A DNA stretch of 51,988 nt. Source: Oscillospiraceae bacterium. Lineage in GTDB: Bacteria > Bacillota > Clostridia > Oscillospirales > Ruminococcaceae. Below the pieces are notes generated by a model that was not told where the DNA came from, ran no database searches, and saw only the letters and a list, made by a program, of their open reading frames with translations. A program made the translations under genes and the position numbers. Shown piece by piece: positions 1 to 51,988 of this stretch (its first letter is position 1; every line of letters starts with the position of its first letter). The stretch lies in assembly GCA_017415165.1 (NCBI GenBank), contig JAFQIY010000063.1:1-51988 (forward strand), given 5' to 3'.

Positions 1-3
1 AAG

Positions 4-43
4 TAATTTCCCATATAGGGCTATAGCCCTATATGGGAAATTA
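4..43. repeat. Perfect 40-bp palindrome
   Basis: Two 20-base arms pair completely with no unpaired loop base, centred on TA at 23-24. It lies at the left edge of the window in the gap downstream of the minus-strand phosphofructokinase gene. There is no T-run next to it, so it is not an ordinary terminator. It could be part of a larger repeat that continues outside the window. Confidence 0.85.
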
Positions 44-67
44 GACTGAAAGTCTTTGGAAAGGGGT

Positions 68-104
68 CTGGGGAAGAACCTTTCTTCAGAAAGGTTTGCC
101 CCAG
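68..104 (-). terminator. Hairpin downstream of the phosphofructokinase gene
   Basis: CTGGGG (68-73) pairs with CCCCAG (99-104), and inside it AACCTTTC (77-84) pairs with GAAAGGTT (89-96) around TTCA. It follows the stop of the gene at 159 in the direction of transcription. It lacks a clear U-tract, so terminator function is only plausible. The purine-rich style resembles a dispersed intergenic repeat. Confidence 0.4.
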
Positions 105-158
105 TGGTCTCCGCAATACTTCTGTATGGTCAGTATCCTTACGGAAGCAGCTTTGTTT

Positions 159-1382
159 TTACTGATTAAGTCTGAAATGCACGGGAATACCGTTCATATA
201 TTCAATCTTAGGCTCGCCCTGAATAAGCGGCAGGAAATAGTTGAGTGCGTCAACTGTAACATTGTTGCCCTTGGAGTTAATCCACTCGGACGGGAAAAAC
301 TTTTCCTTGTTTGCAATGCCGCTGATATCTGCGGATACGACCTCAACACGGTATGGGTTGTTGCTGATACGCTTGAAAATCATCATCACGCCGCTTTCGC
401 CCCTGAGTGCTGCTCTTACAGCTTCCTCACCGATTGTCTTTGCCTCTGTGATATCAGTAAGTGAAGCAATGTGCGAGCTGCACCTCTGCATAACGTTCAG
501 CTCAATGGAACGAACCTTGCAGCCGATATTTGCGCCGACAATCTTTTCAAGATACTTGCCCACGCCTGAAAGGTACTTATGACCGAATGCGTCGGTAAGC
601 TCGGAGGAAAATCCGCTTGCGAGGTATTTTTCATCGTCAAACTTGATACCCTCGGAAACAGCGATGATAACAGCCTTGTATTTCTGCTGAGCAATGCGGA
701 TATCCTCCAGGAACTTCTCAATGGAAAATTCAGACTCAGGCAGATAGATGAGGTGCGGTGCAGGCTCACCGTTTGCACGGAGCACACAGGAAGAAGCTGT
801 AAGCCAGCCAGCGTCACGCCCCATAATTTCCACGATTGTTACGGATGGAATTGAGTAAACACGGCTGTCACGGATAATTTCCTGCATAGAGGTTGCAACA
901 TATTTTGCAGCTGAGCCGAAGCCCGGAGTATGGTCTGTAGCCATAACGTCATTATCGATTGTTTTCGGCACGCCCACAACCTTGATATCAATATTGTTTG
1001 CTCTGAACCACTTGTCCAGCTTCATAACCGTGTCCATAGAGTCGTTGCCGCCGATGTAGAAGAAAGCCTTGATGTTATGCTGTGCAAAAACTTCAGCGGC
1101 TCTGCGGTAATCGGAGTCGTCCTCATCAGCATTTTTCAGCTTGAAACGGCAGGAGCCGAGAACAGTGGACGGAGTTTTCATAAGCAGGTCTACATCATAC
1201 TCAGAGGTAAGAATTTTCTGAAGGTCAACAAATTCGTCACGGAGAACGCCCTCGATACCGTTTATCGAGCCGTAGATTGTTCCGATTTCCTCACATTCGA
1301 GAGCAGCGGTAAAAACACCTGCCAGTGAAGAATTGATTGCAGCGGTAGGACCGCCTGACTGTGCAACAGCGATATTAAACAT
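159..1382 (-). CDS. pfp: PPi-dependent 6-phosphofructokinase
   Basis: Phosphorylates fructose 6-phosphate to the 1,6-bisphosphate in glycolysis, very probably with pyrophosphate as donor, which also makes the step reversible. The 407-residue cytosolic protein starts with the family's AQSGGPTAAIN phosphate-binding loop. At residues 111-115 it reads GGNDS: the Asp at the fourth position replaces the Gly of ATP-dependent enzymes and blocks the ATP alpha-phosphate. PKTIDND and MGRDAGWLTA are also typical of PPi-type enzymes. The Asn in place of the usual first Asp of GGDD is a small deviation. The ATG is preceded by AGG at suitable distance. The gene appears monocistronic, with its own extended -10 promoter. 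Family assignment is firm; donor choice is inferred from these residues. Confidence 0.93.
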   Translation of the reverse strand: MFNIAVAQSGGPTAAINSSLAGVFTAALECEEIGTIYGSINGIEGVLRDEFVDLQKILTSEYDVDLLMKTPSTVLGSCRFKLKNADEDDSDYRRAAEVFAQHNIKAFFYIGGNDSMDTVMKLDKWFRANNIDIKVVGVPKTIDNDVMATDHTPGFGSAAKYVATSMQEIIRDSRVYSIPSVTIVEIMGRDAGWLTASSCVLRANGEPAPHLIYLPESEFSIEKFLEDIRIAQQKYKAVIIAVSEGIKFDDEKYLASGFSSELTDAFGHKYLSGVGKYLEKIVGANIGCKVRSIELNVMQRCSSHIASLTDITEAKTIGEEAVRAALRGESGVMMIFKRISNNPYRVEVVSADISGIANKEKFFPSEWINSKGNNVTVDALNYFLPLIQGEPKIEYMNGIPVHFRLNQ

Positions 1383-1428
1383 AGTAACTAACCTGCCTTT
1401 TTATTATTCCGAAAAAACATCTGTAATT

Positions 1429-1437
1429 ATTATACCA
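1429..1437 (-). promoter_or_regulatory. Extended -10 promoter for the phosphofructokinase gene
   Basis: Minus-strand TGGTATAAT is an extended -10 element about 50 bases upstream of the start codon. No good -35 box lies 17 bases further up; a TTGACA at 1459-1464 is at 24 bases, too far to be the partner. Confidence 0.5.
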
Positions 1438-1546
1438 CGTTTCAGACAGATATTTCTATGTCAATTCACAACATATTTACAGCACTTTTCAGGGACTGCT
1501 TGAACTGATTTGTGCAGTAAAGGATTACATCAGACGCATAAAAACG

Positions 1547-1576
1547 AAACCACTCTCACCTAAGTGAAAGTGGTTT
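1547..1576 (-). terminator. Rho-independent terminator of the EAL-domain gene
   Basis: AAACCACT...AGTGGTTT stem with a further TCAC/GTGA pairing, followed on the minus strand by CGTTTTTATG. It lies directly after the stop at 1584. Confidence 0.8.
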
Positions 1577-1583
1577 GATTTGT

Positions 1584-4517
1584 TTATACAGCCTTGCAAT
1601 GAAGTTCAACAAGATTTTCGCCAACTTCAGTAATAGCAAGCTCTCCGCCGTCAGGCGCTGCAGCCATAATCTTTCCTCTGCCCTCATAGAAAACGTCAAT
1701 TGCGGAAATTACTGCACTGCCACTGCCTGAACCGATACCAAGCTCCACAGACGCAGCCGTATAAAGCTTCATCTTTGCACTGTTAATCTGTACGTTGCCT
1801 GAGCCTGTTCTGTCACCGATACCTGTTACATCGTTGCCCTCACAGCGGATATTGTAGTCACCCTCATTGATTACTACATCAACGTTTCCGCCCAGTGCGC
1901 CGATTACCGCCGCTTCCTTTGCATTTGCGGAAAGCTCATATTTGCCCTTATTGAATACAACCTTGCCGCTTCCGCCATCAAGGACACCAACTGCACAGCA
2001 CCTGTTGCCTGAGCATACCGCCTTGATATCCGTTCCTGCGGTTACGGTTGTATTGCCGCTGATTGAACCGATACCAACAACGTTTCTTCCTGCATTTTCG
2101 AGGAAAATGCTGCCGCCGCTGACATCAATTGCGGCAGTACCCGATACTGAGCCTACAGCAATAATATTTATACCCCTCAGCTCTGTTGTAACCTTACCCG
2201 AAATAATCTCAATAAGAGAATTTTCACTTCCGACGCTTCCTCCGATACCTACTATGTTGCTTGTTTCAACATAAATATCAAGAGCGCCCGTATGTTCAAG
2301 ACGTATCTTGCCATAATCCTGGAAGTAGTTTCCTCCCAGTACAGTACCGTCGTCGCTGCTGACGTCAAGCCGCAGTGAGCCATCGCCCTTGAGCACAAAG
2401 CTGCTGGTTTCGGGCACTCTTATGCCCTCGTAGCTGAACACATTCTGTCCGTTGATTTCAAGTGTTACATCGCAATTTTTACCCAGCGTAAGCACAGGAC
2501 CTTCCAGACCGAAGATATTTACATCTGTTATTCTGATTGTGCCGCAGTAACCGTCCTCGCAGACGATACGCATATTTACCGAGCGCATCGGATTGCTCTT
2601 GAAGTTAACCTCAGGTGAAACCGCAACAATATCGGTGTAGCCCTGTACCGCAAGTGTTTCGATATCAAGACAGCTGTCATCCTCAACCCTGTAAACCTTT
2701 TTCTTATAGCTTACATTCTTGAGATTGATATCAAGAAGTTCATTTCTGATATCCGTAGCAATATCCGAAAGAATAACAGGACTAGGTCTGCCTGTGTAAT
2801 AGCCCTGAATATAGTCAATTCCCAATGTAATAACAGTTTCAAGCTCGCCCCTTGTTTCGATGCCCTCGCTGAGAGTCTTTATGCCGTGATTCTTCGCAAA
2901 GTTAATCAGGTTCGCAACAAGGTGACGCTTCTGTGAGTCGTTGTCGATATTGGATACAATAGAACGGTCAATCTTGATAAAGTCAGGCTGGATTGAAAGC
3001 AGCGTAGACTCATTTGCGTAGCCCGTGCCATAATCGTCAAGAGCAAAGAGAGCGTGCTTGCTGCTGTATCTTTTTCTCATCAGCTCAATGCTTTCGGGCG
3101 TAATCTGGCTGCCCTCGGTTATTTCGATTATCAGCTTTTCGAATACATTTCCGTATTTTGCAAAAATCTCCTCGTACTCATCATCCGTGATAAAACAGTT
3201 CGGTATTGTATTTATAAACAAGCGCTTGCCCTGAAAACGCACCACGTTTTCGGAAAGGAATTTCAGCAGATTGCTCATAGTAAGACATTCAATCTTATCC
3301 GACACATTCTGCTCCCTTGCGATTGTTATGACTTCAATAGGTGAAAGTCTTATACCATTGATTTCGTGAGGGCGCATAAGTGCCTCATAGCCGAACACCT
3401 CACCTGTTCTTGCGTCAACAACAGGCTGGAAATGGTAGTCAATTTTATCATCATTTACAATAGTATTGAACACCTGAATTTTTTCAAAGTCGTGTGCACG
3501 CAGTACATAGTTTGCCTGATCAAATTTTACAGGTGCAGCCACTGCGGAGGTCTTTGCCTCATATGCAGCATAGTCTGACGCAGCAAGCATTGCCACAGCA
3601 TCTGACTCTCGGTCGTTGAAAAGTGCGTAACCGCAGTAAACGTGGATATATTCGCTGTTGTCCGATTCCCTGAAGATTTCCGAAAGTCCGTTGAAAATCT
3701 TGTCAGCGTATTTTTTGCAGCCTTCCTCATATGTATCCGTCAGTAGCAGGCACATTTCATTTGTCGAAGTTCTTCCCGCAAAAGCATTGTGAGGGTTCTC
3801 AAAGCGCTTGATAAATGCAGCCGCCTTTGCAACAACCTTATCTGCGGCAGTTGTGCCCTTGAATGATGAAACCTTGTCAACACCGCTGATGATTATGCTT
3901 ATGAGACCGATTTCGCCCCTGTTGTTTTCCGTCACAGCACGCACCTTGGCAATGAATGCGTCACGGCACAGCATACCCGTATCGCTGTCATAGTATTTGA
4001 GGCTCTTGATAATATTACGGCAGGAAACATATTCCGAAACATCGGAAATCATTGTAAACTCATAATAGTCATTCTCAAAGGTTGAAATTCGCACCCAGCT
4101 CTCGGGGCGTGCAGCCATATAGATATCGGGACCCGCATCCGACGGACTCGAAACGAGCTCAGTCATTATCTTCTTGTAATCCACATCGTCCACAATTTCA
4201 CTTGCAACCTCGATACCCGTAATCGAGGAAAACTTTGAGGAAATAAATGCAGTTTCGTCCTGCTTGTTATACTTTACCTCAGCATACCCCGATATTCTGC
4301 CGATGATTTCCTCAATGCTTCTGAATTTATCCTCGAAAACAACAAATATTTTTTTCAGCAGCAGTATCATACCTATTGTTGCAAGCACAGCAACTGTAAT
4401 TGCCACACTTTCAAATGTTTCAAGGAAAGCTGCCGCCAATGTCAGCGCAAACAACAGTCCCACACCTGAATACAACAATATTTTCAGCGTCTTTATCCGC
4501 TTTTTCTCGTCTTTCAT
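1584..4517 (-). CDS. Membrane GGDEF-like/EAL protein with C-terminal beta-helix-like domain
   Basis: Likely c-di-GMP phosphodiesterase of 977 residues. Two membrane helices (about 11-32 and 37-55) leave the rest in the cytosol. A PAS-like stretch (80-170) and a degenerate GGDEF domain (about 170-325, STNEM at about 249 where GGDEF is expected) lead into an EAL domain (345-580). The EAL domain keeps EALMRP, the Asn of LFINT, IEITE, LDDYGTG, the Lys of FIKIDRS, SEGIE and QGYYTGRP, so it should be catalytic. Residues 620-977 form repeated short beta-strand units with recurring GIG and SGG turns, resembling the Cthe_2159-type carbohydrate-binding beta-helix. The start is the ATG behind GAGGTGG at 4517; an upstream in-frame ATG at 4712 has no ribosome site and would run across the promoter. 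The tail's role is unknown. Confidence 0.88.
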   Translation of the reverse strand: MKDEKKRIKTLKILLYSGVGLLFALTLAAAFLETFESVAITVAVLATIGMILLLKKIFVVFEDKFRSIEEIIGRISGYAEVKYNKQDETAFISSKFSSITGIEVASEIVDDVDYKKIMTELVSSPSDAGPDIYMAARPESWVRISTFENDYYEFTMISDVSEYVSCRNIIKSLKYYDSDTGMLCRDAFIAKVRAVTENNRGEIGLISIIISGVDKVSSFKGTTAADKVVAKAAAFIKRFENPHNAFAGRTSTNEMCLLLTDTYEEGCKKYADKIFNGLSEIFRESDNSEYIHVYCGYALFNDRESDAVAMLAASDYAAYEAKTSAVAAPVKFDQANYVLRAHDFEKIQVFNTIVNDDKIDYHFQPVVDARTGEVFGYEALMRPHEINGIRLSPIEVITIAREQNVSDKIECLTMSNLLKFLSENVVRFQGKRLFINTIPNCFITDDEYEEIFAKYGNVFEKLIIEITEGSQITPESIELMRKRYSSKHALFALDDYGTGYANESTLLSIQPDFIKIDRSIVSNIDNDSQKRHLVANLINFAKNHGIKTLSEGIETRGELETVITLGIDYIQGYYTGRPSPVILSDIATDIRNELLDINLKNVSYKKKVYRVEDDSCLDIETLAVQGYTDIVAVSPEVNFKSNPMRSVNMRIVCEDGYCGTIRITDVNIFGLEGPVLTLGKNCDVTLEINGQNVFSYEGIRVPETSSFVLKGDGSLRLDVSSDDGTVLGGNYFQDYGKIRLEHTGALDIYVETSNIVGIGGSVGSENSLIEIISGKVTTELRGINIIAVGSVSGTAAIDVSGGSIFLENAGRNVVGIGSISGNTTVTAGTDIKAVCSGNRCCAVGVLDGGSGKVVFNKGKYELSANAKEAAVIGALGGNVDVVINEGDYNIRCEGNDVTGIGDRTGSGNVQINSAKMKLYTAASVELGIGSGSGSAVISAIDVFYEGRGKIMAAAPDGGELAITEVGENLVELHCKAV

Positions 4518-4584
4518 AAGCCACCTCAGATTTATTTTATATAAGTTTAAACAGACTATTAAGAATGAGTAAATTAGTATTATA

Positions 4585-4613
4585 ATTATATAATATTTCC
4601 TTAAAAATATCAA
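4585..4613 (-). promoter_or_regulatory. Sigma-A-type promoter for the EAL-domain gene
   Basis: Minus-strand TTGATA (4608-4613), 17-base spacer, TATAAT (4585-4590). It lies about 70 bases upstream of the chosen start and therefore argues against the longer reading frame. Confidence 0.75.
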
Positions 4614-4667
4614 TATCTTTCCATTGCTTTTGTCAGTTTGCACAATATAATTAACGATATAAACAAA

Positions 4668-4697
4668 TTGCACACCTGCTTTTTTGCAGATGTGCAA
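4668..4697 (-). terminator. Terminator of the mannanase gene
   Basis: TTGCACACCTGC pairs with GCAGATGTGCAA with one mismatch, followed on the minus strand by TTTGTTT. It is directly downstream of the mannanase stop. Confidence 0.85.
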
Positions 4698-4704
4698 CAA
4701 TTTT

Positions 4705-6339
4705 TTATTCAAGCGGATAATTTTTCAGGTCAGGAAGTTCTTCAAGTGTAAGGGTTCTGTCGCTCTGATAAGCCTTGTCAAGAGTTTCAAGGGAGGTATA
4801 CTCATCATTGAGAAAACCGTTTTTCAGAGTAAATGGGTCACTCCACGTTCCCCAGTAAAGCCAGCGGCTGTTTGTGTCCATAACCTTGTCAGGGTCCATT
4901 ACACAGCCGTTTTCCGAAAGTGCAACAAGCTTGTTTTCGCCCGGAACCTCCGCAAGCTGTGCAAAGCTTCCGCTGAAGCTTGAGTCAACGAGGTTGCCTG
5001 CGTAGATATCAGTTGAAATGATGTCCACGGTTTCATCGCCCGGATACCACTCAGGGTCCTGCGCATTCCACACCCAGATAAGGTTTGTAAGACCGTGCTC
5101 GTTGGTCATTTTGTCGTACATCGCATTCCACAGCTTGATGTAGCTTTCAGGCTTGCAGTTGCCCCACCAGAACCAGCCGCCCGAAGCCTCGTGCAGAGGT
5201 CGCCACAGTACGGGTACGCCTGCGTCGCGGAGTCTTGCAAGCTGTTCGGAGATAAGGTCGATATCCTGCATAAGCAGTTCATAGCCGTGTTCATCCTCAC
5301 CGTTCATAATCTTGTCGAGGTCAAGTGTTGACGCTTCCTTATAGAACGACTTGTACCACGGATTGTTCTCATCGTTCACCTGATACTCAACGGGAGAATG
5401 CCAGTGCCAGCAAAGTGTTACAATACCGCCGCCGTTTGTATAGAAGTCATATGCAAACTCAACCGTGTTCGAGTCACTTCCGTGTGCAACCGAACCTGAG
5501 TTGTAATTCATCATATCCATACCGAGAACGGCAAAATGAGAGCCTGTCTGCTTGTAGATACGCTTGAACTCGGTTGATGTACGTCCGTTGTCGGCGTACT
5601 GACCTGTAAGGCTGTACTTGCCGTAAATGTCGCAAAGGAATTTGTACAGACGCTTTGTGTGGTCGTCGGCATTGGGGTTGGAAAGCGGTGCGGTAACCTT
5701 ATATGTATCTGCCGTAATTGAAGTGTTTGCAGTAATTTTCAGACAGTCATAATCGGTGTAACCCCAGGACGGAATAATCGCAATTTTATGCTCACCAGCT
5801 GTAAGGTAGATATTTTTCAAGTAGCTGTCACCGAAAACACCGTTGTTCCGACAGATAATGCTTCCGATTTTTTCGCCGTCAAGATTAACGTAGTTTTCAC
5901 GCTTTGCGTCGTCACCCGACTTGCAGATGAAATTGAGGTCGTAGAAGCCTGTATATTCAGCATTCACCACAAAGGTAAGGCTGTCCTTTTCACCGTGATT
6001 GACTCCGTTTACAGCCGAGCCGCCTGAGGCACTGTCATTTGCGTAAGCCGCCGCCGAGCCTGCCATTTCAGCGCTTTCAGCTTCATAGACTGCCTCATAG
6101 TCAACAGGCACATCGCTTGCTGTAAGAGGATAGTCAGAAAGGTCAACCGTACCGAATTCTGTCTTGATTTCGTCGTAAATAATCTTCAGCGCCTCTTTCT
6201 GCTCAGCAGCAACTGTTTCAGCCGCCGTTTCCGTTGTAGTATTCACATCAGCACCCTCTTTTTCCGCACAGCCCGTAAATGCCGCCGCAGTCATTGACAA
6301 CGCCGCCGCAAGAGCTGCGATTTTTCTGAATTTATTCAT
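4705..6339 (-). CDS. Secreted beta-mannanase, GH26 with CBM35-like module (lipoprotein)
   Basis: Endo-1,4-beta-mannosidase expected to cut mannan or glucomannan outside the cell. The 544-residue precursor has a lipoprotein signal peptide ending AFTGC, so it should be anchored on the membrane outer face. Residues of about 75-200 (YEAESAEMAG to YDCLKIT) resemble a CBM35-type sugar-binding module. The catalytic domain (about 220-530) carries the GH26 acid/base Glu in WRPLHEASGGWFWWG (near 382) and the nucleophile Glu in ALSENG (near 475); both are intact. The start is the ATG at 6339 behind AGAGGTG, since the signal peptide begins there and upstream in-frame starts lie at the promoter. It is monocistronic with its own promoter and terminator, and fits a plant-fibre-degrading gut or rumen lifestyle. 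Confidence 0.94.
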   Translation of the reverse strand: MNKFRKIAALAAALSMTAAAFTGCAEKEGADVNTTTETAAETVAAEQKEALKIIYDEIKTEFGTVDLSDYPLTASDVPVDYEAVYEAESAEMAGSAAAYANDSASGGSAVNGVNHGEKDSLTFVVNAEYTGFYDLNFICKSGDDAKRENYVNLDGEKIGSIICRNNGVFGDSYLKNIYLTAGEHKIAIIPSWGYTDYDCLKITANTSITADTYKVTAPLSNPNADDHTKRLYKFLCDIYGKYSLTGQYADNGRTSTEFKRIYKQTGSHFAVLGMDMMNYNSGSVAHGSDSNTVEFAYDFYTNGGGIVTLCWHWHSPVEYQVNDENNPWYKSFYKEASTLDLDKIMNGEDEHGYELLMQDIDLISEQLARLRDAGVPVLWRPLHEASGGWFWWGNCKPESYIKLWNAMYDKMTNEHGLTNLIWVWNAQDPEWYPGDETVDIISTDIYAGNLVDSSFSGSFAQLAEVPGENKLVALSENGCVMDPDKVMDTNSRWLYWGTWSDPFTLKNGFLNDEYTSLETLDKAYQSDRTLTLEELPDLKNYPLE

Positions 6340-6375
6340 ATGTACTGCACCTCTCATATATTTTCTGATTTTAAA

Positions 6376-6404
6376 ATTATAGAATATTATTACAGGCATA
6401 TCAA
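6376..6404 (-). promoter_or_regulatory. Sigma-A-type promoter for the mannanase gene
   Basis: Minus-strand TTGATA (6399-6404), 17-base spacer, TATAAT (6376-6381), about 35 bases upstream of the start codon. Confidence 0.75.
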
Positions 6405-6468
6405 CAGTCATTGATTAATTAATTTGGAATTTTTAAAGTACAAAACGTTTAAGCAGCAACTGACAATG

Positions 6469-6497
6469 TTGTTTTTCGTGCGCAGATGTGCTATAAT
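6469..6497 (+). promoter_or_regulatory. Promoter for the SpoU methyltransferase gene
   Basis: TTGTTT (6469-6474), 17-base spacer, TGC-TATAAT extended -10 (6492-6497), about 28 bases upstream of the ATG. Confidence 0.7.
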
Positions 6498-6525
6498 CAT
6501 AAAAAACTTCAAGGAGAAAGCTGCT

Positions 6526-7323
6526 ATGCCTGATATAAAGAAACTTACCGATATTTCCGTGCCTGAGCTTGAAATTTACGCACGGCTCAACGAAGCTCAG
6601 CTGCTTCATTATTTTGAGCCTGAGCAGGGCATTTTCATCGCCGAAAGCCCCAAAGTTATAGAACGTGCACTGAATGCAGGCTACAAACCGATTTCAATGC
6701 TTATGGAGCAGCGCCATATCGAGGGTGAAGCTAAGGAAATCATCGCACGGTGCGATGTTCCTGTTTACACTGCCGACGAGGAAATTCTTACGCAGATAAC
6801 AGGTTTCAGACTTACCCGTGGGGCGCTGTGTGCAATGCGGAGAAATTCCCTGCCTGCAGTTGAGGATATCTGCCGCGGTGCAAGGCGGATTGCCGTGCTG
6901 GAAAACGTGGTAAATCCTACTAATGTGGGCGCGATTTTCCGTTCTGCGGCGGCGCTTGGTATGGACGCTGTTCTTCTTACCGAGGGGTGCAGCGACCCGT
7001 TGTACAGACGTGCGGCGAGGGTCAGTATGGGCACGGTTTTTCAGGTCAGGTGGACTTACTTTGACGGAAATATGGACACCCTCAGAAGGCTTGGCTTTGC
7101 AACGGCTGCAATGGCGCTTGATGACAACTCGGTAAGCATTTCCGACCCGAAGCTTGCCGCAGAAAAACGGCTTGCAATTGTACTCGGCACTGAGGGGGAC
7201 GGACTTGCGGAAAGGACAATTTCAGACTGCGATTACACAGTGAAAATACCGATGTCACACGGCGTTGACTCTCTTAATGTTGCGGCGGCAAGCGCGGTTG
7301 CATTCTGGGAGCTGGGTAAATAA
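6526..7323 (+). CDS. SpoU/TrmH-family RNA 2'-O-methyltransferase
   Basis: Methylates a ribose 2'-OH of rRNA or tRNA with S-adenosylmethionine, acting in the cytosol as a knotted SPOUT dimer. The 265-residue protein has the three SpoU motifs: NVVNPTNVGAIFRSAAALG (near 128), the IVLGTEGDGL loop (near 220) and the PMSHGVDSLNVAAASAV knot near the C terminus. The N-terminal 100 residues resemble the substrate-binding domain of such enzymes. The start is the ATG behind AAGGAG at 6511-6516; the longer upstream frame lies across the promoter. The exact RNA target cannot be read from the sequence. It precedes yabP by 58 bases and may be partly co-transcribed with it. Confidence 0.88.
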   Translation: MPDIKKLTDISVPELEIYARLNEAQLLHYFEPEQGIFIAESPKVIERALNAGYKPISMLMEQRHIEGEAKEIIARCDVPVYTADEEILTQITGFRLTRGALCAMRRNSLPAVEDICRGARRIAVLENVVNPTNVGAIFRSAAALGMDAVLLTEGCSDPLYRRAARVSMGTVFQVRWTYFDGNMDTLRRLGFATAAMALDDNSVSISDPKLAAEKRLAIVLGTEGDGLAERTISDCDYTVKIPMSHGVDSLNVAAASAVAFWELGK

Positions 7324-7381
7324 AATTTCAGTTCTGACTTCATTTATAACAGCATATAATAATCAAAAAGGAGTGCTGATT

Positions 7382-7663
7382 ATGAATGAAGTCAATAAGA
7401 AAATGCCTGTACACAATATAATTCTTGAGGGACGCAGAAAGCTGTCCGTTTCAGGGGTTACGGACGTAGACAGATTTGACGAGAACACGGTGCTGCTGTA
7501 CACCTCTATGGGCGAGCTTACCGTCTGCGGAAGCGACCTGCACGTCAATGACCTTTCGGTCGGCAGCGGCGAGATGAACATTGAAGGCGAGATAAGAAGC
7601 ATTGTCTACGGTGACCCTGACAGACATTCTCCCCTTTCCTTCCTTGGCAGAATTTTCAGGTGA
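7382..7663 (+). CDS. yabP: Sporulation protein YabP
   Basis: Small protein (93 residues) of the YabP/YqfC family, which is needed for spore formation in the mother cell of Bacillus and clostridia. It starts MNEVNKKMPVHNIILEGRRKLSVSGVTDVD and keeps the family's short beta-rich pattern (LLYTSMGELTVCG). The ATG follows AAAGGAGTGCTG. It is followed 9 bases later by yabQ, then divIC and yabR, the same order as in Bacillus subtilis. In B. subtilis it is under sporulation sigma-E control; a CATATAAT at 7353-7360 could be part of such a promoter, but its -35 side is not convincing. Confidence 0.92.
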   Translation: MNEVNKKMPVHNIILEGRRKLSVSGVTDVDRFDENTVLLYTSMGELTVCGSDLHVNDLSVGSGEMNIEGEIRSIVYGDPDRHSPLSFLGRIFR

Positions 7664-7672
7664 GGTGAGCCT

Positions 7673-8146
7673 TTGCAGATAGAAACTTTTTTCTCCGTTT
7701 CACATCAGGTAAGCCTGTTTCTTATGTCGGTGCTGCTGGGTGCGGCAATGGGCGTAGTCTATGACTGCTTCCGCGTGTTGAGAATAGTATTTCCTCCTGC
7801 GGCAAAAAGCGGGGCGGTGCTGGTGCAGGATATTGTTTTCTGGCTGATTTACGGATTTGCTTTTTTCTGTTACGCAACTCTTGCGGCAAGAGGCGAAATC
7901 AGGTTTTTCATCTTTTTCGGCTCGCTTATCGGATTTGTTTTGTACATTCTTACACTCGGAAATTTCATCACGGGCATACTCAGACGCCTTTTTTCGGCGA
8001 TTTACGGCACTTTACGAAAAGTATATTCCGCAATAATTGAACCCATTGTAAATTTATTAAGAAAAAAATGTCAAAAAGCTCGTTCCGTTTTTGTGGGAAG
8101 TAATGAAAATGCCGAAAATAATGAGGTAAGTGAAAAAATGACTTGA
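7673..8146 (+). CDS. yabQ: Spore cortex biosynthesis protein YabQ
   Basis: Membrane protein (157 residues) of the YabQ family, which localises to the forespore outer membrane and is needed for cortex formation in B. subtilis. Three or so hydrophobic stretches are visible: residues 10-33, 45-68 and 75-98. The family's GxxxGVVYDCFRVLR segment follows the first helix. The start codon is TTG, supported by GAGGTGAG 6 bases upstream; there is no alternative ATG before the first helix. It is very likely translated together with yabP. The C terminus is charged and cytosolic. Confidence 0.9.
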   Translation: MQIETFFSVSHQVSLFLMSVLLGAAMGVVYDCFRVLRIVFPPAAKSGAVLVQDIVFWLIYGFAFFCYATLAARGEIRFFIFFGSLIGFVLYILTLGNFITGILRRLFSAIYGTLRKVYSAIIEPIVNLLRKKCQKARSVFVGSNENAENNEVSEKMT

Positions 8147-8172
8147 AAAATGCTGTTTCCTTGGTGTATAAT
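8143..8172 (+). promoter_or_regulatory. Promoter for divIC-yabR
   Basis: TTGAAA (8143-8148), 18-base spacer, TATAAT (8167-8172). The -35 overlaps the yabQ stop region, so vegetative divIC expression can be independent of the sporulation genes upstream. Confidence 0.65.
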
Positions 8173-8227
8173 AAGAAAGCTAAATTGGGTTCGTCTATTC
8201 TGAAACAAGAAACGGGAGGTGACCGCA

Positions 8228-8578
8228 TTGGACGAGACTAAAGCTCGCAGTTCCAAAAAAAATTCAAAAAGCGGTTACACTCTGAAAAAAAAGAATCAGA
8301 GCAGCCCTTTTATGAGATTTATTATTACGGTTACAGGCGCTGTTCTGGTTGTCGGCTGTATTGCTGACATCATAGGAACTCAGGCTGAAATTGCTGATAA
8401 AAAGCAGGAGCTTGAAGCTCTTGTGGAAGAAGCTGAACGTCTTGAGGATGTCAACGACGAGTATCAGAGTATCCTTTCTGAGGAGGATGAACGTGCTTTT
8501 ATGGAGCGTTACGCAATTGAGGTTCTCGATTATGCGTACCCGAACGAAAGACGTTTCTATGATACTACCGGAAATTAA
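8228..8578 (+). CDS. divIC: Septum formation initiator DivIC/FtsB-like
   Basis: Bitopic cell-division protein (116 residues) that works with FtsL and DivIB/FtsQ at the septum. It has a basic cytosolic N terminus, one membrane helix (about residues 32-52, FIITVTGAVLVVGCIADII) and a following coiled coil (QAEIADKKQELEALVEEAERLEDVNDEYQ). The start chosen is the TTG at 8228 because GGGAGG at 8214-8219 is 8 bases before it; an in-frame GTG at 8219 overlaps that ribosome site and cannot use it. Its position between yabQ and yabR matches B. subtilis. Confidence 0.87.
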   Translation: MDETKARSSKKNSKSGYTLKKKNQSSPFMRFIITVTGAVLVVGCIADIIGTQAEIADKKQELEALVEEAERLEDVNDEYQSILSEEDERAFMERYAIEVLDYAYPNERRFYDTTGN

Positions 8579-8635
8579 GGTTTTGTCCCTTCGGGGTCAG
8601 ATAAATTATCAAACGAGAGGATTAAAAAGTTTTTT

Positions 8636-9106
8636 ATGCAGTTGGATGTAGGAAAAATTTATGAGGGTAAGGTTACCGGTATTACAAAGTTCGGCGCATT
8701 TGTTGAGCTTGAACCGGGTACAACAGGAATGGTACATATCAGTGAGGTTGCGAATACTTTCGTAAACGAAATCAAGGACCACCTCACAGAGGGTCAGACA
8801 GTCAAGGTTAAGGTGCTGACAGTGGGCGATGACGGAAAAATCTCTCTGTCCATCAAGAAGGCTGTTGACAACCCGCCGCCACGCAAGGATTTCAAGAGAA
8901 ACAACAACGGCGGCAATGGCGGCAACGGAGGCGGCAGACGCTTTGACAAGGAAAATGCAAAGCCGCAGCAGGAAAAAGCTCCGATGACTCCTGAGGCTGC
9001 TTTTGAGGATATGCTCAACAAGTTCAAGCAGAGCTCCGATGAGCGTATGGGTGACCTGAAGAAGGTGCTTGACAACAAGCGCAGAAGTCCGTCGAGAAGA
9101 AAGTAA
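8636..9106 (+). CDS. yabR: S1-domain RNA-binding protein YabR
   Basis: Protein of 156 residues with one S1 RNA-binding domain (residues 1-75: GKIYEGKVTGITKFGAFVEL, GMVHISEVA, KVKVLTVGDDGKISLSIKKA), as in polynucleotide phosphorylase and YabR. The remainder is a low-complexity, Gly/Asn- and Arg/Lys-rich linker with NNNGGNGGNGGGRR and a basic C-terminal end, probably disordered and able to contact RNA non-specifically. The only nearby ribosome site (GAGAGG at 8615-8620) is 15 bases from the ATG, a rather long spacing. The partner gene divIC is 57 bases upstream and a terminator follows. Confidence 0.88.
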   Translation: MQLDVGKIYEGKVTGITKFGAFVELEPGTTGMVHISEVANTFVNEIKDHLTEGQTVKVKVLTVGDDGKISLSIKKAVDNPPPRKDFKRNNNGGNGGNGGGRRFDKENAKPQQEKAPMTPEAAFEDMLNKFKQSSDERMGDLKKVLDNKRRSPSRRK

Positions 9107-9127
9107 AATTTTTAAGAATAACATTAA

Positions 9128-9156
9128 GCCGTACCCCATTGGAGTACGGCTTTTTT
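9128..9156 (+). terminator. Terminator after yabR
   Basis: GCCGTAC (9128-9134) pairs with GTACGGC (9144-9150), followed by six T. It closes the divIC-yabR unit. Confidence 0.92.
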
Positions 9157-9169
9157 ACAGGTGATTTTA

Positions 9170-9535
9170 ATGGACGAAAACAAAGAAAATGATATGCTTA
9201 TGATGCAGCTTCCCGATTATGAGGAGGAGTTTCCGCCCTTTGCCGAGGCTGAACCGCAGGAAATTTCCTTTGTGGTAAACAAAGAGGAAATCTACAGGCG
9301 CAACAGAATTATTGCTGCTGAAGAACAAGCAAAAAGCCTGATTGAAGCTGAACAGCAAAAGGCTGAAAAGAAGGACAGGTTTGAAGAAATCTTCAAGGAA
9401 GCCAAATCAGAGGTTGATAAGAAAGAAAAGAAAGACAGGATTATCACAACAGCAACAGTGGCGTTCTGCATAGTTACGTTTGCGGTTCTGATATCGCTGC
9501 TGATTGTTAATCCGCTTTACAGAGGATACTGGTAA
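9170..9535 (+). CDS. Small single-pass membrane protein of unknown function
   Basis: I do not recognise this 121-residue protein. The first 85 residues are acidic and then charged, with a likely coiled coil (about 40-85, rich in Glu, Lys and Gln). One membrane helix follows near the C terminus (IITTATVAFCIVTFAVLISLLIV) with a short YRGYW tail, giving an N-in orientation by the positive-inside rule. The ATG at 9170 has AGGTGA 6 bases upstream; a GTG at 9161 is part of that ribosome site. It starts 13 bases after the yabR terminator and ends 2 bases from the convergent gpr stop, with no terminator between. Confidence 0.7.
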   Translation: MDENKENDMLMMQLPDYEEEFPPFAEAEPQEISFVVNKEEIYRRNRIIAAEEQAKSLIEAEQQKAEKKDRFEEIFKEAKSEVDKKEKKDRIITTATVAFCIVTFAVLISLLIVNPLYRGYW

Positions 9536-9537
9536 TG

Positions 9538-10395
9538 CTACGACAGCGCCGTGATATCCTCAATGGAAAGCATAGGCTGGACAGCCTTGTTGATTGAGTA
9601 GGCTATAAGCCGTGCCGAGCGCTCAATAAGCTTGTCAACGTCACGGGGCGTAACCATCATATTGGGCAGATGCTTGTCTGGCGGATTGCCTGTGACGTTT
9701 TCCACGATTGTATGCATATCAACAACCGTCGGCACGCCGATTGCGATTACAGGTATTCCGAGGGTGGTTTCTGACAGCTCCTTGCGGCGGTTCTGCACGC
9801 CTGAACCGGGGGAAATTCCTGTGTCGGTAAGCTGAATTGTTGTACCGAGACGTGACACGTCAGAGCAGGCAAGCGCATCAATTACAATTACACAGTCGGG
9901 CTTGATTTCGCAGCAAAGTGTGCGGACGATTTCCGCAACCTCAATGCCCGTCTGTCCAAGCACACCGGGGGCAATTGCGGAAACACGGTTCAATTTAAGC
10001 AGGTCGTTTCCCGCAGGAAGTACGTCGTGCAGATGACGGGTTGCGATAATCTGCGAAACTACAAGCGGACCGAGTGCGTCAGGGGTGATATCCGAGTTGC
10101 CAAGACCAACAACAAGGGCAGTTTTGCTGTCAGCACCCTTGAGCGAAATGATTTCAGCGGCAATGTTTGCAACCTGCTCGTCAAAATCATCGGGGCTTGC
10201 TGAAAGGCGGTCGGTTTCCACGGTAATATAGCGTCCCTTGTTTTTGCCTATGCGGAGTCCGGCTATTGCGTCGGCAACGATGATTTCTGTTATGGAGCAG
10301 GCAGAGCTTTTCCTCAGCTTGCGGCGGATGCCTTTCGGCAGGCTTTTTGCATCCTCGTCTACCATTTCAATGGCAAGGTCGGTACGAATTGACAT
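9538..10395 (-). CDS. gpr: Germination protease GPR
   Basis: Endopeptidase that degrades the small acid-soluble spore proteins at germination; made as a zymogen in the forespore and self-cleaved. The 285-residue sequence has the family start SIRTDLAIEM, the core VVGLGNSDITPDALGPLVV, and the acidic-rich DCVIVIDALACSDVSRLGTTIQLTDTGI region. The N terminus is short: RTDLA begins at residue 4, whereas Bacillus enzymes carry a longer propeptide. The ATG is fixed because an in-frame TAA lies one codon further upstream. A strong AAGGAGGA is present, but about 30 bases from the ATG with a perfect hairpin between (see separate entry). It is divergent from rpsT, the same neighbourhood as in other clostridia. 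Confidence 0.94.
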   Translation of the reverse strand: MSIRTDLAIEMVDEDAKSLPKGIRRKLRKSSACSITEIIVADAIAGLRIGKNKGRYITVETDRLSASPDDFDEQVANIAAEIISLKGADSKTALVVGLGNSDITPDALGPLVVSQIIATRHLHDVLPAGNDLLKLNRVSAIAPGVLGQTGIEVAEIVRTLCCEIKPDCVIVIDALACSDVSRLGTTIQLTDTGISPGSGVQNRRKELSETTLGIPVIAIGVPTVVDMHTIVENVTGNPPDKHLPNMMVTPRDVDKLIERSARLIAYSINKAVQPMLSIEDITALS

Positions 10396-10404
10396 AGTTT
10401 AATT

Positions 10405-10433
10405 CACGCTTCGTCAGAAGCGTGTCCTCCTTT
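10405..10433 (-). promoter_or_regulatory. gpr ribosome-binding site separated from its ATG by a hairpin
   Basis: On the minus strand AAAGGAGGA (10425-10433) is followed at once by an 8-bp stem, CACGCTTC-tgac-GAAGCGTG (10405-10424), then nine A/T-rich bases and the ATG at 10395. Read linearly, the ribosome site is about 30 bases away. With the stem folded it is about 10 bases away, an ideal distance. Confidence 0.7.
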
Positions 10434-10626
10434 CGATGTTTTGTGGTCTTGAAGCTCCACGCAGTGAGCTTTGCAAAATTTTGGCAATCCAACTTGTTGG
10501 ATTTTTAGTCCGAAAAACAAAACTCGGGTCTGAAAATTTATTTTCAGACTACATTCCTTTCAGAAATTTTCGGCAAAGTGCCCAAAAAATACAACAAAAA
10601 TTTTCGCTGTTTTTTGAAGTTGCCTA
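10434..10626. other. Intergenic stretch with several small hairpins
   Basis: No convincing gene is present. Short perfect stems are seen: AGCTC/GAGCT (10453-10470), ATCCAA/TTGGAT followed by TTTT (10487-10506), and GTCTGAAAA/TTTTCAGAC (10528-10549). They could be remnants of a dispersed palindromic repeat or weak terminators. A 64-codon open frame here has no ribosome site. Confidence 0.4.
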
Positions 10627-10655
10627 TTGAAAAAGACTGCGAAAAATGTTAATAT
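10627..10655 (+). promoter_or_regulatory. rpsT: Promoter for the rpsT leader
   Basis: TTGAAA (10627-10632), 17-base spacer, TAATAT (10650-10655). Transcription from here would begin near 10662, about 187 bases before the rpsT start codon. Confidence 0.6.
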
Positions 10656-10661
10656 TATATT

Positions 10662-10848
10662 TAGGCTTTTGCAGGTAACTGTATGCGGTTAAGGCAGTCG
10701 TGCTGTCAAATCCTTAACGGTACCTGATAACTACAAGGTGGGTCATTACACCTCCGATAGGACATTCCGTGTCACGTCCTGCGATGGTTATGCCGATTTT
10801 ATGTTATTATGACCGTAAAAAATCAAATTATTTAAGGAGAGTATCACT
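10662..10848 (+). promoter_or_regulatory. Long structured 5' leader of rpsT
   Basis: The leader folds into several nested stems. CAGGTA (10672-10677) pairs with TACCTG (10721-10726), enclosing GTTAAGG (10688-10694) with CCTTAAC (10712-10718). AGGTG (10736-10740) pairs with CACCT (10749-10753), and AGGAC (10759-10763) with GTCCT (10776-10780). It ends with TTTAAGGAGAG before the ATG. Several ribosomal protein operons are self-controlled through such leaders, so autogenous control by S20 is a reasonable inference; I do not recognise a named motif. Confidence 0.6.
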
Positions 10849-11112
10849 ATGCCAAATATTAAATCCGCTAAGAAGAGAGTAAAGGTTATCGCTACTAAGA
10901 CAATGCAGAACAAGGCTAGAAAGTCCAACCTCAAGACTGTTCTCAAGAACGCTGACCTCGCTTGCGCTAACAAGGCTGACAATTCCGAAGAAGCTATCCG
11001 TCTTGCTATGAAGAAGGTTGACCAGGCTGCTGCTAAGAACCTCATTCACAAGAACGCTGCTGCAAGAAAGAAGTCCCAGCTTGCTAAGAAGCTCAACGCT
11101 GCTAAGGCTTAA
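10849..11112 (+). CDS. rpsT: 30S ribosomal protein S20
   Basis: Primary-binding protein of the small ribosomal subunit that contacts 16S rRNA helices at the base of the body. The 87-residue, very basic protein shows the S20 signature MPNIKSAKKRVK, KARKSNLKTVLKNAD and IHKNAAARKKSQLAKKLNA, and should be almost entirely helical. The ATG follows AAGGAGAG. Codon use is strongly biased, as expected for a highly expressed gene. It has its own structured leader and terminator, so it is a one-gene unit. Confidence 0.97.
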   Translation: MPNIKSAKKRVKVIATKTMQNKARKSNLKTVLKNADLACANKADNSEEAIRLAMKKVDQAAAKNLIHKNAAARKKSQLAKKLNAAKA

Positions 11113-11127
11113 TCGATTTGATATTAT

Positions 11128-11162
11128 GGCTGTCAGGGGGAAACCTCAGGCAGCCTTTTTAT
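11128..11162 (+). terminator. Terminator after rpsT
   Basis: GGCTG (11128-11132) pairs with CAGCC (11151-11155), extended by inner AGG/CCT pairing, followed by TTTTTATTTTTT. Confidence 0.88.
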
Positions 11163-11174
11163 TTTTTATTGGTA

Positions 11175-11203
11175 TTGTAATTTTGTGCGGAATATGTTAT
11201 AAT
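11175..11203 (+). promoter_or_regulatory. Promoter for the solute-binding lipoprotein gene
   Basis: TTGTAA (11175-11180), 17-base spacer, TGT-TATAAT extended -10 (11198-11203). The -10 box overlaps an upstream in-frame ATG at 11202, which rules that ATG out as the start. Confidence 0.8.
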
Positions 11204-11234
11204 GAAAGGTAGATTGTTAACGGAGGATTTCGTT

Positions 11235-12191
11235 TTGTATAGATTGCTAAAATGTACTTTTGCGGCGGCAATTGCAGCTGTTATGCTGTGCGGCTGTACC
11301 GAGGTTACCGAGGAAACTCCTGTGCAGATTACCGAATCTACGGCTCCGATTGAAATGCCGTATCCCGTTAAAGTCGGCTCGCTTACCTTTGAACAGGCAC
11401 CCGAATCGGTAGGTGTTCTCTCTCCTGCGATTACGGAGATTATCTGTGAGCTTGGCTATGGCGATAAAATCATCGGCAGGAGCAGCTACTGTGATTACCC
11501 CGAAAGTGTAAAAATTAAAAATGAACTCGGCTCAGCGGCTAACCCTGATGTTGACGCAATAATTGATGCAGCACCTGAACTGCTCATTTCAATGAGTCCT
11601 ATCGCTAAGAAGGATATCACTGTAATTGAAGCGGCAGGAACAAGGGTATGGATTATTACTCCGCCTGAGTCAGCGGAGGAGCTTTACACCTGCTACAACA
11701 ATATTTCAGCGGTTTTCGGCGGCAGCATTGATTGTGAAACGGCTGCTAAACAGGCTCTCAACCCGCTTAAAACAGCGCTTGACGAGGCGGACGGCGTACT
11801 CGGAAGCTTTGTTTATATTATGTCACCCGATTTAGCGGTTGCGTCAGATAAAACTTTTGCGGGAAATTTTCTTTCTGCTTTCGGTGAAAATCTTGCAGGA
11901 GAAAACGATGAGCTTTCCCTTACCACGGAAAAGCTTCTGGAGCTTGACCCTGACTGGCTTATTCTGCCCGATTATATAAGCAAGTATGAGCTTTCGGAGG
12001 AAACTGCGGAGCTTTCTGCGGTTAAAAACGGGAAAATCATCTACCTGAGCGAGGACGTGATGGCGAGAATTGAACGTCCCACTTCAAGGCTTGAAACGGC
12101 TGTTTACGACATACTTGAACAGATTGAGGACATTGAAAACGGTGAAATTGCCGTGGAAACCGAGGCAGCTTCCGAGGAGGACGGTGAATAA
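11235..12191 (+). CDS. Solute-binding lipoprotein of the BtuF/FepB type
   Basis: Extracellular receptor subunit for a metal-chelate, siderophore or cobalamin ABC importer. The 318-residue precursor has a lipoprotein signal ending AVMLCGC. The body has the helical-backbone fold's marks: PESVGVLSPAITEIICELGYGDKIIGRSSYCDYPESV, DAIIDAAPELLISMSP, and a C-terminal LLELDPDWLILPDY. The start is the TTG at 11235, 8 bases after GGAGG; the ATG at 11202 sits in the -10 box. No permease or ATPase gene for it is in the window, so its ligand cannot be deduced. The last 15 residues are acidic. Confidence 0.85.
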   Translation: MYRLLKCTFAAAIAAVMLCGCTEVTEETPVQITESTAPIEMPYPVKVGSLTFEQAPESVGVLSPAITEIICELGYGDKIIGRSSYCDYPESVKIKNELGSAANPDVDAIIDAAPELLISMSPIAKKDITVIEAAGTRVWIITPPESAEELYTCYNNISAVFGGSIDCETAAKQALNPLKTALDEADGVLGSFVYIMSPDLAVASDKTFAGNFLSAFGENLAGENDELSLTTEKLLELDPDWLILPDYISKYELSEETAELSAVKNGKIIYLSEDVMARIERPTSRLETAVYDILEQIEDIENGEIAVETEAASEEDGE

Positions 12192-12258
12192 CTGCCGAAA
12201 TGAAGCGAAAATCAACTGCAATATAGGGATTTTCCTTATGTTTACGGCATTTTCGCTA

Positions 12259-12287
12259 TTGACAATGGATAAAATATACTATATAAT
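12259..12287 (+). promoter_or_regulatory. Promoter for greA-lysS
   Basis: Consensus TTGACA (12259-12264), 17-base spacer, TATAAT (12282-12287), 35 bases before the greA start. Confidence 0.85.
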
Positions 12288-12321
12288 AAGATTTTAGAAT
12301 GTACGAAAGGATTGGATTAAA

Positions 12322-12798
12322 ATGGCTGCAAAAAAGATCAGAATGTCTGCTGAAGGTCTGAAAAAACTGGAGGCTGAGCTTGATTATCTCATTACCGTAA
12401 GACGTGCGGAGGTTGCACAGAAGCTTAAAGAAGCAAGAGCTTTCGGTGACCTTTCCGAAAACGCTGAATACGATGAAGCTAAGAACGAACAGGGTATCCT
12501 TGAAGCTAAAATTCAGGAAATGGAACTGACTATCGCTAACGCTGTTGTTGTGGACGAGTCTGAGCTCTCAAACGATGAGGTCGGTGTTGGTTCGATTATT
12601 AAGCTTAAAGACCTTGAACTTGACGAGGTTATGGAGCTTCAGATTGTTGGTTCTACAGAGGCTGACCCTGAAAATGATAAGATTTCCGAGGACTCACCTA
12701 TCGGTATTGCTGTACTCAAAAAGAAAGTCGGCGATGTTGTTGAGGTTGAAGCGCCTATCGGTATCATCAAGATGGAAATTCTTGAAATCAGAATATAA
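12322..12798 (+). CDS. greA: Transcription elongation factor GreA
   Basis: Binds stalled RNA polymerase through the secondary channel and stimulates cleavage of the backtracked RNA 3' end. The 158-residue protein has the N-terminal coiled coil (residues 8-75) with the conserved tip region ARAFGDLSENAEYDEAKNEQ, including the acidic pair that positions magnesium. The C-terminal FKBP-like domain ends with ISEDSPIGIAVLKKKVGDVVEVEAPIGIIKMEILEI. The ATG follows AAAGGATTGG. lysS starts 35 bases downstream with no terminator, the usual greA-lysS pair. Confidence 0.96.
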   Translation: MAAKKIRMSAEGLKKLEAELDYLITVRRAEVAQKLKEARAFGDLSENAEYDEAKNEQGILEAKIQEMELTIANAVVVDESELSNDEVGVGSIIKLKDLELDEVMELQIVGSTEADPENDKISEDSPIGIAVLKKKVGDVVEVEAPIGIIKMEILEIRI

Positions 12799-12832
12799 AT
12801 ACTACACATAAATCGAAAGGATTGTTAAAGAG

Positions 12833-14410
12833 ATGTCCGAAGAAATCCAGAACACTGCTGTTCCAGAGGAGGAACAGGCTGAACAGGATGTTCATATCCT
12901 GAAGAAAATCCGTATTGAAAAGCTTGACGAAATGAAGGAGAACGGCAAGAACCCGTTCGAAATCACAAAGTTTGACGTTACTATCTGCAACGCTGAGCTT
13001 CGTAAGGCTTACGAGGAATCCGAGGCCAAGGCTATTGCTGAGGCTGGCGGCGACGACGAAAAGCTCAAGGAGCTTCTTGAAGCTGCTAAAATCAATGTTA
13101 AAATCGCAGGACGTGTTATGTCCTGGAGAGATATGGGTAAGGCTAACTTCATCGACGTTCGTGACGGCAGCGACCGTATGCAGGTTTATGTAAGAATGAA
13201 CGATATCGGTGCTGACGACTTCGCTGAGTTCAAGAAGTGGGATATCGGCGATATCGTTGGTGTTGAAGGCTTTGTTTTCCGTACAAGAAAGGGCGAGATT
13301 TCCGTCCACGCACAGAAAATCACTCTGCTTTCCAAGTCCCTTCTCCCTCTCCCTGAAAAGTGGCACGGTCTCAAGGACCAGGATATGCGTTACCGTCAGA
13401 GATACGTTGACCTTATCGTTAACCCTGACGTTGCTGACACATTCAGAAAGCGTTCCAAGATTATTTCCACAATCAGACGCTTCCTTGATGAGCAGAACTT
13501 CATCGAGGTTGAAACACCGATGCTTGTTGCAAACGCAGGCGGTGCTTCCGCAAGACCTTTTGAAACACATTACAATGCTCTCAACGAGGACGTAAGACTC
13601 CGTATTTCCCTTGAACTCTACCTGAAGCGTCTTATCGTAGGCGGTCTCGAAAGAGTTTACGAAATCGGTCGTGTATTCAGAAACGAAGGCGTTGACACAC
13701 GTCACAACCCTGAGTTTACACTTATGGAGCTTTATCAGGCTTATACCGACTACTTCGGTATGATGGATTTGACTGAGAATATGTTCCGTCACCTTGCTAC
13801 AGAGGTCTGCGGCACAACTACAATTCCTTACGGCGAGCATATGATTGACCTTGGCAAGCCTTTTGAGCGCCTTACTATGATTGAAGCTGTAAAGAAGTAT
13901 TCAGGTGTTGATTTTGCTGAGGTTAAGGATACAGCTGAGGCTAAGAAACTTGCTAAGGAGCATCACATTGAATTCGAGGACAGACACGAGCGCGGCGACA
14001 TTCTCAACCTGTTCTTCGAGGAATTCGTTGAAAAGCACCTTATCCAGCCTACATTCATTATGGACCACCCTGTTGAGATTTCTCCGCTTACTAAGAGAAA
14101 GCCTGAAAATCCTGACTACGTTGAACGCTTCGAGCTGTTCATCAACGGCTGGGAAATGTGTAACGCTTACTCCGAGCTTAACGACCCTATCGACCAGAGA
14201 GAGCGTTTCATTGCTCAGGAAGAGCTTCTCAAGAAGGGTGACGAAGAAGCCAACAGAATTGACGAGGACTTCCTCCGTGCACTTGAAATCGGTATGCCTC
14301 CGACGGGCGGTATCGGTTACGGCATCGACAGACTTGTTATGCTGCTGACAAATTCACCTGCAATCAGAGATGTATTGCTGTTTCCGACTATGAAAAGTCT
14401 TGATGTATAA
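12833..14410 (+). CDS. lysS: Lysyl-tRNA synthetase, class II
   Basis: Charges tRNA-Lys with lysine using ATP. The 525-residue protein has an N-terminal OB-fold anticodon-binding domain (about 70-170, VKIAGRVMSWRDMGKANFIDVRDGSDRMQVYV). The class II catalytic core shows motif 2 (YEIGRVFRNEGVDTRHNPEFTLMELYQAY) and motif 3 (PPTGGIGYGIDRLVMLL). The first 30 residues are an acidic extension. Codon use is strongly biased, fitting high expression. It shares the greA promoter, and a GC-rich hairpin follows at 14434. Confidence 0.97.
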   Translation: MSEEIQNTAVPEEEQAEQDVHILKKIRIEKLDEMKENGKNPFEITKFDVTICNAELRKAYEESEAKAIAEAGGDDEKLKELLEAAKINVKIAGRVMSWRDMGKANFIDVRDGSDRMQVYVRMNDIGADDFAEFKKWDIGDIVGVEGFVFRTRKGEISVHAQKITLLSKSLLPLPEKWHGLKDQDMRYRQRYVDLIVNPDVADTFRKRSKIISTIRRFLDEQNFIEVETPMLVANAGGASARPFETHYNALNEDVRLRISLELYLKRLIVGGLERVYEIGRVFRNEGVDTRHNPEFTLMELYQAYTDYFGMMDLTENMFRHLATEVCGTTTIPYGEHMIDLGKPFERLTMIEAVKKYSGVDFAEVKDTAEAKKLAKEHHIEFEDRHERGDILNLFFEEFVEKHLIQPTFIMDHPVEISPLTKRKPENPDYVERFELFINGWEMCNAYSELNDPIDQRERFIAQEELLKKGDEEANRIDEDFLRALEIGMPPTGGIGYGIDRLVMLLTNSPAIRDVLLFPTMKSLDV

Positions 14411-14433
14411 AAATATTGGGGTAAAATAAACGG

Positions 14434-14462
14434 GGACGGTTCACCAGTCGGTGTAACCGTCC
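14434..14462 (+). terminator. Strong hairpin after lysS
   Basis: GGACGGTT-CACC pairs with GGTG-AACCGTCC around AGTC with one bulged T. The tail is GTGTTGTAT rather than a clean T-run, so termination may be partial and the next gene may receive read-through. Confidence 0.65.
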
Positions 14463-14496
14463 GTGTTGTATATTGTATCGAAAGGAATTTACTTCA

Positions 14497-15450
14497 ATGG
14501 CTGAAAATGAAAAGAATGGGCAGGCTGAGTCTGCTGAAAATAACGAGAAGAAAAAGGGCAAATCTTTTTTGCAGACCTACCGTGAGGTGAACGAGAAAGC
14601 CCGTGCTGAGGAGCTGAAACGAGAAAGCGAGGCTGAGGCGGCAAGAGCTGAGCGTGAGCGTCAGGCAAGGGCATCCTACGCCGAAAAGCTCCGTCAGGAA
14701 AAACTGGAGCTGATGAAGCTGAAGCAGGGCATCATCTCCGAGGAGGACATTCCAAAGGAAGTTGTTGTTCAGAAAGAATACTCCATATGGGAGAAAATCA
14801 GCAATTTCTTTTACCACAACAAGGTTTACATAATTGCGGCGGCGGCTATCGCGGCTATTGCGATTTTCCTGATTTATGACCTTGTGACAACTGTAAAGCC
14901 TGATGTTGCGGTGCTGTTTATTGCGGACGACTCACAGGTTCAGTTCCTTACCGAGGATATGGAGGATTTGCTTGCCAAGTATGCGCAGGACTACAACGGT
15001 GACGGCAAAATCAAAATTCGTGTAAGCTACACACCTGCTTCTCCCGATTTGGAGGAAATGTCATCAATGTATTACCACGGCGGCGACCAGGTAAAGCTTT
15101 CCGCTGAATTTATGGGCAGCGACACCATTATGGTAATCGGTGACAAAACTTCCTGCGAGGTTGTTGGCATTACAGCAGGCGACGGCGTTTTTGCTGACCT
15201 GAACGAATATTTCCCCAATGATGAGAATGTTATGGAAATGGGCTATATGCTCAACGGCACAAGCTTCAAGAAGGACATTGGCTATGAAGGACTGTCCGAC
15301 GAGCTGTGGGTAAGCTTCAGATATCCTTTTACAGCAGGTCTTGGCGGCAGCGGCAGAATTAAAGAAAATTTTGACAATGCAATTGACCTTTGGACAAATT
15401 ATGTTAACGGCAATATGATTGACCCTGACGCAGTAAGCTACAGGAAATAA
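14497..15450 (+). CDS. Single-pass membrane protein with extracellular domain, unknown function
   Basis: I do not recognise this 317-residue protein. The first 90 residues are highly charged with Glu/Arg/Lys heptad-like stretches (about 20-80), a probable cytosolic coiled coil. A single membrane helix follows (near 110-132, IIAAAAIAAIAIFLIYDLV). The remaining 185 residues are a mixed alpha/beta domain that should lie outside; DYNGDGKIKIRVSY looks like a calcium-type DxNxDG loop. The start is the ATG at 14497 behind AAAGGAA; the earlier TTG lacks a ribosome site. It is 11 bases from the next membrane gene and probably forms an operon with it. Confidence 0.75.
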   Translation: MAENEKNGQAESAENNEKKKGKSFLQTYREVNEKARAEELKRESEAEAARAERERQARASYAEKLRQEKLELMKLKQGIISEEDIPKEVVVQKEYSIWEKISNFFYHNKVYIIAAAAIAAIAIFLIYDLVTTVKPDVAVLFIADDSQVQFLTEDMEDLLAKYAQDYNGDGKIKIRVSYTPASPDLEEMSSMYYHGGDQVKLSAEFMGSDTIMVIGDKTSCEVVGITAGDGVFADLNEYFPNDENVMEMGYMLNGTSFKKDIGYEGLSDELWVSFRYPFTAGLGGSGRIKENFDNAIDLWTNYVNGNMIDPDAVSYRK

Positions 15451-15461
15451 GGAGAGATATT

Positions 15462-15980
15462 ATGGCAAAGTTCCGCTTTACAATGGACATTGAAGCAAAG
15501 GATATCCCGAATCTTGATGACGCTCACAAGCGTGACTGTGCTGATATCCTGACTTCAATCATCAATCGCACATTCAAGCACACGCTGATTTTTTCACTTG
15601 TAGTGATTGCATTTTTCGCACTGTATCTGATGTTTGATTTAGTATACTGTATGCGTATGAATGAAAGACTTCCTCAGCTTCCGTTTGCACTGCCGTTTTT
15701 GTGCGGTGCAGCTTTTTTCACTGAGTTTGTTGCGGGGACTATGAACAGACCTGCAATTATCATTGTTGTGTTGTTATGCTGCGGACTGATATTGGTTTCG
15801 CTGAGCAGTATGCCGTGTGTATGGATTATTCCTGCGGCTTTGTATGTAATAGTTTTAAATCTCAGAATGCTTACGCTTTTTCCTGTTTACAAGGCGATTT
15901 CCGCCGAGCCCGGATACCCTGAATTCACTCCGCTTCCTACAAAAGAGGAAGTTGCTGCAAATAAAAAGAATGACATATAA
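15462..15980 (+). CDS. Polytopic membrane protein of unknown function
   Basis: The 172-residue protein has four predicted membrane helices (about 44-66, 77-92, 96-113 and 117-140), with charged cytosolic ends at both termini. I see no known domain. The ATG follows GGAGAGATATT, and the gene starts 11 bases after the preceding membrane protein, so the two are probably translated together. A terminator hairpin follows directly at 15987. Confidence 0.75.
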   Translation: MAKFRFTMDIEAKDIPNLDDAHKRDCADILTSIINRTFKHTLIFSLVVIAFFALYLMFDLVYCMRMNERLPQLPFALPFLCGAAFFTEFVAGTMNRPAIIIVVLLCCGLILVSLSSMPCVWIIPAALYVIVLNLRMLTLFPVYKAISAEPGYPEFTPLPTKEEVAANKKNDI

Positions 15981-15986
15981 AGCAAA

Positions 15987-16012
15987 ACCGTACCAAAGGA
16001 AATTGGTACGGT
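15987..16012. terminator. Terminator hairpin, left copy of a duplicated terminator
   Basis: ACCGTACCAA (15987-15996) pairs with TTGGTACGGT (16003-16012) around AGGAAA. The normal T-run is missing here because the repeat element begins at 16013. The same hairpin with its T-run occurs again at 16187-16212. Confidence 0.85.
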
Positions 16013-16185
16013 GAGCCTGTCGATAAAGTCGACAGGCTAATGAAAAATGAATAGAGAATAATGAATAGTGAATAGTTAAGGTGTCCGCTTTGCGGACATT
16101 TTTAATATTATTGCCGAAGGCAATTCCTTAATTATTCATTATTCAATATTCACTATTCATTGTCGAAAAATTTTTTCGACAAACT
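16013..16185. mobile_element. 173-bp non-coding inverted element, heptamer family A (complete copy)
   Basis: It begins with a 10-bp stem hairpin AGCCTGTCGA/TCGACAGGCT and ends with TGTCGAAAAA/TTTTTCGACA. Between them lie inverted arms of degenerate heptamers. The left arm (16049-16076) reads GAATAGA, GAATAAT, GAATAGT, GAATAGT, then TAAGG. The right arm is CCTTA followed by four inverted units. The core has two hairpins: TGTCCGC/GCGGACA followed by TTTTT, and TTGCC/GGCAA. It is flanked by a 27-bp direct repeat (15986-16012 and 16186-16212) that contains a whole terminator. A partial second copy is at 51847. Confidence 0.85.
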
Positions 16186-16186
16186 A

Positions 16187-16212
16187 ACCGTACCAAAGGA
16201 AATTGGTACGGT
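16187..16212. terminator. Terminator hairpin, right copy of a duplicated terminator
   Basis: Identical to the hairpin at 15987-16012 and followed on the plus strand by TATCTTTTTTT. It overlaps the stop codon of the minus-strand gene by one base and can act for both convergent genes. Confidence 0.85.
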
Positions 16213-16955
16213 TATCTTTTTTTACGTTTATCAGGCGGCTGATACCTGTCTTTCAGCTTATGGGGGTAATTGACATTCTTGGCAATTTCAAGCATTTCCT
16301 TACGGAAGCGTGCACGCCGCTGTTCACGCTCACGAACCTTTGCCGAGCAATGAAGAATGTGTCGGACAATTCTTTCGCCGTGGGTATAGAAATCGGTAAT
16401 TTCTATGCTTGCAACGTCCTTTCCGCCGTTGGAGTCGTACCACCAGCGGTCAAAAGCAATTCCCTCGTCCGTTCTGGAATATCCAAGCCAGCTTGAATCT
16501 TCGTTAAAATAGCGGGCAGGTGTACTCAGTGAAATGTGATTTCGCACACATTCGACATTTTTAACCTCCGAAAGCTTCACAACCCACATCTTTTTGTAAT
16601 GCACCCATTTCCAGTCACGGAAAACCGTTCGGCAGTGCTGTGAAACAATCATAACCGAGTCGGCAATCTGAATGTATGTATGCTCACGGTGGGCACGGAT
16701 AAGAATATCTTCAAGGATTGAACCTATCAGGCATACTATAAAAGCATAGGCAACTGACACATAAGCAAGATATACAATCGTCCTGTACATCTGCTGCGGA
16801 AGCTCTGTCCTGAGCTTCACAACAAATAACAATACAATGATAAGCAGTGAGATAAGTATGCTCAGTGCAGGCAGGGCAGCAAGAAAAATACGTCTGTTGT
16901 ACTTTGCGGCAAGACGCTTTTCGTTTACCCTTATCATTTTATGCAATTGCCGCAC
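16212..16955 (-). CDS. Two-helix membrane protein, PH-like
   Basis: The 247-residue protein has two membrane helices (about 24-47 and 60-84) after a basic cytosolic N terminus. The remaining cytosolic part is beta-rich (YIQIADSVMIVSQHC, WVVKLSEVKNVECV, ASIEITDFY) in the manner of bacterial PH-like domains, followed by a very basic tail ending DKRKKR. Function unknown. The start is uncertain: a GTG at 16955 has no spaced ribosome site, whereas a TTG at 16946 lies 7 bases after GGGGGTG. It begins 10 bases after the upstream gene and is co-transcribed with it. Confidence 0.7.
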   Translation of the reverse strand: MRQLHKMIRVNEKRLAAKYNRRIFLAALPALSILISLLIIVLLFVVKLRTELPQQMYRTIVYLAYVSVAYAFIVCLIGSILEDILIRAHREHTYIQIADSVMIVSQHCRTVFRDWKWVHYKKMWVVKLSEVKNVECVRNHISLSTPARYFNEDSSWLGYSRTDEGIAFDRWWYDSNGGKDVASIEITDFYTHGERIVRHILHCSAKVREREQRRARFRKEMLEIAKNVNYPHKLKDRYQPPDKRKKR

Positions 16956-16964
16956 CCCCTGTTT

Positions 16965-17567
16965 TCAGGCTGTTTCGCTGTGCAGGGCAGGAATTTTCCC
17001 GTCCTGTTTTTCACGCATCTGTTTTATGTAGTCACGGTACTTTTTCAAGTCACCCTTGTAAATAAGCTCCGCGCCCTTTATGCTTCGGAAATCCTCCGGC
17101 TCAACAAGGGACGGGTGCTTCTTCATATCATTGACGATACCTGTTTTACCGAGCATAAATCCGACCCATACCGAGCAGACAAACTTGTTGTTACGCATTT
17201 TATACGGGATATGCAGAGCCATAGGCAGCAATGCCCCAAGGTCATAGGAATAATTTTCACGGTTGAGAATAAAGTGTCTTATCAGCGTGTGGTAACGCTC
17301 AATCTGTTCATCGGTAACAGGTACACGGTATACCTCGCTGGGAATAGTTTTGCAGGCACCGAAAACCTCAGTGAATATGTCCTCGTGATTAAAGTTGGCA
17401 GGGAGAGGGCGCTCCTTGTGGTCACGGCAGAAGCTGTACATATCCGTCAGCATTTCATTTGACGCGATTGAAGCGTGGGTATACTGCTTTCCGGTTGCAA
17501 GACCGATTACTTTAGAAAAAACCGTACCTGTACGGGTTATTATAAGATAAATATACTGTTTGTTCAT
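16965..17567 (-). CDS. Permuted papain-like (YiiX/NlpC-P60 superfamily) protein
   Basis: A 200-residue cytosolic protein without signal peptide. It has the order His then Cys seen in circularly permuted papain-fold enzymes: YTHASIA (His31) and NKFVCSVWVGFML (Cys131), with a hydrophobic strand at the N terminus (YIYLIITRTG). Members of this superfamily hydrolyse or transfer amide or ester bonds of peptides and lipids, but the substrate here is unknown. The ATG follows GGAG with an 8-base gap. It is the first gene of a two-gene unit with the PH-like membrane protein, which suggests a joint job near the membrane. Confidence 0.65.
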   Translation of the reverse strand: MNKQYIYLIITRTGTVFSKVIGLATGKQYTHASIASNEMLTDMYSFCRDHKERPLPANFNHEDIFTEVFGACKTIPSEVYRVPVTDEQIERYHTLIRHFILNRENYSYDLGALLPMALHIPYKMRNNKFVCSVWVGFMLGKTGIVNDMKKHPSLVEPEDFRSIKGAELIYKGDLKKYRDYIKQMREKQDGKIPALHSETA

Positions 17568-17734
17568 AATGAAAGCTCCGGTAAATTGATTTCAATAAGG
17601 TGCAGAAAACATTCCTGCCTTAATTATAATAATTATAACATTTTTCGTACTGTTTGTACAGACGGGTTTTTATTGTATTTTACACAAAAAAATACTGCGG
17701 CTTTTAATATATTTCATAAGATGAAAAATTACTA

Positions 17735-17763
17735 TTGCAAAATCTGATTTTTTTTAGTATAAT
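17735..17763 (+). promoter_or_regulatory. Promoter for the PilZ-ParA-ComFB operon
   Basis: TTGCAA (17735-17740), 17-base spacer, TATAAT (17758-17763), about 40 bases before the GTG start. A second TATAAT follows at 17775-17780. Confidence 0.75.
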
Positions 17764-17803
17764 TAAAAGTGGTTTATAATTTCATTGTGGGGAGGATTCA
17801 AGC

Positions 17804-18463
17804 GTGATAAATAAGGACAAAATCAGCAGAGTGCTGGTTTACGACGCAAATGGTAAGCTTCTGATTTCCACAAAGTCCGTATTTTTCCCAAAGGACTTTT
17901 TCAAGCTAAAGGGCAAAGACCTTGTAATGCTCAAGGGCTCCGATTTTCCGCTGATTTCTAAGGGCGAAAATGTGGAGGTTATTTTTGAATATACAAACGG
18001 TAACCGTGTAAAATATGATACAACTATTGACCTGTGCACAGAATATCAGGTGAATTTCCACGCCGGTCAGGGTGAAATGCTTGCTGAGCGCCGCAGAAGC
18101 TTTAAGGTTTCGGTGGACTTCAACGGTCTTTCTCCGTTCTATATCAGGGGCGAGGAAATGTATGCATTCGATGACCCGATTATGCTCCATTTCGTAAATA
18201 TCAATCTGGGCGGTGTCTATTTCAGCAGCGACGCTGAGTTTGAAAAGGGCGACCAGGTTATGCTGAATTTCCTTGACGGCGAAATGCAGCTGCTGGCTGA
18301 AATTCTCCGTGTGCAGAAGAACGAGGAAGGCGGCATTGACGGCTACGGCTGCAGATTTCTTGATATCAATCAGACGCAGGAAGAACGCCTTGCAAGATTT
18401 ATTTTCGAATGTCAGCTGCTGGAAAGAGAACGCAGAAAAGCCAAGGAAAGTATTTTTAATTAA
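17804..18463 (+). CDS. PilZ-domain protein
   Basis: A 219-residue cytosolic protein with an N-terminal YcgR-like beta domain (about 5-90) and a PilZ domain (about 92-205), the classic c-di-GMP receptor. Visible marks are AERRRSFKV (94-102), VNINLGGVYF (131-140) and DGYGCRFLDI. The two ligand motifs are imperfect: RxxxR ends in Lys (R97xxxK101) and the second reads N132xN134xxG137 instead of [D/N]xSxxG, so binding may be weak or altered. The start is GTG, 8 bases after GGGGAGG. It is first in an operon with a ParA ATPase (19 bases on) and a ComFB-like protein. Confidence 0.85.
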   Translation: MINKDKISRVLVYDANGKLLISTKSVFFPKDFFKLKGKDLVMLKGSDFPLISKGENVEVIFEYTNGNRVKYDTTIDLCTEYQVNFHAGQGEMLAERRRSFKVSVDFNGLSPFYIRGEEMYAFDDPIMLHFVNINLGGVYFSSDAEFEKGDQVMLNFLDGEMQLLAEILRVQKNEEGGIDGYGCRFLDINQTQEERLARFIFECQLLERERRKAKESIFN

Positions 18464-18482
18464 GTGAGGAAACTGAAAGCAT

Positions 18483-19268
18483 ATGGCGACTGTAATTGTT
18501 GTTACAAACCAAAAAGGCGGCGTCGGTAAAACTACTACCTGTGCGGCGCTGACGGGCATTTTCAGAAGCAGAGGCAAAAGAGTGCTCGCAATTGATATGG
18601 ACCCTCAGGGCAACCTTTCATTTTCTCTGGGTGCAGAGGACGAGGGCTATACAATTCACGATGTTATGACAGGCAGATGCGATATACGCGAGGCAATCAA
18701 AACCACTCACATATGTGATGTTATCACATCAAATATTCTTCTTTCGGGAAGTGAACTGGAGCTTACTTCGGAAAAAAGAGAGTTCATTCTGAAGGGTATC
18801 CTTGAAATTGTCAAGTACAGCTATGACTACATCATAATTGATACACCGCCTGCGCTTTCAATTCTTACGATTAACGCTTATACAGCGGCAGATGACCTGA
18901 TTATTCCTATGACGCCTGAAATTCTTTCGCTGCAGGGTATTGCTCAGCTGAGAGAAACAATTCTGGCTGTTAAGAAGTATTACAACAAAAAGCTGAATAT
19001 CAGGGGTATCCTCCTGACAAGATATGTACAGAAGCAGACTCTTGCCCGTGAGGTGGAGGAAATGGTGGAAATCGTGGCAAAACAGCTTCACACTCAGGTG
19101 CTTGATGTGAAAATCGCTGTTTCGGTAGCGGTTGCAGAAGCCCCTGCACATCAGGAGGTTATCACAACCTATTCACCTAACTGCCGTGCCGCAAGGGATT
19201 ATGTGAAGCTTGCTGAATTGCTTTACCCTGAAATTGCGGTTGCGAAAACAAGAAAGATTTTTAGATAA
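18483..19268 (+). CDS. ParA/Soj-family ATPase
   Basis: Deviant Walker ATPase of 261 residues that usually positions DNA or protein cargo by ATP-dependent dimerisation. The Walker A loop is KGGVGKTTT (11-19), the Walker A' segment VLAIDMDPQGNLS, and the Walker B region YDYIIIDTPPALS. DNA-binding basic residues typical of Soj are spread in the C-terminal half (LLTRYVQKQTLAREVEEMVE). There is no ParB gene beside it, unlike the chromosomal soj-spo0J pair. Instead it lies between PilZ-like and ComFB-like genes, so cargo positioning in response to cyclic dinucleotides is a possible role. The ATG follows GAGGAAACTGAAAGCAT. Confidence 0.93.
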   Translation: MATVIVVTNQKGGVGKTTTCAALTGIFRSRGKRVLAIDMDPQGNLSFSLGAEDEGYTIHDVMTGRCDIREAIKTTHICDVITSNILLSGSELELTSEKREFILKGILEIVKYSYDYIIIDTPPALSILTINAYTAADDLIIPMTPEILSLQGIAQLRETILAVKKYYNKKLNIRGILLTRYVQKQTLAREVEEMVEIVAKQLHTQVLDVKIAVSVAVAEAPAHQEVITTYSPNCRAARDYVKLAELLYPEIAVAKTRKIFR

Positions 19269-19283
19269 GAAAGGGTCCGAAAT

Positions 19284-19694
19284 ATGGCGTTGAAAACAGC
19301 AAAAACCAATAAGACTGACGCTGTTATGCGCTTGCTGACAGGTAAAAAGGTTGCATCAAATCCTATTCTGGACAGCAGCTTCAAGGAGGAAAAGATAACT
19401 CAGAAAAAAGCTGCACCTATGAGGGCAAACGGTGCTGAAATTGATATCACAGGCGAGCTTGTTACGGAGCTTATGCCGCAGGTGCTTTCAAGATTCAATT
19501 GCTGTACCTGTCCGCTTTGTTACGCTGATGCTGTTGCTGAGGCGGCAGACAGAGTGCCTACTCTCAAGGTGAGAATCAACGGCAAGGAAGACCTGAAACG
19601 TGCGGATAAAATGAAGAAGCAAAACCGCAAGGAAGTTATTATGATGCTGGTAAGTCTGGCGGTTGAAAGAAGAAGGCTTCCGAAGCATAATTGA
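19284..19694 (+). CDS. ComFB-domain protein
   Basis: A 136-residue protein. Residues 55-130 match the ComFB (late competence) domain: ITGELVTELMPQVLSRF followed by the cysteine knuckle CCTCPLCYADAVAEAADRVP (Cys73, 74, 76, 79), probably zinc-binding, then a Lys/Arg-rich helix. The first 50 residues are basic and probably disordered. ComFB-type proteins in other bacteria have been reported as cyclic dinucleotide receptors; that is established for relatives, not for this one. It starts 15 bases after parA and the operon ends in a terminator. Confidence 0.8.
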   Translation: MALKTAKTNKTDAVMRLLTGKKVASNPILDSSFKEEKITQKKAAPMRANGAEIDITGELVTELMPQVLSRFNCCTCPLCYADAVAEAADRVPTLKVRINGKEDLKRADKMKKQNRKEVIMMLVSLAVERRRLPKHN

Positions 19695-19700
19695 CAGTCA

Positions 19701-19737
19701 GCGTTCTGTACGATGTGCAGAACGCATTATTTTTTTG
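19701..19737 (+). terminator. Terminator of the PilZ-ParA-ComFB operon
   Basis: GCGTTCTG (19701-19708) pairs with CAGAACGC (19718-19725), followed by ATTATTTTTTT. Confidence 0.92.
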
Positions 19738-19746
19738 TCAAATCCC

Positions 19747-19775
19747 TTGCAATTGTGTAAAAAATGGTATATAAT
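19747..19775 (+). promoter_or_regulatory. Promoter for paaK
   Basis: TTGCAA (19747-19752), 17-base spacer, TATAAT (19770-19775). Confidence 0.75.
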
Positions 19776-19842
19776 ATAAATGTATATGTCAATTTAGCAA
19801 TTTAAAGCTTGTCAGCCTTAAAATTATATTGGAGGAATAAAA

Positions 19843-21144
19843 ATGTTTTTTCAGAAGGACATAGAAACAATGCCAAGACAGAAAATTGAGGAACTCCAGC
19901 TGGAGCGTCTGAAATGGCTTGTAAAATATTGTATGGACAACATCCCATTCTACAACAAGCGCCTTACAGAAGCAGGCGTTACTGCTGATAAAATCAAGTG
20001 CCTTGAGGATATTCAGTATATCCCTTACACAACCAAGGCGGATATCCGTGACACATATCCGTTCGGTCTGTTCGGTCAGCCTATGAAGAATATCGTTCGT
20101 ATTCACGCTTCTTCAGGTACAACAGGTAAGCCGACTGTTGTAGGTTACACAAAAAATGATATTGAAAACTGGTCTGACTGTATGGCACGTCTTGTTACAG
20201 CAGCAGGTGCAACAAGCGATGATATCGTACATATCGCTTTCGGCTACGGTCTGTTTACAGGTGCACTTGGTCTGCACTACGGTCTTGAAAAAATCGGTGC
20301 AACCGTTGTTCCTACTTCAAGCGGCAACACCGAAAAGAACCTTATGCTTATGAAGGATTTCCAGACAACTGCTCTCGTTGCAACTCCTTCCTACGCTCAG
20401 TATATCGGTGAGCTTGCAAAGGAAATGGGCATCCTCGGCGACCTCAACCTCAGACTCGGTCTGTTCGGTTCAGAGGGCTGCACTGAGGAAATGCGTTCAC
20501 AGATTGAAAAGACACTGGGTCTTTTTGCTACCGACAACTACGGTATGAGTGAGCTTATGGGTCCTGGTGTATCGGGCGAATGTGAAGAACGTGACGGTAT
20601 GCACATCAACGAGGACCACTTCCTTGCTGAAATCATCAACTCCGAAACAGGCGAGGTACTTCCTAAGGGTTCAACAGGTGAGCTTGTTATCACAACTCTC
20701 ACCAAGGAAGGTATCCCGATGCTTCGTTACAGAACAAAGGATATCACCAAAATCAATTACGAGACTTGTAAGTGCGGAAGAACCTTTGCGCGTATGGATA
20801 AAATCAAGGGCAGAAGCGATGATATGCTCAAAATCCGCGGTGTAAACGTGTTCCCGTCACAGATTGAGTCCGTGCTTATGGGCTTTGAGGAGGTTGCTCC
20901 TCACTATCAGCTTGTTATCACAAGACAGAACTTCTCCGACCGTCTTGAAGTCAAGGTTGAGCTTTCCAACAACGCTCTGCTTGAGAAGTTCGGCGACCTT
21001 GAAAATCTCCGCAATAACATTCACCACAACCTCAAAACCGTTCTCGGTATTGATACCAAGGTTTCTCTTGTTGAGTACAAGTCCCTTGAACGTTTCCAGG
21101 GCAAGGCAAAAAGAATTGTTGACCTCAGAAACGAAAATAAATAA
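19843..21144 (+). CDS. paaK: Phenylacetate-CoA ligase family enzyme
   Basis: AMP-forming acyl-CoA ligase (433 residues) that activates phenylacetate or a related aryl acid via an acyl-adenylate. The P-loop ASSGTTGKPTVVGYT (near 89-103), the GLFGSEGCTEEMR stretch, the LRYRTKDIT hinge and the C-terminal VNVFPSQIESVLM segment are all family marks. The cysteine-containing CKCGRTFARMDKIKGRSDDMLKIRG part is typical. In anaerobic Firmicutes such enzymes usually work with indolepyruvate ferredoxin oxidoreductase, reversing it to make or use aryl acids; no such gene is in this window. The ATG follows GGAGGAATAAAA. Monocistronic with its own promoter and terminator. Confidence 0.93.
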   Translation: MFFQKDIETMPRQKIEELQLERLKWLVKYCMDNIPFYNKRLTEAGVTADKIKCLEDIQYIPYTTKADIRDTYPFGLFGQPMKNIVRIHASSGTTGKPTVVGYTKNDIENWSDCMARLVTAAGATSDDIVHIAFGYGLFTGALGLHYGLEKIGATVVPTSSGNTEKNLMLMKDFQTTALVATPSYAQYIGELAKEMGILGDLNLRLGLFGSEGCTEEMRSQIEKTLGLFATDNYGMSELMGPGVSGECEERDGMHINEDHFLAEIINSETGEVLPKGSTGELVITTLTKEGIPMLRYRTKDITKINYETCKCGRTFARMDKIKGRSDDMLKIRGVNVFPSQIESVLMGFEEVAPHYQLVITRQNFSDRLEVKVELSNNALLEKFGDLENLRNNIHHNLKTVLGIDTKVSLVEYKSLERFQGKAKRIVDLRNENK

Positions 21145-21148
21145 AATC

Positions 21149-21175
21149 AAGCCGCTTCCTGTTCGGAAGCGGCTT
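21149..21175 (+). terminator. Terminator of paaK
   Basis: AAGCCGCTTCC (21149-21159) pairs with GGAAGCGGCTT (21165-21175), ending in TTTTG. Confidence 0.9.
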
Positions 21176-21212
21176 TTGAAATTATTTCAAAATATATGTT
21201 ACAGACACCAAA

Positions 21213-21242
21213 AACGGTATCCGAAAGATTTCGGATACCGTT
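21213..21242 (-). terminator. Terminator of glgP
   Basis: AACGGTATCCGAAA pairs perfectly with TTTCGGATACCGTT. On the minus strand it directly follows the glgP stop and runs into TTTTTGGTG. Confidence 0.9.
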
Positions 21243-21249
21243 TATTTTA

Positions 21250-23646
21250 TTACTTGAGCTTCCAGATGTCGCGTGCGTAGTCCTCAACAGAACGGTCAGC
21301 AGAGAAGATACCTGCGCCTGCAATGTTGTGGAGGGACATTCTGTTCCACTTTGTTGTATCCTTGTAGCACTCGGATACATACTGCTGTGCACACTGATAT
21401 GCGTCGAAGTCAGCAAGAACCATATATGGGTCCTTGAACTTGAGGGAGTTTGCAACTTCTTCGAATGTACAGCCGTTGATGCCGTGATACATTCTGTTGA
21501 TTGCCTTGTTGATAACGTCGTTGTTGTTGCAGTAGTCCTCAGGACGGTAGCCCTGTGCCTGCTTAGCGAGAACTTCATCAGCATTCATACCGAAGATGAA
21601 GATGTTGTCGATACCAACCTGCTCCTTGATTTCAACGTTAGCGCCGTCGAGTGTACCAAGAGTAAGAGCACCGTTGAGCATAAACTTCATATTACCTGTA
21701 CCGGAAGCTTCCTTACCTGCGAGGGAAATCTGCTCGGAAACCTCGGAAGCAGGCATAATAAGCTCGGAAAGGCTTACGCAGTAGTTTTCAACGAAGTAAA
21801 CCTGAAGCTTTTCGCTGATCTTAGGATTCTTTCTGATTTCCTCACCGAGAGCCCAGATCATCTTGATAATCTGCTTAGCAAGGTAGTAACCAGGAGCAGC
21901 CTTTGCAGCGAAGATATATGTCTTTGGTACGAAATCTGCATCAGGATTTTCAAGGAGATAGTTGTACTCAGCAATGATATTAAGAGCGTTGAGGTGCTGT
22001 CTCTTGTATTCGTGGAGACGCTTAACCTGAACGTCGAAGATAGAATCCGTGTTGAGTGTTGTGCCGAAGTTTGTCTTGATATACTTGGCAAAGCGTTCCT
22101 TGTTAGCCTTCTTGATTTCAGCAAGCTGCTTGATAACAGCTTCATCGTTCTCAAACTTGTTGAGGTTGATAAGCTCGCCAGCATTCTTCTTGAAGCCGTC
22201 GCCGATTGTATCCTCAAGAAGCTTTGTAAGACCAGGGTTAGCCTGGAGAAGCCATCTTCTGTAAGCGATACCGTTTGTAACGTTCTTGAACTTGTATGGT
22301 GTATCAGCGTATTCGTTGGCAAATACATCCTTCTTGATGATATCGGAGTGGAGCTTGGAAACGCCGTTTACGCTGTGGGAAGCGCATACGCAGAGCAGAG
22401 CCATATGAATCTGGTTATTCTGGATAATGGACATTCTTGTAACCTTAGCGCTGTCGCCGAGACGTTCCATAAGGTCTGCACAGTAACGGTTGTTGATTTC
22501 AACGATGATAGAGAAAATTCTCGGAACAATCTGCTTAACGAGGTTAACGTCCCACTTCTCAAGTGCTTCAGCAAGAACAGTGTGGTTTGTGTAAGCAAAT
22601 GTGTTTGTAACGATGTGCCAAGCCTTTGTCCAGCTGTATCCGCAGTCATCGAGGAGGATACGCATAAGCTCAGGAATAGCAAGTGTCGGGTGAGTATCGT
22701 TGATGTGGATAGCAACCTTTTCGTGGAGGTTGTCAAGTGTGCCGTAAACCTTCATATGACGGTCAACAATGTCGCCTACGGAAGCTGCACACATAAAATA
22801 CTGCTGACGCAGACGCAAGCTCTTGCCTTCGAGGTGGTTATCGTTAGGATAGAGAACCTTGGAAATAGCCTGAGCAACAGTATTCTGGCTGAGAGCCTTA
22901 GCGTAGTCACCCTGATTGAACATAGCCATATCGAAGGAAGGCGCTTTAGCCTGCCAGAGACGGAGCACGGAAACGGAGTCGTTGCCGTAGCCGGGAACGT
23001 ACATATCGTAAGGTACAGCCTGAACTGTATTGTAGTTTGTATAGGAAATGTGGTGGTACTTGTCATCCCAGTATTCTGTCAGCTCGCCTTCGAAGTGAAC
23101 ATCGATAGTCTTATCAGTCTTAGGAACAAGCCAGCTTTCGCCGCCGGGGAGCCAGTTATCAGGGAGCTCTGTCTGCCAGCCTTCTTCAATCTTCTGCTTG
23201 AAGATACCGTATTCATAACAGATAGAGTAACCCATTGCAGGATAACCGTCTGTAGCAAGGCCATCGAGGTAACAAGCAGCAAGACGACCGAGACCGCCGT
23301 TGCCGAGACCTGCGTCAGGCTCATACTCGTAAATTCTGTCGATATTTACGCCGAGTTCGGAAAGTGTTTCCTCAGCGATATCATTAATCTGAAGGTTAAA
23401 AAGGCTTGTCTTGAGGGAACGTCCCATAAGGAATTCCATAGAGAGGTAGTAAACTTCCTTCTTGCCCGCGGACTGTGTCTTTGCGCGAGCCTTGCGGCGT
23501 CTTTCACGGAGTATTTCAACAACTACTGCGGAAAGTGCCTTGTAGTACTGATTGTCGGAAGCTTCGTTAGGAGTAACATTGAACTCCACCTGAAGCTCAT
23601 TGATAAGCTTTTCCTTGAAAGCTTCCTTGCTGATAACAGGCATCAT
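21250..23646 (-). CDS. glgP: Glycogen/maltodextrin phosphorylase
   Basis: Cleaves alpha-1,4-glucan ends with phosphate to glucose 1-phosphate. The enzyme of about 798 residues carries the pyridoxal-phosphate lysine in EASGTGNMKFMLNGALTLGT, plus EPDAGLGNGGLGRLAACYLDGLAT, YYLSMEFLMGRSL and FDVQVKRLHEYKRQ, all standard for GT35 phosphorylases. The length is normal. The start is uncertain: GGAG at 23659-23662 is followed by in-frame ATG codons at 23655 and 23646, and by an overlapping TTG at 23664; I chose 23646 for its spacing. Codon use is strongly biased, indicating high expression. It stands alone, without glgA, glgB or glgC beside it. Confidence 0.95.
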   Translation of the reverse strand: MMPVISKEAFKEKLINELQVEFNVTPNEASDNQYYKALSAVVVEILRERRRKARAKTQSAGKKEVYYLSMEFLMGRSLKTSLFNLQINDIAEETLSELGVNIDRIYEYEPDAGLGNGGLGRLAACYLDGLATDGYPAMGYSICYEYGIFKQKIEEGWQTELPDNWLPGGESWLVPKTDKTIDVHFEGELTEYWDDKYHHISYTNYNTVQAVPYDMYVPGYGNDSVSVLRLWQAKAPSFDMAMFNQGDYAKALSQNTVAQAISKVLYPNDNHLEGKSLRLRQQYFMCAASVGDIVDRHMKVYGTLDNLHEKVAIHINDTHPTLAIPELMRILLDDCGYSWTKAWHIVTNTFAYTNHTVLAEALEKWDVNLVKQIVPRIFSIIVEINNRYCADLMERLGDSAKVTRMSIIQNNQIHMALLCVCASHSVNGVSKLHSDIIKKDVFANEYADTPYKFKNVTNGIAYRRWLLQANPGLTKLLEDTIGDGFKKNAGELINLNKFENDEAVIKQLAEIKKANKERFAKYIKTNFGTTLNTDSIFDVQVKRLHEYKRQHLNALNIIAEYNYLLENPDADFVPKTYIFAAKAAPGYYLAKQIIKMIWALGEEIRKNPKISEKLQVYFVENYCVSLSELIMPASEVSEQISLAGKEASGTGNMKFMLNGALTLGTLDGANVEIKEQVGIDNIFIFGMNADEVLAKQAQGYRPEDYCNNNDVINKAINRMYHGINGCTFEEVANSLKFKDPYMVLADFDAYQCAQQYVSECYKDTTKWNRMSLHNIAGAGIFSADRSVEDYARDIWKLK

Positions 23647-23822
23647 AATCTTCATCTTCTCCAATCTTATGTTTTGGTTACATCATACATATAGAAATAA
23701 TTATACCTTATTTTGCACCTTAAAACAACTGTAATATTAGACAAATTTAATCGTTTTCGGGCAAATTCGCTATAGGTTTGTTACAAAAATAACGATATAT
23801 TTTTATGCAAAAAGCTGATTAA

Positions 23823-26546
23823 TTACGTAAAAACAGCGTCCATAGCATCAATTTCAACGGTTTGCTCAGGCTTGAAGTCTTCAGAAGCGGCATAATCACA
23901 AAGGCTTCTCATCAGCTGTCTGCAAGGGAGAGAATTTGTTTCGCCGTCGAGGCTTGCAGTACACACAAGAAGGTTTCCTCCGCCTGTTTTGACCTCAAAC
24001 ACCGTACCGAGATTGTGGTTTCTCTCGCAATTGTCAATTGTACGCACAATCGGTTCAATGCCCGTGCCGTCAAGGATTACTGCTCTTGAAGCGGAAACAA
24101 TGTCGTACCACTGTGCCGTTGAATAGCTTTCGGACGGGAACTCTGCAAGTGCAGGGTGCTTATTGTCAACAAGCAGACCAAGCGTACCTACGGGCGTTGC
24201 CTTGTTCATTGAAACGGATATGGAATTGAACATAGGATAATTCCAGAAATCCGTGCAGTAAGTGCCCTCAATGGACTTGCTTTCGTCAAGCTTTTCAGGC
24301 AGGAATACCACATTTCTGCCCTCTGCAAGTGCAGATTTTGCGGCAGTCCAATCCTTCGTGCAAACCACATTTTCAGGTGCGGAAGATGTTATTTCAGGAT
24401 ATACCCAAAGTATATATTTGTTGCAAATATCCTTGCAGTTAAGTGTAAGGACAACCTTTTCAGCTTTTTCAAGTGCAGGCATCTCAACTGTGACCTTGCC
24501 TAAGTCAAATGTGCCGCCCTTGAATTCACCCTTTGCGGAAAGGGTCTGCTCGGAAACAACTTCACCGTTCACGGAAAGACGTACCGAAACAATCGGGTCA
24601 ACGTCAGCCTTTGCGGCATAGTTATAAAGCTGAACAGGCATTTCAAGCTTCTCCCCTGCCCCGAAAACGAACTTTGGAAGCAGTCCGAGAATTACACGTT
24701 CAGAGCAGAAGCTTCTCCACTCAACCGAGGTAATAACGCCCTTGCTTTCCATAAATGAATTCAGCACACCGACAAGTGCTGTGCCCTGACCTGTGAAGTC
24801 CTGAATGTCAAGAAGCTGGAAGCCTGAAAGCTCTTTGGAACGGAGTGCGGTTTCAATTTCGTTCTTGTAGCACTCAGCCGCAAAGCGTCCGCTTGCACGG
24901 AAGAACTTGTCCGCATATTTCAGCAGACCCGCTTCATCGAGACGTTCACGGAAAATTTCAAGGTTGTACGGTTTAAGCACACCTGTGTACTTTTCAATTT
25001 CGTTGTAGTCGGGGTACATAAAATACTGACCGACCTCGTGTGATACCACTGGGATTTCCGACACGAACTCGCCGCCTGCGTTGTCAAGGGAAACTGTCTT
25101 TACACCCGTACCGTACTGAATTTCGATAGTACCGCCTGCGCTCTGCTCACCGCTTACAGAGGAAGGTCGGATATGTGCGTCATAGCTGTAGTTAGAATTC
25201 GGCGCATCGGTCTGAATGTGTCCGAGAGGTGCGTCACACATTGCATAAGAGCCGCGGAAAAGACGCTCCTTTGAGAAGCGTACACCAACGAAGAAATCGT
25301 CGTTTTCCACAATGCAAGGCCAGAACTGGAAGTTGTTTGAGCCTTGTGTATAGAGGTGACGGCTGTCGTGCTTCTTGTAGCCGCCGAGAATATCGTTCAT
25401 ACGCTCCTTGCTGCCCCAAAGCTCGTTGCCAAGGGAAAAAGCAAAGAACGAAGGGTGGTTGCCGAACTCGTCAAGAATACGGAAACCCTCGTCGATAAGG
25501 TACTGCTGACCCTCGGTGATTTCCTCGTCAACCGTGCCCCAGAATGGCAGCTCAGGCTCCATATAGATACCAAGCTCGTCCGCCGCACAGAATGCCGCAT
25601 CAGGCGGACAGCAGGTGTGGAAACGGTAGTGGTTTATGCCGTGCTCCTTAGCGGTTTTCATTACCGCAAGCCAGCTTTCGGTATCGGTCGGTGCAGCACC
25701 TGTCATAGGGAAAATCATACCGTCGTGCTTACCGCGAAGGAACACCTTTTCGCCGTTTACAAGGAACTCCGTACCCCGTGTGGAAAAATCACGGATACCG
25801 AACGAGATATGCTGTACGTCATCGTTGTTTGAGATATTCATAACATAGTTAACGGGATTGTGCTCGCTCCAGAGGGCTGCCTTTTCCATTTCATAAGTAA
25901 ACTCAGGGCAGTCCTTTGTCACGGTAACGGTCTTTTTCGGGAAACCGCTTACGTCCACGTTAAGTTCAAGGCTTTCAGCGCCGACAATTGTACCCTTTAC
26001 GGTAACAGTCTTTGTTTCAGCGTCGGTAAAAAGCTTAGGATTTTCAAAACGTGCCCCGTTTACACATTCGATATACAGACCGCCTGTAATACCAAGCCAG
26101 TTTGTCTGTGTATCCTGAGAAGTCATATGCCCGCCCGACACAGGACAGGAAACATTATCAATCATAATTGTAATACGGGTTTCCTCGCCGCTGATAAAAT
26201 CGGTTATATCGTAGCGGTGAGCGGTACAAAGACTGTTCTGTGTGCCAACGAACTCGCCGTTAATCCACAGATTGCTTGTACGGGTACGCTCCATAACAAG
26301 AAAAACCTTGCAGCCCTGCTTTTTCGGTGTAATTTTTACGGTGCGCTCATAAAGTGCGTACCCCTCAAAGCGGTGCGGGTCAGTGAGATATCCTGCGCTT
26401 CTCTCGTCGGTAACAGGAGATTTTTTCATCTGCTGAACCGTAGACGGCAGGGTGATTGTATCCTCAAAATTCGAATTGATTTCAGGCTTTTCCTTGCTCA
26501 GAAGGAAATTCCACTTTTCATATGTAAGGTGAATTTTCTCAATCAT
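23823..26546 (-). CDS. Glycoside hydrolase family 2 enzyme
   Basis: Large cytosolic retaining glycosidase (907 residues, no signal peptide) related to beta-galactosidases, beta-glucuronidases and beta-mannosidases. It has the sugar-binding jelly roll (about 30-170, with TSNLWINGEFVGT), an Ig-like domain, and a TIM barrel. The barrel carries the acid/base Glu in FSLGNELWG (near 376) and the nucleophile Glu in SHEVGQYFMYP (near 502). A beta-rich C-terminal part follows. The start is the ATG at 26546 behind GGGAG; upstream in-frame codons lie in or before that site. Given the mannanase in the same window, a role in trimming imported oligosaccharides is possible, but the sugar specificity cannot be read here. 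Confidence 0.88.
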   Translation of the reverse strand: MIEKIHLTYEKWNFLLSKEKPEINSNFEDTITLPSTVQQMKKSPVTDERSAGYLTDPHRFEGYALYERTVKITPKKQGCKVFLVMERTRTSNLWINGEFVGTQNSLCTAHRYDITDFISGEETRITIMIDNVSCPVSGGHMTSQDTQTNWLGITGGLYIECVNGARFENPKLFTDAETKTVTVKGTIVGAESLELNVDVSGFPKKTVTVTKDCPEFTYEMEKAALWSEHNPVNYVMNISNNDDVQHISFGIRDFSTRGTEFLVNGEKVFLRGKHDGMIFPMTGAAPTDTESWLAVMKTAKEHGINHYRFHTCCPPDAAFCAADELGIYMEPELPFWGTVDEEITEGQQYLIDEGFRILDEFGNHPSFFAFSLGNELWGSKERMNDILGGYKKHDSRHLYTQGSNNFQFWPCIVENDDFFVGVRFSKERLFRGSYAMCDAPLGHIQTDAPNSNYSYDAHIRPSSVSGEQSAGGTIEIQYGTGVKTVSLDNAGGEFVSEIPVVSHEVGQYFMYPDYNEIEKYTGVLKPYNLEIFRERLDEAGLLKYADKFFRASGRFAAECYKNEIETALRSKELSGFQLLDIQDFTGQGTALVGVLNSFMESKGVITSVEWRSFCSERVILGLLPKFVFGAGEKLEMPVQLYNYAAKADVDPIVSVRLSVNGEVVSEQTLSAKGEFKGGTFDLGKVTVEMPALEKAEKVVLTLNCKDICNKYILWVYPEITSSAPENVVCTKDWTAAKSALAEGRNVVFLPEKLDESKSIEGTYCTDFWNYPMFNSISVSMNKATPVGTLGLLVDNKHPALAEFPSESYSTAQWYDIVSASRAVILDGTGIEPIVRTIDNCERNHNLGTVFEVKTGGGNLLVCTASLDGETNSLPCRQLMRSLCDYAASEDFKPEQTVEIDAMDAVFT

Positions 26547-26648
26547 AGCTTGCATTCTCCCATTCCATACCATATAGTCATATGACAATTATATCATACA
26601 AATATTAACAATTTGACCAAAATACTTGTACGGAAATTTGAGAAATGG

Positions 26649-26737
26649 TAAATGATAATTCAGCTTTGAGTGTGGAGTTTGGAGTGAGGAATGTGGAGTT
26701 ATTGTGTTAACCATAGTTTTCTTCAATTCCTAACTCT
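26649..26737. repeat. Heptamer-repeat element, family C (degenerate copy)
   Basis: Units GAGTGTG, GAGTTTG, GAGTGAG, GAATGTG and GAGTTAT (26668-26702) lead to a core with AACCATAGTTT, then a decayed right arm (AATTCCTAACTC). The left flank TAAATGATAATT resembles the flank of the better copy at 47096. It fills most of the gap between the GH2 gene and the ABC transporter terminator. Confidence 0.7.
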
Positions 26738-26753
26738 TAGATGAATATAAAAC

Positions 26754-26785
26754 AAACCGTTTCCGCAAATACGCAGAAACGGTTT
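26754..26785 (-). terminator. Terminator of the amino-acid ABC transporter genes
   Basis: AAACCGTTTC (26754-26763) pairs with GAAACGGTTT (26776-26785). It lies 4 bases beyond the ATPase stop, with GTTTTAT following on the minus strand. Confidence 0.85.
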
Positions 26786-26788
26786 AAA

Positions 26789-27562
26789 TCAATCCTTGAA
26801 ATCATTATTGTAACGCTGTAAAAACTGTTTTGTACGCTCATTCTGAGTATCCCCGAACACCTGCTGGGGAGTGCCCTCCTCAACGATTACGCCGCCGTCC
26901 ATAAAGATAACGTGGTCGGCAACATCCCTTGCAAAAGCCATCTCGTGGGTAACGATAACCATTGTCATCTTTTCCTTTGCAAGTTCCTTGATAACCTTGA
27001 GGATTTCCCCCGTCAGCTCAGGGTCAAGTGCCGATGTAGGTTCGTCAAAGAACAGCACCTCAGGACTTAATGCCAGAGCACGGGCAATAGAAACACGCTG
27101 CTGCTGACCGCCCGAAAGCTCACAGGGATAGGAATCAGCCTTTGCGGCAAGCCCCATCTTTTCCAACAGCACTTTTGCAGTTTCTTCCGCCTCCTGCTTG
27201 CTTTTCTTCAGCACGCACACAGGCGCTTCCGTAATATTTTTCAGCACGCTCATATGCGGAAACAGGTTGAAATTCTGGAAAACAAGTCCGATTTTCAGAC
27301 GTATCTCACGGAGAATATCAGCGGACGAATAAACAGGTTTGCCGTTTTTATATCCCTCAATCAGGTCAAGACCGCCGACCTTTACTGTTCCCCCGCTTGC
27401 CTTTTCAAGCTGGTTTATACACCGCAGAAGCGTGGATTTACCGCTTCCTGACGGCCCGATTATAGCCACAACCTCGCCCTTTTCCACGTCAAAGGAAATA
27501 TCCTTCAGCACTTCAAGCTTGTCAAAGCTTTTGGAAAGATTGCGCACTTCAAGTATTGCCAT
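26789..27562 (-). CDS. Polar amino acid ABC transporter ATPase (GlnQ/HisP-type)
   Basis: ATP-hydrolysing subunit (257 residues) of an amino-acid importer. Walker A is GPSGSGKST (33-41), the Q-loop [11 protein letters not shown], the ABC signature LSGGQQQR, Walker [10 protein letters not shown], and the switch histidine is in IVTHEM. The insertion [29 protein letters not shown] is slightly longer than in GlnQ. The ATG follows GGAG, 29 bases after the permease stop, so the two are one operon. No binding protein or second permease is encoded nearby. Confidence 0.94.
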
Positions 27563-27591
27563 AAAAATCTCCTTAATATGTACTAAACATT

Positions 27592-28290
27592 TTATTTGTA
27601 GTAATCAAGCTTCTTTTCAACAGCTGCAAATACCGTTGTGAGAATTGCATTCATTATGAAGTAGAAAATACCTGCGATAAAAAGAGGGGTGAGATTACTG
27701 TAGGAAACCATCTGTTCCTTTGCCTTACGGAAAATTTCCGCATAAGCAATAACGGAAGCAAGTGAGGTATCCTTTACAAGTGTGATAACCTCGTTGGAGC
27801 TGGCTGGAACAATTCTCTTTACGACCTGCGGAAGAACAACACGGAAAAACGTCTGACTCTTTGTCATACCAAGCGCCGCAGCAGCTTCGTACTGTCCCTT
27901 CGGGATTGACTCTATGCCGCCTCTGAAAATTTCCGCAAAATACGCCGCATAGTTCAGTGCAAACGCGACAATCAGTGCATTGAACTGGTAGCTTTCACTC
28001 TTGATGTCAACAGTTTTAAAAAGATTTTGAAGGAACACGGAATCTGAAACCTTCATCATAGGAATTGCATAGTAAATCGTGATAATCTGAAGCATAAGAG
28101 GCGTACCCCTCATAATCAGTATGTACACATTGATAAGCCAGGAAAGCGGCTTGAATTTACACATTTTAAGCAATGCAACAACCATACCCAGCGGTATTGA
28201 AAACAGAAGTGTGAAACCGAAAACCTTGAGCGTCGGTATAAGATACTTAGCTATAACCTCGGTACACTGGAGAATTTCCTCCCAAGTCAA
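27592..28290 (-). CDS. Polar amino acid ABC transporter permease
   Basis: Membrane subunit (232 residues) of the HisM/GlnP family with about five helices. The EAA motif that couples to the ATPase is visible as [22 protein letters not shown], and the family start with a helix followed by [16 protein letters not shown] is present. The start codon is TTG at 28290, 4 bases after AGGTGA; no ATG exists between that site and the first helix. As only one permease gene is present, the importer is probably a homodimeric-channel type that uses a binding protein from elsewhere in the genome. Confidence 0.92.
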
Positions 28291-28425
28291 AAAATCACCT
28301 CATATCAGAATTGCCATATTAATATGACATTGCTTTATTACAGTACACCAATTTATTATACAACATTTTTTTCTGCTTGGCAATAGCTGATAAAAATTTA
28401 ACCTGCAAATAAACTTAAAAACAAC

Positions 28426-28454
28426 TTGCAAAATCTGACGATATGTGATACAAT
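28426..28454 (+). promoter_or_regulatory. Promoter for the first U32-like gene
   Basis: TTGCAA (28426-28431), 17-base spacer, TGA-TACAAT extended -10 (28449-28454), 32 bases before the ATG. Confidence 0.78.
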
Positions 28455-28486
28455 TAAAAATGAAATCACACTTTTGGAGGTTTATT

Positions 28487-29416
28487 ATGGATATCTGTTT
28501 TCATATTCCTGATTTTGCCCATCATTTAAAGCTTAACCTTCTTCTGGTCAACTCTATTGCAGATGCACCTGAAATGTTCCATGACGGATTAAAGATTTCT
28601 TCAATATTCGGTACTTTCCCCGGAATGGTATGGAACGGCGGACGTTTCCTCGGCGGCTCTGTCGATTCCAATTATGTAAAAAAGCTGCTTGAAACCTTCA
28701 ACAGCAGAAACATACCGCTGCGTTATACATTTACAAACCCGCTGATTGAAGAAAAGCATCTCAGTGATTCATTCTGTAATTTAGTTATGCGTCTTTCCGA
28801 CAACAGCATTAATGAAGTTATTGTAATGTCCCCGGTTATAGAAAAATATATCCGTGAAAATTACCCTAACTATCCGATTACTTCTTCCACATGTAAGCAG
28901 ATAAGAGGTATTGAAGGAGTAAAGGAAGAACTGAAAAAGGATTACAAATATGTAGTTCTTGATTACAACCTCAACAATCAGTTTGACATGCTTGAGCAAA
29001 TCCCTGAAGAAGACCGCAGCCGTTGTGAAGTGCTTATAAATGCCTGCTGTATTCCTAATTGTCCTCGCCGTGGTGAACATTATCGCTCTATCGGTCAGGA
29101 CCAGATCGGCGAATGGGAACACAAGAAAAATTACCTTAACAAAAAACCTTTTGCCCCTACAGGATTTGTTTGTGATTCTATGAATAACACAATTTATGAT
29201 ATTACAGAATTTTCAACACATGTTTCGCCACAGGCCATTTTTGAAAAATATCTTCCTATGGGCTTCAACCAGTTCAAGATCGAAGGAAGAACTATCAATG
29301 ATATAAGTCTCCTTGAAACATATATCCATTATATGGCTAAACCAGAATATAAAGATGTTGTACGTCTGAAAATGCTCAATGTCCTTACATCCAAATTCAA
29401 ATTCTTCCCGCTTTAA
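28487..29416 (+). CDS. U32-peptidase-like TIM-barrel protein, first of a tandem pair
   Basis: A 309-residue cytosolic protein closely related along its whole length to the next gene. Features recalling the U32 family are the four-cysteine-type region VNACCIPNCPRRGEHYR (here INACC...NCPRRGEHYR, near 185-200) and the FKIEGRTI motif near the C terminus. U32 relatives such as RlhA, TrhP, UbiU and UbiV use an iron-sulfur cluster in RNA or ring hydroxylation, so proteolysis should not be assumed. The ATG is at 28487 behind GGAGGTTT. It has its own promoter and is followed by a terminator, so the two paralogues can be expressed separately. Confidence 0.65.
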   Translation: MDICFHIPDFAHHLKLNLLLVNSIADAPEMFHDGLKISSIFGTFPGMVWNGGRFLGGSVDSNYVKKLLETFNSRNIPLRYTFTNPLIEEKHLSDSFCNLVMRLSDNSINEVIVMSPVIEKYIRENYPNYPITSSTCKQIRGIEGVKEELKKDYKYVVLDYNLNNQFDMLEQIPEEDRSRCEVLINACCIPNCPRRGEHYRSIGQDQIGEWEHKKNYLNKKPFAPTGFVCDSMNNTIYDITEFSTHVSPQAIFEKYLPMGFNQFKIEGRTINDISLLETYIHYMAKPEYKDVVRLKMLNVLTSKFKFFPL

Positions 29417-29427
29417 TTTTACATTTC

Positions 29428-29457
29428 AAACCGGTCAGGCTGTTCCCGACCGGTTTT
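29428..29457 (+). terminator. Terminator between the two U32-like genes
   Basis: AAACCGGTC (29428-29436) pairs with GACCGGTTT (29448-29456), followed by TATCTT. No strong promoter was found before the second gene, so read-through may serve it. Confidence 0.8.
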
Positions 29458-29497
29458 ATCTTACAAAAACACTTCTGACTATAATTGGAGGAACACT

Positions 29498-30424
29498 ATG
29501 GATATCTGCTTTCACATTCCCGACTTCACATATCATATGCACCTTAATTCCCTGCTGATTAACACAATCCGCAAAAAGCCTGAATATTTCCACGACGGAC
29601 TGAAAATTGCGTCCGTTTTCGGCAATTTCTACGGCAGCGTATGGAACGGCGGACGCTATCTCGGCGGTATCACTGACCCGAATATGCTCCCTGCTGTAAC
29701 AAAGGCACTGAACGACAAGGGTATCCCTATGCGATTTACCTTTACAAATCCGCTTATTACTGAGGAACACCTTGATGATGTTTTCAGCAACGCTATTCTC
29801 CGTGTTGCACACAATGGTCTGAACGAGGTTATCGTAGTATCTCCGATACTTGAAGAATACATCCGTGAGAAGTACCCGAAATACAAAATCACTTCCTCCA
29901 CCTGCAAGGAAATCCGTGACATTGAGGGTGTCAAGGCTGAGCTTAAAAAGGACTATAAGTACGTTGTCCTCGACTACAATTTCAACAATCAGTTTGACAA
30001 GCTTGAACAGATTGACGAGTCTGACCGTTCACGCTGTGAAATTCTCGTTAATGCCTGCTGTACGCCTAACTGCCCACGCAGAGGTGAACACTACCGCACA
30101 ATCGGTCAGGACCAGATTGACGAATGGGAGTTCAAGCAGACAGGAAAAGACCCCCGCACCTACGCATCCAAGGAATTCAAGTGCCCGTCAATGCTGCTTA
30201 ATCTTTACGATACCGTGGAATTTTCCACACACATTTCGCCGCAGGCTATCTTTGAAAAGTACCTGCCTATGGGCTTCAACAACTTCAAGATTGAGGGACG
30301 TACAATGCCTGACCTTAACCTGCTCGAAACTTATATTTACTATATGGTCAAGCCTGAGTATCAGAATAAAGTGCGCTTAAAGATGGCACTTGCACTTACA
30401 AAGCGTCACAAATATTTTATCTGA
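29498..30424 (+). CDS. U32-peptidase-like TIM-barrel protein, second of a tandem pair
   Basis: A 308-residue paralogue of the preceding protein with the same landmarks: MDICFHIPDF start, VWNGGRYLGG, RFTFTNPLI, ITSSTCKEIRDIEGVKAELKKDYKYVVLDYNFNNQFD, VNACCTPNCPRRGEHYRTIGQDQI and FKIEGRT. Conservation of the Cys motif in both copies suggests both are functional. Its codon use is more biased towards the highly expressed set than the first copy, whose third positions are more AT-rich, so this copy may be the more strongly expressed one. The ATG follows GGAGGAACACT. It ends at a bidirectional terminator. Confidence 0.65.
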   Translation: MDICFHIPDFTYHMHLNSLLINTIRKKPEYFHDGLKIASVFGNFYGSVWNGGRYLGGITDPNMLPAVTKALNDKGIPMRFTFTNPLITEEHLDDVFSNAILRVAHNGLNEVIVVSPILEEYIREKYPKYKITSSTCKEIRDIEGVKAELKKDYKYVVLDYNFNNQFDKLEQIDESDRSRCEILVNACCTPNCPRRGEHYRTIGQDQIDEWEFKQTGKDPRTYASKEFKCPSMLLNLYDTVEFSTHISPQAIFEKYLPMGFNNFKIEGRTMPDLNLLETYIYYMVKPEYQNKVRLKMALALTKRHKYFI

Positions 30425-30432
30425 CACGCAAA

Positions 30433-30460
30433 ACGGCGTACCGTTAATTCGGTACGCCGT
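30433..30460. terminator. Bidirectional terminator
   Basis: ACGGCGTACCG (30433-30443) pairs with CGGTACGCCGT (30450-30460), with AATTTTAT on the plus side and TTTTGCG on the minus side. It serves the convergent U32-like and TPR-like genes. Confidence 0.88.
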
Positions 30461-30464
30461 AATT

Positions 30465-31409
30465 TTATGTATAGTCAATTCCTGCTTCGTCAAGCATTCT
30501 GCGGACTTTTTCCAGGTGCTTTTTCAGTGAAGGCTTGTCGCTGTTTTCAAAGCGTTCAAGTGCGACTCGGAAACTTTCTGCGGATTTTTCATTTTCGCCA
30601 AGCTTGCAGTAAAGCATTGCGTAATCAAGGCAGTGAAGCTCCTTGCTTTCCTCGGACATAGCATATGCAACATCTATTTCAGCCGCCTTTTCGTGCATTT
30701 CAAGATTTAAATTGTAACATTCAAATGCTTTTTGATAATCTTCCTGAATAATCAGATAACTGATGTATCGGCTGAATACCAAAAATTTCATCATCAAGTG
30801 CATATCCCAACACTGCTGCAAAATCTCCTCATTTTCGTTATATGCACTGATATATTTTTCTGTATCATCTTTATAATCGTAATAATACAGAACTGAGTCA
30901 AATTTAATAACCTTTTCTATTGGTGTCTTAGGGGTAATCTGCATAATCATTTCAAAGTATTCGTCAACCTTATCCTCCATACATTCACCTGCATAGACAG
31001 ACATAAGTTCATTCATTGCACCAATCTTTTCCCTTGCATTTTGTTTTTTTGAAAGTTTAGCAGTAAGCCATTCAATTTTGGTTTTTGCATCGCTGTTTCT
31101 GATTTCCTTTTCTTTTTTATATCGAATAAAATTTTTAGCAACATCTGCTATATTCATTATTCTAATATATTTCGCCGTCAGCACAAGTGTTGCCGCTATC
31201 CCGATAATTACATAAACAAGAATAGTACCCAGTAAAATCAGAAGCTTTTTATCAAAGCCAACAGGCAGAAAAAGGATTACAAATAAAATTACTATTGCCG
31301 AAAGCATATACGGAAGCATAAATTTTTCCATACTTTCAGTCATTTTTCTTCTATGCAGACGCTCCTCCTCAATAGCCTGCTCCAGCATTTCCCTCGTAAC
31401 CTCAAACAT
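30465..31409 (-). CDS. Membrane-anchored TPR-like protein
   Basis: The 314-residue protein has two membrane helices (about 30-52 and 54-80) after a charged cytosolic N terminus, so the C-terminal 230 residues return to the cytosol. That part is all-helical with tetratricopeptide-like spacing (DYQKAFECYNLNLEMHEKAAEID, LDYAMLYCKLGENEKSAESFRVALERFEN), usually a protein-binding scaffold. The partner is unknown. The GGGG before the ATG is a modest ribosome site. A hairpin lies between it and the valS stop. Confidence 0.7.
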   Translation of the reverse strand: MFEVTREMLEQAIEEERLHRRKMTESMEKFMLPYMLSAIVILFVILFLPVGFDKKLLILLGTILVYVIIGIAATLVLTAKYIRIMNIADVAKNFIRYKKEKEIRNSDAKTKIEWLTAKLSKKQNAREKIGAMNELMSVYAGECMEDKVDEYFEMIMQITPKTPIEKVIKFDSVLYYYDYKDDTEKYISAYNENEEILQQCWDMHLMMKFLVFSRYISYLIIQEDYQKAFECYNLNLEMHEKAAEIDVAYAMSEESKELHCLDYAMLYCKLGENEKSAESFRVALERFENSDKPSLKKHLEKVRRMLDEAGIDYT

Positions 31410-31438
31410 ACCAAAACCCCTTTACGTCATAGTATAAC

Positions 31439-31462
31439 AGCACACTAAAAATATAGTGTGCT
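31439..31462 (-). terminator. Hairpin between valS and the TPR-like gene
   Basis: AGCACACTA (31439-31447) pairs with TAGTGTGCT (31454-31462). The minus-strand tail is GTTATACT, so it is a weak terminator at best; it may let some transcription continue into the TPR-like gene. Confidence 0.5.
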
Positions 31463-31497
31463 GTTGTTATGTTATCAAATCTTATTTCACAAGAACC

Positions 31498-34119
31498 TTA
31501 TTTCATAAGGGCAGCAATAGACTGTTCAATCTTAGCCATCTTTTCCTGAGCCTTTGCAAGCTTAGTCTTTTCAGCTTCAACCTGCTGAGCAGGTGCCTTT
31601 GCAACGAAGCCTGCGTTGTTGAGCTTGCCCTGTGAGAAGTCGATGTCCTTCTGAACAGCAGCCTTTTCCTTGTTGAGACGTGCAAGTTCCTTTTCCTTGT
31701 CAACGAGTTCATCCATAGGAATGAAAATTCTTGCACAGTCTGTAACAACTGTTACAGCGTCAGGCATATCAACCTTGTCAGCAATGACAATTTCAGCCGC
31801 GGAAGCAAGACGCTCAAAGAAAAGTCTGCCCTGCTCAAAGATTTCAGCTTCAGCAGTTTCAATGTGGAGAGCAGCCTTCTTGGAAGGTGGTACGTTCATC
31901 TCTGCACGGCGGTTTCTGATGCCGCGGATAGCAGCAATAATCTTTTCAAACTGTGCTTCCTCAGCAGCAAAGTCAAGCTTTTCGTCGTAGGTCGGGAATG
32001 TGGAGAGGATACAAGGTACGTCACTGTCAGAAACAGCAGACCAGATTTCCTCTGTGATGTAAGGCATAAATGGGTGGAGAAGCTTGAGCATACCCTGCAT
32101 TACCCAAACGAGAACAGCCTGTGCAGTTTCAGCGGTTTCGCCGCCTGCCGCAATTCTTGGCTTTGTAAGCTCAATGTACCAGTCGCAGTAAACGTCCCAG
32201 ATGAAGTCATAAAGCTTTGCAACAGCAACGCCCAGTTCGAATGCTTCGAGGTTTTCGTTTACTTCCTTAGCAAGACGGTTGAACTTGCTGATAATCCACT
32301 TGTCCTCAACGTTGAGGTTAGCAGGAATACCATTAAGTTTGAAATCGTCAGGGAGATTCATCATAATGAAGCGTGAAGCGTTCCAGAGCTTGTTGGCAAA
32401 GTTTCTTGAAGCCTTTACCTTTTCTTCAATGTAACGCATATCATTACCCGGTGCGTTACCTGTAGCAAGCATAAAGCGGAGTGCGTCAGCACCGTACTTT
32501 TCGATTTCTTCCAGCGGGTCAACACCGTTGCCGAGGGACTTGGACATCTTACGTCCCTGTGCGTCACGAACAAGACCGTGAATAAGAACTGTATCAAACG
32601 GAACTTCACCCATATGTTCAAGACCGCTGAACATCATTCTGATTACCCAGAAGAAGATGATGTCGTAGCCTGTTACGAGTGTGTTTGTTGGGTAGAAGTA
32701 TTTGAGGTCTTCTGTATTCTCAGGCCAGCCCAGTGTGGAGAACGGCCAGAGAGCAGAGCTGAACCAGGTATCGAGAGTATCCTCATCCTGACGCATAGGC
32801 TTGCCGCACTTAGGACAAACTGCGCCGTTTTCCTTTGTTACAACCATTTCGCCGCACTCGTCGCAGTAGAATGCAGGAATCTGGTGACCCCACCAAACCT
32901 GACGTGAAATACACCAGTCCTTGATGTTTTCAAGCCAGTGGTAGTAAATCTTATCAAAACGTTCAGGAACGAACTTTGTCTTGCCTGTCTTAACAGCCTC
33001 AATAGCAGGCTTTGCGAGAGGTTCCATCTTAACGAACCACTGTGTGGAAACCTTAGGTTCAACAGTTGTTCCGCAGCGGTAGCAAGTACCAACGTTGTGA
33101 GCGTGGTCCTCAACCTTGATGAGTGCACCCTCAGCTTCAAGGTCGGCAACGATAGCCTTTCTTGCGTCGTATCTGTCCATACCTGCGTACTTAGGATAGT
33201 CAGCAACAATCTTAGCGTCGTCTGTCATAACGTTGATAACAGGGAGATTGTGGCGGAGACCAACTTCAAAGTCGTTAGGGTCGTGAGCAGGAGTAATCTT
33301 TACTACACCTGTACCGAAGTCCATTTCAACATAAGTGTCAGCAACGATAGGAATTTCACGGTGTACAAGCGGAAGGATAACAGTCTTGCCAATCATATCC
33401 TTGTAGCGTTCATCATCAGGGTGAACAGCAACAGCTGTATCGCCGAGGAGAGTTTCAGGACGTGTTGTAGCAAGCTCAATGTAGCCGCTGCCGTCGGAAA
33501 GAGGGTAGCGGAGGTGCCAGAAGTGACCTGCCTGGTCCTCGTAGTTAACCTCAGCGTCGGAAATGGATGTCTTACAGTGCGGACACCAGTTGATGATTCT
33601 CTCGCCGCGGTAGATAAGTCCCTTGTTGTAAAGATTTACAAAAACCTCACGAACAGCCTTGTTACAGCCTTCGTCCATTGTGAAGCGTTCTCTTGACCAG
33701 TCGCAGGAGCAGCCAAGCTTTTTCAGCTGTTCAACGATTCTGCCGCCGAACTTAGCCTTCCAAGCCCAAGCACGTTCCATAAACTTTTCTCTGCCAATAC
33801 CTTCCTTTGTAAGACCTTCCTCAGCCATAGCCGCAACAATCTTTGCTTCAGTAGCAATAGCAGCGTGGTCAGTACCCGGAAGCCACAGTGCAGCGTAGCC
33901 GCTCATTCTCTTCCAACGGATAAGAATATCCTGCAAGGTTTCATCGAGAGCGTGTCCCATATGGAGCTGACCTGTGATGTTTGGCGGTGGGATAACGATA
34001 GTGTAAGGCTTCTTGTCAGGGTCACGGTGAGCCTTAAAGCAGTCGTTATCCATCCAGAATTTATATATTTTATCCTCTACTTCCTTTGGGTCATAGAGCT
34101 TTGAAAGCTCCTTCTTCAT
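31498..34119 (-). CDS. valS: Valyl-tRNA synthetase
   Basis: Charges tRNA-Val, with an editing domain that removes threonine. The 873-residue class I enzyme has the HIGH-type motif in [21 protein letters not shown] (near 45-64), the KMSKSLGNG motif (near 524), and the [14 protein letters not shown] segment. The editing domain shows [23 protein letters not shown]. The C terminus is the coiled-coil tRNA arm ([29 protein letters not shown]). Zn-type pairs CxxC occur at CYRCG and CPKCG. Codon use is strongly biased. I looked for a T-box in its leader and saw none; its promoter is about 45 bases upstream. Confidence 0.97.
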
Positions 34120-34161
34120 TTCAAAACCAATCCTTTCATTTGAAAATAAATATACACATCA

Positions 34162-34190
34162 ATGATAACATATTTTTTTGGAATAATCAA
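34162..34190 (-). promoter_or_regulatory. Promoter for valS
   Basis: Minus-strand TTGATT (34185-34190), 17-base spacer, TATCAT (34162-34167). The leader would be only about 35 bases, too short for a T-box. Confidence 0.6.
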
Positions 34191-34226
34191 CAATTTTGGT
34201 AAAAAAATAATTACTGTGCCAATTCT

Positions 34227-34255
34227 TGACAATATATACCGACAATGCTATAATT
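34227..34255 (+). promoter_or_regulatory. Promoter for the secreted propeller-like protein gene
   Basis: Consensus TTGACA (34227-34232), 17-base spacer, TGC-TATAAT extended -10 (34250-34255). The leader is about 78 bases. It is divergent from the valS promoter. Confidence 0.85.
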
Positions 34256-34340
34256 TTAACATATTGTACATATTTGAAGCGAAAAATTCTGCTGTTCCGA
34301 ATTGTTTTAATTATATATGACATTGAAAGGTTGTGCTGTA

Positions 34341-36038
34341 ATGAACAAAAACATAGCAGTATTTATCACGGTTATATTTACTGTAATTATGCTGTTTCCT
34401 GCAGTGTACGTTTCGGCAAAGGAAGCTGAACTGAACGTTTCGTTCACCTCAGCAGAAAACAGTATTACCCTTGAATGGGAAGCGACAGGAGAGAAAATAC
34501 TGCAAAGCACGGTTTACAAGTACAATTCCGCAAAGAAGAAGTACACAAAGCTTGCTTCAGCCTCAAAGAAAAGCTATACCGAAAAGAAGCTTGACGCAGG
34601 CGAAAGGGTGCAGTATAAAATTACCGCAAAGCTCAGAGGCGGAAAAACCGTTTCAAAAATTATAACAGCGAATACCCTGCTTGAAGATATCCCTATGCAC
34701 GACGGAGATTATCAGGGAAGCACAAAGGCGTTTGTATACAGCCGTTATGACACAAATACGAATTACCTGATTTACCGAAACTGTAACGGTGAAGAAGTTA
34801 TTTACAAATCAAGCAAGGATTTTGATTATGAAATATCCATTTCCGAGGACGGCGCTGTTGTTTATTATGTTGTAAACGGAACAGTTTACCGCTACTCATA
34901 TGCAGAGGGCAAAAGCAGAAAAATCATCACACTGAAAAGCAATACCGAGCCTGTTCTCAGTGATAAATATCAGATTATTTCATCCCCTGACGGTGAATAC
35001 TGTCTTGTCAGAAGCTATTATTACCGTGGAGATACTGATTGCTATAAAATTTATTTTACAATCTGTCACGACGGTAAAACCGTTACATCGGAATACACAA
35101 GTTATCATCCTGTCAGTGCTGAAGGTGTCTCAAACGACGGAAGAGTTTTTTACATCGACGACCCTGAGGATAAATTTGAACTGCACTTATTCAGCTTTGA
35201 TACGGGAAAGGATGAAGTGTTTGCCGAAATAGACTTAGAGGGATACCCTTACAGAACTGATGTATTCTTTGATAAAAACAGCTACATTATTGAAGATTTA
35301 GATCTTATTTACGGAAAAATCGGGTCTGCATACCAAAATGCAGTCAGTGATTTATACCGTGTTATTAAATATGACGGAAAAAGTGCAATGGTTACAACGG
35401 ATGACGACACCGTTTACCGTTTGAATTTGGAAAACGGCAACTCACTGGAACTTGTGAACGGTTTTTCATACTTTGCTTGCACCGAGGATATGGACACGGT
35501 TGTTCTCTGTGATTACCAAAGTAAAAAGCTTGTGCGGCTTTCAGGCTGGAATGAAAAGGAAAACTGCTACAAAAACAGACAGGAAATTTCTATGCCCGAG
35601 CTTACCCACTGTCACACTATTGGCAGCTATTCCCCCGATTTGAATATCGTATGTATCAAAAACGAGTCAATTGAAGGCTCATGCCGTATCGCATATTTTG
35701 ACAGCGGAATTTTGCAGGAAACAAAGTGTAGTTATTACCCCATTATTGACCGTTTCGGCAACGTACTGCTCCGTGACAGTGGAGATAATTGGTATTTGTT
35801 AAAACCTGACGGAAGTGAAACGTACATTTTCAATGACGGAAACACTTACTACAATATGTGTAATAAACGCATAGGCGGCTTTGTTATTCTTGGTCGTGAG
35901 GAAATAGTAAGTGAGGGTTACGACGTGGACTACGGTTATTACGTTGAATACTACATTGACGAAAACGGAAAGCCCGTTTACCTCTGGAACGACAGAGAAG
36001 ATTTTGAAATTACCTACGCTCGTGAGCCAGAGGAATAA
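34341..36038 (+). CDS. Secreted Fn3/beta-propeller-like protein
   Basis: A 565-residue exported protein with a signal peptide (about 1-26, cleavage near VSA-KEAE). Residues 28-112 resemble a fibronectin type III-like domain (ITLEWEATGEKILQSTVYKYNSAKKKY...YKITAKLRGGKTVSKIITANT). The remainder is a run of beta-strand repeats with TolB-like phrases (IISSPDGEYCLVRSYY, SNDGRVFYIDDPEDKFELHLFSFDTG), suggesting a propeller. It is not a recognised enzyme; binding to a surface or polymer is the likeliest role. The ATG at 34341 follows GAAAGG; codon use is rather AT-rich compared with the housekeeping genes. Confidence 0.72.
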   Translation: MNKNIAVFITVIFTVIMLFPAVYVSAKEAELNVSFTSAENSITLEWEATGEKILQSTVYKYNSAKKKYTKLASASKKSYTEKKLDAGERVQYKITAKLRGGKTVSKIITANTLLEDIPMHDGDYQGSTKAFVYSRYDTNTNYLIYRNCNGEEVIYKSSKDFDYEISISEDGAVVYYVVNGTVYRYSYAEGKSRKIITLKSNTEPVLSDKYQIISSPDGEYCLVRSYYYRGDTDCYKIYFTICHDGKTVTSEYTSYHPVSAEGVSNDGRVFYIDDPEDKFELHLFSFDTGKDEVFAEIDLEGYPYRTDVFFDKNSYIIEDLDLIYGKIGSAYQNAVSDLYRVIKYDGKSAMVTTDDDTVYRLNLENGNSLELVNGFSYFACTEDMDTVVLCDYQSKKLVRLSGWNEKENCYKNRQEISMPELTHCHTIGSYSPDLNIVCIKNESIEGSCRIAYFDSGILQETKCSYYPIIDRFGNVLLRDSGDNWYLLKPDGSETYIFNDGNTYYNMCNKRIGGFVILGREEIVSEGYDVDYGYYVEYYIDENGKPVYLWNDREDFEITYAREPEE

Positions 36039-36050
36039 TATTGCATTGAA

Positions 36051-36081
36051 AAGGGTATCGGAACAAAAATCCGATACCCTT
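36051..36081. terminator. Bidirectional terminator
   Basis: AAGGGTATCGGA (36051-36062) pairs with TCCGATACCCTT (36070-36081), with TGATTTTA on the plus side. It separates the propeller gene from the convergent HTH fusion gene. Confidence 0.88.
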
Positions 36082-36085
36082 GATT

Positions 36086-36670
36086 TTATATTTTAACCTT
36101 CATAAACCCGTGCTCGCTGCAGTAAAAATAAAGCACACCGCCGCCAATTCGGGGAAGCCTTATTGCCGCTTCCTGCTCGGGATAAAGCTTCACAAGATGC
36201 ACCCTGTCACAGCCTGCATATGCCGCAAAGGTGATATAGTGCGCCTTACTCATTTCGTGGGAAAATGTAACGTAGAACTCACCGTCAATGTCCTCAATTT
36301 TCGGTGTGTGTGCCTCATCGGGTGCAATAGCCGCAAGTGGTGCAAGCTTTCTTCCGCAGCAGGAAATTTCCCCGTTTGCCGCCGCTGTAAAAATATTTCC
36401 GCATTCGGTGCAGATGTAGAATTTAACTCTTTTCATATTTCCTCCGATTGTGTTATTGCTTGTGATTTCGCCGTCAAGAAGCGTTTCAACGGGTACGCCG
36501 AATAATTCCGCAATATCATTCAGCACGGAAATGTCGGGACAGCCCAGTCCACGTTCCCATTTTGAAACAGCCTTATCGCTGACAAGAAGCCTTTCGGCAA
36601 CCTGTGCCTGTGTAAATCCCTTTTCGGTACGAAGCTTTCGGAGCAATGCTCCTGTTTTTTCGTAATTCAT
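36086..36670 (-). CDS. XRE-type HTH fused to a complete desulfoferrodoxin (superoxide reductase) domain
   Basis: A 194-residue fusion. Residues 5-60 are a Cro/C1-type helix-turn-helix (LLRKLRTEKGFTQAQVAERL, DKAVSKWERG). Residues 80-194 match two-iron superoxide reductase. The rubredoxin-like iron site is Cys87, Cys90, Cys104, Cys105 (FYICTECGNIF, ISCCGRKL). The catalytic iron ligands are His121 (EAHTPKIE), His138 and His144 (SHEMSKAHYI), Cys184 and His187 (YFYCSEHGF). All nine ligands are present, but the Lys that precedes the first His in active enzymes (EKH) is Ala120 here. It may be an iron- or superoxide-sensing regulator. The start is the ATG at 36670, 8 bases after AAGGA. Confidence 0.88.
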   Translation of the reverse strand: MNYEKTGALLRKLRTEKGFTQAQVAERLLVSDKAVSKWERGLGCPDISVLNDIAELFGVPVETLLDGEITSNNTIGGNMKRVKFYICTECGNIFTAAANGEISCCGRKLAPLAAIAPDEAHTPKIEDIDGEFYVTFSHEMSKAHYITFAAYAGCDRVHLVKLYPEQEAAIRLPRIGGGVLYFYCSEHGFMKVKI

Positions 36671-36747
36671 AGTCATCTTCCTTTCTGTCACAATTATAAC
36701 AGATTACCGAAGATAAGGCAATAAACCAACCGTAGAGTATTTTTCGA

Positions 36748-37179
36748 TCAGCCGCCGAGAAGCTGTTCAAGACAATTTTCATACCGAACATCCTGTTCAG
36801 CGGTACGCTTCAGCATACCTTTTATTCTTCCGCCGTTTCTGCGGATTTTTTTGTTTATCGCACGGAATTCCAGCAGTCCCGAAATATTGTCCGCTGTGTA
36901 CTGCTTGCCGTCCTGATTTATAACAATTGCCGACTTGCCAAGGCACATTGCCGCAAGACCGTAATCCTGCGTAACCGCAATATCTCCCCTCTGCACCATA
37001 TTTACAAGACGGAAATCCACGCTGTCAGCGCCCTTTTCCACAACAATCGTCTGCACTCCCTCACGCTCAATCCTGTGGGACGTATCGCAGAGAATTACAC
37101 ATTCGACACCATACTTCTCAGCAAGCCTTACCGTGATATCCACCACGGGACAGCCGTCTGCATCTATATAGATTTTCAC
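36748..37179 (-). CDS. YaiI/YqxD family protein (DUF188, PIN-like)
   Basis: A 143-residue cytosolic protein of the widespread DUF188 family. The N terminus MKIYIDADGCPVVDI carries the family DADxCPV motif (Gly in place of the more usual Ala), followed by ADSVDFRLVNMVQRGDIAVTQDYGLAAMCLGKSAIVINQDGKQYTADNI, also conserved. The acidic residues resemble the metal site of PIN-like nucleases, but no activity is established for the family. It lies downstream of hflX, separated by a terminator and a 102-bp palindrome, so it is probably expressed separately. Confidence 0.87.
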   Translation of the reverse strand: MKIYIDADGCPVVDITVRLAEKYGVECVILCDTSHRIEREGVQTIVVEKGADSVDFRLVNMVQRGDIAVTQDYGLAAMCLGKSAIVINQDGKQYTADNISGLLEFRAINKKIRRNGGRIKGMLKRTAEQDVRYENCLEQLLGG

Positions 37180-37203
37180 AATGTCACCCTTTCGATATAT
37201 GTA

Positions 37204-37305
37204 ATACTAAGCACCAATAAAACTATATACAAAAAATCTTCGCATAATCCATATATGCAAAATTATGCTCGATTTTTTGTATAGTTTTTAATTGGTGCTT
37301 AGTAT
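37204..37305. repeat. 102-bp imperfect palindrome (MITE-like)
   Basis: Two 35-base arms (37204-37238 and 37271-37305) are inverted copies: both begin ATACTAAGCACCAAT and end ACAAAAAATC, with two small indels between. Inside, GCATAAT (37242-37248) pairs with ATTATGC (37262-37268), so nearly the whole element can fold as one hairpin. It has no open frame and sits between the hflX terminator and the DUF188 gene. Confidence 0.8.
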
Positions 37306-37307
37306 AA

Positions 37308-37337
37308 ACAGTGCGGAAAAATTAATTTCCGCACTGT
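37308..37337 (-). terminator. Terminator of hflX
   Basis: ACAGTGCGGAAA pairs with TTTCCGCACTGT around AATTAA (37308-37337), directly after the hflX stop. The minus-strand tail is TTATACT, running into the palindrome. Confidence 0.75.
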
Positions 37338-37339
37338 CA

Positions 37340-38587
37340 TTAATTCGCTTTGAATGGTTCAACCATATAATAAATTTTCTTGTCAACAACGGCGTCAATC
37401 AGCGTACCCTCTGCAAGATATTCCTCGGAAATTATCTTTCCGTCTATACGGATAGTGTTGATTATGCTTGTCTTATCATAAGGAATAACAAATTTTCCAC
37501 GCACCGAGGTTTCGGGAAGGTTTCTTGCAATGCAGTCAAGCAGGTCGTCAAAGCCTTTTTTCTGCTTTGCGGAAATTTTTACCGTACGCTCATCGCACTT
37601 GATGTTCTCCGCCTCAGGCAGAAGGTCGCACTTATTCAGCACGTCAATTCTCGGAATACCGTCACAGCCTAAGTCCTTCAGCACCTCAGCCGTAACCTCA
37701 GCCTGCTCATAACCGTCGTCAGCACTTATGTCAACAAGGTTAATGATGATGTCAGCGGAAGCCGCTTCTTCAAGGGTACTCTTGAACGCTTCTACAAGAT
37801 TATGCGGCAAACGGCGGATAAGACCTACCGTGTCGATAAGAAGCACGCTTCTTCCGTCGGGGAGTTCTATCGAACGGGAAGTGATGTCAAGTGTTGCAAA
37901 AAGCTTGTTTTCAGCAAGTACACCTGCATCGGTCAAGGCATTGAGAAGCGTGGACTTGCCCACATTCGTGTATCCCACAATTGCCGCAGAAAGAACGTTG
38001 TCCTTCTTACGGCGTGCACGGTGCAATTCACGTCTGCGTTCAAGTTCTTTCAGCTCAGCTTCAAGGGACTCGATACGTCTGCGGATGTGACGCTTGTCCG
38101 TTTCCAGCTTAGACTCACCCGGACCACGAGTACCGATACCGCCGCCAAGACGTGACAATTCAACACCCTTACCTGCAAGACGTGGCAGACGGTATTTCTG
38201 CTGTGCAAGTTCAACCTGCAAGCGACCTTCCTTGGTCAGAGCGCGCTGCGCAAAAATATCAAGAATAAGGGTTGTTCGGTCTATAACACGGATATCGAGA
38301 ATACGTTCAATGTTACGGGTCTGATTTGCGGTAAGCTCGCAGTCAAAAATGATGAGGTTCGTCTGTAAAGCCTCAGCTTCTTCAACAAGCTGTTCAAGAC
38401 GTCCCGAGCCGATAACGGTTGCACTGTCACAGGCGGGACGCTTCTGAATAACCCTGCCAACGACCTCAACTCCCGCCGTAGCGGAAAGTTCTTCAAGCTC
38501 ATCAAGGGAACGTTCTGCGTCAAACTCCCCCGTGTCAGCAGAAACAAGCACCGCACGGGTGATGATTTCGGTTGTATTTTCAGTCAT
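37340..38587 (-). CDS. hflX: GTPase HflX
   Basis: Ribosome-associated GTPase (415 residues) that splits stalled or stressed ribosomes. The N-terminal HflX domain (about 20-190) includes VIGSGRLEQLVEEAEAL and the Gly-rich LSRLGGGIGTRGPGESKLETDKR loop. The G domain has G1 AIVGYTNVGKSTLLNAL (near 200-216), G3 LIDTVGLI and G4 LNKCDLL. The ATG follows GAGGTGATTTT. The only DNA between its ribosome site and the cysS stop is a heptamer-repeat inverted element, so it may be transcribed from cysS through that hairpin. Confidence 0.95.
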   Translation of the reverse strand: MTENTTEIITRAVLVSADTGEFDAERSLDELEELSATAGVEVVGRVIQKRPACDSATVIGSGRLEQLVEEAEALQTNLIIFDCELTANQTRNIERILDIRVIDRTTLILDIFAQRALTKEGRLQVELAQQKYRLPRLAGKGVELSRLGGGIGTRGPGESKLETDKRHIRRRIESLEAELKELERRRELHRARRKKDNVLSAAIVGYTNVGKSTLLNALTDAGVLAENKLFATLDITSRSIELPDGRSVLLIDTVGLIRRLPHNLVEAFKSTLEEAASADIIINLVDISADDGYEQAEVTAEVLKDLGCDGIPRIDVLNKCDLLPEAENIKCDERTVKISAKQKKGFDDLLDCIARNLPETSVRGKFVIPYDKTSIINTIRIDGKIISEEYLAEGTLIDAVVDKKIYYMVEPFKAN

Positions 38588-38603
38588 AAAATCACCTCAA
38601 TTC

Positions 38604-38686
38604 GTAATTCGCAATGCGTAATGCGCAATTAAAACAAGCGCTGGCGCATTTGTTTTAATTACGCATTGCGAATTGAGCATTGCGCA
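38604..38686. repeat. Heptamer-repeat inverted element, family B (two-armed copy)
   Basis: The left arm (38604-38631) reads GTAATTC, GCAATGC, GTAATGC, GCAATTA. The right arm (38656-38686) is the inverted series GTAATTA, GCAATGC, TCAATTC, GCAATGC. The core is AAACAAGCGC-tg-GCGCATTTGTTT. It abuts the cysS stop codon at one end and lies 6 bases from the hflX ribosome site at the other. In RNA it would make a hairpin of about 35 pairs. Confidence 0.8.
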
Positions 38687-40099
38687 TTATTTTTTTGTAA
38701 CCTTAGTGCCCTCACGGGTTTCAGTAATAACATAACCCATCTCAGCAATCTTATCACGGATTTCGTCAGCAAGAGCAAAGTTCTTTGCCTTTCTTGCTTC
38801 CTTGCGCTCCTCGATAAGCTTTGTGATTTCCTCAGGAATGTCATCACCTGCATCTGAATTGCTCTCGGCAAGCTTCTTAGCCGCATCAACAAGACCAATA
38901 CCGAGCACCTTGTCGAAGTCCTCGATAAGAGCAATCTTTGTTGCGTTTGTTGTGTCAGCCTTGAGTACATCGTAAACCGCTGTTACAGCAAGGGCTGTGT
39001 TAAGGTCGTTGTCCATTGCTTCTGTAAAGCCTGCCTTCAAGCTGTCAAATGCAGCCTTGTCAACAGCGCTGTTATCGAAAAGTGTCGCAACCTTTGCCGC
39101 AAGCTTGTTGTACGCAACAGCAGCGTTGTCAAGGTTTTCGTAGCTGAAAACAAGGGACTTGCGGTAATGTGACTGCAAGCAGAAGAAACGGTAAACAAGC
39201 GGATTGTAGCCCTTTTCTTCAAGGAGAGAAACTGTCAGGAACTCGCCCTTTGACTTACTCATCTTGCCGCCTGTTGTGTTCAGGTGATGAACGTGGAACC
39301 AGTAGTTGCACCACTCGTGACCGAGATATGCTTCACTCTGAGCGATTTCGTTTGTGTGATGTGGGAAAGCATTGTCGATACCGCCGCAGTGGATATCGAG
39401 GTATTCCCCGAGATTTTTCATACTGATGCAGGAACATTCAATGTGCCAGCCAGGGTAACCAACACCCCAAGGGCTGTCCCATTTCAGCTCCTGGTCGTCA
39501 AACTTGGACTTAGTAAACCAAAGAACAAAGTCAGCCTTGTTCTTCTTGTTGGAGTCCTCCTCAACGCCCTCACGAACGCCTACAGCGAGGTCTTCCTCGG
39601 TGAAATCGTTGAAAACGTAATACTTGTCAAGCTTGGAGGTGTCGAAGTAAATATTTCCGCCAGCTTCGTAAGCGTAGCCCTTTTCAATAAGGGAGCTGAT
39701 AACACGGATAAACTCGTCAATGCAGCTTGTAGCAGGCTCAACAACCTCAGGTGTCTTGATGTTCAGCTTTGCACAATCAGCAAAGAAAGCGTCCGTGTAA
39801 AACTTTGCGATTTCCATAACTGTCTTATGCTCACGCTTTGCACCCTTGAGCATCTTGTCGTCGCCTGTGTCGCCGTCGCTGGAAAGGTGACCAACGTCTG
39901 TGATGTTCATAACACGGGTTACATCATAGCCAACGTAACGGAAGTACTTCTCCAGCACGTCCTCCATAATGTAGCTGCGGAGATTACCGATGTGTGCGTA
40001 GTGGTAAACCGTAGGACCGCAGGTGTACATACTAACCTTGTTCTCAAAACGTGGCTTGAATTCATCCTTTGTTCTTGTAAGTGTGTTGTATAATTTCAT
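38687..40099 (-). CDS. cysS: Cysteinyl-tRNA synthetase
   Basis: Charges tRNA-Cys. The 470-residue class I enzyme has the zinc and HIGH-type region MYTCGPTVYHYAHIGNLRSYI (near 24-44), WHIECS with HCGGIDNAFPHHTNEIAQSEA for zinc and active-site formation, and KMSKSKGEFLT (near 274). The C terminus (IPEEITKLIEERKEARKAKNFALADEIRDKIAEMGYVITETREGTK) is the normal tRNA-binding end. It is 19 bases downstream of the DUF1963 gene and shares its direction with cysE, so sulfur-amino-acid genes are grouped here. Confidence 0.97.
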   Translation of the reverse strand: MKLYNTLTRTKDEFKPRFENKVSMYTCGPTVYHYAHIGNLRSYIMEDVLEKYFRYVGYDVTRVMNITDVGHLSSDGDTGDDKMLKGAKREHKTVMEIAKFYTDAFFADCAKLNIKTPEVVEPATSCIDEFIRVISSLIEKGYAYEAGGNIYFDTSKLDKYYVFNDFTEEDLAVGVREGVEEDSNKKNKADFVLWFTKSKFDDQELKWDSPWGVGYPGWHIECSCISMKNLGEYLDIHCGGIDNAFPHHTNEIAQSEAYLGHEWCNYWFHVHHLNTTGGKMSKSKGEFLTVSLLEEKGYNPLVYRFFCLQSHYRKSLVFSYENLDNAAVAYNKLAAKVATLFDNSAVDKAAFDSLKAGFTEAMDNDLNTALAVTAVYDVLKADTTNATKIALIEDFDKVLGIGLVDAAKKLAESNSDAGDDIPEEITKLIEERKEARKAKNFALADEIRDKIAEMGYVITETREGTKVTKK

Positions 40100-40118
40100 T
40101 TCAATTTTCCTTTCTTAA

Positions 40119-41159
40119 TTAAAAGCATTGCAATCTGATTTGTATTTCATCAAATTTACGGTTTGCAAGGTCAGAAGCCTTGATATAATAATACAGACGT
40201 CCGCCGTCACCGTACATTATGTAACTATTGCCGTTTTCGTATGTATCAAGCTGACAAAGCTGAATATATTCCTCTCCGAATTCTTCGTTGATACTATTCT
40301 GGATTATATCGGAGTAACCGCCAAGCTTAAAGCGTATATCGCCGTATTCGTCAGGGTCAAACCCAAGAGCCGACACAGCAGAAGCGTAGTAAACCTCCCA
40401 GTCATCGCAATCGTCATAATCCTCATAGCAAGGCACATCAGGTCTGCTTTCAAAGCTTAAACCGCATTGCTCAACAATACATTCTTCACTGATATCAGAC
40501 GGAAATTCAAGCGGTGCAAGTTCATCCATATCACCATTATAGTAATACACTGCCGCACCCTGTTCATCATCGCATAACTCCCACGGCTGATTTTCAAGGT
40601 CGTAAAAGAAATAAAGCATACCGCTTTCAGGAAAAATTCCGTCCTTGTCATAAGAATGAATTTCTTCACAGTTAATCTGCATAACAAACCCCAAAGGCTC
40701 TCCCGACTCGTTTCTGTACCATTCAAACTCAGACGGCATATCAGGCATACCACCGATTTTGGAATGTCCCGCTTCAACCTCGGAAATACTTTTTTCAGGC
40801 TTGATATAAACAGCATTTTTAATATATTTTTTTATGTTGTCAGCAAGCTCAGGGTCAGGCACAGCATTTGTTCTTCCCTCTTTTGATTTCATCAGCATTT
40901 CTTTTTCGGCAGCCATAGCTTCTTCTTTGGAAATACCCATCATATCAAACAGCATATCATTCATTTTTTCCGCACGTTCATTCTGTTCTTTTTTGGACAT
41001 TTTCATAAAATCGTCCAAATCATCAACACCGAGCATACTCTTCATCATCTCATCTGCACGCTCAAGCATATTCCGCTGATATTCGTCCATATTTTTAAGA
41101 AGCTCTGCCTCAGCATCGGAAAGATTTTTCATAAGCTCATTCATATCTGTGTTATTCAT
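40119..41159 (-). CDS. DUF1963 (YwqG-like) protein
   Basis: A 346-residue cytosolic acidic protein. Residues of about 100-346 match the DUF1963/YwqG family: HSKIGGMPDMPSEFEW, GEPLGFVMQINCEEI, GMLYFFYDLENQPW, ECIVEQCGLSFESRPDVPCYEDYDD, and the C-terminal MYGDGGRLYYYIKASDLANRKFDEIQIRLQ. The N-terminal 95 residues are helical, Met- and Glu-rich and not part of the family core. Function is unknown for the family. It is the first of two genes with cysS (19-base gap). Confidence 0.85.
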   Translation of the reverse strand: MNNTDMNELMKNLSDAEAELLKNMDEYQRNMLERADEMMKSMLGVDDLDDFMKMSKKEQNERAEKMNDMLFDMMGISKEEAMAAEKEMLMKSKEGRTNAVPDPELADNIKKYIKNAVYIKPEKSISEVEAGHSKIGGMPDMPSEFEWYRNESGEPLGFVMQINCEEIHSYDKDGIFPESGMLYFFYDLENQPWELCDDEQGAAVYYYNGDMDELAPLEFPSDISEECIVEQCGLSFESRPDVPCYEDYDDCDDWEVYYASAVSALGFDPDEYGDIRFKLGGYSDIIQNSINEEFGEEYIQLCQLDTYENGNSYIMYGDGGRLYYYIKASDLANRKFDEIQIRLQCF

Positions 41160-41190
41160 AATTTACGTCCTCCGTTTATGTTATGTATTC

Positions 41191-41226
41191 GGGACGAAAA
41201 CAACGAAACGTTGTCTGACCCGTCCC
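41191..41226 (-). terminator. Nested hairpin between cysE and the DUF1963 gene
   Basis: GGGACG (41191-41196) pairs with CGTCCC (41221-41226) and encloses CAACG/CGTTG (41201-41213). On the minus strand the inner stem is followed by TTTTCG. It may end cysE transcription or be part of the next leader. Confidence 0.5.
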
Positions 41227-41244
41227 CTGCAAAATAATTACGAA

Positions 41245-41925
41245 TTATTTGTTGTTCAGCCTGTTTCCAATCTCAGCAATTTCAATCCTGTTCATCTGCT
41301 TTTCAAGCTTTTCGATACGCATAAGGTGTGCACAAAGCTCCTGTGCAACAGGGTCGGGAATGTGCACCTGGTCAAGGTCGCAGGCAGTAACCTTCTTGCC
41401 GTTGCGTTTTACAATTCTTGCAGGAACACCAACCGCTGTACAGTTGGGAGGAACTTCCTCAAGAACAACCGCATTTGCCGCAATCTTGGCGTTATCCCCT
41501 ACCTTGAACGGACCGAGAACTCTTGCACCTGAGCCAACCATAACATTGTTGCCGAGGGTTGGGTGACGCTTGCCCTTTTCCTTACCTGTACCGCCGAGGG
41601 TTACACCCTGATAGATAAGGCAGTTATCACCGATTTCAGTTGTTTCGCCGATTACAACGCCTGCTCCGTGGTCAATGAAAAAGCCCTTGCCGATTTTTGC
41701 GCCGGGGTGGATTTCAATACCCGTGAGGAAACGTGCAAACTGCGAAATACATCGTGCTATAATAAACATTTTCTTTGTATGGAACCAATGTGCCGCACGG
41801 TACATTATAATAGCGTGCAGACCCGAATAGGTCAGCAGGATTTCTATTGTACTCCTTGCCGCAGGGTCACGTCTTTTAACCGACTCAATGTCGGATTTTA
41901 CATTCTCGATAATCTTTTCAAACAT
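41245..41925 (-). CDS. cysE: Serine O-acetyltransferase
   Basis: First step of cysteine synthesis: acetyl-CoA plus L-serine to O-acetylserine. The 226-residue protein has the helical N-terminal part and a left-handed beta-helix (about 75-200) with FIDHGAGVVIGETTEIGDNCLIYQGVTLGGTGKEKGKRHPTLGNNVMVGSGA, which carries the catalytic Asp-His and the acetyl-CoA contacts. The C-terminal extension ends HLMRIEKLEKQMNRIEIAEIGNRLNNK. The start is the ATG at 41925, 7 bases after GGGAG; upstream in-frame codons lie between the T-box terminator and that site. Expression should rise when tRNA-Cys is uncharged, through the T-box upstream. Confidence 0.95.
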   Translation of the reverse strand: MFEKIIENVKSDIESVKRRDPAARSTIEILLTYSGLHAIIMYRAAHWFHTKKMFIIARCISQFARFLTGIEIHPGAKIGKGFFIDHGAGVVIGETTEIGDNCLIYQGVTLGGTGKEKGKRHPTLGNNVMVGSGARVLGPFKVGDNAKIAANAVVLEEVPPNCTAVGVPARIVKRNGKKVTACDLDQVHIPDPVAQELCAHLMRIEKLEKQMNRIEIAEIGNRLNNK

Positions 41926-41956
41926 AACATTTCTCCCTTCGTTCAACAATTTTCGC

Positions 41957-42216
41957 CAAACAAAAGCCGCCTCCACAGAGTTATCCCTATGAAGGCGGCA
42001 TCATACATTTACCACGGTTCCACTTCAATTCGGAGCAATATTTTGAGTGCTCCCTCTATGCCCTGTAACGTGAGCACACGCAGACGGATACTGTGACTTC
42101 CCCGTCCGAACTGACAGCCGCACTTCACAAACCATCCGCTGTATCGTCGCACCGACCCGATACTCTCTGAAAGCTTCATAGTAAGCTACTCTGACTGCTA
42201 CGTCTTTCCGATATTA
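41957..42216 (-). promoter_or_regulatory. T-box riboswitch, tRNA-Cys type, in front of cysE
   Basis: On the minus strand the leader has an AGAGAG...GGTGCGA stem I region and a candidate specifier TGC (Cys) at 42120-42122 in a GTGAAG-TGC context. The conserved T-box GAAGTGGAACCGTGG is at 42012-42026. A terminator GCCGCCT/AGGCGGC (41966-41999) with TTTTGTTTG follows, and the antiterminator would use the T-box bases. Uncharged tRNA-Cys should stabilise the antiterminator and turn cysE on. The specifier position is read from context and not from a covariance model. Confidence 0.9.
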
Positions 42217-42222
42217 CATTAT

Positions 42223-42251
42223 ATTATATCATAGCTTTCCGTAAATTGCAA
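42223..42251 (-). promoter_or_regulatory. Promoter for the T-box-cysE transcript
   Basis: Minus-strand TTGCAA (42246-42251), 17-base spacer, TGA-TATAAT extended -10 (42223-42228). Transcription would begin near 42216. Confidence 0.8.
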
Positions 42252-42267
42252 CAGCTTTTTTACGGAA

Positions 42268-42289
42268 AAGGACGGTCTGTGCCGTCCTT
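42268..42289 (-). terminator. Terminator of the lipoprotein gene at 42293
   Basis: AAGGACGG (42268-42275) pairs with CCGTCCTT (42282-42289); the minus-strand tail is TTCCGTAAAAAAG, so the T-run is short. Confidence 0.7.
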
Positions 42290-42292
42290 TAA

Positions 42293-43012
42293 TCAATAAT
42301 TGATTTCTGTAACCTCAAGGTCTGCAATAAGTGCTTCGCCCATTTCAATCTGCTCGTCCCAGTCATCCTCCATTGTTTCGAAGTAAATAACGTAAGCGTC
42401 CTGTCCCGAATAGAAGAAATAACCTCTGCAATTCATACGGAAAAGCTCTGTTTTCACACCCTCAGCCTCAGGATTGTTTTCATCGTGGATAAAGTCGTAC
42501 TGAATAGTCTGATAATCGTAGCGAATAGCGTCATAACCGCAAATCTCGGTATTTACAGGTGTTTCAAAAACCGTCTCACACGCCTTTGTAAAGTTACTCA
42601 GGGTAATCATTGCGCAGGCATTATCTGCCCACACAGCCATATCCTGCAAATCTTCCTTGTAGTTATAGGCACGGATGATAACTCTCGATTTGCCGTTTGC
42701 ATAAAATTTGCCCTGACTTTCAATGCTTGTTTCACGAAGCTTATAGCCGCCGGGAAGCTCATCTCCCTCAGTCTTGTGGTTGATTTTGTTGATAGCGTAA
42801 TCGTCACCCTCCTCAAGCGGACGGGAGGTCTGTGCCTCTATATTCTGCTGAGGAATTTCAATGTTTTCAATTACAGTCTGCATAGTGCCTGCCGCTGACT
42901 CGGAAACCGATGCTTCCGTTTCCTTTGCACCGTCATTTCCCGAATTACAGCCTGTCATAAGTACAGCAGCCGCAAGCAGCGCAGCGACCGACAAAATAAA
43001 CTTGTTTTTCAT
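42293..43012 (-). CDS. Lipoprotein of unknown function
   Basis: A 239-residue exported protein with a clear lipoprotein signal (MKNKFILSVAALLAAAVLMTGC). After an acidic, Ser/Thr/Glu-rich linker (residues 25-75) there is a compact alpha/beta domain of about 150 residues (LRETSIESQGKFYANGKSRVIIRAYNY, ETPVNTEICGYDAIRYDYQTIQYDF, GYFFYSGQDAYVIYFETMEDDWDE). Its arrangement recalls PsbP-like or LpqN-type lipoproteins that track a conserved Gly-Tyr-Asp-Ala turn, but I cannot name a family. The ATG is preceded by AAAGGAATATTTATA. Its own terminator follows. Confidence 0.75.
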   Translation of the reverse strand: MKNKFILSVAALLAAAVLMTGCNSGNDGAKETEASVSESAAGTMQTVIENIEIPQQNIEAQTSRPLEEGDDYAINKINHKTEGDELPGGYKLRETSIESQGKFYANGKSRVIIRAYNYKEDLQDMAVWADNACAMITLSNFTKACETVFETPVNTEICGYDAIRYDYQTIQYDFIHDENNPEAEGVKTELFRMNCRGYFFYSGQDAYVIYFETMEDDWDEQIEMGEALIADLEVTEINY

Positions 43013-43030
43013 TATAAATATTCCTTTCTT

Positions 43031-44200
43031 TTACACATTTATTTTTATATTTTTGTAACGTTCTCCGCAGTGCTTTTCGGACAACGAAACTGCCATAGGA
43101 GAAAATCGTTCTTCACACTCACGGAATTTCTTACCGCTTTTTACAATGACATTCTGCTTTGAAAGAACATTCAGAAGCATTATGCTCTCAATTCCGTCAG
43201 GATGGATTTTCTTTTCAAAAACAACTCCGTATTTTTCCGCAAGCAGTTTTTTGTAAAGCTTGTCCATAAACGGCTCTGTCTGTCTCAGCAATGCCAGCGG
43301 CGCATTGATATTCTTTTTGCCGTGCAGATTGAGGCACCTTACCGAAACAGAAGCGCGTTCATCGTCAATTCTCTGAACATTATATTCCAGCCTGTCAGGG
43401 AAAAGCTCTCCGCAGCAGCTTTCCGCAGTCATATACGCAAGCATAGTTTCCAGCACACTGCGGTTTATGTTCACAGCAATGTTGTTTTCCGCATTCTGCC
43501 ACACCTCCGTAGCTCTGCCCAGTGTATTTTCAGCGTCAAGAGCCGAAAGCGCAACCTCATCCTCTAAACGTACAATCTCGTTCTTGCAATACGGGTCAAT
43601 AGCATAATAAACCTGCTCGGGAATAACCGCTTCCCTGAGAAGAAGCATAATATTGCGGTCAATTCTGTTCAGGTCAGACGCAACCTCCGTACTGCCCTTT
43701 TTTACTGCAAGATTTATGCCGTCAGCTGACATTGCAATCTGCCCCGCAGACTCACGCAGACGTGCACAAAGATGGACAAAGTAACTTTTCATCTGAGAAA
43801 TATCATACGAAAAGTCCTTGCCTGTATATTCGATAATGTAATATGTTTTTTCAGACATATACCGTATGACATTGAACAGCTGAAAAGCGCCGTCCACACA
43901 AACGGACACAATTCCGTCAACGTATATATTATTTGGAAAAAGAAACTGTGCAGACCCGTCCTTAAAAAATTCCGAAGCCTCCGCAGCAGGATTTTTCCAC
44001 AGAACATCAAGCTTCTCATCTGCAATTGCAACAGGAATGCTTGCTGCACCATAAATCTGCTTCAGCAGGCTGATTACTTCACATCCCATATCAAGACTGT
44101 CCTTTCTGCATAAAAATTTAGCTGCAGGTACTATTATATCACAAAAAAAACTCAAAGGCGATAGTTTTTTCAAAATATTATTATTTTTTTCTTTTTTCAT
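43031..44200 (-). CDS. PAS-containing sensor protein, degenerate kinase-like
   Basis: A 389-residue protein. After a 55-residue N-terminal region, residues of about 60-150 look like a PAS domain (SIPVAIADEKLDVLWKNPAAEASEF). Residues 165-235 are helical with IDRNIMLLLREAV, in the position of a dimerisation segment but without a clear phospho-accepting His. Residues 240-370 resemble a GHKL ATPase (NINRSVLETMLAYMTAESC as an N-box-like helix) lacking recognisable G boxes. A strong membrane helix is absent. It could be a pseudo-kinase sensor. The start is the ATG at 44200, 7 bases after GGTGG; earlier codons lack a ribosome site. It is divergent from a small HTH gene. Confidence 0.6.
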   Translation of the reverse strand: MKKEKNNNILKKLSPLSFFCDIIVPAAKFLCRKDSLDMGCEVISLLKQIYGAASIPVAIADEKLDVLWKNPAAEASEFFKDGSAQFLFPNNIYVDGIVSVCVDGAFQLFNVIRYMSEKTYYIIEYTGKDFSYDISQMKSYFVHLCARLRESAGQIAMSADGINLAVKKGSTEVASDLNRIDRNIMLLLREAVIPEQVYYAIDPYCKNEIVRLEDEVALSALDAENTLGRATEVWQNAENNIAVNINRSVLETMLAYMTAESCCGELFPDRLEYNVQRIDDERASVSVRCLNLHGKKNINAPLALLRQTEPFMDKLYKKLLAEKYGVVFEKKIHPDGIESIMLLNVLSKQNVIVKSGKKFRECEERFSPMAVSLSEKHCGERYKNIKINV

Positions 44201-44355
44201 CACAAAACCACCAAAATTCCCATTATTCTTCATTTCGGCATAAAACTGTATCAACCAAAATATTTATTGTATTTCAGTTAATAATTATTGTATAACAACA
44301 AATACAAAATTGCAAGCTGTTCTGATAAAATTAATTCTTGAAGGAAGGTGGTTCG

Positions 44356-44586
44356 ATGAAACAGCAGCATACCGAGAAGCATCGTATGCTCGGACTGAAA
44401 ATAGCTTATTACCGCAAACTTAAAGGGTACACCCAAGAACAGCTTGCAGAAAAAATCAACAAAAGTCTTGCATTCGTCGGTGCTGTTGAAGCTCCGAATG
44501 TGTACAGGACTGTTTCACTGGATACCCTTTTTGATATTGCAGAGGCTCTGGAAATTCCTGCATACAAATTGATGAAAAATGATTGA
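44356..44586 (+). CDS. Small Cro/C1-type HTH regulator
   Basis: A 76-residue protein that is essentially one helix-turn-helix domain: MLGLKIAYYRKLKGYTQEQLAEKINKSLAFVGAVEAPNVYRTVSLDTLFDIAEALEIPAYKLM. The recognition helix region SLAFVGAVEAP departs from the usual SRIERG pattern. No sensor domain follows, so it may act with a partner, for instance the PAS-type sensor encoded divergently 155 bases away. The ATG at 44356 follows AAGGTGG; a TTG upstream at 44338 is before that site. Confidence 0.85.
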   Translation: MKQQHTEKHRMLGLKIAYYRKLKGYTQEQLAEKINKSLAFVGAVEAPNVYRTVSLDTLFDIAEALEIPAYKLMKND

Positions 44587-44656
44587 TACTTTTTATCAAT
44601 TTATGAATTGTTCATAATTTGTAAATAACATATAGTATTAATGTGCATAAAATATA

Positions 44657-44665
44657 TGATATAAT
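44657..44665 (+). promoter_or_regulatory. Extended -10 promoter for the LacI-like/GGDEF gene
   Basis: TGA-TATAAT (44657-44665), about 44 bases before the ATG. The -35 region (ATTAAT) is weak. Confidence 0.55.
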
Positions 44666-44708
44666 AATTGTGAATATGTGCGATTTGTATGAAAGGAGCT
44701 GCAATAAA

Positions 44709-47048
44709 ATGGAAAGACGTATGAATATAGGTCTTATGATAAGCCATCTCGAAGATGACTTTGCCAGTGCAGTATGCCGCGGCGCTATTAATGGTGCAAA
44801 AGAAATTGACGCTAACCTGTTCATAATCCCCGGAAGATACATAGACGGTGTTTACGCTGATAAAAAACGTACCGAGTACGAATATCAGTACAATACTCTT
44901 TTTTCCTATGCCTTCCCCGAAGATATCGATGTGCTGCTTGTTCTGGTGGGAACAATCGGCAATTCCCTTTCTTCCGAGCGCAAAAAAGACTTTCTCGCAC
45001 AGTTCAACGGTATTCCTGTTATCACTATCGCTTCCGAAGTCGACGGATATGCTTCCGTATGCTTTGACAACAAAAGCGGTATAAAAGAATGTATAGAACA
45101 CCTTATAAATGACCACAACTGCCGCAAAATCGGCTTTGTAAGCGGTCCGAAAACCAATGAGGACGCCGCCGAAAGACTTGGCGTTTACATTGATGTGCTG
45201 AGGGACTCAGGTATTCAGTACAGCGAGGACCGTGTTGCTTACGGACGTTTTTCACCGTACTCCTACAGCGTGGTAAGCGAGCTTCTCGACAGATGTCCTG
45301 ACCTTGAAGCAATTGCTTTCGCAAATGATGCTATGGCAAGCGGTGCATACGAAGTTTTCGAGGAAAGAGGCATTGAAGTCGGCAAGGATATTTTTATCAC
45401 GGGCTTTGATGACGCCCCTGTTGCGGCAACTCTCATTCCGCCGCTTACTACTGTAAAGGCTGACGCTTCCGAGCTTGGCTATGATGCGGTTATGGAATGT
45501 CTGGAATATTCAAAGACAGGAAAGCTTAACAGCAAAAAAGTACGCTCAACTATGGTAAAGCGCAAATCCTGCGGCTGCAAATCCGATGCTTCCGCTGATT
45601 TCTCATACAAGGACGTTTTCGTGTTCAACTATTGCTGGTGCCGCTCCGATATGCAGACGGTTACCGCTGTAAGCAAATACCTTTTCGATACTTACAGCAG
45701 CGCAAGCCAGATTACCGAAGCACGTCCTATGTTTGAGAATTTTCTGAAAAAAGTTTTCGAGGTTCTCCAATCTGACAATCACGGCGGAATTATTCTTACG
45801 CAGAACGCTATCGATACAATTCCGGAAATGTTTGAAAGCCTGCTTACTCCTGAAATGATGACTTGTGCATCACACGATAAGCTGTGCAGCGTTATCGACT
45901 ATCTGAACCAGCGTTTTGCTGCAGGTCTGAATGACCCCGATGACAAAAAACGCCTTGCTTCGGTATTTATCAGCCTGTATCAGATTATGATGAGGGCAGT
46001 TGTAAATTACAACAACAAGCGTGTTGATGAAGTTGAATTCCTTACGTGGCAGTCAAACTCCATTACCAAGGATATGCTTCTTTTCGACAGCTATGATGAC
46101 AAGGGGTACGGCTCTGTTACCGACAAGCTTATGCGTCTTAATATGGCAAGCAGCTATATTTATATCTTCCCTGAAACCCTGACCAACAGAAAAGAGGAAA
46201 AATGGCTGCCGCCGTCAAAGGTGCTGCTGAAATCCTACCACAATAAGGATATTGCGGAAACCGTGCCTGTTGAGGAACAGGAAATTTCCATAAGACATCT
46301 GTTTGATAACAGATACATTCCTAAGGACAGGCGTGTCACAATGATTTTGTCGGCAATCTTCCTTAATTTTGACCACTACGGTCTGTTCCTGTGTGAGCTG
46401 GAGTACGAATATTTCTACTACATAAGCTCCCTTTCGGCACAGCTGTGTGCGGCAATGAAAATTCTCCGTCTTATTCAGGATAAGGAAAATATCCGTCAGG
46501 AGCTTGAACAGACTCTGCTCCAGATTAAGGAAAGAAACCTTATGCTTGACACGATTTCCAAGATTGACGAGCTTACCAGCGTTTACAACAGACGAGGCTT
46601 CTTTACTCAGGCAAGCAGCGTAATCTGCTCACCTATCAATGAGGGCAGAGATGCACTCGTTGTGTTTGCTGACCTTGACAGCCTCAAAATCATCAATGAC
46701 CAGTTCAGCCACGAGGATGGCGACTTTGCTATCAGAAATGCAGCAAAAATTCTCCGCGACTCCTTCCGAAGCTCCGACATTATCGGACGTATCGGCGGTG
46801 ACGAATTCTCCGTTCTTGCTATGGTTGAAAACGCAACCAGCGAGGAAGTCATTGAAATTGTAAAGGCAAGAGTTGCAGCGGCAACTGATGCATTCAATGC
46901 AACACACAGTAAGCCGTATGTCGTTCATATGAGTGTTGGTATGTACGCGTTCAAGTGCGGTCCTGACGTTGAGCTGTCGAAAATCCTTGCTCAGGCGGAT
47001 AACGTGCTTTACGACCAGAAAAAGAACAAGAAATCCATTCTCAGATAA
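44709..47048 (+). CDS. LacI-type ligand-binding domain fused to a diguanylate cyclase
   Basis: A 779-residue protein that probably makes c-di-GMP in response to a small molecule. The first 290 residues have the periplasmic-binding-protein-like fold of LacI/GalR regulators without their DNA-binding headpiece (MNIGLMISHLEDDFASAVCRGAINGAKE, CRKIGFVSGPKTNEDAAERLGVYIDVLRD, DIFITGFDDAPVAATLIPPLTTVKAD). No signal peptide or membrane helix is seen, so sensing is cytosolic. A long helical middle region leads to a GGDEF domain (about 620-779) with DELTSVYNRRGFF and the intact motif RIGGDEF (near 694-700). An RSSD lies 5 residues before GGDEF and matches the product-inhibition I-site. The ATG follows AGGAG with a 10-base gap. 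Confidence 0.9.
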   Translation: MERRMNIGLMISHLEDDFASAVCRGAINGAKEIDANLFIIPGRYIDGVYADKKRTEYEYQYNTLFSYAFPEDIDVLLVLVGTIGNSLSSERKKDFLAQFNGIPVITIASEVDGYASVCFDNKSGIKECIEHLINDHNCRKIGFVSGPKTNEDAAERLGVYIDVLRDSGIQYSEDRVAYGRFSPYSYSVVSELLDRCPDLEAIAFANDAMASGAYEVFEERGIEVGKDIFITGFDDAPVAATLIPPLTTVKADASELGYDAVMECLEYSKTGKLNSKKVRSTMVKRKSCGCKSDASADFSYKDVFVFNYCWCRSDMQTVTAVSKYLFDTYSSASQITEARPMFENFLKKVFEVLQSDNHGGIILTQNAIDTIPEMFESLLTPEMMTCASHDKLCSVIDYLNQRFAAGLNDPDDKKRLASVFISLYQIMMRAVVNYNNKRVDEVEFLTWQSNSITKDMLLFDSYDDKGYGSVTDKLMRLNMASSYIYIFPETLTNRKEEKWLPPSKVLLKSYHNKDIAETVPVEEQEISIRHLFDNRYIPKDRRVTMILSAIFLNFDHYGLFLCELEYEYFYYISSLSAQLCAAMKILRLIQDKENIRQELEQTLLQIKERNLMLDTISKIDELTSVYNRRGFFTQASSVICSPINEGRDALVVFADLDSLKIINDQFSHEDGDFAIRNAAKILRDSFRSSDIIGRIGGDEFSVLAMVENATSEEVIEIVKARVAAATDAFNATHSKPYVVHMSVGMYAFKCGPDVELSKILAQADNVLYDQKKNKKSILR

Positions 47049-47055
47049 TATCGTA

Positions 47056-47087
47056 CAGCCCGAAATTTTCTTCGGGCTGTTTTTTTG
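47056..47087 (+). terminator. Terminator of the GGDEF gene
   Basis: CAGCCCGAA (47056-47064) pairs with TTCGGGCTG (47071-47079), followed by eight T. Confidence 0.93.
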
Positions 47088-47095
47088 CGGTGTGG

Positions 47096-47220
47096 TAAAT
47101 TATAATTTATCTGTGAGTGTGGAGTTTGGAGAGTGGAGTGAGGAGTTAAAGAGAACCATAGTTTACACAACAACTCCACACTCCACTCTCAACACTCCTA
47201 ACTCTATAAATCATAATTTA
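47096..47220. repeat. Heptamer-repeat inverted element, family C (two-armed copy)
   Basis: The left arm (47115-47149) reads GAGTGTG, GAGTTTG, GAGAGTG, GAGTGAG, GAGTTAA. The right arm (47170-47204) is the inverted series GAGTTAG, GAGTGTT, GAGAGTG, GAGTGTG, GAGTTGT. The core contains AACCATAGTTT. Outer 15-base inverted flanks (47096-47110 and 47206-47220) differ at one position. It lies between the GGDEF gene's terminator and the groESL promoter. Confidence 0.82.
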
Positions 47221-47252
47221 TGTGAAAATTAGGAGAAAATTTCTCAAAGGTA

Positions 47253-47280
47253 TTGACAAAAAACAAAAGCGGTGTATAAT
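47253..47280 (+). promoter_or_regulatory. groESL promoter
   Basis: TTGACA (47253-47258), 16-base spacer, TATAAT (47275-47280). The CIRCE operator begins 6 bases downstream and would cover the transcription start. Confidence 0.9.
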
Positions 47281-47285
47281 ATTAA

Positions 47286-47312
47286 TTAGCACTCCAAAAG
47301 AAAGAGTGCTAA
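47286..47312. promoter_or_regulatory. CIRCE operator (HrcA-binding site)
   Basis: Perfect consensus: TTAGCACTC, nine bases, GAGTGCTAA. HrcA should repress groESL here and release it on heat or unfolded-protein stress. hrcA itself is not in the window. Confidence 0.97.
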
Positions 47313-47374
47313 CACATTCGGACATAAAGTGCTAAAATCTGCTGAAAAGTCCGAATTTACTTATGTTAATATAG

Positions 47375-47686
<312 letters not shown>

Positions 47687-47699
47687 GTTTACTATATAA

Positions 47700-49337
<1,638 letters not shown>

Positions 49338-49343
49338 TAATGC

Positions 49344-49400
49344 GTAATGCGCAATGCGCAATTCGTAATTAAAACGAACGCAAGCGCTCGTTTCCGAATT
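49344..49400. repeat. Heptamer-repeat element, family B (one-armed copy)
   Basis: GTAATGC, GCAATGC, GCAATTC and GTAATTA (49344-49371) lead to a core AAACGAACGC-aa-GCGCTCGTTT that matches the core of the copy at 38604. The expected right arm is missing; instead a TTTTGC/GCAAAA hairpin and a G-rich stretch follow to about 49436. It starts 7 bases after the groEL stop. Confidence 0.72.
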
Positions 49401-49444
49401 TTGCTTCGCAAAACATCGGGGGTTGCGTGTAAAATAAACAAATT

Positions 49445-49469
49445 AAGGCACCGAAATTTTCGGTGCCTT
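49445..49469. terminator. Bidirectional terminator after groEL
   Basis: AAGGCACCGAAA (49445-49456) pairs with TTTCGGTGCCTT (49458-49469), followed by TTTGTATTT. It serves groEL and the convergent lipoprotein gene. Confidence 0.9.
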
Positions 49470-49476
49470 TTTGTAT

Positions 49477-50850
49477 TTATTCGGTTTTGAATTCTACTTC
49501 GAGTTTGTTGCCGTTGATGTCGATGTAGCTGTTTTCATTCATACAGCAGTAGCCGTCTATGAATTGACCGTAGGTTTCACCTTCATAGATTATCGTGCCG
49601 TCAGCTTTGCACATTTTTTTGTAATTTGTTGTATATACGCCGTCATTATATGTAAGTATCCTATCTGATGAACCTTGAAGCAGTGTTGGCTCAACTAAAT
49701 AATTACCGTTTTCATCAGCAATTGCATGAAATATGCTCCCTTCTTTATTTGTCAATTCTAAATTATAATATTGTTCATCCTGACCACATCTTTCCATATC
49801 AACATCGCTGATATATTCCATATCGAATGGCAACGTTACAACTTTTTTAAGACGTAAATCATAAAAAGAATTAGAATATCCAGAAAGATATGAGGCCCAA
49901 ACTATATCACCATCATAAAAGGCGTCTCCTGCTAAATATCTCATACCAGTGGATATTCCTGTATACTTGTCCAACAACTTACCATTAAAATCATATATGG
50001 ACGCATTAATATCTGTATGGTCATACTGCCCTTCTCTTTTTATAATTACATAACCATAATCAAAATATTCAATATTTTCGGCATCTGTATCATACTTTGC
50101 CATTTCACTTTTTAATACCCATTTCTTTTCTTTCTCATTCCATTCATGAGTATAGTGATATTCGCCTGTTTCAAGATTGTAGATACCCTTACAATAACCA
50201 CGAGTATAATTAATCTTAATACAGTTGTTTGTTTTTGGGGTAATATAGAGAAATGTTTCGCCTTCGTTTTCCTGTGGTGTCCAATCAAGTTTTACAGTTC
50301 CATCGTTGTTTAATATGCATACTTCCATACAAGTTTTTTCAAGCGTTGCAGCTGTTCTTGTAAGTACAATATAACCATGCCATGTGCCTAACAAAGTATC
50401 ATAATTATGCGTTTCTTTTGATGCAAGTATTTCTCCTTGCAGATTTATAACACTTTCATCATCTAAAATTATAAGCCCGCCGTCATAAATTTTATGTGTC
50501 GCTGGTTTTTCAGTAAATTCAGAAACTATATTTCCAGCCGTGTCAATAACATAATAAGCATCATTATACCAAATAAGAGCATAGCCCTCATTGAAATCGC
50601 TTGCTTTAGTAAATTTGCTCACCATAACCGTTTCAGCAACCGCTTCCGTCACCGCCTGCTGTTCCTCATTCTGAGGATAATCGTCCATTGAGTCATAAAT
50701 GGAGTCGTATTTTGTAGTTTGTTCCTGCTGCTTACCTTCTGTGTACTGTACGATAGCCATATCGTCATCTGCTGTATTTCCGCAGGCTGTCAAGCTCGCA
50801 CACACCGCCATTACCAATGCAATAAAGCGGATTTTGCTTTGATTTTTCAT
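49477..50850 (-). CDS. WG-repeat-like lipoprotein
   Basis: A 457-residue exported lipoprotein (signal ending CASLTACG). The mature part is a series of beta-strand units of about 40-55 residues (FNEGYALIWYNDAYYVIDTAGNIVSEF, YDGGLIILDDESVINLQGEIL, IYDFNGKLLDKYTG, DGVYTTNYKKMCKADGTIIYEG, DGYCCMNENSYIDINGNKL), which resemble WG repeats of surface proteins. No catalytic site is seen. The middle (about 49700-50600) is markedly more AT-rich than its neighbours, suggesting acquisition or faster evolution. The start is the ATG at 50850; one at 50859 is too close to the GGGG ribosome site. Confidence 0.75.
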   Translation of the reverse strand: MKNQSKIRFIALVMAVCASLTACGNTADDDMAIVQYTEGKQQEQTTKYDSIYDSMDDYPQNEEQQAVTEAVAETVMVSKFTKASDFNEGYALIWYNDAYYVIDTAGNIVSEFTEKPATHKIYDGGLIILDDESVINLQGEILASKETHNYDTLLGTWHGYIVLTRTAATLEKTCMEVCILNNDGTVKLDWTPQENEGETFLYITPKTNNCIKINYTRGYCKGIYNLETGEYHYTHEWNEKEKKWVLKSEMAKYDTDAENIEYFDYGYVIIKREGQYDHTDINASIYDFNGKLLDKYTGISTGMRYLAGDAFYDGDIVWASYLSGYSNSFYDLRLKKVVTLPFDMEYISDVDMERCGQDEQYYNLELTNKEGSIFHAIADENGNYLVEPTLLQGSSDRILTYNDGVYTTNYKKMCKADGTIIYEGETYGQFIDGYCCMNENSYIDINGNKLEVEFKTE

Positions 50851-50890
50851 AGAAACCATTGCCCCTTTGCGTTATATTTATTATAATAAC

Positions 50891-50919
50891 ATTTTATCAC
50901 TATAAATATAACTTGTCAA
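50891..50919 (-). promoter_or_regulatory. Promoter for the WG-like lipoprotein gene
   Basis: Minus-strand TTGACA (50914-50919), 17-base spacer, TGA-TAAAAT extended -10 (50891-50896). It shares a 130-base divergent region with the XRE gene, so one regulator could act on both. Confidence 0.75.
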
Positions 50920-50984
50920 GCGTATTAGTGTAATAGATTATATGTATAGAGGTTATAATTGTAACAAAACAGGGAGGCGATTTG

Positions 50985-51278
50985 ATGTTCAATGTTGGTG
51001 CAAGACTTATTTATTTTCGTGAATTAAAGGGCATAACCACAAACAAGCTTGCTAATCTTGCAGGTGTTTCACAAAGCCACTTGCAAAAAATTGAACTGGG
51101 TGAACGTAACCCTACCGTCGAAACCCTCTCCTACTTTTGCGATGCTCTCGGAATTACCCTTGCTGACTTTTTCAGCGAAACCGACAGCGGCGTAAATCCC
51201 ATTCTTGCTTCTGCGGCAAAAAAGCTTACCAATGAACAGCAGATTAAGCTTGCTGAATTTATCAATGATATAAAGTAA
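50985..51278 (+). CDS. XRE-family HTH regulator
   Basis: A 97-residue DNA-binding protein with one Cro/C1-type domain (residues 5-62: GARLIYFRELKGITTNKLANLAGVSQSHLQKIELGERNPTVETLSYFCDALGITLADFF) and a short helical tail (LTNEQQIKLAEFINDI). The start is the ATG at 50985, 7 bases after GGAGG; a TTG directly before it is too close. It is divergent from the WG-like lipoprotein gene, the usual arrangement for a local regulator, and a terminator follows. Confidence 0.9.
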   Translation: MFNVGARLIYFRELKGITTNKLANLAGVSQSHLQKIELGERNPTVETLSYFCDALGITLADFFSETDSGVNPILASAAKKLTNEQQIKLAEFINDIK

Positions 51279-51280
51279 CG

Positions 51281-51307
51281 GCACTCTCAATGAGGGTGCT
51301 TTATTTT
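51281..51307 (+). terminator. Terminator of the XRE regulator gene
   Basis: GCACTCTC (51281-51288) pairs with GAGGGTGC (51292-51299) with one G-T pair, followed by TTTATTTTG. Confidence 0.85.
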
Positions 51308-51359
51308 GTTACACCATTGTAAATATTATACATAATTATATTAAATTTGTTGAGAATTG

Positions 51360-51388
51360 TTGACTTTTGCTACAAAAAGTGCTATAAT
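51360..51388 (+). promoter_or_regulatory. Promoter for the SpoIIAA-like gene
   Basis: TTGACT (51360-51365), 17-base spacer, TGC-TATAAT extended -10 (51383-51388), close to consensus. Confidence 0.85.
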
Positions 51389-51423
51389 TCAACCATACAA
51401 TAATTTCGATGGGAGATGTTTTT

Positions 51424-51819
51424 ATGACCTTTAATCACGGCGCTCAGACTATCACCACATACACAGGCAAGAAAATTATCAAATCTGCTGCTGTTGGTGC
51501 AACAACCGTTGAGGAAGTAAACTGGCTCATTGACAAGCTTATTTCCCTTTCTGCTCCCTGGAAGAATTCGGGCTGGGCTTACATTGTTGAAATCAGCAAG
51601 ATGTCCCCTGCTTCTCCTGAGGTAAGCGATGTTCTTGTTACACTTCACAAGCGTCTTTCCGAGGCTGGCTGCAAGGTTATGGCTTTCGTAAACTTTGCGT
51701 CCTTCATTACAGGCGCTCAGGCTAAGGAGCATCAGAAAAAATCTCACACAGGTATTATTGAAAACACCTTCCGCACTGAGGAAGAAGCAATGACCTGGAT
51801 TGAAACTGTACTTAAATAA
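51424..51819 (+). CDS. SpoIIAA/STAS-like small protein
   Basis: A 131-residue cytosolic protein. The order of strands and helices and the end FRTEEEAMTWIETVLK recall the SpoIIAA-like (STAS/SEC14-type) family, whose members end in a similar F-x-D-E-E-E-A-x-x-W pattern. A central ASPEVSDVLVTLHKRLSEAGCKVMAFVNFASFITG fits the fold's helix-strand core. The role of this family is poorly known. The ATG at 51424 follows GGGAGATG. It is monocistronic between a strong promoter and a terminator, and codon use indicates fair expression. Confidence 0.6.
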   Translation: MTFNHGAQTITTYTGKKIIKSAAVGATTVEEVNWLIDKLISLSAPWKNSGWAYIVEISKMSPASPEVSDVLVTLHKRLSEAGCKVMAFVNFASFITGAQAKEHQKKSHTGIIENTFRTEEEAMTWIETVLK

Positions 51820-51824
51820 ATTTC

Positions 51825-51846
51825 AGGGGCACTGAGAGGTGTCCCT
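51825..51846 (+). terminator. Terminator stem followed directly by a repeat element
   Basis: AGGGGCAC (51825-51832) pairs with GTGTCCCT (51839-51846) with one G-T pair. The expected T-run is absent because the family A element begins at the next base, as at 16012/16013. Confidence 0.75.
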
Positions 51847-51988
51847 GAGCCTGTCGATAAAGTCGACAGGCTAATGAAAAATGAATAATGAATAAAGAAT
51901 AATGAATAGTTAAGGTGTCCGCTTTGCGGACATTTTTAATATTATTGCCGAAGGCAATTCCTTAATTATTCATTCTTCATTATTCAAT
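51847..51988. mobile_element. Heptamer family A element, partial copy cut by the window end
   Basis: It starts GAGCCTGTCGATAAAG exactly as the copy at 16013 and is nearly identical through both core hairpins to CCTTAATTATTCATT. The variable heptamers of the left arm differ: GAATAAT, GAATAAA, GAATAAT, GAATAGT. The right end lies outside the window. Confidence 0.85.

Follow-up and report, generated by a model that had tools for sequence, protein, structure and literature searches.

The window, by which we mean the whole 51,988-nt stretch of DNA that was analysed, is the entire contig C63 of a 2.62-Mb, 75-contig assembly. It contains a 173-bp non-coding element on the plus strand (16013-16185), a probable MITE of an IS1182-family clade, which is flanked by two copies of a 27-bp terminator stem-loop (15986-16012 and 16186-16212, neither assigned to a strand). 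Both hairpin copies have the sequence AACCGTACCAAAGGAAATTGGTACGGT, with 0 mismatches. The left copy has an A-rich upstream side and is followed directly by GAGCC rather than by a T-run, whereas the right copy is followed by TATCTTTTTTT, and the T-run of the original terminator lies behind it at 16217-16223 on the plus strand. The element itself, all of it described on the plus strand, opens with a left end hairpin (AGCCTGTCGA-TAAAG-TCGACAGGCT, 16014-16038) and closes with a right end hairpin (TTGTCGAAAAA/TTTTTCGACAA, 16160-16182). Between them runs a long AT-rich internal stem, whose 36-nt 5' arm (16046-16081) is 89% complementary to its 3' arm (16126-16161) and which bears a terminator-like hairpin, TGTCCGC/GCGGACA, followed by TTTTT (16082-16103). 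The fold of 15980-16220 is far more stable than that of its own shuffles (z = -14.5), and no listed ORF of at least 100 aa overlaps 16013-16185. A sequence-only reading of this DNA had described a gene-less 173-bp element between identical 27-bp stems, a left stem that lacks and a right stem that keeps the T-run, and an inner stem at 16082-16098 followed by TTTTT; its coordinates are exact and the description holds throughout. Elsewhere on the same 51,988-nt contig there is a T-box leader on the minus strand (41988-42209; Rfam RF00230, 101.4 bits).

A second copy of the element begins, as had also been reported, immediately after an unrelated stem at 51825-51846 (strand not assigned) and occupies 51847-51988 on the plus strand, where it ends together with the contig. 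The earlier reading predicted a second hairpin and a T-run beyond 51988 and, because contig C63 stops at that position, the prediction was checked on contig C54, the end of which carries AGGGACACTGAAAGGTGTCCCT followed by TTTT (the hairpin lying at 29991-30010 on the minus strand). This right hairpin differs from the left copy at 51825-51846 by 2 substitutions, and the remaining part of the element on the C54 end matches the variant seen at 51847.

Copies, rejoined contig ends and empty sites

The assembly was searched with the full-length element, with each of its ends and with its right half, and copies were located at no fewer than 50 places. At 35 of them a single contig spans both flanks; the others are half-copies cut by contig ends, 8 left and 7 right. 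The 50 places represent at least 43 insertion sites in the genome, and further copies may exist. The hairpin sequence differs from site to site and at most sites is repeated on either side of the element; by score, the same stem-loop stands on both sides at 34 of the 43 sites found. Since contigs break within the element, each left half predicts a hairpin on another contig end, and all seven right halves at contig ends pair one-to-one with a left half by the same hairpin (C28-C4, C43-C15, C61 end-C11, C63-C54, C27-C51, C48-C61 start and C46-C7). For one left half, at C36:3, a partner was not found among the contig ends.

The strength of the flanking repeats was assessed in two ways. A strict, ungapped test was applied to the 28 copies that retain both ends of the element and have 40 bp or more of flank; 22 of these reached a flanking repeat score of at least 14, compared to 0/756 cross-copy controls. 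A gapped test gave scores of at least 16 at 27/35 places versus 1/1190 cross-site control pairs, with the threshold of 16 chosen after the controls had been seen; the top control values were 23 and 15.5, and 21/35 places score above 23. The one strong control pair may be caused by related GGGTACC-type terminators. A GGGTACC/GGTACCC-like stem with variable loops is common to several terminators of the genus (C72:5156, C45:70953, C39:283687, C11:198003 and C18:64134, and also in the sister species G011 and G017). Nine of the 43 sites were not scored as duplicated: two have diverged duplicated hairpins that were recognised by eye only (C48:23747 and C33:25301), four are truncated or unpartnered at one end (C33:35974, C45:79708, C36:8299 and C36:3), two have intact element ends and a hairpin on one side only (C41:14330 and C43:19356), and one is a truncated copy flanked by two different hairpins (C33:2473).

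In the 22 strict cases a mean of 5.05 T is found in the eight bases downstream of the right hairpin and a mean of 4.95 A in the eight upstream of the left one; it follows from these counts that a bidirectional terminator has been divided between a copy with the A-side and a copy with the T-run. Each of these copies probably still terminates transcription. A crude ORF caller, applied to the 33 copies with enough flank, gave convergent neighbouring genes for 18, tandem ones for 14 and divergent ones for 1, and flagged none inside an ORF. Relative to the dyad of the hairpin, the 22 strict duplications are centred exactly in 12 instances, at -1 in seven, at +1 in two and at -3 in one. Pairing by position in this set is 0.50-0.86 inside the duplication and 0.68 at the first position outside it, which is less sharp than in the autonomous set described below. 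Where the two hairpin copies have diverged (n=13), the right copy is better paired at six sites, worse at two and equal at five, too few for a claim.

Ten element sites were compared with sister species by means of their flanking DNA, and both flanks lie side by side in a sister at two of them. At the site of 15986-16212, both G017 and G011 have a single terminator hairpin and lack the element. At C41:97293 the element is missing from both sisters, each of which has a single hairpin: a related one in G017 (GGGACGGATATTATCCGCCCC) and a different one in G011. The comparison with empty sites that the sequence-only reading proposed thus gives a single hairpin without an element at both comparable sites. 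Flanks lying side by side in sisters were not found at the remaining 8/10 sites, which are therefore uninformative on the insertion event. Blocks that match the sisters often stop near the element (L096 at C33:24000-43300, L094 and L095), and the element sites there may be rearrangement points.

Probable relation to the IS1182 family

The ends of the element resemble those of IS1182-family insertion sequences. Of the 16 outermost bases on the left (GAGCCTGTCGATAAAG), 14 agree with IS1182 left ends (CAGCCTGTCGAAAAAG), and the reverse complement of the right end matches the IS1182 ends CAGTCTGTCGAAAAAG (L138, L171, L180 and L182) and CAGCTTGTCGAAAAAG (L125), also at 14/16; these are the best values over 76 IS loci, taken without a random control. 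Against the element of the sister species G012, the ends agree at 12-14 of 16 bases. The first base of the left end is G or T where IS1182 has C. No match to the IS1182 transposase (NF033551, E<=1e-5) was obtained in the element's own assembly (93% complete, 75 contigs); NF033551 is above cut-off in the sister species G012 and G010 and, across the order, 20 of 295 genomes have a match that exceeds the curated cut-off. An autonomous partner in the same genome is usual for a MITE without being necessary. Both proteins that were scanned (L138 and L125) contain Pfam PF13751, PF05598 and PF01609, and no sequence relatives of the transposase were detected in the PDB at E<=0.1. The element is short, gene-less and present in many copies, its terminal inverted repeats resemble those of an autonomous IS, and it has the same target and type of duplication, all of which characterise a MITE. 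It is most likely a MITE of an IS1182-family clade, moved by a transposase of that family in trans, a mover that the sequence-only reading did not name.

To characterise the autonomous elements, IS1182 loci were put through one boundary finder (n=128, being the best 80 of 509 genome-contig loci, 23 of 32 viral loci and 25 of 30 loci from the order; plasmid and phage searches had also yielded IS1182 relatives). Ten genus loci with NF033551 were left out of this boundary set. The ends were resolved as CAG...CTG at 76/128 loci, with 52/128 outside this filter, and some loci are the same site twice (e.g. L140/L173, L144/L196 and L248/L249). A flanking direct repeat scoring at least 14 is present at 66 of the 76 CAG...CTG loci, and 60 of these 66 are free of mismatches. 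Six loci outside the filter also have a flanking repeat, the longest being a 64-bp palindrome (L203). Within the filter there are 64 distinct repeats of 18-42 bp (median 26), and in 60 of them the dyad of the best stem is the exact centre of the repeat. Watson-Crick pairing is 0.75-0.95 within the repeat, 0.58 just outside and 0.52 in cross-pair controls, and the mean stem score is 10.9 for real repeats versus 4.6 for shuffled ones, with 231/1280 shuffles reaching the weakest real stem. Repeat length correlates with stem plus loop at 0.98, a value that is partly built in because the stem was sought inside the duplication. Identity among the repeats is 0.29 versus 0.25 for shuffles; 49/64 start with A and 52/64 end with T. 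In G257, a two-contig genome, the same hairpin was judged by eye to be on both sides of four of five copies. L313, also in G257, has a different hairpin on each side, and a reciprocal of it was not seen among the five copies.

Ten CAG-type loci are without a repeat. L165, L173/L140 (apparently one site), L174, L191 and L245 have a different hairpin on each side; L209, L212 and L216 reach a contig end, and L260 shows neither. The copies between different hairpins, i.e. those just named together with L313 and the MITE copy at C33:2473, could have arisen by attack on two neighbouring hairpins or by later rearrangement. The same procedure found no whole-hairpin duplication at IS1182 copies with GGGGCTGT-like or GCGCTGT-like ends (e.g. 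L142, L146, L147, L149, L161 and L162). On a tree of 91 IS1182 proteins the duplicators are not separated from the rest, and the label needs 24 changes; nothing is built on this tree, because many rows labelled 'other' only had unresolved ends, and very long branches suggest that some ORFs were wrongly picked.

The branch with GCGCTGTTGACAAA-like ends was examined at five loci that retain both flanks. At L142 the copy lies inside a hairpin, with 12 paired bases on each side and a 5-bp direct repeat (AAAAT) between. L146 has six paired bases around a 5-bp repeat, a level that one of 20 cross-pair controls also reaches at best; L162 is a weaker case, and L149 and L161 have no direct repeat. Insertion of the L142 type, in which the loop alone would be duplicated, is offered as a lead that comes from one clear case of five. 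Such a loop-only duplication would equal pathway c of the Wan 2017 model (PMC5678879).

Proposed mechanism of insertion and rival explanations

In the MITE and in the autonomous clade alike, what is duplicated is the palindrome, irrespective of how long it is or which sequence it has. The middle of the duplication falls exactly on the dyad in 60/64 autonomous repeats and within one base of it in 21/22 MITE duplications, and that duplication length is set by the structure of the target is well supported. That insertion is aimed at terminator hairpins and duplicates them whole, as first read from the window, is upheld by the genome copies, the rejoined contig ends, the two empty sites and the autonomous IS1182-family elements of other genera. 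The opposite outcomes were not seen: far from lying mostly away from terminators without duplications, copies are duplicated at 34/43 sites, and a hairpin does stand to the right of the 51847 copy (AGGGACACTGAAAGGTGTCCCT TTTT on C54). We regard it as very probable that an IS1182-family clade, with a transposase that uses intrinsic-terminator hairpins as its target and leaves them duplicated whole, gave rise to the element as a MITE.

In the mechanism proposed, a DDE transposase with a predicted Tn5-like fold would read the palindrome as an extruded cruciform, that is as a four-way junction. The structure recognised would be one of DNA, not of RNA. Each 3' end of the element would be joined to the 5' foot of one of two opposed hairpins, after which gap repair by the host would copy the hairpin onto both sides. 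The feet of a cruciform stay close at any stem length, which would explain why duplication length varies with the hairpin instead of keeping to a fixed stagger. The left copy would retain the A-rich upstream side and the right copy the downstream T-run, so termination in both directions should persist. The earlier suggestion that the element repairs the damage it causes requires no special function, since ordinary gap repair of a staggered cut suffices to give two hairpins. Because a hairpin copy is left on each side, the insertions look harmless, and because terminators are doubled and split into an A-run and a T-run copy, gene ends would offer a safe harbour in which the element multiplies without harm to termination. 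With slightly better than even confidence, we propose more broadly a DDE clade in which the length of the duplication is set by the secondary structure of the target and not by the protein, which reads a four-way junction, copies hairpins of 18-64 bp whole and uses gene ends as a safe harbour, and of which a sister branch may duplicate the loop only.

The same element and the same hairpin duplication could also arise if a transposase dimer read a twofold-symmetric linear duplex, or if the substrate were a hairpin in single-stranded DNA, either at a replication fork or within an R-loop where a transcript terminates. Palindromes are readable as symmetric duplex DNA, the frequent A at the start and T at the end of the repeats indicate some base preference, and terminators are actively transcribed. 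Against a linear duplex, the identity among the repeats is barely above that of shuffles, arms and loops vary widely, and a range of 18-64 bp is hard for a fixed complex to accommodate, whereas a single-stranded hairpin cut at both feet would presumably be lost, not doubled. Some route of this kind is conceivable, and we hold it to be rather unlikely. It is improbable that the element is moved by some other transposase and that its IS1182-like ends are coincidental: its own assembly does lack an IS1182 transposase match and the first base of its left end does differ from IS1182 (G or T for C), but both ends match IS1182 at up to 14/16 positions, and the choice of target and type of duplication are those of IS1182 elements of the same order.

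Two further readings were weighed. In one, the locus was never mobile and old tandem terminators trapped a repeat by recombination, as the minority of copies between different hairpins or with one hairpin might indicate; the same hairpin on both sides at 34/43 unrelated sites, and the single hairpin at two sister sites, make this very improbable. In the other, the element was retro-inserted downstream of a terminator stem. Such an origin is favoured by the example of group IIC introns, whose insertion points lie immediately 3' of stems of this kind, but here the hairpin is duplicated (27 bp), the element has inverted-repeat ends, and the sole Rfam match at gathering score on contig C63 is the T-box leader elsewhere. 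A group IIC intron, which has a group II ribozyme and inserts without duplicating its target, was rejected on the 27-bp duplication and on the lack of an Rfam match at gathering score at the element, and the reading is scarcely credible. A number of other candidates were also discarded. Chance is ruled out by the controls of both tests (0/756 strict; 1/1190 gapped), an element that bears its own terminator pair by hairpins that differ between sites, and long duplications of the IS1634 type by duplications that follow the palindrome. Short matches in relatives were not accepted as copies, as they mostly cover the AT-rich inner stem and belong to a wider repeat class with other ends. This AT-rich class (AATGAATAATGAATA ... 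TATTCATTATTCATT), with inner hairpins and other end hairpins, is found in other genomes of the order (L044, L050, L052/L068, L058, L060 and L069); at L058, L060 and L069 the loop seems to hold a copy of one arm of the neighbouring terminator.

Comparison with known systems

Short, strongly folded non-coding repeats are known as RUP, BOX, QMITE and the terminator-like SPRITE, several of them proposed to be moved in trans by insertion sequences, and the accessible text of these sources describes no family with terminator-hairpin targets and whole-hairpin duplication (PMC10969869, PMC3049150). Within the IS1182 family, all sites of ISCbo5 except one are hairpin-forming inverted repeats at gene ends, read as transcription stops (Skarin 2011, PMC3098183); in the part of that paper available, hairpin duplication is not stated and no MITE is described, whereas both are present here. 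The staphylococcal elements IS1272 and TnSha1, of the same family, use hairpin targets of differing sequence, several of which are terminators (Furi 2016, PMC4923244; Wan 2017, PMC5678879). In Wan 2017 (PMC5678879) a cruciform intermediate was proposed and hairpin replacement was observed for IS1272, with whole-hairpin duplication figuring only as a possible alternative (Fig 13, pathway b). IS1272 partly deletes or replaces its target hairpin and makes no target duplication in that account, whereas at 16013-16185 the stem-loop is retained and doubled, and hairpin replacement of the IS1272 type was rejected for it. The literature searched, with the main IS reviews and ISfinder outside its scope and some sources available only in part, yielded no description of an IS1182 MITE or of an observed whole-hairpin duplication. 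On these sources, hairpin targeting by IS1182 elements is already published, and whole-hairpin duplication was found in print only as a hypothetical pathway.

The length of a target duplication is normally fixed by the transposase. CRISPR Cas1-Cas2 likewise attacks a palindromic repeat at its two ends, one on each strand, and repair then copies the repeat in full; that system has a fixed repeat sequence and a molecular ruler, whereas the hairpins here are unrelated and span 18-64 bp. The insertions could serve as a genomic mark of cruciform extrusion in vivo and could help to map terminators, and they suggest a possible safe-site insertion tool for gene ends that needs no guide RNA. Here, dozens of natural insertions are presented in which the duplication tracks the palindrome, an outcome that Wan 2017 (PMC5678879) draws as a possible branch only. 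Furthermore, a comparison of IS1272 with this clade could reveal how a single fold switches between the 5' and the 3' feet of a hairpin, and perhaps also its loop.
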